A program made the translations under genes and the position numbers. The notes beneath the pieces are model-generated. The model worked only from the letters and a program-made list of their open reading frames with translations. It did no database searches and had not been told where the DNA came from. Of a stretch of 32,891 bases of DNA, positions 1-32,891 are shown one piece after another. Numbering within the stretch: position 1 is the first letter of the stretch; each line of letters starts with the position of its first letter. Source of the DNA: a candidate division CSSED10-310 bacterium (GTDB taxonomy: Bacteria > CSSED10-310); contig JAFGMN010000087.1 of assembly GCA_016927515.1 (NCBI GenBank), positions 1 to 32,891 on the forward strand, written 5' to 3'.

Positions 1-105
1 AACCACCGTCACCGAGTGTCCTTCACGTGCGAGGCAGCACGCGGCCCGTTCATATATCCGGTCGTCGTCCCAACGATGCATCGATGTGATATGGCAGATT
101 TTCAT
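1..105 (-). CDS. Glycosyltransferase family 4, N-terminus only (cut by window edge)
   Basis: Only the first 35 codons lie in the window. They begin MKICHITSMHRWDDDRIYER and continue with CLAREGHSVTVV, the usual first beta strand, histidine loop and first helix of a GT-B glycosyltransferase of the GT4 type. The ATG at 105-103 follows directly after the TAG of the upstream ATP-grasp gene (108-106), and a GGAG ribosome site at 112-115 lies six bases before it, so the start is well supported. It would act in the cytoplasm or on the inner membrane face, adding a sugar to the lipid-linked repeat unit. Donor and acceptor cannot be told from this fragment. Confidence 0.75.
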   Translation of the reverse strand, partial: MKICHITSMHRWDDDRIYERAACCLAREGHSVTVV

Positions 106-1224
106 CTATTTCTCCAAATTCAGCGCATGTCTGATCCGGAGATTCGCACAGGCATTCGAATAATAGTATCCCGGTGCAAACACCCATCCCCGGTCATCCC
201 CAGCATGATCCCATTTCCCCATCCATGCTTCGCCCGATGCGCGGTTTGCGGGAAGAATATCTCCGAACAACGCATGGATTTCATTGACGAGAAATCGGCC
301 ATTCCGATCACGAAAAAAATCGATATTCATACTGGTAAACCTTCCCTTTTCAGTGATTACGCGGGAAAGATCCAGCAAGCCGGCAGGGGGTTCCGCCCAG
401 CGAACATGGCCGGAACCGGAATGAAAATCGCCGCATTTCTCCTTGAATCGACACATGTACGTATTGCCGATCCGAACGATTCGCCATTCTTCTGCATCGG
501 GTATGTACTCCTGGAATAGGACCAGCCCCCATTGACGATCTCTCGGGTGCCAGCGCATCGGCAAAAAACCGCTGCTAAATGCAGTTTTAACTAATTTTCT
601 ACATGTTGAACGATCCCGACATATCACGACTCCGGATGAACCACCTCCACGATCCGCTTTAAAAACCAGAGGCAGTGGATGAGTGGAACAAAATCCCAGT
701 GCCGTCTGTTGATCGGTAAAGACATGGGTTTCTGGATGCGGTATCCGGTGGTATTGAAGCCAATCCCGAATCCGGCGTTTGCTCTCATACAGCCAAATTT
801 CATGGGGTGACGGCACTGTCGTTTTTCCGAGTAAGCGGGTCAGCACATCGATCCGCTCATCGAACATGGTTTTCCATAAAGCGGTTTGTACAGACGGCCA
901 GATAAAAAACAGGTTTTGGCCGGATTGATTCACTTGATCCATCCAGTCATCGGCAAGAATGTCGATGACGCGGTAGCCGATATCGAGTTCGTTGCATGCT
1001 GCGATATAGTGCCGATGATTGTGTGCACGATCGGACACAATCCCAACGGAAAGGCCCGTCGATCCGGTATTATTGTGTGCTGCGGGAGTCCCGAAAAACG
1101 GGTTTGATTTCTGCCATTGGCGTTCCGAATACCGAGCAAACCATGGTGTTCGGCGCATTGCGGAAAGAATGCCAGCCGGAAGACAGTGTTTCATGCAAAA
1201 TTTTAACGAATGCAATTGCATCAT
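106..1224 (-). CDS. ATP-grasp family protein
   Basis: The 372-residue product looks like an ATP-grasp carboxylate-amine/thiol ligase. The glycine-rich ATP loop KADRGGGSSG is at about 189-198, the hinge-like FQEYIPDAEEWRIVRIGN follows at about 237-254, and the metal-binding end NIDFF...FLVNEIHALFG is at about 300-320 with Asp302, Asn314 and Glu315. The family joins an acyl-phosphate to an amine, for example an amino acid to a carboxylate. The ATG overlaps the stop of the asparagine-synthetase-like gene as ATGA, so the two are probably co-translated. In this locus it could attach an amino acid or amine to a sugar carboxylate, but that is inference. The N-terminal 50 residues have no recognised domain. 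Family call is firm; substrate unknown. Confidence 0.8.
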   Translation of the reverse strand: MMQLHSLKFCMKHCLPAGILSAMRRTPWFARYSERQWQKSNPFFGTPAAHNNTGSTGLSVGIVSDRAHNHRHYIAACNELDIGYRVIDILADDWMDQVNQSGQNLFFIWPSVQTALWKTMFDERIDVLTRLLGKTTVPSPHEIWLYESKRRIRDWLQYHRIPHPETHVFTDQQTALGFCSTHPLPLVFKADRGGGSSGVVICRDRSTCRKLVKTAFSSGFLPMRWHPRDRQWGLVLFQEYIPDAEEWRIVRIGNTYMCRFKEKCGDFHSGSGHVRWAEPPAGLLDLSRVITEKGRFTSMNIDFFRDRNGRFLVNEIHALFGDILPANRASGEAWMGKWDHAGDDRGWVFAPGYYYSNACANLRIRHALNLEK

Positions 1225-3011
1225 GCTGAGGTTCCTTTCAATGCGTCCGTCACCCGCAGCGTGCTGTTTGAGGCATGCCGTCTCAATGCAAATCCCAGAG
1301 ATAAGATTAAAACTCGTTTTTCACGGCTAATAGCCAGCCGATCGAGATTGATCGGCAGTTTCAGATCGAGCATATCCTGAGCCGTCTGTTTCAAAATCGG
1401 AATCTGAGCAATTTCAGGATAATCCATGAGGCGTGGAACGGTCCGATAGGCGATGCGCAAAGATCCGGCCAGCAGTTTCAGACCGGCAGGAAGGGCACAT
1501 CGGAGTCGTGCCCGGCATCGTGCTGCGAAGGGCAGGGTGGCCAAGGGATACCCGTAAGAAGACGGTCGGTTTGCGATTTCAGGAGAAAGGTTGGAAAGAA
1601 TATCTGCCTCGAATGCACCATTGCAACCGATCCACCGGCAAGCGCCGTGGGCGTATTGAAACACCGTGGCATCGGCGAAAGGAGCAAGATAGGTCGAAAA
1701 CTGGTTTTCACACGAATTTCTCAGACCGTGCCAGTCCGGTAGCCAAACATCCGTGTAGTATCGTCGCATGTCGAGAAATCGGATGCGGGAGGAGGGTTCG
1801 ATTTGAAGCGTTTCCGGAATCCATGTTTCCCAGAACTTTTCGATCCTTCGCCGTATCTCCGGACAGGTTATGCTTGCTGCTGACAGGTAATCGGCCCCAA
1901 AGTACCACATCCATGTCCGCAGATCCGCCGATCCTCCGGATGGCATATAATTATGGTTTCGAAGAATTTCGCCTCCGGTTCCGCTCATCACCGGGTAGGA
2001 GTCTGGATGAACCGTTTGTCGATATGCCATGGAGTATTCATACTTCAAATACTCCATGGCATGGTGCGCTCTGCCATCAAACCAATCAAATGCTGCATGC
2101 ATATTGTGAGACAATGCGTCTGAATCCCGGCGATTCACACCGTCTGTATCGACCACGGTTAAAGGAAAGTTCATGAGGTTGGCAATATCCCGCGCAACGG
2201 TTTCATCGGATCGGAGGCCCGGTTTTCGATGTGAAAAACCGTGAATTCGAAATCCAGCGCGCTGCATCAGCACAGCTGTCAATCGGCTATCGTACCCCCC
2301 CGATACCCCGAGATATGCATCGAGCGGTAATGCCCTTCGCAGATTCCGGTAAATTCCCTGGAGATGCTCCGCCTGGATCACCACGTGATCCCAACGGTGT
2401 GCTCCGAAAAGCTCTGGAATCGAAGGCTTTTTGACGTAACTCACACAACAGGGATACGTCCAGTGAATCCGTTCCGCTCGCTGACGAGTAACTCGCCGGA
2501 CTGCAGAAGAAATCGTCAGATCCGCCGGCGAGAAACCCAGGACGAGATTGTGCAAAACAGCCATATGATCAAGCGTTTGAAAACCCGTGATCGCATGAGC
2601 CAAAGCCGTAAAGGATGAACTGATGGCAGAACCGTCGACGACGTAGAAACAGTGATACAACCCAGCTGAATCCATCATGACTGTCATGGAGTCGTTCTCG
2701 ATGCAGCACAGTGCAAAAGCGCCAAATACCTGGCTGTCATCGAACCGGTGATTGCGAATATCAGACAGCGCGGATCGGAGACTTTCCTGTCGGCACAGAT
2801 TGCGATAAATGAATGTTCCGGAAGCAATCAGGATGGATTCACCTTCTTCCGCTGTAACAAGTGATTCATCGCGGTGTTTTGGGAAATAAAGAAAACGAAA
2901 CCGCGCACATTCCACGCGATGTATACGATCCAGACCTCTTCGCTCAAACACACGAGCGGCAACAGATTCATCGATTGCCGCATTGCGATTATATGCAAAA
3001 AAACCACCCAT
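1221..3011 (-). CDS. Asparagine-synthetase-like ATP-dependent amidotransferase lacking the N-terminal cysteine
   Basis: The 596-residue protein has the asparagine synthetase B layout: an N-terminal glutaminase-like half (about 1-190) and a C-terminal ATP pyrophosphatase half with the PP-loop SGGYDS at about 237-242, plus a downstream GTGGE motif. I start it at the ATG at 3011, eight bases after the polymerase gene, because the product then begins MGGFFAYN, aligning with the family's MCGI start. An in-frame ATG at 3062 would add 17 residues inside the upstream gene. The catalytic Cys2 of active glutaminases is Gly here, so glutamine hydrolysis is probably lost and ammonia or another amine may be the nitrogen source. 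Related enzymes near O-antigen genes (WbpS-like) amidate sugar uronic acids; such a role fits the uronic-acid genes here but is not shown. A perfect inverted repeat lies inside the gene at 2024-2062. Confidence 0.8.
   Translation of the reverse strand: MGGFFAYNRNAAIDESVAARVFERRGLDRIHRVECARFRFLYFPKHRDESLVTAEEGESILIASGTFIYRNLCRQESLRSALSDIRNHRFDDSQVFGAFALCCIENDSMTVMMDSAGLYHCFYVVDGSAISSSFTALAHAITGFQTLDHMAVLHNLVLGFSPADLTISSAVRRVTRQRAERIHWTYPCCVSYVKKPSIPELFGAHRWDHVVIQAEHLQGIYRNLRRALPLDAYLGVSGGYDSRLTAVLMQRAGFRIHGFSHRKPGLRSDETVARDIANLMNFPLTVVDTDGVNRRDSDALSHNMHAAFDWFDGRAHHAMEYLKYEYSMAYRQTVHPDSYPVMSGTGGEILRNHNYMPSGGSADLRTWMWYFGADYLSAASITCPEIRRRIEKFWETWIPETLQIEPSSRIRFLDMRRYYTDVWLPDWHGLRNSCENQFSTYLAPFADATVFQYAHGACRWIGCNGAFEADILSNLSPEIANRPSSYGYPLATLPFAARCRARLRCALPAGLKLLAGSLRIAYRTVPRLMDYPEIAQIPILKQTAQDMLDLKLPINLDRLAISREKRVLILSLGFALRRHASNSTLRVTDALKGTSA
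2024..2062. repeat. Perfect 15-base inverted repeat within the asparagine-synthetase-like gene
   Basis: Arms at 2024-2038 (atgccatggagtatt) and 2048-2062 are exact reverse complements around a nine-base spacer. The repeat lies inside the coding frame and encodes a Met-Glu-Tyr...Tyr-Ser-Met-Ala segment in the C-terminal half. It could form a stable hairpin in mRNA. No other copy was noticed in the window. Confidence 0.7.
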
Positions 3012-3019
3012 TAGCTCAA

Positions 3020-4294
3020 TTATTTTCCTGTGTGTTGCATCAGTGATAAACGGCGTCGCCATTGCATCCGGACCGATTCCTTGAGCAGGATGGATTCCGT
3101 GGATATCATAGCCATATAGGACATGGAAAATATGCTGTTGAAATTCGGTCTGCCAAATCCGATCATCAGGTATATTGCTATAAATACAAGATAATTGAGT
3201 GCATTGATGACATCTTGGCGTTGCAATGCTATTGGAATCGTTTTGAGTATCCTTTTTACAATGATCACATAAAAACCGAGATATAAAACGAAGCCCGGAA
3301 TACCCGTATTAGTCAGAACCTCCATGTAATCAGAATGCGTGTAGCCGCCGAGTTTCGAATAAACCTGAAAATTGCTCAGTCCGACTCCAACGATGGCGTG
3401 CTTGCGCAAAATAGCGATACTTTCCTGATATAAAATCGTCCGGTTCCGGCCTAGAACATTTTCTTCCTGTTCCATTTTCTGGAAGCGAATACCAATTGTC
3501 GTTTCTTTTAAAGTATACTCAACTCCAAACCATATCGCCAGACTGGTCAGAGCGATTCCTACACCGGCAAAAATGTTTCGAGCCATGTTGGAACCGATAT
3601 TCAGCATCACCCAAATACTTGCAAATACAACCCATCCGATGAACGCTTTCCGCGAGGCCGACCAGATGATCCCGATCGTCGCCACGATCAATACGATGCT
3701 GATAAAGACAGTGATACGAGCATTGCGCTGTTTCCGTTTCCGGCTCAACCACAGAAGAGCGGAAACGCCAGCCAGAAACATAATGAAGCCATAGCCATTG
3801 GGGCTGACCACTAGACCGAATACGCGGCCACTGCTGAAACCACCCGTTATGGATGTCACTTCTTTTGTCGCCAGCGATGTGAGAAAAAAAACCAGCGCAT
3901 TCATCATGTACACAAAATGAAACGTCAGGATGTTCCTTTGAATTTTGCCATGGCAGACAATAACCAGCATCAGAATGAATATCTGGAAAATCAGCGTAAA
4001 ATACTCGAGGAAATACCCTTTTTCCAAAGCGACGGGATATCCTGAAAGCGACCAGAATAGAAATCCACCAAAGCAATACAGCTCTGCCGGCATCTTCCGC
4101 AGCAAGTGCCTGAACTGAAATAGAAAAGCTCCTGCCATCAACGGAGCGATACCTTTGTTAATAATCTGGTTAAACGAAGGAAAACGGGCAACGACGATTG
4201 TCAAGATGAAGAAAATCAGGATGAACTGGTTCCATCGTCTCTTCATCCGCATTTCCCGCGCGCGCTGCTCCAGAAAAACATGGGAATTTACCAT
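3020..4294 (-). CDS. O-antigen polymerase/ligase family membrane protein (Wzy-like)
   Basis: The product is about 424 residues and mostly hydrophobic, with roughly ten to twelve membrane segments. A long soluble loop at about 260-320 includes a GRNRTILYQES stretch and ends with GGYTHSDYMEVLTNTGIPG, the pattern of the Wzy_C / O-antigen ligase family (His320 in the loop). Such proteins polymerise lipid-linked repeat units or transfer finished chains on the periplasmic side of the inner membrane. The start is uncertain. The ATG at 4294 has GGAGGT upstream and leaves 25 bases to the previous gene; the ATG at 4339 has GGAG eight bases upstream and overlaps that gene by 20 bases. With the Wzx-type protein at 11689-8942 it suggests Wzx/Wzy-dependent assembly. 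Polymerase and ligase cannot be told apart from sequence. Confidence 0.82.
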   Translation of the reverse strand: MVNSHVFLEQRAREMRMKRRWNQFILIFFILTIVVARFPSFNQIINKGIAPLMAGAFLFQFRHLLRKMPAELYCFGGFLFWSLSGYPVALEKGYFLEYFTLIFQIFILMLVIVCHGKIQRNILTFHFVYMMNALVFFLTSLATKEVTSITGGFSSGRVFGLVVSPNGYGFIMFLAGVSALLWLSRKRKQRNARITVFISIVLIVATIGIIWSASRKAFIGWVVFASIWVMLNIGSNMARNIFAGVGIALTSLAIWFGVEYTLKETTIGIRFQKMEQEENVLGRNRTILYQESIAILRKHAIVGVGLSNFQVYSKLGGYTHSDYMEVLTNTGIPGFVLYLGFYVIIVKRILKTIPIALQRQDVINALNYLVFIAIYLMIGFGRPNFNSIFSMSYMAMISTESILLKESVRMQWRRRLSLMQHTGK

Positions 4295-4319
4295 GTACGA
4301 GTTCCCACCTCCGACCCGA

Positions 4320-5324
4320 TCAACGATATCCGTATTCATGCATGAGTCTCCGAATAAACCGCGCCGTCGTGAAGCACAGGCTCTTCGATCGCTGCACACG
4401 ATATACAGGATCCGGTTGCGCTCCCAGTGAACGATTGAAATCCGCAACACCTCGAAGCATCGATCCTTCGAAATCAAATACCCTGCCGCTTTCATAACTC
4501 AGGCGAATCGACTCGGAACGAACCAGCAGGTGTTCGTTCGGACATCGGCTCTTCCATTCGGGATGCCGGAACGACGCTAGCATGTACACACGCCGGGGAT
4601 CGATCAAGCAGAGGTCACCCGCCAACAACTCGCCACATCCATCCACCACGGAGACTGTCATGACGTCATCTTGTTGCAGACCATCGATAACCCGCTTCAG
4701 CAATTCGATCCGGGCATTGAATTTCTTTCGTTTTCCAACGGATTCGATCATCTGATAAAAGATCTCGTCAGGCTGGTGACCCACATGCACGTGGATACTT
4801 CCATCGGCTACACCCTGGCGTAACTTCCGTAAATGACTTCGCGGACTTTTCTCCATCGCATTTTCCCATGACTCGATGGAAGGAACGATCGTGAAGGTTG
4901 TCCTGACTTCGATGGAAAATCCGCTCCAGTAGTACGGCAAGATGGAAAAAGTACCAGGAGGAAGTATAAAATCGCAATGGGGTATATGCCTCAGGTTTTC
5001 AAGAAGCAGATTTAGGATTTTTTCCTGTTGAGCCAACGCGGACACAGGCTTTTTATCCGGAAAATCATGAATGACCGGTCCGAAATACGGTGTATACGGC
5101 GGAACATGGAACCCCCGAACACCCGCTTTCCGACGGGCAATAAGACACATGCCTCCCACAATTCCCCCGTTCCGGTCCGTCACGATAATCAGTTCGGGTT
5201 TTTCCAGAAATCCGGCGAGCCAGCGCCAGGTATGAAACAGTGTCCCCTTCCCATTTCCGAGGACGAAATCATCCCATTCGGTTCGGAATGTGTCTTCAGA
5301 AATATGGATCAATGAATAATCCAT
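4320..5324 (-). CDS. FemAB-like / GNAT-superfamily N-acyltransferase (Acetyltransf_6 type)
   Basis: The 334-residue protein resembles the FemAB-related acyltransferases often found in exopolysaccharide loci. It has an N-terminal half with PPYTPYFGPVI near residue 75-85, then a GNAT-like half with a helix of the type SPRSHLRKLRQG and a C-terminal FEGSMLRGVADFNRSLG motif. These enzymes transfer acyl or aminoacyl groups to amines. I chose the ATG at 5324 because GGGAG lies six bases upstream; a start at 5363 would extend 39 bases further into the deacetylase-like gene. It overlaps that gene by 16 bases. In this locus it probably acylates an amino sugar or adds an amino acid to the repeat unit; the donor is unknown. 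Confidence 0.75.
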   Translation of the reverse strand: MDYSLIHISEDTFRTEWDDFVLGNGKGTLFHTWRWLAGFLEKPELIIVTDRNGGIVGGMCLIARRKAGVRGFHVPPYTPYFGPVIHDFPDKKPVSALAQQEKILNLLLENLRHIPHCDFILPPGTFSILPYYWSGFSIEVRTTFTIVPSIESWENAMEKSPRSHLRKLRQGVADGSIHVHVGHQPDEIFYQMIESVGKRKKFNARIELLKRVIDGLQQDDVMTVSVVDGCGELLAGDLCLIDPRRVYMLASFRHPEWKSRCPNEHLLVRSESIRLSYESGRVFDFEGSMLRGVADFNRSLGAQPDPVYRVQRSKSLCFTTARFIRRLMHEYGYR

Positions 5325-6514
5325 TCGTTCTCCCTCATGGATGGAAGTGTTCCATCTACACACGCTCCCTTGTCCAGTGCGGTACGGATGATTGCTGCAT
5401 ATAGATCAAACCATCGATCATCCAAGGCAAAACTCTCAGGATGCGTCAACACAGCAACCTGCCCCTTGGCTTGAGCCACACATTCAAATACAGCGTCTAT
5501 TTCGGCGATGATTCTGTCCGGGTCATCAAGATGATAACTCCGATCCATGTAGACCAATGGAAGCACTGAAATGGCAGACTGACCGCCGCTGATTGGGTCG
5601 AACGGCCGGTAAAGAGAGGCAATGCCGGCACGAAAACCGATGCGGTCAGCGTATCCCACTGTAGAATCGAGTCGAAATCCTGCATGTGCTAATTGATGCC
5701 AATAGTCCGTATAGTTCAATCGGAGGTAGTGATTTCTGTGAGTGGACACGTTTTTCGAAAGAACACGTTCCAATCGTTTTTTCTCAATGCCGTATCGGCT
5801 GGTCTCAGCTGCTAGATAACTGCCGTGAAGCCCGATCGTTGTGCCCATGGAGCCGGCCGAATTGAGCCATCGTCTAACGGATCGATCTTCTGGATTATAC
5901 CGTGCCTGGCGCAATCCAAATCCTTTCCCGGATCCCATAAAAAAGCACCAGGATCGAATCGCGTATGTGAATTCCAGTTCGAGAACCTGCTTGAAAACAG
6001 AGAAAAGCATGTTTGGATTCATGGCACGCTTCCATGGAAGCCAGGTTCTTCGTGGACAAATATATTGCAGGGGAATTTTAATCAAACTGAAGATATCTCG
6101 AAAATCGACCCGATCGATGTCGTGAGTAAAAATCACGCGCATGTGTTTTGATTCCATCGATTCAGGCCAGACATAACCCGGATCGATCGTCTCGATCATC
6201 GTCCGGATCCGTCGTGCTTCAGCTGTTACAGGCGCTGATAACGTATCCCATGTGATGCCTCGTTCATCAAACCGACCATCAGATCGGAACCTTCCCGTAT
6301 CGCTCTCCCGTCGCAACGTGCTGATTGAGAAAACGTCCATTAATGTCCGTGCATCTGCCAGAACATTGTTGTTAATCGTCAACGCTATACCGGGTTCATC
6401 CGAAACACGGAGTTCGAGCGCAATACCCGCTAGATCCAGAATCGTCCGGGCGGAATAAACCGCTTCATTCCGAGATTCACGCGACAACCCTCCCGTACTC
6501 AGCACCGGCTTCAT
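5309..6514 (-). CDS. Divergent polysaccharide deacetylase-like protein
   Basis: The 401-residue protein carries a variant of the NodB/polysaccharide deacetylase fold. FTHDIDRV at about 129-136 replaces the usual TFDD motif and supplies the Asp/His metal set, GLHGS at about 228-232 stands for the HxxxH motif, and HRNHY (259-263), a TVGYADRIGFRAG stretch (285-297) and HPES (358-361) follow. The first 115 residues look like the separate N-terminal domain of DUF7033-type proteins. No signal peptide is visible, so a cytoplasmic site is likely. The start overlaps the CapA-like gene's stop as ATGA. The second His of the normal HxxxH motif is not evident, so it may be a deacetylase with altered metal binding or have another hydrolytic role on the sugar precursor. 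Confidence 0.75.
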   Translation of the reverse strand: MKPVLSTGGLSRESRNEAVYSARTILDLAGIALELRVSDEPGIALTINNNVLADARTLMDVFSISTLRRESDTGRFRSDGRFDERGITWDTLSAPVTAEARRIRTMIETIDPGYVWPESMESKHMRVIFTHDIDRVDFRDIFSLIKIPLQYICPRRTWLPWKRAMNPNMLFSVFKQVLELEFTYAIRSWCFFMGSGKGFGLRQARYNPEDRSVRRWLNSAGSMGTTIGLHGSYLAAETSRYGIEKKRLERVLSKNVSTHRNHYLRLNYTDYWHQLAHAGFRLDSTVGYADRIGFRAGIASLYRPFDPISGGQSAISVLPLVYMDRSYHLDDPDRIIAEIDAVFECVAQAKGQVAVLTHPESFALDDRWFDLYAAIIRTALDKGACVDGTLPSMRENEWIIH

Positions 6515-7662
6515 ACCGTCTTTTCCTCTCGGTCAAGGAGTGCTTGGATGATTTCGCGATGATCCCTGTTCATCACGATCGCCCGCAACCAGGACTCCCT
6601 GTCAGAACCCAGCACCCGACGCGACCACCCCAATCGCCGGATCAGCTTGCGAATCAGACGAAAACGACTCGTTAACACGTACCGATAATCCTCGGAACAC
6701 GCCGCCACGTATCTCATCCATTGCTCCTCGATAAATCCGGAATCACTGATTCGGCGGCTTCTGTCGGCCAAAGTGATCAAAACGTGCCGGGCAGCTTCTT
6801 CCGGCATGACTCTAACCCCTGGAAACGTCTGTTCTGTCGGTATGTGCATGACATTCGTTTTTTCTCCACGAGTCAATCTTAAATGCGTCATTAACCCGCT
6901 ATTCCAACAACCATCCAATGCGCTTCCCCAGTCAAAAACAAAGTTGCCCTGACCGTATAAAATGTATCCATTGTTCCACGTTTCTTCCGATCCGATGCAG
7001 TGGGAATGTTGGCACAGCACGGCTGAAGCGCCTTGATCGATCAGAAATCGGCAAAATGATTGCAGCCCTGGAGACGGATAGGGGTATCGTTCCAGGCCGG
7101 CATGAAGGAGAATGACCACGTGATCGCTGTCCTCCCTGGCAGACTGAAATGCGGGCAAAAAATGCTCGATATCCATTGGCATAACCCCAGGACGATTGGT
7201 GCCGGCTGTGCCTGCTTCACCGGTTGTCATTCCCAGGAAGGCAACGGAAAGGCCCCGCATGCGCAATTGAAACGGCTGACCCGCCAGGTCCCGTGACTCT
7301 CCGGCTCCGAAGGCTCCAATTCCCACCGATTGCAAACATTCCAACGTGTCGAACAACCCACGGGAGGATTGGTCCATCGCATGGTTGTTCGCAAGATTCA
7401 CGGCTGTCACCCCTGCCGCTGCCAAACCCGCCGCGCAGGAAGCAGGTGCACGCAACACCCATCCCGCCTTGGTCCGTGGAGTCGAATGGTCCGATAACGG
7501 GCACTCGAGATTGACAATAAATGCATCGGCTGACTGTATCCGGGCGCGAATGAAGGAATCCATCCAGCCATCCGATCCAGCTGAAAAAAGATCCAGGTTT
7601 GAATGAATCGGTGCCGTATCGCCGGCAATGATGATGCTGAGGGAGTGATTGTGATCGATCAT
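6511..7662 (-). CDS. CapA family protein (calcineurin-like metallophosphoesterase fold)
   Basis: The 383-residue protein has the motif series of the CapA/PgsA family: AGDT (13-16), NLECP (51-55), NLANNH (89-94), HAGLERYPYPSP (about 187-198), QHSHCIG (218-224) and YGQGNFVFDW (236-245). Asp15, Asn92, His94, His187, His219 and His221 are the likely metal ligands. CapA takes part in poly-gamma-glutamate capsule assembly in Bacillus, and relatives are common in polysaccharide loci, where the enzymatic role is unclear. No N-terminal signal or anchor is seen, unlike membrane-anchored Bacillus CapA. The ATG overlaps the preceding glycosyltransferase stop as ATGA. The pairing with the deacetylase-like gene suggests joint action on one sugar residue, which is inference. 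Confidence 0.85.
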   Translation of the reverse strand: MIDHNHSLSIIIAGDTAPIHSNLDLFSAGSDGWMDSFIRARIQSADAFIVNLECPLSDHSTPRTKAGWVLRAPASCAAGLAAAGVTAVNLANNHAMDQSSRGLFDTLECLQSVGIGAFGAGESRDLAGQPFQLRMRGLSVAFLGMTTGEAGTAGTNRPGVMPMDIEHFLPAFQSAREDSDHVVILLHAGLERYPYPSPGLQSFCRFLIDQGASAVLCQHSHCIGSEETWNNGYILYGQGNFVFDWGSALDGCWNSGLMTHLRLTRGEKTNVMHIPTEQTFPGVRVMPEEAARHVLITLADRSRRISDSGFIEEQWMRYVAACSEDYRYVLTSRFRLIRKLIRRLGWSRRVLGSDRESWLRAIVMNRDHREIIQALLDREEKTV

Positions 7663-8942
7663 TTCGATTGTTGATCCCCGGAATCTCTTTCCAGTGTTTG
7701 GGTCAGGATACGATTTAAGTCGATTCCAAGCGTATCCCAGGAAAACCTAACAGCTTCAGAGGTATTGAAGTTTTTAGGGGTCTTCATTTCTTCCGCGAGA
7801 TAAACCGCGATTCGCTCAACTTCATCACCAGTGAATTGCTCTCCGATGCCCCTGTTCCGAACAAGTGCAGCCGCGTCACTGTCCTGGGGTGCAATTAGAA
7901 GAACCGGGGTGCCAGCGCCCAGGATCTCAAAGAGTTTTCCGGTCAAAATCCCATTGTCGGCACGCTGCGCCTGTGATTCGATGGATGTCACAACGACACC
8001 CATCCGAGCGGCACGGAACGCTGCCAAAGCCTCGCTCCGGGAAACATGTCCGTGATCGATGACCATCGATTCTACGCCCCAGAGCATCGCCTCTTCTTTC
8101 ACTTCAGCACCCATTTTCCCGAAGAGATGCAGTTCCACAGGTGTCTTATTATCCATTCTTTTTAAATAGGCCATCGATTTTAAAATTGGCGTCAGCGTTA
8201 TCTTGGGTGGGTAAATACTTCCAGCATATACTAATGCGCACGGTGGCAATGACATGGATAAAAGGTCAGTAAAATCCGAAGGCGCGAATCCATTTGTTAT
8301 CACGCGGATATCCGGGTTGGATCCATGGATTTCCCTGAGTACCCGGGCTGTGGAGTCGGATACCGTGATAATGGACGATGCGGATTTCACACATCGCCTT
8401 TCCTCTATAATCTCCCAGGGTCGGGATCGTCTTCCTCGGAGTGGATTTTTGTGCCATAAATCTCGAAAATCGAGTATGTACGGAACACCATATTTCTCCG
8501 ATAAGCGCCGGGTAAATCGAAAGACGGAGAACGGTGATCCATCGGCAACGATCAAGTCAACATGCCGCATCAGGTCCGCTCCGATGGTTTTCCGCAAGTA
8601 CCGCATCCATCCCGCACCGGAATCGATTCCAAGCCAGTGCGCCGCTTTTCGAATGCCACGTGCGACAACCGGGTGCCGTTCATATCCTGCACGATGCATA
8701 GCACCGGGTAATGAGCGAAAATCATGCGCTGTCCGGATAACGATTATTCCTGCTTTTTCAATCAACCGATCGGAGCGGGCAATATCTTCATCGGAGCACC
8801 GCAACCAGTATTGTGTATCGATAGTGACCACCGTCACCGTCCAGCCGAATTTTCGCATCTGTTCGGCGATATTCCAGCACCGGACCGATGCAATGACCGG
8901 TGCAGGAGGAAACGCGCGAGCAATAAACAGAATGTTCGGCAT
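7659..8942 (-). CDS. Glycosyltransferase family 4
   Basis: The 427-residue protein has a GT-B architecture. The N-terminal Rossmann half starts MPNILFIARAFPPAP and includes PYILDFRDLWHKNP at about 168-181. The C-terminal half has ITNGFAPSDF, a donor-site region VYAGSIYPPK and GKLFEILGAGTPVLLI. This is the WbuB-like branch of GT4, in which the usual EX7E motif is loose. It would add one sugar to the lipid-linked repeat unit at the inner membrane. Its ATG shares one base with the TAA of the Wzx-GT4 gene (TAATG), indicating translational coupling. Donor and linkage cannot be predicted. Confidence 0.88.
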   Translation of the reverse strand: MPNILFIARAFPPAPVIASVRCWNIAEQMRKFGWTVTVVTIDTQYWLRCSDEDIARSDRLIEKAGIIVIRTAHDFRSLPGAMHRAGYERHPVVARGIRKAAHWLGIDSGAGWMRYLRKTIGADLMRHVDLIVADGSPFSVFRFTRRLSEKYGVPYILDFRDLWHKNPLRGRRSRPWEIIEERRCVKSASSIITVSDSTARVLREIHGSNPDIRVITNGFAPSDFTDLLSMSLPPCALVYAGSIYPPKITLTPILKSMAYLKRMDNKTPVELHLFGKMGAEVKEEAMLWGVESMVIDHGHVSRSEALAAFRAARMGVVVTSIESQAQRADNGILTGKLFEILGAGTPVLLIAPQDSDAAALVRNRGIGEQFTGDEVERIAVYLAEEMKTPKNFNTSEAVRFSWDTLGIDLNRILTQTLERDSGDQQSK

Positions 8943-11689
8943 TACCTGTTCCTTTTGACTGCAGAAAAAAACACGTCATGTAGCATTGTGCCAACATTGT
9001 GATAGTTGAATCTGCTGCATGCATTCTCGCTGATTGTTCGCGTATCCATTTGTTCCGGATTTCGGATTACGCGCTTCATCGCCTCGGCCAGACCTTCTGG
9101 ATCATCGACATCCACGAACATTCCCTCTCCATCCCGGACCACATGGGGAATGCCACCGACTTTTGTCGTAATGACAATACAACCGCAGGCCATCGCTTCC
9201 ATCAAAACACATCCAAATGTTTCTTGGGAGCTTGCGGCGACGAGAGCCAGACTTTCCCTCATCAGGTCAGCCACTTCCCGTTTCGATATCAAGCCGGTGA
9301 ATCGGTAACTTCCCGGTGGCAATCTGAAAGCAGCCAGTTGTTCCATGGTTTTTCGGTTCGGCCCATCTCCAGCGAATACGAACAGGGTATCCGGTTCGAT
9401 TTGCAGCAATCGTTCGCATGCGTCGAGAATCACCGGCACGCACTTTTGTGGATGAAAATTGGACACATGAAGCAGTTGTTTTTTTCTGCTGGTCATCGGT
9501 GCATAATAAAACGTATCGGTATCAAGCGCGTTTGGTATCCAAGTCGTTAAAGGAAAAATATCGTTTTCCGCGTAAATATCCGGAGCGTCTTTCATGACTG
9601 GGAGCACCCGGGCAGCGTGTTCGAAGGCAAAAGTCAACATTCTCAATTGACGGATACCGATTACTTGCCGAATGAAACCCGTCCAGTGCTGTGAAATCAC
9701 CACCGGAATTTTTCGATAGTTCACGGACTTTATGACACCGTATGCAAGCAAATCTTGTGTCCAGATAACATCGGGAGTTCCCCATTCTGCCGTCACGATT
9801 GACAGCGCTTTTTTCAGCCGGATCCGATGAACGAGCGATCCACGGACCGGCCAGCGCCATCGCCCCGTTTCAATAAACCATGTCGGAATGGATTGGTCAT
9901 GGATTCGTTTGACTGACAACAAGGGAGCGGAATTGGAATCGAAGCGAAACACGAGGACTGCAACATCATCGGTCAACGCAGCGGCCCGAGCATGTTCCCG
10001 GCAAAATACGCCGATGCCGCGATCCAATTGATCCGGCTCGGGATACCACTGGGGTATAAACAAAACTTTCAGTGGACGATCGACAGCTCTTTCCGTTGCC
10101 TGAGAGCGGATTCGGGCGAAAAATCGCTGATCAATGTTTCGGAAAATAGAGTAATTTTTTAAATCACCCCATAACCAAATAATACCAGCTAGCAATGTCA
10201 GGCAGAAAATAGCCGCTCCGGTACCAATGATTCCAGGCCAAGAATCAAGCTGGATGGTGACAAACCGTTCAAAAATGATCCAAAAACCCAGGACGAGCAA
10301 TGGGACAGCATAGATATCCAGAAAGGCGGCGGAAAGATTGCGCCGACGGTGAAACAAGAAAAGAGCCGGGACAAGGAGAGCTGGAATCTGAAAAATAAGA
10401 TGAGCAATTGCCTGGCTGCCCAGAATGCCAGTAACACCATACCGATCGATGAATAGCAGCGATCCGATGAGTGTCACGATCACCGTAACCATCTGAGCGA
10501 TGCAGATGATTCGAAATCGAAACACTGTTTCCATAACTGCCTGCAAACTCATATAGATGACGATAGATGCCGCAATGATGGATCCAAACATATTGGCCAT
10601 ATACCCGGGATAGTAATCCCGACCGACCCATTTCAGGATGAACGGTCCATTCATAATCCAGCTACAGGCAAAAACTGCCACCCCCATCACCGCAGTCAGG
10701 CGCAGGAGGTTGCGTACCGTTTGCAGGCGCCGTTTTCGCCCTTCAATGCTGTGATATTGTTGCGTCAGCCCAGGCCGGATCACAGCAGCAAGACGGTTTC
10801 CCTGGCTACCCAAAGTCATTGGGAGGACCATTAAAAACGACACGACTGTGACGAATTCAAGCCCCATCTCCGGATGGAACCCAGAAATTACTTTATTGAT
10901 GCTGTTGAGCATGATCCGGCCCATATCCGCCAGGAAAACCCAGATACTGATGCGATACAAACTCCCGAAATGCGAAAACTCGACAGGCGGCTTAAACGGG
11001 TTGATGGATATACCGGTCATGTGTGCTCTTATCCGCATCATTAAAGTATTCACAAGAGCGGTTGTCACCAGAGCGACCGCAATTCCGTACAGCGAATACC
11101 CCTTGTAAACGAGATAAAACCCTAAACCGTTGTTGACAAAAGTCGCAATGAGCATAAACAGGGAGGTTTGAGCCAGTATCTGCTGACCTTGCAAAAACGC
11201 CCGATAAGTGACTGTCGAGAAATTCAGTGCTACAGCAAACCCGGAAATAACAAGGAAGATCCGGGCCATCGGAAGCAATTCTAATGGTAATTCTTCTACT
11301 ACCAACTCCATTCGCGTTGCCATGATCACGGCGATTACAACAATAAAGAGAGCGAGTATATGCTGGATCTGACAAGCCGCTTTGAGTTGCTTCAGCGTTC
11401 GTTGATAATCCTCCCGGCGAGGGTCACCCTGGAGATGACGGGCGGTCAGAATACGAACGGTCTCACCTAATCCGACATCGGCGAAACTGGTATACGCGAG
11501 AATTTCCGCAGCGAAGATCCGGAGTCCCATCAACTGCGGTCCGAGAATTTTCAGGAAAAATGGATTGAGAAAAAACTTGACGACCAGATTGACGGCAGTG
11601 ACCAGATAACTTGCACTCAATCCGCGGATCGCGCGATCCGATCGGCTCTTACCCGGCTGCCTAATCGTCTGATCTTGTTTTGTATTCAT
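8942..11689 (-). CDS. Wzx-type flippase fused to a GT4 glycosyltransferase
   Basis: One uninterrupted frame encodes 915 residues. Residues about 20-510 are a polysaccharide-flippase-like membrane protein of the MATE/Wzx superfamily, with about 12-14 hydrophobic segments and the helix-loop LGPQLMGLRIFAAEILAY near 49-66. After a charged linker (about 511-538), residues about 539-910 form a complete GT4 enzyme: KVLFIPQWYPEPD at 541-553, VVISQHWTGF near 663, WIPNALDTDTF near 717, FAGDGPNRK at 772-780, and an EX7E motif at Glu823/Glu831 (ETFGCVLMEA). The flippase part would move the lipid-linked repeat unit across the inner membrane and the soluble part would add a sugar on the cytoplasmic side. 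The start overlaps the upstream gene as ATGA. Joined flippase and transferase domains are unusual; the frame shows no sign of a frameshift. Confidence 0.88.
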   Translation of the reverse strand: MNTKQDQTIRQPGKSRSDRAIRGLSASYLVTAVNLVVKFFLNPFFLKILGPQLMGLRIFAAEILAYTSFADVGLGETVRILTARHLQGDPRREDYQRTLKQLKAACQIQHILALFIVVIAVIMATRMELVVEELPLELLPMARIFLVISGFAVALNFSTVTYRAFLQGQQILAQTSLFMLIATFVNNGLGFYLVYKGYSLYGIAVALVTTALVNTLMMRIRAHMTGISINPFKPPVEFSHFGSLYRISIWVFLADMGRIMLNSINKVISGFHPEMGLEFVTVVSFLMVLPMTLGSQGNRLAAVIRPGLTQQYHSIEGRKRRLQTVRNLLRLTAVMGVAVFACSWIMNGPFILKWVGRDYYPGYMANMFGSIIAASIVIYMSLQAVMETVFRFRIICIAQMVTVIVTLIGSLLFIDRYGVTGILGSQAIAHLIFQIPALLVPALFLFHRRRNLSAAFLDIYAVPLLVLGFWIIFERFVTIQLDSWPGIIGTGAAIFCLTLLAGIIWLWGDLKNYSIFRNIDQRFFARIRSQATERAVDRPLKVLFIPQWYPEPDQLDRGIGVFCREHARAAALTDDVAVLVFRFDSNSAPLLSVKRIHDQSIPTWFIETGRWRWPVRGSLVHRIRLKKALSIVTAEWGTPDVIWTQDLLAYGVIKSVNYRKIPVVISQHWTGFIRQVIGIRQLRMLTFAFEHAARVLPVMKDAPDIYAENDIFPLTTWIPNALDTDTFYYAPMTSRKKQLLHVSNFHPQKCVPVILDACERLLQIEPDTLFVFAGDGPNRKTMEQLAAFRLPPGSYRFTGLISKREVADLMRESLALVAASSQETFGCVLMEAMACGCIVITTKVGGIPHVVRDGEGMFVDVDDPEGLAEAMKRVIRNPEQMDTRTISENACSRFNYHNVGTMLHDVFFSAVKRNR

Positions 11690-12936
11690 GCAATTTCGTA
11701 CAAGTAATCAGCCAGACGCTGATACGATTTTCCATCCGTGAATGTAATGTATTCATCGACTAGTGCGCGTCGACCTTCGGAATAATCACCGGGATTCTTC
11801 AAAGCTGTCACGATTGCTTCTGCCAACTCGTCTTCCGTACGGACGAGAGGAAGCCATTTTCGGTCATCGATAATCCGGAAGTGACGATTTAGCCACCAGC
11901 GTTTCATGTCGCGTGCATGTCGTTCTCTTCTTACGGTACTGAAGAGTGTGACGATGGTCGGTGTGTCAAAAATCGGTGCTTCGATGGACAGGGTGGATGC
12001 CGGTGTAATCACGGCATCGGCATGGTGGAGCATATTCGCCATGTCATCAACCTCATCGCGAGTCATGCACCAGCCCAGGGTCGGAACATAGGAGCCATGG
12101 GAAAGAATGACACCGGGCGCTTCGGCATACGGCAGGAAATACTCCAAATGGCTGATCGGATGCAGCCGGCATACGATTTGCATATTTCGAAGTTCGTGCT
12201 GTACTCGCCGTAGATTGAGCAAAACATCCATCATGAACGTTTCATCCCAATCCGCAGCAAAGGAACCGGCTGTGCCGAAAAGCACGATGGGTTTTCCGGG
12301 ATCCAGCCCTTTCGATCTCCAAAAAACCTCCCGGTCCCGAATCACGCCGGGTGTGAAATACCGATCGAATGCACACGAACCCACCATCCGCAATCGGGAA
12401 TCCGGGTAATGCAGATTATCCCGAGCCTCTTCAAAGTTTCGCTTGTTCCACACTGATAGAAACTCGGGATTGGCCACGAGACCACGCAGCACATTATCCC
12501 AACTTTTTACGTTTCCAGCCGTGCGAATGCCGTTTTTTCTGGCATACGTGATTACATCATATTCCCAAATAATCCGGGGATGTGTCGAGACGACGAGGCT
12601 CGGTGGATACGTGCTGAACAGCGGTTCCAGATGATCCGGAGCGACAGCCAGGCATTTTTCTGCTGCGTATAACGCCCGTGTAAACCATTTTCGGTTCGTC
12701 CGAATCCGGCGATTGATCAGTCGACCGGCCGTACCAGCCGTTTCGCAGATTTCGTGTCGTCGCAGGAGCAATCGCGGATGCAGAGTCTCGCGAATCACAT
12801 CCGGTACATCATTGGCCTGCGTCAGCAAAATAATCCGGACATCTGAGCGCAAATCCAGCAGATGCCGAATCATACCGAGCCGCACGAGATCCCTGTAAAC
12901 ATTGCCCTGGCTGATGACGATGTAGATATTTTTCAT
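11686..12936 (-). CDS. GT-B-fold transferase-like protein, possibly using a cytidine-nucleotide donor
   Basis: The 416-residue protein has two Rossmann-like halves. Features include VVSTHPRIIWEY (115-126), TAGNVKSWDNV (139-149), VLFGTAGSFAADWDE (218-232), an HP motif in CRLHPISH (256-263) and a Ser/Thr cluster in ITPASTLSIEA (310-320) followed by DTPTIV. HP plus a downstream Ser/Thr motif is the pattern of CDP-glycerol glycerophosphotransferases and bacterial sialyl/polysialyltransferases, which bind cytidine nucleotides. Sitting after a NeuB gene, it is a candidate transferase for a CMP-nonulosonic acid, but this is inference. I take the ATG at 12936, eight bases after the NeuB-fusion stop; ATG 12957 or TTG 12963 inside the upstream gene are alternatives. 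Its stop overlaps the Wzx-GT4 start. Confidence 0.7.
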   Translation of the reverse strand: MKNIYIVISQGNVYRDLVRLGMIRHLLDLRSDVRIILLTQANDVPDVIRETLHPRLLLRRHEICETAGTAGRLINRRIRTNRKWFTRALYAAEKCLAVAPDHLEPLFSTYPPSLVVSTHPRIIWEYDVITYARKNGIRTAGNVKSWDNVLRGLVANPEFLSVWNKRNFEEARDNLHYPDSRLRMVGSCAFDRYFTPGVIRDREVFWRSKGLDPGKPIVLFGTAGSFAADWDETFMMDVLLNLRRVQHELRNMQIVCRLHPISHLEYFLPYAEAPGVILSHGSYVPTLGWCMTRDEVDDMANMLHHADAVITPASTLSIEAPIFDTPTIVTLFSTVRRERHARDMKRWWLNRHFRIIDDRKWLPLVRTEDELAEAIVTALKNPGDYSEGRRALVDEYITFTDGKSYQRLADYLYEIA

Positions 12937-12943
12937 GATCCGA

Positions 12944-14830
12944 TCACAACCCTCCATGCTCAATCAGCCGACACAATGCAGTTCGGAATCCCAATGCACC
13001 ATTTAGATGACCGCTCCAAATTTCCGGCAACCAAGTAAATAAATGATTTCTCAAACGTTTCAGTGTATCGTCCCAGTCGATAATCCCTTCATCGATTTGG
13101 AGTCCTTCGCCGTCAATACCTGACGCATCGGCGATATGCAGATGCGCTGCAATTGGCATCACGCTGTCGATAAAATCCGAAAGCGCTGTCCCGGCCAAAG
13201 TACATGCCAGCTGCGCATGGCTGAGATCGAATGTAACCCGGCACCGCAACGTATCACTCAGCAACACCATATCTTCCGCTTGCGTCATTACATTCTGAAA
13301 CCACTGCCCTCCCAAATACCAGGGTCTGGGAGGAAGATTTTCGGGCAGGATCATCGGATATTCGGCCAGCAATGGGTGAAGTTCATTGATGATCCGGTCC
13401 ATCAGGCGGATTCTTTCCTTCGACGGTTCATCCATCGTCATCCCGCCCGCATGAACGACAATGCCGGCTAATGAACGAAAACGGGGAGCTAATCCCGCCG
13501 CCAGGTCTGCCGTCCGCCGAATCATATCAGCCGACGCCGCACGGTGCGCGTGATCGTCTGACGCCAAATCAAGAAGGCGATGCCGGAAGAATTCCGGCGC
13601 ATGAACGAACAGATCGGTTTCCGGATACCAATCACTTTGCGGAATGGCATTGTCAATATCGTGCTCTGACAGATGCATTTCAATGAAATCCGGCTTCAAA
13701 TCCAGCATTGCCGCCATATCATGAAACCGAGCCTTGAGCCCCCATTTCCGGACAAGACGTGTCCGATCGAATTCGATGTTCGGATCCGGTTCAAGGTCGC
13801 CTTCGACAAAGTAATCATCTTTGCAGATTCGCCTCTGAACCGTGACATTCAGCAATTCATCCATGCGCTGTGGAGTAATGCCCTTACCGGGACCGGCAAC
13901 GCAGATCATATCCCGTGTGACTCGTTCGCCGATGGCAATATCCCGGGTAGCGAGCAGGCTTTTCCGCAACACGTGGCGATTGATCTGCTCGATCTGGCAG
14001 ATTCGCTTCTCAGGCCGTCCCAAAGCTATTTCGGCCACTCGGATATCCCTGACCATTTTCTTGAACCCAACCGGTTCGAGACTGGAAGCATGGTCTGGAC
14101 CGGGTAACGTCCGGTCCAGTGTGATGTGCTTTTCGATGATCGATGCTCCAAGAACCCGTGCAACCACGGGAATCGAGATTCCTCGTTCATGACCGCTGTA
14201 TCCGACAGGTACATTGAATTTCCGCAACGTCTCGATGAAGCGCATATTCAGTGAATCGAATGGTGCTGGGTATGCACTGACACAATGCAGCAACGCAAAC
14301 ACGGCGTTCCTCAGCTTGAGATGCTCCACCGTCCGCCCAATCTCCTTCTCTGTGGCCATCCCAGTAGATAAAATCATCGCCTTTCCCGTATCGGCAATGG
14401 CATCGATCAGGGGTAAATTCACCAGATCCGCCGACGATACCTTGAAAAAACGGACACCAATTGAATCCAGGTGGTGCAAGCTGGGTATATCCCATGGCGT
14501 ACATAAAAACTCGATCTCTTTATCGGAACAATAATCCTTGAGGCTTCCAAATGCCCCCGGACTCAGATCAGCATCTTTGAGCGCTCCAAGAATGTGATGA
14601 AAACCCCATTCCGCCAGGTTGGGTTCCTTCAGAAGCCCAGCCGGATAGCATTGATCCAGATGTCGCATTTGGAATTTTACCGCGTCCGCACCGCATTCCA
14701 CTGCGGCATCAACAAGCTGCCGGGCTCTTTCTACGCTACCGTTATGATTAATGCCCGCTTCGGCGATGATGTAACACGGATGAGATTCACCAACGATACG
14801 GTCACCCAATTGAATCGTACAGCATTCCAT
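12944..14830 (-). CDS. NeuB-family nonulosonic acid synthase fused to a TIM-barrel sugar isomerase/epimerase-like domain
   Basis: The 628-residue product is almost twice the usual NeuB length. Residues 1-270 are the NeuB catalytic barrel: CYIIAEAGINHNGS (19-32), ADAVKFQ (49-54), LCTPWD (109-114), ILSTGMAT (153-160), LHCVSAYPAP (181-190), and the expected metal ligands His214 (YSGHE) and His235 (IEKHIT). An antifreeze-like SAF domain follows at about 288-347. Residues about 358-628 form a separate xylose-isomerase/AP-endonuclease-2-like barrel with plausible metal ligands Glu497 (LPENLP), Asp535 (TFDLSHAQ), His565 (HLHIADAS) and Glu603 (LPEIW). NeuB enzymes condense an N-acyl hexosamine with phosphoenolpyruvate; the second domain may prepare or reshape the aldose substrate (inference). 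GAGGTGA lies six bases before the ATG. It is the second NeuB here. Confidence 0.9.
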   Translation of the reverse strand: MECCTIQLGDRIVGESHPCYIIAEAGINHNGSVERARQLVDAAVECGADAVKFQMRHLDQCYPAGLLKEPNLAEWGFHHILGALKDADLSPGAFGSLKDYCSDKEIEFLCTPWDIPSLHHLDSIGVRFFKVSSADLVNLPLIDAIADTGKAMILSTGMATEKEIGRTVEHLKLRNAVFALLHCVSAYPAPFDSLNMRFIETLRKFNVPVGYSGHERGISIPVVARVLGASIIEKHITLDRTLPGPDHASSLEPVGFKKMVRDIRVAEIALGRPEKRICQIEQINRHVLRKSLLATRDIAIGERVTRDMICVAGPGKGITPQRMDELLNVTVQRRICKDDYFVEGDLEPDPNIEFDRTRLVRKWGLKARFHDMAAMLDLKPDFIEMHLSEHDIDNAIPQSDWYPETDLFVHAPEFFRHRLLDLASDDHAHRAASADMIRRTADLAAGLAPRFRSLAGIVVHAGGMTMDEPSKERIRLMDRIINELHPLLAEYPMILPENLPPRPWYLGGQWFQNVMTQAEDMVLLSDTLRCRVTFDLSHAQLACTLAGTALSDFIDSVMPIAAHLHIADASGIDGEGLQIDEGIIDWDDTLKRLRNHLFTWLPEIWSGHLNGALGFRTALCRLIEHGGL

Positions 14831-14841
14831 TGTATGTCACC

Positions 14842-16458
14842 TCATCGGGGATACAACGGTTTCTCGTTGTAGCTTTCCATTTTTTCTCTCATTAAAGACT
14901 GAAACATGGCTCTGCCCTCCTCCGTGTCCTGTTCCGCTATCCGGATCCTCGGGAAATCATCCTCCGGCAGATAGACATACAAAGGAAAACAGCGAAACAA
15001 ACCCATCAGTTCTGAACAGGTCATCCCTCGGGGTACATAGTTGGGAATGCCAAAAAGACATCGATAATCAGGCTCTAACCCCCCTTCGAATCCGTCCTTT
15101 TCACACAAACTTCGTATCGGCGTTCGCGGATATGGCTCAAGCAGAGTGCATGACACAGAATCCACGGGCGCTTGTCGATTCAGTTGAATCGTCTCGAAAA
15201 TCCGCTCCCGATTTTCACCCGGTAATCCCATGATATTATAGCACGACACCCGTATCCCGGCCTCCTGGATCATCCCTAATCGGTCTAAAATCATTTGATT
15301 GCCTATCTGCCGATTCAGAACATGCCTCCGGATCCACTCCGACCCTGATTCGATCCCGGCCGCGATTGTACGGCAGCCGATCCGCTTTAAAAGCGCTAGT
15401 TTGTCTCGTGTGATCGATTCCAACCGGGCATAGATCAGGAACGGAAGACCAATATCCCGGAGATAAACCCGGGCGAACGCGGATAATGTATCGACGGGAA
15501 CCGCAAGAAAATCTTCGTCCCAAAACCGGATAAAGTCGAATCCGTGCCGATCGATCAATAGACGAAGCTCAGCGATCGTCTGCTCGACCGGCTTCGTCCG
15601 AACGAGCGATGCATGGGGAAACAACGTCCGCGTTTGCTGGTTTAAAACGGCATTCACACAGTACGAACAGGAGAATGGACACCCACGGCTCCATTCAAAA
15701 TTCACCATGCGAAACAGACGTCCATCAAACGGCCGATAAAAATGGACCGGATCGAAAAGATCCAACTCCGGAACAGGCAGATCAGCCATTTCCGTTCGCC
15801 AAACCACATCATTGCGCCGCCAGCTGTCGCCAGAACGGATCCACATGTTCGGCGACTGCTCCCAATCCACACCGGATGCCAACCGCGACAAGTATTCAGG
15901 AAATGCACGCTCGCCCTCACCAACGCAAACAGCATCCACAACGGGATGTTGAATGACGGATTCCGGCACCACGCGAGCATGCACACCACCAACGACCAAG
16001 ACAAATCCATGCTTGTCCTTGAAAGGAGCGATCCGACGCAATGCAGTCCCGGCGTCCATCGTCAAGCATGACATCCCGACGACATCCGGTCGGAATCGTT
16101 CGATTAGAACTTTAAGGTCCTGATCAGGATCTGAATGCCACAACTCCGATCCGGGATCAAACACATCAAGCAGTTGCAAGCGTTCCGCATATACGGTTCG
16201 CTCCATCTTCAATGCTGCCAGATCAATAGGGGAAACTGGCTTGAAAAAGTGTTCGGGATGAGCGAACTTCCCGGTCGGTAACTCCCCGGATCCATCTGGA
16301 GAAAAGACCATGTTTTCCGGCTGGAAACAGTGATAATTTGTGTAATCGAAGAGCCGGACATCATGGCCAGCCCGGCGAAGAACGGCAATCAGTATGGGAA
16401 GATTGATCGGGATACTGCCTCGTCCGGCCCGGGATGGATTGATCATCAGGATGCGCAT
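14842..16458 (-). CDS. B12-binding-type radical SAM protein
   Basis: Starting at the ATG at 16458, whose A is shared with the NeuA stop (TGATG), the protein has 538 residues and begins MRILMINPSRAG, a typical B12-binding-domain start. Residues about 1-200 form the cobalamin-binding-like Rossmann domain (DVVGMSCLT at 125-133, VVGGVHARVVPE at 155-166, VCVGEGERAFPEYL at 177-190). The radical SAM core follows with SRGCPFSCSYC, placing Cys260, Cys264 and Cys267 around the 4Fe-4S cluster. A DxHxxG cobalamin-ligand motif is not seen, as in many members. Members carry out methylations and other radical chemistry. Between two nonulosonic-acid genes it may modify a sugar, but the reaction is unknown. 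Further upstream in-frame starts lie inside neuA and are not used here. Confidence 0.85.
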   Translation of the reverse strand: MRILMINPSRAGRGSIPINLPILIAVLRRAGHDVRLFDYTNYHCFQPENMVFSPDGSGELPTGKFAHPEHFFKPVSPIDLAALKMERTVYAERLQLLDVFDPGSELWHSDPDQDLKVLIERFRPDVVGMSCLTMDAGTALRRIAPFKDKHGFVLVVGGVHARVVPESVIQHPVVDAVCVGEGERAFPEYLSRLASGVDWEQSPNMWIRSGDSWRRNDVVWRTEMADLPVPELDLFDPVHFYRPFDGRLFRMVNFEWSRGCPFSCSYCVNAVLNQQTRTLFPHASLVRTKPVEQTIAELRLLIDRHGFDFIRFWDEDFLAVPVDTLSAFARVYLRDIGLPFLIYARLESITRDKLALLKRIGCRTIAAGIESGSEWIRRHVLNRQIGNQMILDRLGMIQEAGIRVSCYNIMGLPGENRERIFETIQLNRQAPVDSVSCTLLEPYPRTPIRSLCEKDGFEGGLEPDYRCLFGIPNYVPRGMTCSELMGLFRCFPLYVYLPEDDFPRIRIAEQDTEEGRAMFQSLMREKMESYNEKPLYPR

Positions 16459-17168
16459 CAGAATTGCAATTCTTCCCGGTATCGTCGCATGGCGATGCGA
16501 CATTCCGAAAAATCCTGCTCCGTGTCGATATCCAATGCAGACCATTCGGGCATTAGATACAAACGGATCGGCGGATTCAATCGATTCCCGCTGTGGAGCA
16601 GCGTATCGCATCCCGTTACGTAGATCGATCCGTTCTCCAGGTACAGCGGCATCATGTCCTGGCTACGCGGTCGATGGGCCGGGTCATAGTTCACCGGAGA
16701 CGGCCGATCGACTGGACCATTCCACACAAAGCGTCTGTGTTCAACGACGGATAGAACGGAACCGCAATGGGAGGAATGAAACAGGTGCACTGCATCAGCA
16801 ATATCCTGAGAGCGCCGAAGGGGGGATGTGCACTGAAGCATGACGACAGTTTCGGGCATCCACTGCCTGTCGGTTTTTAAGAACTGAAGAGCATGGAGCA
16901 GAGCATCTTCCGACGGAGATTCGGGGCCGGCCAGCGCGGATGGCCGCCGGATAATGTCTGCCCCTTCCTGGGTTGCGATCTCGGTAATACGATCATCATC
17001 GGTTGAAATAAAAATACCGCTGGAGACACCGGAAGCGATCGCTTGACGAATCGTCCAGGCGATCAACGGTTTTCCATTTAAATCTCGTGTGTTTTTTCCG
17101 GGAACCCGGACCGATCCGCCCCGGGCAGGAATGATCACCACCGTTTGATTCTTCAACGTGTTTTGCAT
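16458..17168 (-). CDS. neuA: CMP-nonulosonic acid cytidylyltransferase (NeuA type)
   Basis: The 236-residue protein is close to the usual bacterial NeuA catalytic length. It carries the signature VIIPARGGSVRVPGKN near the N-terminus, STDDDRI, MLQCTSPLR near the middle, PLYLENGSIYV, and DIDTEQDF near the end, which supplies the metal-binding Asp pair. It activates a nonulosonic acid with CTP to the CMP form. The signature has Val where most relatives have Lys (GGSK). Starts at ATG 17168, GTG 17177 and TTG 17156 are all possible; I chose the ATG, which overlaps the upstream gene by 16 bases. It lies between the two NeuB genes, and a second cytidylyltransferase lies at 21561-22277, so two different products may be activated. 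Confidence 0.9.
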   Translation of the reverse strand: MQNTLKNQTVVIIPARGGSVRVPGKNTRDLNGKPLIAWTIRQAIASGVSSGIFISTDDDRITEIATQEGADIIRRPSALAGPESPSEDALLHALQFLKTDRQWMPETVVMLQCTSPLRRSQDIADAVHLFHSSHCGSVLSVVEHRRFVWNGPVDRPSPVNYDPAHRPRSQDMMPLYLENGSIYVTGCDTLLHSGNRLNPPIRLYLMPEWSALDIDTEQDFSECRIAMRRYREELQF

Positions 17169-18553
17169 ATTTTCCACACCGGAACGGCTGGATCCACAAC
17201 GAAAAGATCAGTTCCGGAATCAGTGATAACAACATTAATTCCTCTCTCACCCACAATCAACAACCACTCCCGGATATCATCAATTCCAAACGATTTAATT
17301 GCATTTCTCTGCTGACGACGTGGATCTGTGATCTGCTTTCTGAAAGCATGCGACGCGGGAAGATTCAGCCACCACCTCAAATAAGCCCCGGCCAACCGAT
17401 GAAACCTGAACGGATGGGATACCCCGTAATACTCTCTGAGCACTTCATGCCGGTTAGGTCTCCGTGCATTTCTCATCCTACTTGCCATCGCGTGCGCCAG
17501 CCGAATTGCCGAGCGTCCATCGAGCGGTCCTGCCCAGGATTCGATTTCCATCCACTCGTCTTCGTTGAGTTTTCTTGCCGTATCCCCGGCCTTTACCAGA
17601 TCTCGGATCGCCTCGACGAGCATATCCTCACTCTGGCATTGTCGTCCAGCTGCATGCACCGCAGGAAGCTCAGCCCACCGCTTCAACCATGCCGTTTCAA
17701 ACACCGGTAAACCCTGGATCGCCGCTTCCAAACCCGTTGTACTGCCATGATGAATCAGCGCTGTCGATTGATGAAAACTCCGACGGATTTCCCCTTCGCG
17801 CTCGATAAACACGTTATCGCCAACTATGCATTGATCGTAGATTGTTTCATCCTCGAACGGGTGAGGACGGAGCACCCATTGAATCCCGGGAAACTCGCGG
17901 CTCAGCCGCCGCGTCAGTTTGATGAACGCCTCAATCGCCCGCGATTCTGTCTCCACCCGCTTATCGATCAGCACCTGGCTGACCCCCGCTCGCTTCAATA
18001 TCTCGATTTCAGTATCCCGATCGGTAAATCGAGGATTCACCAACGTAAATGTCGAGGCGATCATGATTCGGTGAGCCTTTTCCCGGCTCCTGGACCATCG
18101 GGCTTCCAAGGCCTCTTTGTACGGCGAGTAATAATAATCAAACCGAGGATGCCCTGTCACAGTCACCTGATCCTCGAGAAAAACACCGGTATCTGTCAGG
18201 TAGTCCGCTACCCGCGGCCCCCAGCTGAAATAAGTTTCGATGCACATCCGTGAATCGGGGTCGGAGGCAATGGTTGCGGCATAATCAGCAAGGCTGGATA
18301 TGATACCTCCTTCGGTATCCAGCACAAACACCATGATTCCTTTATGAAACAGTGCTCGGATGAAATGAGCATTGGCATCCCGACAAAACGGCACCAGGAC
18401 GGCATCCGGAACGAGGTTGAACACGGCTGAATGTCCTTGATGCATCGATGCCAGATACGGATGAATACCCAGTCGATGCAATTCCACTGCGCACAGCACC
18501 ATTCCCGCCAAATCCCGCTGAGGATGATCAACCAGAATCAGAATTCTATTCAT
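17153..18553 (-). CDS. Surface-carbohydrate GT-B-like protein, possible CMP-sugar transferase
   Basis: The 466-residue protein resembles the surface carbohydrate biosynthesis proteins related to CDP-glycerol glycerophosphotransferases. The N-terminal half contains MVFVLDTEGG (about 74-83) and VTVTGHPRFDYYY (130-142). The C-terminal half has WVLRPHPFEDE (226-236, HP motif) and ALIHHGSTTGLEAAIQGLPVFE (265-286, Ser/Thr motif). Acidic-Gly, HP and Ser/Thr motifs in this order recall bacterial sialyltransferases that use CMP-linked donors. It sits between neuC/legG and neuA and overlaps both, which supports a role in placing the nonulosonic acid, although the acceptor is unknown. GGAG lies five bases before the ATG. 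The family call is moderate and the function is inference. Confidence 0.7.
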   Translation of the reverse strand: MNRILILVDHPQRDLAGMVLCAVELHRLGIHPYLASMHQGHSAVFNLVPDAVLVPFCRDANAHFIRALFHKGIMVFVLDTEGGIISSLADYAATIASDPDSRMCIETYFSWGPRVADYLTDTGVFLEDQVTVTGHPRFDYYYSPYKEALEARWSRSREKAHRIMIASTFTLVNPRFTDRDTEIEILKRAGVSQVLIDKRVETESRAIEAFIKLTRRLSREFPGIQWVLRPHPFEDETIYDQCIVGDNVFIEREGEIRRSFHQSTALIHHGSTTGLEAAIQGLPVFETAWLKRWAELPAVHAAGRQCQSEDMLVEAIRDLVKAGDTARKLNEDEWMEIESWAGPLDGRSAIRLAHAMASRMRNARRPNRHEVLREYYGVSHPFRFHRLAGAYLRWWLNLPASHAFRKQITDPRRQQRNAIKSFGIDDIREWLLIVGERGINVVITDSGTDLFVVDPAVPVWKICKTR

Positions 18554-19697
18554 TACGGCTCCATATGGCCAGATCTCTGAATTGCTTCTCGACAGGCGTC
18601 TTCCATACCTCGCCTTTTGTCAGTACGCTGATGAATCGACTGCAACTGGATCCATCACCGAAATGCAGGGTCTTGATCTTTTCGCAGTGTTTTAGTCCGG
18701 TCAGTGCATTACCCAATTGATCCGGGTTCTCACCGATGTTCGCGATACCAGCGTAACTAAAACGGTTGCGTTGCCTTGTCCCGAGATTGATTGTCGGGAC
18801 ACCGAAAACCGGGGCTTCGTGAATCCCGCAACTGGAGTTTCCAACGATGCCATCGGCATGTCTGAGCAAGGTCAGGAAGAATTCGAAACGCATCGATGGC
18901 AGGCACCGAAACCAAGAAGCATCGTGATAGTGTTTATAGGCATCGATAATGTCATCAGCCCCGGGTTCGTTATTGGGGTAGATCGCCACACAGGATCTGC
19001 CGCTGGAAGCGATGACATCCATGATCATCCTCACACGATCCCTCAGGTTGTCCCTCTCGAACGCAACAGGATGATAGACGAGAATGATGTATGATGAAAA
19101 TGGAATGTTGTAATGATCCTTCACTTCATCCAAACATGGCAACCCGTCACTGAGCATAATATCGATATCGGGTGACCCGATCACATGAATCGACCCTTCG
19201 ATTTCTCCCAATTGCAGCAACCGGCGCTGAGCATCATTTGTTGATGCAAAGTGGATATGAGCAAGCTTCGTCACGGCATGCCGGATGATCTCATCGATCG
19301 TTCCGGAGATTTCGCCACCTTCCATGTGTGCAGTCAGAACCAGGTTGAACGACCCGGCGATCGCTCCGGCCAAGGTTTCCGGCCTGTCCCCATGAATGAC
19401 AAGCATGTCCGGCTGAACCTTTTCAAGGATTGAACTCAACCCCCGGATCGTGTCGGCAACAATGTGATCGCGTCGGCCGGTTTTTCCAGGGTTTTGATTC
19501 GTAAACGGATGGATATCCGAAAATCCGTCTCGGAAAATCTGAGCCGCCGTCAATCCATAGTGCGGAACCAGATGCATACCCGTCACGGCAATGGAGCAGT
19601 TCAGATCCGGATGCACTTCAACCGCTTTCATCAGCGGTTTCATTTTGCCGTAATCGGCACGGGAGGCAGTCAGAAATAGAATCCGTTTTTGATCCAT
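18546..19697 (-). CDS. neuC: Hydrolysing UDP-N-acetylglucosamine 2-epimerase family (NeuC/LegG)
   Basis: The 383-residue protein has the full NeuC/LegG signature: FLTASRADYGKMKPL (8-22), VIHGDRPETLAGA (100-112), AHMEGGEISGTIDEIIRHA (123-141), VIGSPD, and GNSSCGIHEAPVFGVPTINLG near the C-terminus. It releases UDP and inverts C2 to give free ManNAc (NeuC) or 2,4-diacetamido-trideoxy-mannose (LegG), the substrate of NeuB. I chose the ATG at 19697 with GGAG six bases upstream, rather than the in-frame TTG at 19712. It sits directly after the first neuB gene and overlaps the next gene by eight bases. NeuC and LegG cannot be separated by eye. LegB, LegC and LegH partners are absent from the window. 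Confidence 0.9.
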   Translation of the reverse strand: MDQKRILFLTASRADYGKMKPLMKAVEVHPDLNCSIAVTGMHLVPHYGLTAAQIFRDGFSDIHPFTNQNPGKTGRRDHIVADTIRGLSSILEKVQPDMLVIHGDRPETLAGAIAGSFNLVLTAHMEGGEISGTIDEIIRHAVTKLAHIHFASTNDAQRRLLQLGEIEGSIHVIGSPDIDIMLSDGLPCLDEVKDHYNIPFSSYIILVYHPVAFERDNLRDRVRMIMDVIASSGRSCVAIYPNNEPGADDIIDAYKHYHDASWFRCLPSMRFEFFLTLLRHADGIVGNSSCGIHEAPVFGVPTINLGTRQRNRFSYAGIANIGENPDQLGNALTGLKHCEKIKTLHFGDGSSCSRFISVLTKGEVWKTPVEKQFRDLAIWSRNE

Positions 19698-19715
19698 AGG
19701 CTCTCCGCGCAAGTG

Positions 19716-20774
19716 TCACGCTTCCGGTAGAAAATCAGTCCACGCAAGTTGTGTGTCTGCCGGTATATTACGGGCGACCCGGCGACCCAGAATCCGCTCG
19801 AACATCTCCGCTCGAATCTCTCCGGTTCCGGGTCGTTTGACCCATACATTGTGCATGGTTAACTCATCACCCTGTGAAATCGGGCACGTCGTCACCACTG
19901 ATGCGAACGCAAACCGAATCGTCGGCTCCTCATCCTCCAACACCGTCTTACCGCCACCCGACGCCTGGAACACAGCCACAGAACCCCGGATCAGCTCTGA
20001 GAGATCCTTCGGGTCCATACTGATGGCGATATCCGGTCCCGGCCACGATTTATCAGAGGTAAAGTGACGCTCTAAAATACGAGCACCCAACGCAACCGCT
20101 CCCAAACATGCATAGTTATCCTCGGTGTGATCGCTGAGGCCGATGACATGATTGGGGAATGCTGCCTGCATTTGAGTAATGGCTCCCAAACGGACCAGAT
20201 GGTGAGGAGTCGGATACATGGATGTGCAATGCAGCAGCGCAACCGGTACATTGAAACGCCTGAAAATCGAAACTGCACGGGCGATGGATGCCATTTCATT
20301 CATCCCTGTCGACAGAATCACGGGTTTTCCGAATTCTGCAATGTGCTGGAGCAGCGGATAGTTGTTACATTCTCCGCTCCCGATTTTAAAGGCCGGGATA
20401 TCCATTGTCTGCAACCGGTCAGCCGCTTTCCGGGAAAAAGGTGTGCACAGATAGATCATTCCCAATGCCTCTGCACGCGCTTTGACGATCTGTTCTTCAC
20501 CGTAGCTCAGCGCGCACCGGGACATGATGTTCCAGATGGTGTCGGAACTGTTGGCAGGAATAACCTCATTAGGTATCATCTCATCATCGACAATATGGCA
20601 TTGGAACTTGACGCATTCGCAGCCCACCGCTGCTGCATCTTCAACCATCTTCAGCGCTTTTTCCAATGATCCTTCGTGATTGATGCCGATCTCCGCAATC
20701 ACAAGCGGCGGATGATCATCTCCAATGATGCGATCGCCGATACGGAATTGCCGGTGCCTTGCCATGTTCACCAT
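19716..20774 (-). CDS. neuB: Nonulosonic acid synthase (NeuB/LegI type)
   Basis: The 352-residue protein is a standard-length NeuB. It contains LVIAEIGINHEGSL (24-37), VKFQCH (55-60), LCTPFS (109-114), FKIGSGECNN (129-138), ILSTGMNE (153-160) and LLHCTSMYPTP (180-190). The metal ligands are His216 (LSDHTED) and His237 (LERHFT), and a SAF domain spans about 288-350. It condenses phosphoenolpyruvate with an N-acyl mannosamine-type sugar to a nine-carbon keto acid. Possible starts are GTG 20783, ATG 20774 and ATG 20765; I took 20774 because GGAGG lies nine bases upstream. It overlaps the SDR gene by seven bases. The neighbouring PtmA/PtmB-like genes favour a legionaminic-type product, but Neu5Ac is not excluded. 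Confidence 0.93.
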   Translation of the reverse strand: MVNMARHRQFRIGDRIIGDDHPPLVIAEIGINHEGSLEKALKMVEDAAAVGCECVKFQCHIVDDEMIPNEVIPANSSDTIWNIMSRCALSYGEEQIVKARAEALGMIYLCTPFSRKAADRLQTMDIPAFKIGSGECNNYPLLQHIAEFGKPVILSTGMNEMASIARAVSIFRRFNVPVALLHCTSMYPTPHHLVRLGAITQMQAAFPNHVIGLSDHTEDNYACLGAVALGARILERHFTSDKSWPGPDIAISMDPKDLSELIRGSVAVFQASGGGKTVLEDEEPTIRFAFASVVTTCPISQGDELTMHNVWVKRPGTGEIRAEMFERILGRRVARNIPADTQLAWTDFLPEA

Positions 20775-21586
20775 ACTGTCCACCCTCCATCAACCACCAG
20801 GTTATGTCCTGTCATATAACTTGCAGCATCGGATGCCAGAAAAACAACGGCCCCCGCCAGTTCATCACGATCACACATTCGCCCCATCGGATTGAGCGCG
20901 GAAAAGCGTGTTAAAAATGGATCGGTATGTTTGTCGAACACACCGCCCGGAGTGAGTGAATTGACTCGGACCCCTGTTTCACCCCAACAGGTTGCCAAAT
21001 AGCGCGTCAGAGCGATCACTCCGGCTTTGCTTACTGAATACGCCACCGGCTGGGAAACACCTGTGCCATCATAGATTGTGTGATTAGGGCTGACCACGCC
21101 ATATTGGGATGCAACGTTGATGATCGAGCCAGTTCGCTTTTCCGTCATCATTTTACCGATAACCTGACAGCCCATGAAAACACCGGTCAAGTTGACATCG
21201 AGAATGCTTTTCCAGGCCATATCGGGAAACGTATCGAATCCATCGGAATAGCCCTCGATCCGAGATGCGTTTGTAAATCCTGCATTGTTGACGAGGATAT
21301 CAACGGAGGTAAAGCGATCGCAAAGGATTTCCCGGAGTCTTTCCCAATCATTGCGTTGCGTTACATCGCATCCCACTGCGATGGATTGAACACCCCATTC
21401 CGATGTCACACACGCGGCCAGTCCATCACACCGCTCCCGCTTTAGATCGGTGAGAACAACTGCAGCGCCTGCCGCCGCCAACGCATGAGCATATACTTCA
21501 CCAAGCAATCCGCCGGTTCCTGTAATAACAGCCGTTTTCCCGGTCAGGGAAAACAGGTTTTTAAATCGTTTTCGATCGATTGTCAT
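20768..21586 (-). CDS. Short-chain dehydrogenase/reductase (PtmA-like)
   Basis: The 272-residue protein is a classical SDR. The dinucleotide-binding TGTGGLLGE is at 22-30, the NNAG motif at 100-103, the catalytic Ser at about 160, and YSVSK (Tyr183, Lys187) completes the active site. The C-terminal FLASDAASYMTGHNLVVDGG is typical of the group. PtmA-type SDRs travel with legionaminic-acid and flagellin-glycosylation genes in Campylobacter-like clusters; their exact step is not settled. The start overlaps the cytidylyltransferase gene by 26 bases and the end overlaps neuB. It probably reduces or oxidises a sugar intermediate of the nonulosonic-acid branch. Confidence 0.9.
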   Translation of the reverse strand: MTIDRKRFKNLFSLTGKTAVITGTGGLLGEVYAHALAAAGAAVVLTDLKRERCDGLAACVTSEWGVQSIAVGCDVTQRNDWERLREILCDRFTSVDILVNNAGFTNASRIEGYSDGFDTFPDMAWKSILDVNLTGVFMGCQVIGKMMTEKRTGSIINVASQYGVVSPNHTIYDGTGVSQPVAYSVSKAGVIALTRYLATCWGETGVRVNSLTPGGVFDKHTDPFLTRFSALNPMGRMCDRDELAGAVVFLASDAASYMTGHNLVVDGGWTVW

Positions 21587-22277
21587 CGTTTTTCCATCCA
21601 GCCATTGCTTCGATTACTTTCAAATCCATCTCTTCGTCGATATCCCAGGCTCGCCGCCGTGGAATTTCAACGATCTCCATGACCGCCTGCGACCAGTGTT
21701 CGAATCGATCCAGCACTTCCCGGCGAATGGCATACACAGCGGGTGACAGCCCGTAGACGACAGGTGCTTCCTGGCGATTATGCACGATTGAATCCGGCGA
21801 CTTCACGATGCGATACCCGCCCTTTCTATCCGGTTCAACCATATTGAAATAGGGATTGCGGTGAGGGATGAACGCTGTTATGACCACGTCAGCAGCGGAT
21901 TCTCGAAGTTTCCGTATGCACCGGGTAATATCTTCCGGTTCGCGCAGGGGAACACACAGATCGAGATCCACCAGGATCTCCACGCGGGTTTCATAGCGTC
22001 GTTCCCATTCGTCGACCAGATGTCGGAAAACCGACCATTTAGGTGTCGTATGCCCGGCCAGTTCCTGTGGTCGGAGACACGGTATAACAGCGCCGAACGT
22101 CCGTGCGGTCTCGGCAATGACGGTATCGTCGGTCGAAACAGCCATGGCATCAAGTTCCGGGCATTTGCGCCCACATTCAACCGCGATACCGATCAGAGGC
22201 TGACCGAACAACGTCCGCATCGCTTTTCCTGGCACTCCCCGTGACCCTCCCCGTGCACACACCGCTCCCAATATCAT
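21561..22277 (-). CDS. Acylneuraminate cytidylyltransferase family protein (PtmB-like)
   Basis: The 238-residue protein has the CMP-nonulosonic-acid synthetase signature AVCARGGSRGVPGKAM near the N-terminus, VSTDDTVIAE, LVDLDLCVPLREPEDI, HNRQEAPVVYGLSPAVYAIRRE and a late WDIDEEMD that places the metal-binding Asp residues. It is only distantly similar to the NeuA at 16458-17168, so the two are not a recent duplication. It would couple CTP to a nonulosonic acid, probably the product of the neighbouring NeuB/LegG pair. ATGA overlaps the end of the oxidoreductase gene. The substrate is inferred from context. Confidence 0.87.
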   Translation of the reverse strand: MILGAVCARGGSRGVPGKAMRTLFGQPLIGIAVECGRKCPELDAMAVSTDDTVIAETARTFGAVIPCLRPQELAGHTTPKWSVFRHLVDEWERRYETRVEILVDLDLCVPLREPEDITRCIRKLRESAADVVITAFIPHRNPYFNMVEPDRKGGYRIVKSPDSIVHNRQEAPVVYGLSPAVYAIRREVLDRFEHWSQAVMEIVEIPRRRAWDIDEEMDLKVIEAMAGWKNDDNRSKTI

Positions 22278-23311
22278 CTGCGGTCCCCTCCTCCTCTTCC
22301 ATCCATATCCGGAGCCCCATCGTCGTCATGATTCAGGGGTCTGGTATGGCGCTGCGCAGTCCCAGCCATCTGCTTGGCTGCCAGCACCCATCGTAACGTT
22401 TCAGCGCCTTCTTCAATTGAGATCCGTGCCGGAATACGCCGATCAATCTCGCGCAAGACCGCCGCCAATTCCTTCCTGAATCGCGCATCTCGATCTTCGG
22501 TTGTCCATGCGATGCTTTCCAATACCGCCCCGCCGGATCCCACGGCGTGAGCGGTACGGGCACAGGCATCCCACCAGAGTGTGGCCTCGGAACACACGAT
22601 CCGGCACCACCGTTTCATTGTTCTTTGCAGAGCATCCAGATGAATCATCCCAAGCGCTCCCGATTGAAATCGGATCAGGCAAGTGGCAATATCTTCTACA
22701 TCCATGTCCAGCAACAACGTATCCGAAAAAGCCGATATCGTCTCGTACGGCCCCATCAACCATCGGGCAAGATCCAGTTCATGACTTAATTCAAGGAGAA
22801 CCCCGCCACCCAAATCGGATCGAGCCGTAACCCCCTTCCGGTAGTCCACATCGGGTCGCCAATCAGGCAGGTACTGACCCACCTCCGCAGCAAACGCCAA
22901 TGGTCGACCGAACCTTCCGGAATCAATCCAGTCTTTCAGCGCTTCGATTCCTGTATCAAATCGCATGTCATAACCAACCCATCCACAGACCGGACTCAGC
23001 GATATCTTTCTGATAAATGATTCGACTTCGTCCCATGTGTGTGACAACGGTTTTTCGATAAAAACATGACACCCGGCGTCGACTGCCTTGTTGGCTGTTT
23101 CAAGATGGAACGGTGCCGGTGTACAGACCATAATCAGGTCACCAGCTGATCGGATTGCAGCATCAAGCGAAGGAAACACCGGAACACCGGGCGCAGACGA
23201 CACGGGGTCCGGACTCCGGCGAACAAATGCCAAATCGCTGATTCCAATCGCTGCAAAATTGGCCGCATGACGCCGTCCAATTGAGCCCGCGCCAACTATG
23301 ATCACCCTCAC
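22274..23311 (-). CDS. Gfo/Idh/MocA family oxidoreductase
   Basis: The protein is about 345 residues, standard for the family, when started at the GTG at 23311. This GTG overlaps the previous stop as GTGA and has GGGAGGG upstream. The product then begins with the nucleotide-binding VRVIIVGAGSIGRRHAANF. An in-frame extension up to 23509 lies wholly inside the upstream gene and is low complexity, so I reject it. VCTPAPFHLE (62-71) and the EKP motif at 86-88 (HVFIEKPLSHTWDE) are characteristic. Such enzymes oxidise or reduce sugar nucleotides or free sugars with NAD(P). Similar genes (PtmF-like) lie next to PtmA/PtmB genes in legionaminic loci, matching the order here. Confidence 0.88.
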   Translation of the reverse strand: MRVIIVGAGSIGRRHAANFAAIGISDLAFVRRSPDPVSSAPGVPVFPSLDAAIRSAGDLIMVCTPAPFHLETANKAVDAGCHVFIEKPLSHTWDEVESFIRKISLSPVCGWVGYDMRFDTGIEALKDWIDSGRFGRPLAFAAEVGQYLPDWRPDVDYRKGVTARSDLGGGVLLELSHELDLARWLMGPYETISAFSDTLLLDMDVEDIATCLIRFQSGALGMIHLDALQRTMKRWCRIVCSEATLWWDACARTAHAVGSGGAVLESIAWTTEDRDARFRKELAAVLREIDRRIPARISIEEGAETLRWVLAAKQMAGTAQRHTRPLNHDDDGAPDMDGRGGGDRR

Positions 23312-24546
23312 AAACCCATACCCTCCCGAATCATTGTCCCGATACCCGATGCCCGGCGACCCATATCCGAAGCCGCTGTTTGCAGCGATTCCATCATGGT
23401 CTTCCTGCATGCAACCAACTCCCGTGCCCTCTCCGTCACCGTATCGAGTTCCGGCCGCAGCCATGTGGGATCGTATGCTGTACCGAAGAATGGGTGCATC
23501 AGGCGGCATAAACCATCCACTTTATGGGACGTGGTTCTGAGTGGAATCACTGGACACCCTGCCAGCGCTGCCATGATTAGATGATGATACCGCCCGGAAA
23601 CCAAAAATTGAGCGCTACGCAACAGGGGAAGGAGCGTGGAATAGTGGTGATGCGGCCCAAAGAAAAAACTTCCCGTGGCTCGAGCAAGATCACGTATGAT
23701 GCTCTGATCCATTCCATCCCGGGCCATTAGAACGGCGACAGGAACAACCTGTTTCAGAGCAATCAGCAGATCGTACAAACCGGTCAAGCGAATGCCACCA
23801 GCATGATACCGGCCAATACTGGAAGTCAACATGGACAGACTCATGCAAAAGTAGGATTTATTATTTACAGAACGAAGCAAATCTGTGATTTCAGGTGTTT
23901 CGTGTTCTTCTATGCGGCCAGCGGCGTAGAACACGGAATCGGGGAACAACGCAACCGGAACTTTAGGGATCCAGTCCCGGGCGTTGTCCAGGGAGCAGGG
24001 TTCGCGAACGGATGCGGCGGTCACAGCAGAAAACGTTTTTTGAACCATCGCGTTGAGGATAGGAAAAACCGGAGTCAGTGTCAGGCTACCGTTCGTAAAA
24101 AACGTATATTTTTTGAATCGCGTCGATGCTAGCCAAAGGGCGAACAGACACCGGATCGAGCTGGTATTGTTTCGGTATGTCGATCCTTCCGCGTTAAACA
24201 CAACAGCATCGGAGCCACTGAGTCGCGACAGGAATTCACTGGCAAACGGCCCTCCGTGGCCTGAGCACCATTGATCCGCAATTCGTTCAAAATCATCGGC
24301 AACGGCAGGTAGAAACTCAAACGGATGCATGAACCGGCCGATAACCTGTGGGCGACGTTTGACGATCCTGCCTCCAAGCCACATCGGCCACTGATAAAAC
24401 CGATCGGTTGTCCAGTGGGACATAACACTGGTATACGCCGTTTCGGGTATGGCATCGGATAGTATCCGCTTTAGCCACTCCGAGCATGCATTGGCACCCC
24501 AGTTATCATGATCCGCGGTATCGTTCAGAAATAAAATCATCGGCAT
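23308..24546 (-). CDS. Polysaccharide pyruvyl transferase family protein
   Basis: The 412-residue protein has the family layout: an opening MILFLNDTADHDNWGANA, a first-half NAEGSTYRNN stretch, an AASVREP motif at the domain junction, PDSVFYA, and a C-terminal LVSGRYHHLIMAALAGCPVIPLRTTSHKVDGL. The family adds pyruvate ketals to sugars using phosphoenolpyruvate (CsaB, WcaK) but also contains members of unknown function. ATG 24546 and ATG 24540 are both possible; 24540 would overlap the ABC ATPase stop as ATGA, while 24546 has a better-placed purine-rich site. Its direct coupling to the Wzt gene suggests that it may build the chain-end mark that Wzt reads. Confidence 0.82.
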   Translation of the reverse strand: MPMILFLNDTADHDNWGANACSEWLKRILSDAIPETAYTSVMSHWTTDRFYQWPMWLGGRIVKRRPQVIGRFMHPFEFLPAVADDFERIADQWCSGHGGPFASEFLSRLSGSDAVVFNAEGSTYRNNTSSIRCLFALWLASTRFKKYTFFTNGSLTLTPVFPILNAMVQKTFSAVTAASVREPCSLDNARDWIPKVPVALFPDSVFYAAGRIEEHETPEITDLLRSVNNKSYFCMSLSMLTSSIGRYHAGGIRLTGLYDLLIALKQVVPVAVLMARDGMDQSIIRDLARATGSFFFGPHHHYSTLLPLLRSAQFLVSGRYHHLIMAALAGCPVIPLRTTSHKVDGLCRLMHPFFGTAYDPTWLRPELDTVTERARELVACRKTMMESLQTAASDMGRRASGIGTMIREGMGL

Positions 24547-25796
24547 AACATTGTCGCCCCTTCACCTCGATCTGATTCACTCCGCCGGATGTCCCATTGG
24601 GCGTTGGGAACAATATATCCCGGCAAATCGATATGGTGCAGATGAGGATGTTCCATCTGCACAGCCATCGGATCGGATACAGCCCTGATTTTTTCAAGTC
24701 CCGGTTGTTCAGCAACCGCTTTGACTCTCATGTCATAGATACCGGGTTTCAACCAAAGCGGAGGGATAGTGACGGATATGGAATAGGTGCCCGGTTCGAT
24801 CAGGCGTGTCTGCTGAAAGAGATCGGGGGCGGTGTAGACAATCACTTCGTCTCCGGCTGTACGAAGCGTCAAGCGGAGAGATGTTCGTTCAAGGGCATGT
24901 CCGAGAGTGACAGTGAAGCGAACAACCAGGGGATCACCGATAAAGACCCGGGATCCTTGTGGTTGAATTTCAAGAGGGTGAATTTGCAGAAGGGAGCTGT
25001 TTTCATCGGATGACCTGTCGGGATCGCGTCGGAGACGGGCATAGGTTGTGAGGGCCTCGGTCACGGTTCCGGAGCATGCGAGGCGACCATGATCCAGTAC
25101 GATACCATCGGTACACAACTGCTGGACAGCGGCAAGGTTATGACTCACAAACAACACAGTTCGACCTTGGCGGGAAAATGTACTCATGCGATCGATACAT
25201 TTACGCTGGAATTCTGCATCACCGACTGCGAGCACTTCATCGATGAGCAGGATATCCGGTTCCAGGTGAGATGCTACGGAAAACGCCAATCGCAAATACA
25301 TACCACTGGAATAATATTTTACCGCTGTGTCGATGAAGGGTTCAACTTCTGCGAATGCAACGATTTCATCGAATTTACCGTCGATCTCCCGTCGCGTCAT
25401 CCCGAGAATCGCTCCGTTCATATACACGTTTTCCCGGCCGGTCAATTCGGCATGAAAGCCCGTTCCAACTTCCAACAATGCCCCCGGACGGCCAAACAAC
25501 TCTGCGAATCCTCGTGTGGGATCGGTGATTCCGGCCAATATTTTTAACAAGGTCGTTTTCCCCGAACCATTCCGACCGATAATTGCCGTGATCGTGCCTG
25601 ACCGGCACGTGATCGAAACATCGTCCAGCGCCCAAATGATCGGGTTTCGTTCGGCGACTTCAGCAGTCCCGGACCGATGTATCAAACGGCGGAAACCGGT
25701 TGATAGCGTATCGCCAATGGTGCGATATCCCAGCTTTCCAGCTCCAATACGATACTGTTTGGACAGGCTCACGGTTTGTATGGCAATATTGCTCAT
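24537..25796 (-). CDS. wzt: ABC transporter ATP-binding protein with C-terminal carbohydrate-recognition-like domain (Wzt)
   Basis: The 419-residue ATPase has Walker A GRNGSGKT (74-81), the polysaccharide-exporter signature YYSSGMYLRLAF (161-172), Walker B ILLIDE (182-187) and the switch His219. After residue about 265 an extra 150-residue beta-rich domain follows (RVFIGDPLVVRFTV onwards), as in the long form of Wzt, where it recognises a modification at the non-reducing end of the chain before export. It works with the permease encoded directly upstream (15-base gap). Long-form Wzt normally serves O-antigens of the ABC pathway. Its partner at the chain end may be the pyruvyl transferase encoded next. 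Confidence 0.93.
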   Translation of the reverse strand: MSNIAIQTVSLSKQYRIGAGKLGYRTIGDTLSTGFRRLIHRSGTAEVAERNPIIWALDDVSITCRSGTITAIIGRNGSGKTTLLKILAGITDPTRGFAELFGRPGALLEVGTGFHAELTGRENVYMNGAILGMTRREIDGKFDEIVAFAEVEPFIDTAVKYYSSGMYLRLAFSVASHLEPDILLIDEVLAVGDAEFQRKCIDRMSTFSRQGRTVLFVSHNLAAVQQLCTDGIVLDHGRLACSGTVTEALTTYARLRRDPDRSSDENSSLLQIHPLEIQPQGSRVFIGDPLVVRFTVTLGHALERTSLRLTLRTAGDEVIVYTAPDLFQQTRLIEPGTYSISVTIPPLWLKPGIYDMRVKAVAEQPGLEKIRAVSDPMAVQMEHPHLHHIDLPGYIVPNAQWDIRRSESDRGEGATMLCR

Positions 25797-25811
25797 AACT
25801 CAATGCCGATG

Positions 25812-26684
25812 TTAAATTACATCAGCGAAATGACGTTCTACCTTCTGAAAATATACCATACCCGAAAAAAACATCACACAGACCGCTGTGACAGAAACAA
25901 GAAAAATCGGACCGGCTGCGGTTTCGCTTCCCAGCAGTGCCCACCGAAAACCTTCGATGACACCGGCCATCGGATTCAGGCCATAAAGGGACCGCCAGGG
26001 TTCGTCGAGCATGCTTCCGGGATATGCCACGGGTGTTGCAAACATCCATATTTGTGTAAGAAATGGGACGATATAGCGAATGTCCCGGTATGTGACATTG
26101 AGGGCGGCGAGCCAGAGGCCAGCGCCAAGGGAAGTCAGCATGGTGAGGAGCAAGAGCGGGAGAACCCAGATAATGCGCCAGGTTGGATAGTATCCGTAGG
26201 CAAACATCATGCCGATGAGAATGATAAAAGCGAGAGCGAAATCAACAGCTCCGGTGAGAACGGCTGCGATGGGACTGATGATGCGGGGAAAGTAGATTTT
26301 TCGAACTAGATTTGCGTTTCCGACGAGGCTTGTGGATGCTTTTGTGAGGCTATTGCTAAACAAGGTCCAAGGAGTTAATGCGGCATAGGAAAAGATTGGA
26401 TATGGGATACCGTCCGAAGGAATTTTGGCAAGTCGGCCGAAAAAAATGCTGAATACAACCATGGTCATCAGGGGTTGAATGATCGCCCAGAGTCCGCCGA
26501 GGACGGTTTGTTTGTAGCGAACTTTAATGTCTCTCCACGCCAGAAAAACCAGGAGTTCGCGGAACTGGATGAGTTCGCGGAACCGCAAACCTTTCCGGGA
26601 TCCGGCTTCGCGCCGGACTGGAGTCGGGCGGGATTGGGTCTTGGGTGGACTATTATCGATTTGATTTGAATGAATCGTAATCAC
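25812..26684 (-). CDS. wzm: ABC-2 type polysaccharide exporter permease (Wzm)
   Basis: The 290-residue protein has six likely membrane segments at about 61-83, 95-113, 135-165, 171-195, 204-222 and 257-278. It also has the conserved cytoplasmic entry LAWRDIKVRYKQTVLGGLW (48-66) typical of Wzm/KpsM permeases. It forms the membrane channel for the Wzt ATPase and exports undecaprenol-linked polysaccharide. The start is a GTG at 26684 with AGGA just upstream, overlapping the acetyltransferase gene by 32 bases; no ATG occurs before the first membrane segment. The cytoplasmic N-terminus contains a doubled FREL segment (35-38 and 41-44), from an 18-base-period DNA repeat. Confidence 0.93.
   Translation of the reverse strand: MITIHSNQIDNSPPKTQSRPTPVRREAGSRKGLRFRELIQFRELLVFLAWRDIKVRYKQTVLGGLWAIIQPLMTMVVFSIFFGRLAKIPSDGIPYPIFSYAALTPWTLFSNSLTKASTSLVGNANLVRKIYFPRIISPIAAVLTGAVDFALAFIILIGMMFAYGYYPTWRIIWVLPLLLLTMLTSLGAGLWLAALNVTYRDIRYIVPFLTQIWMFATPVAYPGSMLDEPWRSLYGLNPMAGVIEGFRWALLGSETAAGPIFLVSVTAVCVMFFSGMVYFQKVERHFADVI
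26553..26583. repeat. Short direct repeat, 18-base period, in the permease gene
   Basis: Thirteen bases (gagttcgcggaac) at 26553-26565 recur at 26571-26583. The period of 18 bases keeps the frame and doubles the FREL segment of the cytoplasmic N-terminus. It looks like a small in-frame duplication. Confidence 0.6.
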
Positions 26685-27306
26685 GCGTTCCTGAACACAG
26701 GTGACCGGGAAGAGGGGAATCTTCGTCGATATCGATACAGATCATCTGACCGGGAGAAATTTCCTTGTATCGCAGGCCGCTTTCCGGACAGGTCATGACA
26801 CCATTGGGATCTGGGCAGCGCAGAGGTAACCCATGCCGGCTCATCCATCCTGCGTGTTTTCCCGGAACACCGGCAATCAGAGCGTAATCGGGAACCGGTC
26901 GAGTAACGACAGCGCCAGCGGCAATAAACGCAAAGCGGCCGATTTCGATACCGCAAACGATTGTTGCGTTTGCACCGATCGTGCAGCCGCGTTTCAGAAT
27001 TGTTTTTTCATACAGGGAATGCCGAATGACTTCTGAACGCGGATTGGTGACATTTGTCAATACGCAGGAGGGGCCGAGAAACACATCATCTTCGATAATG
27101 GTTCCCGTATAGATGGAAACATTGTTCTGAATTTTGACATTGGATCCGATGATGACACCAGAAGCAACAAACACATTTTGCCCGAGAATACAGTTCGAAC
27201 CGATGGTGCAGTTAGCCATGACATGGCTGAAATGCCAGATTTTGGTTCCATCACCGATGGAGCAGGGCAAGTCCACAATTGATGTTTGATGGTTGAAATA
27301 ACTCAT
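26653..27306 (-). CDS. wbpD: Left-handed beta-helix N-acetyltransferase (WbpD/WlbB-like)
   Basis: The 217-residue protein is made of hexapeptide repeats from about residue 12 to 147 (IGDG, IGSNCILGQNV, IGSNVKIQNNV, IEDDVFLGPSCVLTNV, IGANATIVCGIEIG), ending in IAGVPGKHAGWMS. The C-terminal tail has a CPDPNGVMTCPESGLRY stretch. This matches the UDP-3-amino-GlcNAc-uronate N-acetyltransferases WbpD/WlbB. ATG 27306 overlaps the stop of the WlbA-like gene as ATGA and follows AAGGAG by six bases, so the in-frame codon at 27330 is rejected. Next to a WlbA-like dehydrogenase, it should make a 2,3-diacetamido-uronic acid nucleotide. Confidence 0.9.
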   Translation of the reverse strand: MSYFNHQTSIVDLPCSIGDGTKIWHFSHVMANCTIGSNCILGQNVFVASGVIIGSNVKIQNNVSIYTGTIIEDDVFLGPSCVLTNVTNPRSEVIRHSLYEKTILKRGCTIGANATIVCGIEIGRFAFIAAGAVVTRPVPDYALIAGVPGKHAGWMSRHGLPLRCPDPNGVMTCPESGLRYKEISPGQMICIDIDEDSPLPGHLCSGTRDYDSFKSNR

Positions 27307-28265
27307 CGACTGCTCCTTATTTTCCGGCACAACGCATGCTCCGTTTCCAGATTCACGGCAGCATCCTGATGCCTGATCCGATGAACGAGTTCCACGGAGG
27401 TCCGAGCATCGTCGATGCCGAAACCGTGTCCTTCCAGTGTCCGTTCGTACAGCACGGTGTGCAGGTCGGTAAATCCTTCGGTGAACTCGACTTCTTCCCC
27501 GTCGATTTCAATTGATCGGTAGGTGGTGCGGACCCCCGGTTCGGGAGAGAAAGGGAGGTATTGGTTATCGATAGACAGAAACCATCGGACATAGGCGTGA
27601 TCGAGTTCGGTGAAGCCTGAGATGGTTTCTGGGTGTCGTAAGTGGAGTTCCGTTTTCTGGATGTTGCCGAAAAACCAGACCATGAGATCGAACAGATGAA
27701 TACCGATATTGGTTGCCAGTCCGCCGGAGTGGGGTTCTGAACCTTTCCAGGAGGTGCGGTACCACGGTCCACGGGCGGTCACATAGGTGAGATTGACGTT
27801 ATGCTTCCGGTTGGTCCGGCTGGATTGCATTTTTTCCTTGAGTCGAGTGAGTGTGGGGTGAACGCGGAGTTGGAGCACGGTGAAGACACGACGCCCATAT
27901 TCCTGTTCCAATTCCTGTAATGCATCGAGATTCCAGGGATTGATCACAATCGGTTTTTCGCAGATGGCATTCGCTCCAATTCGGAGAGCCAGCCGAATGT
28001 GAGCATCGTGGAGGTAATTGGGTGAGCAGATTGAGATATAGTCGATATGATCGTCGGTGGGACCTCGCCGTTTTTTTTCAAGATACCGGTCGAACCGCTC
28101 GAATTCAGTGAAAAACTGCACATCAGAAAAATATCGGTCGAGAATGCCCACAGAATCGTGGGGATCCATCGCCGCTTTCAGGACATTTCCGGTGTCGCTG
28201 ATCGCCTTGATGTGTCGAGGAGCGATATACCCTGCGGCTCCAATGACAGCAAAGTTAAGACTCAC
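27303..28265 (-). CDS. wlbA: UDP-GlcNAc-uronate 3-dehydrogenase-like oxidoreductase (WlbA/WbpB)
   Basis: The 320-residue protein belongs to the Gfo/Idh/MocA family, in the WlbA/WbpB branch. It has an NAD-binding VIGAAGYIAPRHIKAI near the start, SICSPNYLHDAHI at 78-90 and CEKPIVINPWNLDAL at 102-116. The C-terminal domain contains GLATNIGIHLFDLMVWFFG and FSPEPGVRTTYRSIEIDG. WlbA oxidises the 3-hydroxyl of UDP-GlcNAc uronic acid. The start is a GTG at 28265 with a perfect AAGGAGG six bases upstream. It is the first gene after the hairpin that ends the assembly module. The aminotransferase normally working between it and WbpD is not in this window. Confidence 0.92.
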   Translation of the reverse strand: MSLNFAVIGAAGYIAPRHIKAISDTGNVLKAAMDPHDSVGILDRYFSDVQFFTEFERFDRYLEKKRRGPTDDHIDYISICSPNYLHDAHIRLALRIGANAICEKPIVINPWNLDALQELEQEYGRRVFTVLQLRVHPTLTRLKEKMQSSRTNRKHNVNLTYVTARGPWYRTSWKGSEPHSGGLATNIGIHLFDLMVWFFGNIQKTELHLRHPETISGFTELDHAYVRWFLSIDNQYLPFSPEPGVRTTYRSIEIDGEEVEFTEGFTDLHTVLYERTLEGHGFGIDDARTSVELVHRIRHQDAAVNLETEHALCRKIRSSR

Positions 28266-28271
28266 AATCTG

Positions 28272-28278
28272 CCTCCTT
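28272..28278 (-). promoter_or_regulatory. Strong Shine-Dalgarno site for the wlbA-like GTG start
   Basis: The minus strand reads AAGGAGG here, six bases before the GTG at 28265-28263. It is the best-matching ribosome site in the window and fixes a non-ATG start. Most other genes here rely on overlap with the upstream gene. Confidence 0.8.
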
Positions 28279-28294
28279 GAATGGTATGTCTGAT

Positions 28295-28332
28295 CGAATC
28301 ATGAAACGTGTGGAGACACATGTCATGATTCG
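28295..28332 (-). other. Hairpin at the kinase/wlbA junction
   Basis: A perfect 10-base inverted repeat (28295-28304 and 28323-28332) encloses 18 bases. Inside, an A-T pair and a further four-base GTGT/ACAC stem close on a four-base loop. The UGA stop of the kinase gene lies in the 5' arm of the RNA. No U-run follows, so a classical Rho-independent terminator is unlikely; an attenuator, RNA-processing site or 3'-end stabiliser is more plausible. It lies in the largest intergenic gap of the window and divides the assembly genes from the sugar genes. Confidence 0.6.
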
Positions 28333-29096
28333 GGTCTTGAATCGGATCGATGGTGCTTTTCGTAACTGGCATAGTAATCATGGTAGCCGTACGTGTATCC
28401 GGCATGCCGTTTCGCTGAAACCCGGGACAGGATAACGCCCTTAACATTACCGGCGAGTCCTTTGAGACCCTTGATGGTTTTTTCAACATTCCGGGGTTCG
28501 GTTTTGCCTGCGTAAAACACAACGAACGTGGCATCCACTTTTCGAGCGATGGTACCGGAATCGGCAAACATTCCGAACGGTGTGGAATCGATAATGATCA
28601 GCTGATACGTCTTTTTCAGTGAGGTGAGTATCTGCTCGAAGCATTCGGAACCCAGAAGTTCCGCTGCAAACTCCTGCCTTGCTCCTGCCGAGATCAGGTC
28701 CAGTTTTTCAATAGGAGATCTCTGGATGCTGACCTTTTCACTTGAACCAGCCAGAATCGCTTCGGTGAGACCGGGGGTCTGATCGATTTTGAACACATGA
28801 TTGATCATCGGATGGCGATTGTCGGCATCAATAAGAAGCGTTTTGATTCCAGCCACGGCATTGGCCCGTGCCAGATTGACTGCTGTGGTTGTTTTACCCT
28901 CACCCTGCATGGTACTGGTAATCAAGATCGAGCGGCAGGTTTCCGGGAATCCGTCTCCAAGCGCAACTTCGACTTGCAATCTCAACATTCGGAATGCTTC
29001 GGCATGCGGATCGGATGAGTCGCTAAAGTCGATGAGATGAATGCGATTGTGGTCATCCCGACGAGCTATGTTTCTCTTAAACGGATTGATTATCAT
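28323..29096 (-). CDS. Bacterial tyrosine kinase of the CpsD/CapB/Wzc-C type
   Basis: The 257-residue cytoplasmic kinase has Walker A MQGEGKTT (63-70), Walker A' LLIDADNRHP (87-96), Walker B LIIID (166-170) and a C-terminal tyrosine cluster with Tyr234, 236, 238, 241, 242 and 245. Cycling autophosphorylation of the tyrosine cluster controls polymer length and export together with the membrane copolymerase. That partner is encoded directly upstream as a separate gene (two-base gap), so this is the split arrangement rather than the single-chain Wzc of enterobacteria. The A' box has Asn-Arg-His where Leu-Arg-Arg/Lys is common. Confidence 0.93.
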   Translation of the reverse strand: MIINPFKRNIARRDDHNRIHLIDFSDSSDPHAEAFRMLRLQVEVALGDGFPETCRSILITSTMQGEGKTTTAVNLARANAVAGIKTLLIDADNRHPMINHVFKIDQTPGLTEAILAGSSEKVSIQRSPIEKLDLISAGARQEFAAELLGSECFEQILTSLKKTYQLIIIDSTPFGMFADSGTIARKVDATFVVFYAGKTEPRNVEKTIKGLKGLAGNVKGVILSRVSAKRHAGYTYGYHDYYASYEKHHRSDSRPES

Positions 29097-29098
29097 TG

Positions 29099-30472
29099 TC
29101 AGTTCCTCTCCGGAATGATACCAACCACGGGTATTCCCCAGCGGCGCTCAATCTCTTCCGGTGATCGTATTGGAGCTTTCAGGAAGTTCAAGATCAATGC
29201 CAGGCCACCCCCCAGAAACAACCCAACAAAAACAGCCATGACGATACTCCCCATCAATCCTTTTGAATCTGGATTCATCGGCATCGAAGGCGGTTCAATG
29301 ACAGTGACGGTCATTTTCTGGATTTTGCCTCTCAAATCAGTTCCTTCCAATTCCGACAGCAGACTTTGATACAGTTCCGTGTTGGTTTTAACTTCACGCT
29401 CGAGAATCCGATACTGCCATTCTTTCTCGGCCATATTGTTGGCTTCCGTTTTATAATCTTCGATCTGCTGAGCCAAGACTGTTTCCTGTGCCTGCAATGT
29501 CCTGGATTGCATATCCATTGCTGTCACGAGGTTTTGCTTTTCCGCTTCAATCCGGTTACGCAGGACTTCGAGTTGCCCATCGAGATCCAGAATGGTGGGA
29601 TGTTTGAGTTTAAATATCTTCAGTTTTTCCTGCTTTTGAATCATCAATTCGCTATACTGACGCAGAAAAGTCACAACCGGTTCGATTCCTTGGCTCGTGA
29701 AAGCCAGATCGGCCCGGTCCGATCCATGGGCCATTGCTTGTCGTAATTTTTCGACTTTCACCTCAATCTGTACACGTGCATTGGTCAGATCCGCCATTTC
29801 GGATGTCGCTTTCAGAACCTGTTGACTAAAGGCCATTTTCTGATCTTCAAATGAAACGACCCGAATTTCTTTTTTATAGTTCTGAAACCGTTCTTCGGCT
29901 TCTTCGACTTTCTGTTTTTGTGCTGTCAGCCGCTCGGCCATCCAGCCGATGGATTCCTGGGTTTGGAGTAGTTGGTTATCCATGAGCTGTTCTTTGAACG
30001 ATTTAATCATGCCTTGGGCCATCAGGAGGGCGTGCTGGGATGAAGGTGCGCGTGTCTGAAGGGAGACGAGTACCTTGCTGGAACCTTCCCGTTGATTGCG
30101 GAGCGGAAAGAAAATCTGGTAATTGCCGGGACTGACCATGACATCCTGTCCCATTCGTTCCTGGATCCTGTGGATCACCGGGGATGAAAGCATCCACTTC
30201 TGAATCATATCGACGTCAATGGTCGTAGAAACACGATAGTATGGATTGTATTGACCGATATAGATTCCTTGATCTTCAATCAGGATCTCGGCATTTGAAG
30301 TGAAGGAATCGGACATCTGCGACACTTTCAGGACATTCAGTGCAACCGCGACAGTGATACAGAAAATGATGAGCCACTTGTATTCGATAAACAAACCTGT
30401 CAAACGATGAACGCTGAGGCTTTCGCTATCGGAAATCACCGGGTCCATGTTAATTTGATGATCAAAATTCAC
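29099..30472 (-). CDS. Polysaccharide copolymerase / chain-length determinant (Wzz/Wzc-N/GumC type)
   Basis: The product is about 457 residues when started at the GTG at 30472. It has one membrane segment near 31-50, a long periplasmic region with coiled-coil-rich stretches at about 170-370, a Pro-rich segment VIEPPSMPMNPDSKG before the second membrane segment (about 420-442), and a short cytoplasmic end with EEIERRWGIPVVGIIP. This is the PCP-2a architecture without the kinase domain. A GTG start is chosen because AGAGGAG lies six bases before it; the codon at 30505 gives an unlikely leader, and ATG 30448 is a weaker alternative. It controls chain length and links the inner-membrane machinery to the outer-membrane exporter. 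Confidence 0.9.
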   Translation of the reverse strand: MNFDHQINMDPVISDSESLSVHRLTGLFIEYKWLIIFCITVAVALNVLKVSQMSDSFTSNAEILIEDQGIYIGQYNPYYRVSTTIDVDMIQKWMLSSPVIHRIQERMGQDVMVSPGNYQIFFPLRNQREGSSKVLVSLQTRAPSSQHALLMAQGMIKSFKEQLMDNQLLQTQESIGWMAERLTAQKQKVEEAEERFQNYKKEIRVVSFEDQKMAFSQQVLKATSEMADLTNARVQIEVKVEKLRQAMAHGSDRADLAFTSQGIEPVVTFLRQYSELMIQKQEKLKIFKLKHPTILDLDGQLEVLRNRIEAEKQNLVTAMDMQSRTLQAQETVLAQQIEDYKTEANNMAEKEWQYRILEREVKTNTELYQSLLSELEGTDLRGKIQKMTVTVIEPPSMPMNPDSKGLMGSIVMAVFVGLFLGGGLALILNFLKAPIRSPEEIERRWGIPVVGIIPERN

Positions 30473-30478
30473 GTATTT

Positions 30479-30485
30479 CTCCTCT
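30479..30485 (-). promoter_or_regulatory. Shine-Dalgarno site deciding the copolymerase GTG start
   Basis: The minus strand reads AGAGGAG, six bases from the GTG at 30472-30470. No comparable site precedes the in-frame codon at 30505, so this site sets the start of the copolymerase gene. Confidence 0.65.
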
Positions 30486-30516
30486 GAACAACCGGATGCA
30501 AACAATCATCTTCAGA

Positions 30517-31383
30517 TCAGAAAATCGCTCGGGGTACATACACCACATCTCCAGGCTGCAGATGGATATCGCGGGATTTTTCACCGCTGCTCATTACACG
30601 TTGCAAATCAACATCGAGTGTCTTAATTTTTCCGTCTTTTTCTCGGCGTTTAACGGTCGTGCGACCGGGTGCTGCTTCCTTGGTAAAATTACCGGCTTCA
30701 ATCACGGCCCGCAGAACCGTCATATTTTCGGTATAGGGTACAATGCCCGGCTTTTGAACGTGACCGAACACGTAGACTGTCTGGTTCAGATCCTGAATCG
30801 GCAGGTTTTTATCTTTGCTAAGAACATAAATCACATCACCGTTTTTAACTTCCATGGCATCGTGTTTATTTGTCATAAGCAGTTGATCGAGTCCGAGAGT
30901 AAGCGGTTTATCTGCGTCAATCCCATCACCCCGAAGCAGTGTCACCGTTTTGTTGATATCTCCGGTCGGGCCGCCGACCTGGACAATGAGGTCTTTCAAG
31001 GTGACAGAGTTTTTCTGCAACGGAATTTCTCCAGGATGCTTCACTTCGCCGATCATCAAAACCAGCCGGCTCCGATATTCCTTGATTTCCACAACGACCG
31101 TGGGATCGTTTAAATAATCCCGATTCAGAATGCCGGTCAATAACTCATCGATCTCCTCGCATGTCATCCCACTGACCGGAATTTCACTCTGCATCATCGA
31201 CAACAGAATATTCCCATCGGCGGATAGAGTAACATCTTCGGAAACCTTGTAATCCATCTTGCCGAAGACGGATATTGACAGAACATCCTCAGGTCCGACC
31301 CGGTATCGGTCCGTGTCAGTTGAGCACAGGGCATTCGGTAAGCAGATGAATAAAAAAAGAGCAATCAGACGTGATCCAATCAT
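30517..31383 (-). CDS. Polysaccharide export protein, Wza-like with two SLBB domains
   Basis: Started at ATG 31383 (GGGGAGG just upstream), the protein has 288 residues. A hydrophobic signal sequence (1-20) is followed by a polysaccharide export domain (YRVGPEDVLSISVFG, 27-41, to about 100) and two SLBB repeats (VLMIGEVKHPGEIPL at 108-122, VYVFGHVQKPGIVPY at 203-217). It ends PGDVVYVP. It would form the periplasmic/outer-membrane export ring together with the copolymerase. The only cysteine near the cleavage site (Cys20, in PNALC) does not fit a normal lipobox, so it may not be lipidated as Wza is. ATG 31401 is an alternative start without a ribosome site. It lacks Wza's long C-terminal helix; the upstream beta-barrel may take that place. 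Confidence 0.92.
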   Translation of the reverse strand: MIGSRLIALFLFICLPNALCSTDTDRYRVGPEDVLSISVFGKMDYKVSEDVTLSADGNILLSMMQSEIPVSGMTCEEIDELLTGILNRDYLNDPTVVVEIKEYRSRLVLMIGEVKHPGEIPLQKNSVTLKDLIVQVGGPTGDINKTVTLLRGDGIDADKPLTLGLDQLLMTNKHDAMEVKNGDVIYVLSKDKNLPIQDLNQTVYVFGHVQKPGIVPYTENMTVLRAVIEAGNFTKEAAPGRTTVKRREKDGKIKTLDVDLQRVMSSGEKSRDIHLQPGDVVYVPRAIF

Positions 31384-31434
31384 GATCCTCCCCGCAAACA
31401 TGTCTTATATTTCAAGCGTTTCTGTCAAAAGATG

Positions 31435-32661
31435 CTATCGAAGTAGATTGGTGAAAAAGTGAATATAAATCGACGCGATATTGTTGTCGAAATCTTGCAG
31501 GTCGTAATACGAATCCCGCTCCGCCCATTGATACATCGATCGAATGCTCATCCAATCCGTGGCACGATATGCCAGCGTGATGCCGGTTCGAATAAAATCG
31601 TCGCTCCATTCATCGTCGACGTTCTCGTAATCGAACTGCGAGTAGCGGAAAAGTAGACCTAACTCAACCCGGTCGGTGAGCAGCGTCGTGAAATCGATCT
31701 TCGCTCCCGTATCCCGATAGAACGCATTGACGAATCGTTCGGAGGAATACAATGTTGAGAAGCCCTGCACATTGATACGGGTCAATGCGCTAATAATCGT
31801 CGCGAATTCAATGGTTCCCCCCAGATTGTCATAGGTTGTTTCCCCATCAAAATCCCGGCTCTTCGGTTCATACTCCCGTCGCTCATACACACCCTTCAGC
31901 GTCAGTATCACGCTGTCGCCATACAGTGCCTGGCGAACTCCAGCAGAGAGTCGCCATCCATCATAATCGGCAAACTCCGATATCGTATCGATGTCATATT
32001 CCCTCATCCAGAATTGCGCATCGGCTAAGAACGTTGTTTGTGTGTTCAGTTCGAGATGGGTTTTGACATTGACTCCCAGTTCTTCCCAATCAGCGAAGCC
32101 GGCGTATCCTTCGAAAACAATCGGAGACTCGTCGTAATCCCGGATGTTGAACATCCCTTTGATGGTGATATTGAAATCGTCGTCAACGTGATACAGAATG
32201 GTTGGCTCGAACGAGTTAGTCCAGTAATCGTCCCGGAGTTCGGCGATTTCTGCATTTTCGATATTGTAGAGGGAATCGGCGTAGTGATCCATCAAACCGA
32301 AGGACAGGCGATCAGTGGTATTCCAGATTGTTTTGAGCATCAGATCGAAATAGCTGTAATCAGTCCGGTCGAGTTCGGGATGATCGATCTGGTACCATTC
32401 TTTGTAGAAGTCGAAATGCACCCATGTTGACGTGCGGGATGTTTCGTTCAGGAGCCGAAGGTATGGGTGAATCTGGATAATTTCATCTTCGGCTTCTTTT
32501 CCGCTGTCGCTGATTTCTTCATCGCTGAGAAGCAGGATGTTATCATCCCATGTATAGTGAACATCCAGACCACCGTAAAGCTCGAAAATCCCCGCTTGAA
32601 CCGGCATCACCAGCATGGAGATGCCCACCAGAAGACTGATCAGGATCGGAGAGTGTTTCAT
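31435..32661 (-). CDS. Outer-membrane beta-barrel protein of the BBP2-like (exopolysaccharide) type
   Basis: The 408-residue protein starts with a clear signal peptide (MKHSPILISLLVGISMLVMPVQA, cleavage after Ala23). It then shows a repeating alternation of polar and aromatic residues typical of outer-membrane strands (YGGLDVHYTWDDNILL, FDFYKEWYQI, ATDWMSIRSMYQWAERDS, ending IYIHFFTNLLR). Asp and Tyr/Trp are abundant. Barrels of this kind lie directly upstream of SLBB exporters in exopolysaccharide loci and may form the outer-membrane pore. An AAAGGA site lies nine bases before the ATG. Similarity to the putative beta-barrel porin 2 family is by pattern only. Confidence 0.85.
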   Translation of the reverse strand: MKHSPILISLLVGISMLVMPVQAGIFELYGGLDVHYTWDDNILLLSDEEISDSGKEAEDEIIQIHPYLRLLNETSRTSTWVHFDFYKEWYQIDHPELDRTDYSYFDLMLKTIWNTTDRLSFGLMDHYADSLYNIENAEIAELRDDYWTNSFEPTILYHVDDDFNITIKGMFNIRDYDESPIVFEGYAGFADWEELGVNVKTHLELNTQTTFLADAQFWMREYDIDTISEFADYDGWRLSAGVRQALYGDSVILTLKGVYERREYEPKSRDFDGETTYDNLGGTIEFATIISALTRINVQGFSTLYSSERFVNAFYRDTGAKIDFTTLLTDRVELGLLFRYSQFDYENVDDEWSDDFIRTGITLAYRATDWMSIRSMYQWAERDSYYDLQDFDNNIASIYIHFFTNLLR

Positions 32662-32694
32662 ATATTGTATCCTTTCTCGCTGCTCCGGTTCGGA

Positions 32695-32891
32695 CTATTC
32701 AAAGTGGCTGTAAGGCTCACCGGGCGGGATGCGGGGCAGCAGGACATATCGCGGCCGGTACCCGGGCGTGGAAGGTATGCTCCCGATGATCGTTGTGACG
32801 AGCCGTGGGTCGACGGGAAGGTCCGGTTCCCTTTTTTCCGTCAGAATATCTTTTTCAACCAGCCGATCAATCGCTTCGTTGGAAGTGTAGT
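32695..32891 (-). CDS. C-terminus of an unrecognised protein (cut by window edge)
   Basis: The last 64 codons of an open frame reach from the window edge to a TAG at 32697-32695, 33 bases before the beta-barrel gene. The peptide has the charged segment NEAIDRLVEKDILTEKREPD and a Pro-rich end with GYRPRYVLLPRIPPGEP. I do not recognise a family. The reading frame matches the orientation and close spacing of the locus and neither other minus-strand frame stays open, so it is probably a true gene end and part of the same operon. Confidence 0.55.
   Translation of the reverse strand, partial: YTSNEAIDRLVEKDILTEKREPDLPVDPRLVTTIIGSIPSTPGYRPRYVLLPRIPPGEPYSHFE

Follow-up and report, generated by a model that had tools for sequence, protein, structure and literature searches.

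A widespread fusion of a NeuB-type synthase with a xylose-isomerase-like barrel, a candidate bifunctional nonulosonic-acid synthase

The window, that is, the whole stretch of 32,891 nucleotides analyzed here from a candidate division CSSED10-310 bacterium, carries on its minus strand an open reading frame (14830 to 12944) that starts with ATG, is preceded 6 nt upstream by an AGGTGA stretch and encodes a protein of 628 residues. A NeuB catalytic barrel with its catalytic residues occupies residues 39-274 (14009-14716; PF03102, E 4e-77, 259 bits against a cut-off of 22.1). It is followed by a probable SAF (antifreeze-like) domain at residues 291-346 (13793-13960), which scores just under the Pfam cut-off in the window protein (19.1 against 21 bits) and over it in all six relatives scanned. 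The remainder of the chain (residues 355-628; 12947-13768) is a second barrel matching AP_endonuc_2, the "xylose isomerase-like TIM barrel" (PF01261; residues 408-598, E 2e-15, 57.5 bits against a cut-off of 31.1), and Pfam, model and profile together place it in a family of its own within that superfamily. An AlphaFold2 model of the whole chain, built with 46 sequences, reached a pLDDT of 92.5 and a pTM of 0.77. The initial annotation had described a NeuB-barrel fusion of 628 residues, without giving a strand, and had suggested a domain search of the second half and a structure prediction of the whole chain; the reading frame, both Pfam domains and the models agree with that description.

Nonulosonic acids are coat sugars of flagella, capsules and lipopolysaccharides. 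Which type a bacterium makes is usually predicted from its NeuB together with the enzymes encoded beside it. Upstream of the fusion, in the same run of minus-strand genes, lies a cytidylyltransferase of the CMP-nonulosonic acid type (16458-17177; CTP_transf_3, PseF-like, below the PseF cut-off). Between the two is a B12-binding radical SAM enzyme (14842-16458, minus strand; taken to begin at residue 52 of the longer frame 14842-16611), which scores well under every NCBIfam cut-off and may modify the nonulosonic acid. As a conserved partner of the fusion it was discarded, no homolog being found beside the other 81 fusions. The window also holds a complete second set on the minus strand (18546-22277), consisting of a hydrolyzing 2-epimerase of the NeuC/LegG type (18546-19712; 359 bits against a cut-off of 235.9), an ordinary NeuB of 355 residues that is close to SiaC of Neisseria meningitidis (19716-20783), an SDR and a cytidylyltransferase. 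This NeuB is the normal neighboring copy that had been reported earlier, and, given the complete second set, two distinct nonulosonic acids are likely produced from this locus. A 915-residue protein on the same strand (8942-11689) has at its N-terminus a membrane part of several helices, which by eye resembles a flippase, joined to a GT1 glycosyltransferase, and only GT1 is matched in Pfam.

The NeuB half shares with N. meningitidis NeuB/SiaC (1xuu, 1xuz, 2wqp) the layout of barrel plus SAF domain and the catalytic Glu, Lys, His and Asp. It keeps E24, K52, Q54, K130, Y187, H214, E233, H235 and D246, among which Glu24, Lys52, Lys130, His214, His235 and Asp246 are invariant across the aligned fusions. 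However, it differs from the meningococcal enzyme, apart from the extra C-terminal barrel, in the loss of Arg314, in Asp135 replacing Glu134 and in the additional Arg56 and Arg216; the last three belong to the fusion-specific positions of this half, which also include Tyr62, Gly213, Glu215 and Lys290. Arg314 of N. meningitidis NeuB positions the N-acetyl group of ManNAc (PMC6795526). In the alignments this position falls on Gly313 of the window protein (13892-13894), and across 82 fusions it is Ser (67), Gly (12), Thr (2) or Ala (1) and never Arg, whereas Arg is present in the ordinary NeuB of the window and in 8 of the 13 ordinary NeuBs used for comparison. Because the equivalent of Arg314 is missing in all 82 fusions, the substrate of this half is probably not ManNAc, and the earlier proposal that its product differs from that of the neighboring NeuB appears likely. 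Against the N-acetylneuraminate synthase equivalog TIGR03569 (cut-off 399.65), the fusion scores 318.6 bits, and the ordinary NeuB, with 352 bits, is also under the cut-off.

The C-terminal half, when modeled separately (AlphaFold2, 56 sequences), gave a pLDDT of 93.6 and a pTM of 0.92. This model has 193 matches in the PDB at E <= 0.001, which comprise TIM-barrel sugar enzymes and endonuclease IV. The nearest solved folds, all with TM scores of about 0.6-0.7, are the L-xylulose/L-ribulose-5-phosphate 3-epimerase UlaE (3cqj; top match, E 1e-10, TM 0.67), endonuclease IV and enzymes of the D-psicose/tagatose 3-epimerase type, whose D-psicose epimerase-type entries stand just behind UlaE; the dehydratase AsbF and the oxygenase MbnB are also among the matches. 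UlaE and the 3-epimerases resemble the barrel in their four-ligand metal site as well, although one of their two catalytic Glu positions is Gln in 48 of 82 fusions. When profiles were compared, the nearest solved chain was the uncharacterized AP_endonuc_2 protein MJ1311 (3wqo, E 6e-17), followed by endonuclease IV (E 1e-6), while the sequence likeness to solved isomerases is marginal (UlaE, E 0.075). MJ1311 has the same Asp/His metal motifs but is a stand-alone protein of 293 residues without the PPxPWxFGGQ motif. With endonuclease IV (1qtw, 5zhz) the barrel shares the fold, the HAP motif containing His410 and the metal Asp/His; however, the DRH motif of the trinuclear zinc site is absent, and the profile alignment shows an EGLQ-type sequence in its place in the fusions. 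The AP_endonuc_2 superfamily includes, besides isomerases, phosphodiesterases such as endonuclease IV, dehydratases and an oxygenase.

The initial annotation had assigned to the barrel a full metal set of Glu497 (13340-13342), Asp535 (13226-13228), His565 (13136-13138) and Glu603 (13022-13024), and these four putative ligands are all present in the window protein, on the predicted fold. Among 82 fusions, Asp535 is kept in 81, and H565, E603, H538 (13217-13219), H410, E575, R368, D371, E384, H386 and the PEIWxGH motif, within which Glu603 lies, are invariant. About 24 residues of the barrel are invariant, mostly polar, glycine or tryptophan, and they include all but one of the putative ligands. 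Residue 497, the first putative ligand or base, is Glu in 34 fusions, including that of the window, and Gln in 48. Chains of the Glu type are nearly all about 630 residues long; those of the Gln type mostly have about 750 residues and an N-terminal CBS domain, as found by scanning five, and also include a CBS-less group in which this domain sits on a neighboring kinase. CBS domains are usual regulatory modules. Two changes suffice to explain the Glu/Gln label on the barrel tree.

A survey of genomes for the same architecture had also been proposed. Scanning 84,980 species genomes with two short barrel motifs as query yielded 473 relatives, the best 80 of which were examined together with the window protein and two further genomes (L005, L006). 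In 82 of these 83 chains both halves form one chain, and in the sole exception (L065) the gene is split over two frames. The best 80 of the 473 come from Chloroflexota, Acidobacteriota, Cyanobacteriota, Pseudomonadota, Campylobacterota, Nitrospirota, Bacillota, Actinomycetota, several candidate phyla and others. Among 290 broadly sampled genomes, the fusion barrel occurs in four (281-379 bits), and no stand-alone barrel scores near the fused copies, the best such cousin reaching 57 bits. Hence the barrel forms a separate family, which in these data occurs only in partnership with NeuB. The pairing is widespread and, in all that was sampled, obligate, so it is reasonable to read it, as the initial annotation did, as consecutive steps acting on a single sugar. 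As minor observations, a plasmid search returned one full-length copy, without annotation, in Ensifer canadensis; one locus (L073, 1783-4692) encodes the fusion and a LegB-type dehydratase on one chain of 969 residues, which in L023 are two separate, overlapping genes; and an actinobacterial MAG (L064) and a Sphingomonas isolate (L067) have an identical barrel, a same-sized fusion of 1073 residues and same-sized neighbors, probably owing to contamination of the MAG.

The co-occurrence with NeuC/LegG (TIGR03568) and PseG (TIGR03590) was determined in 50 fusion genomes, which were selected for their closeness to the window and are in many cases incomplete. The fusion is the sole full NeuB in 26 of them, none of which has NeuC/LegG or PseG over the cut-off, while one or the other was found in 20 of the 24 genomes that also have an ordinary NeuB. 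Within the fusion genomes this difference is strong (p = 2e-10), but it was rejected as decisive evidence after comparison with an outside control: among 95 genomes with an ordinary NeuB and no fusion, only 39 (41%) have NeuC or PseG. As 59% of ordinary-NeuB genomes thus lack both by these two models, their absence is no proof of replacement. Even against this control the fusion-only genomes are depleted (0/26 versus 39/95, p = 1e-5, in a sample biased to close relatives and including incomplete genomes), which is consistent with the barrel replacing NeuC/LegG/PseG. Where NeuC is present in the window and in five other loci (L009, L014, L023, L073, L084), it adjoins the ordinary NeuB and not the fusion.

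A cytidylyltransferase of the CMP-nonulosonic acid type is encoded in 55 of the 82 fusion loci, directly adjacent in 36, and several loci near the branch of the window contain only this gene and the fusion. Flagellin-type Maf transferases lie beside some fusions. Neither LegB nor LegC was retained as a regular partner: LegB has a close match only in L023 and L073, and a DegT aminotransferase is present in a minority of loci; owing to this rarity the fusion does not simply belong to a variant legionaminic pathway. Near about one fusion in six, and not near the fusion in the window, there are GDP-sugar genes. ManC is over the cut-off in L023, alongside a cytidylyltransferase, ManC and phosphomannomutase-type genes accompany a cytidylyltransferase in L048 and L055, and a GDP-mannose 4,6-dehydratase is near the fusion in L027, L034 and L036. 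Another order, found whole or in part in L044, L058, L078, L083 and L086, consists of an HddC-like gene, an HddA-like kinase, the fusion, a GmhA-like gene and a cytidylyltransferase, in which the HddA, HddC and GmhA-like names are family-level because the scores are below the equivalog cut-offs; L063 contains GmhB, over its subfamily cut-off. The fusions with these heptose gene sets (L044, L058, L063, L078, L083, L086) form one clade (support 100/100) spanning two phyla, Pseudomonadota and Chlorobiota, and the kinase of this clade bears the CBS domain that is missing from its fusion. In L028, an arylformamidase/cyclase-family gene (8244-8864) directly precedes the fusion, and this cluster recurs in several Andersenbacteria-type genomes.

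Given the domain content, the putative metal ligands, the conserved positions, the obligate linkage of both halves in the sample and the gene neighbors, we infer that the barrel is catalytic and that the whole protein may act as a bifunctional nonulosonic-acid synthase. The metal-dependent barrel would ready an aldose, the NeuB half would join it to phosphoenolpyruvate and the neighboring cytidylyltransferase would yield the CMP-sugar. The product would not be Neu5Ac, because the SAF-domain Arg that binds the N-acetyl group is gone. For the barrel itself, the reading we put first, with a probability of roughly one in three, is that it does the job of NeuC/LegG/PseG and cleaves a nucleotide sugar, probably a GDP-sugar, to supply the NeuB half with a manno-configured aldose. 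Release from a nucleotide sugar is our first choice because the GDP-sugar genes belong to two unrelated routes that both lead to manno-configured GDP-sugars, and we counted the second-best solved profile relative, endonuclease IV, a metal phosphodiesterase, in favor of hydrolase chemistry. Against it, the trinuclear motif of endonuclease IV is not kept, and the GDP-sugar genes may be there for other sugars in that glycan. We know of no nucleotide-sugar hydrolase with an AP_endonuc_2-type fold.

The initial annotation instead suggested that the barrel might be an isomerase or epimerase of the aldose used by NeuB. Such an enzyme might, for example, make mannose from fructose, or mannose-6-phosphate from fructose-6-phosphate, for a Kdn-like acid. 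The fold matches to UlaE and the D-psicose epimerase type speak for such an enzyme, as does the four-ligand set with both Glu residues in the window protein, and, in view of the loci with only a cytidylyltransferase and the fusion, a common hexose may be what it acts on. However, the fold was the argument for this assignment and the superfamily is mixed, the likeness to solved isomerases is marginal at the sequence level, two-base epimerization should be disabled in the 48 of 82 fusions with Gln at position 497, and a GmhA-like or ManC isomerase function is already present in some operons. The specific assignment is therefore not supported, and we regard it as doubtful. The same two-gene cassettes, together with the lack of NeuC/PseG, would also be accounted for by an animal-type route, in which the NeuB half uses a 6-phosphorylated aldose and the barrel strips the phosphate from the 9-phospho product. 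The fusion-specific Arg56 and the near-invariant Arg216 could bind such a phosphate, and a phosphatase role was proposed for a Leptospira protein in Ricaldi 2012 (PMC3438082). This route is nevertheless unlikely, since the heptose-clade gene sets reach the GDP-sugar and do not stop at the 7-phosphate and the endonuclease IV motif is not kept. Comparison with a provisional human NANS sequence was equivocal, its scores overlapping between fusions and ordinary NeuBs, and was dropped as a means of identifying an animal-type synthase. Lastly, the barrel might bind metal and sugar as a dehydratase, an oxidative enzyme or a regulatory or scaffold domain. AsbF and MbnB, both fold matches, provide precedents within the superfamily, and many fusions have an N-terminal CBS domain, but the roughly 24 invariant residues speak for a catalytic role toward a single defined sugar, and we consider this reading improbable too.

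If the preferred release of an aldose from a nucleotide sugar holds, the barrel could represent a new class of nucleotide-sugar hydrolases. In the heptose clade it would then convert GDP-heptose to D-glycero-D-manno-heptose, leading to a CMP-activated ten-carbon 3-deoxy-ulosonic acid, and the window enzyme would turn a hexose into a non-amino or otherwise unusual nonulosonic acid. This extension is speculative and quite unlikely, and nothing in support of a ten-carbon ulosonic acid was found in the literature. More generally, the product of the fusion is probably an acidic surface sugar of an unusual kind. The class, with 473 matches in many phyla and often as the sole NeuB without NeuC/PseG, probably has its sugars annotated by default as sialic acid.

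The partner barrel had initially been described as not characterized. This stands as far as enzymology is concerned, none being found in the papers searched; however, a similar architecture has been reported in Leptospira. An extra barrel is not mentioned in the accessible parts of the work on Shewanella sfmA (290 residues) or on Caulobacter NeuB, nor is such a fusion in those of a survey of Vibrionaceae nab clusters. According to Ricaldi 2012 and Fouts 2016 (PMC4758666), a Leptospira NeuB has a C-terminal "endonuclease-like" domain, read as a phosphatase, unlike the reading favored here. The phosphatase fusions mentioned in the initial annotation may be this same architecture. By description, L. 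interrogans NP_711794/YP_002104 carries, after its NeuB domain, a C-terminal part "homologous to endonucleases" and probably has the same architecture, in which case the fusion was already noticed, though not characterized. Its surroundings are similar as well: NP_711794 is described as lying beside a legionaminic acid cluster that is complete and includes a separate ordinary NeuB as well as two CMP-nonulosonic acid synthetases.
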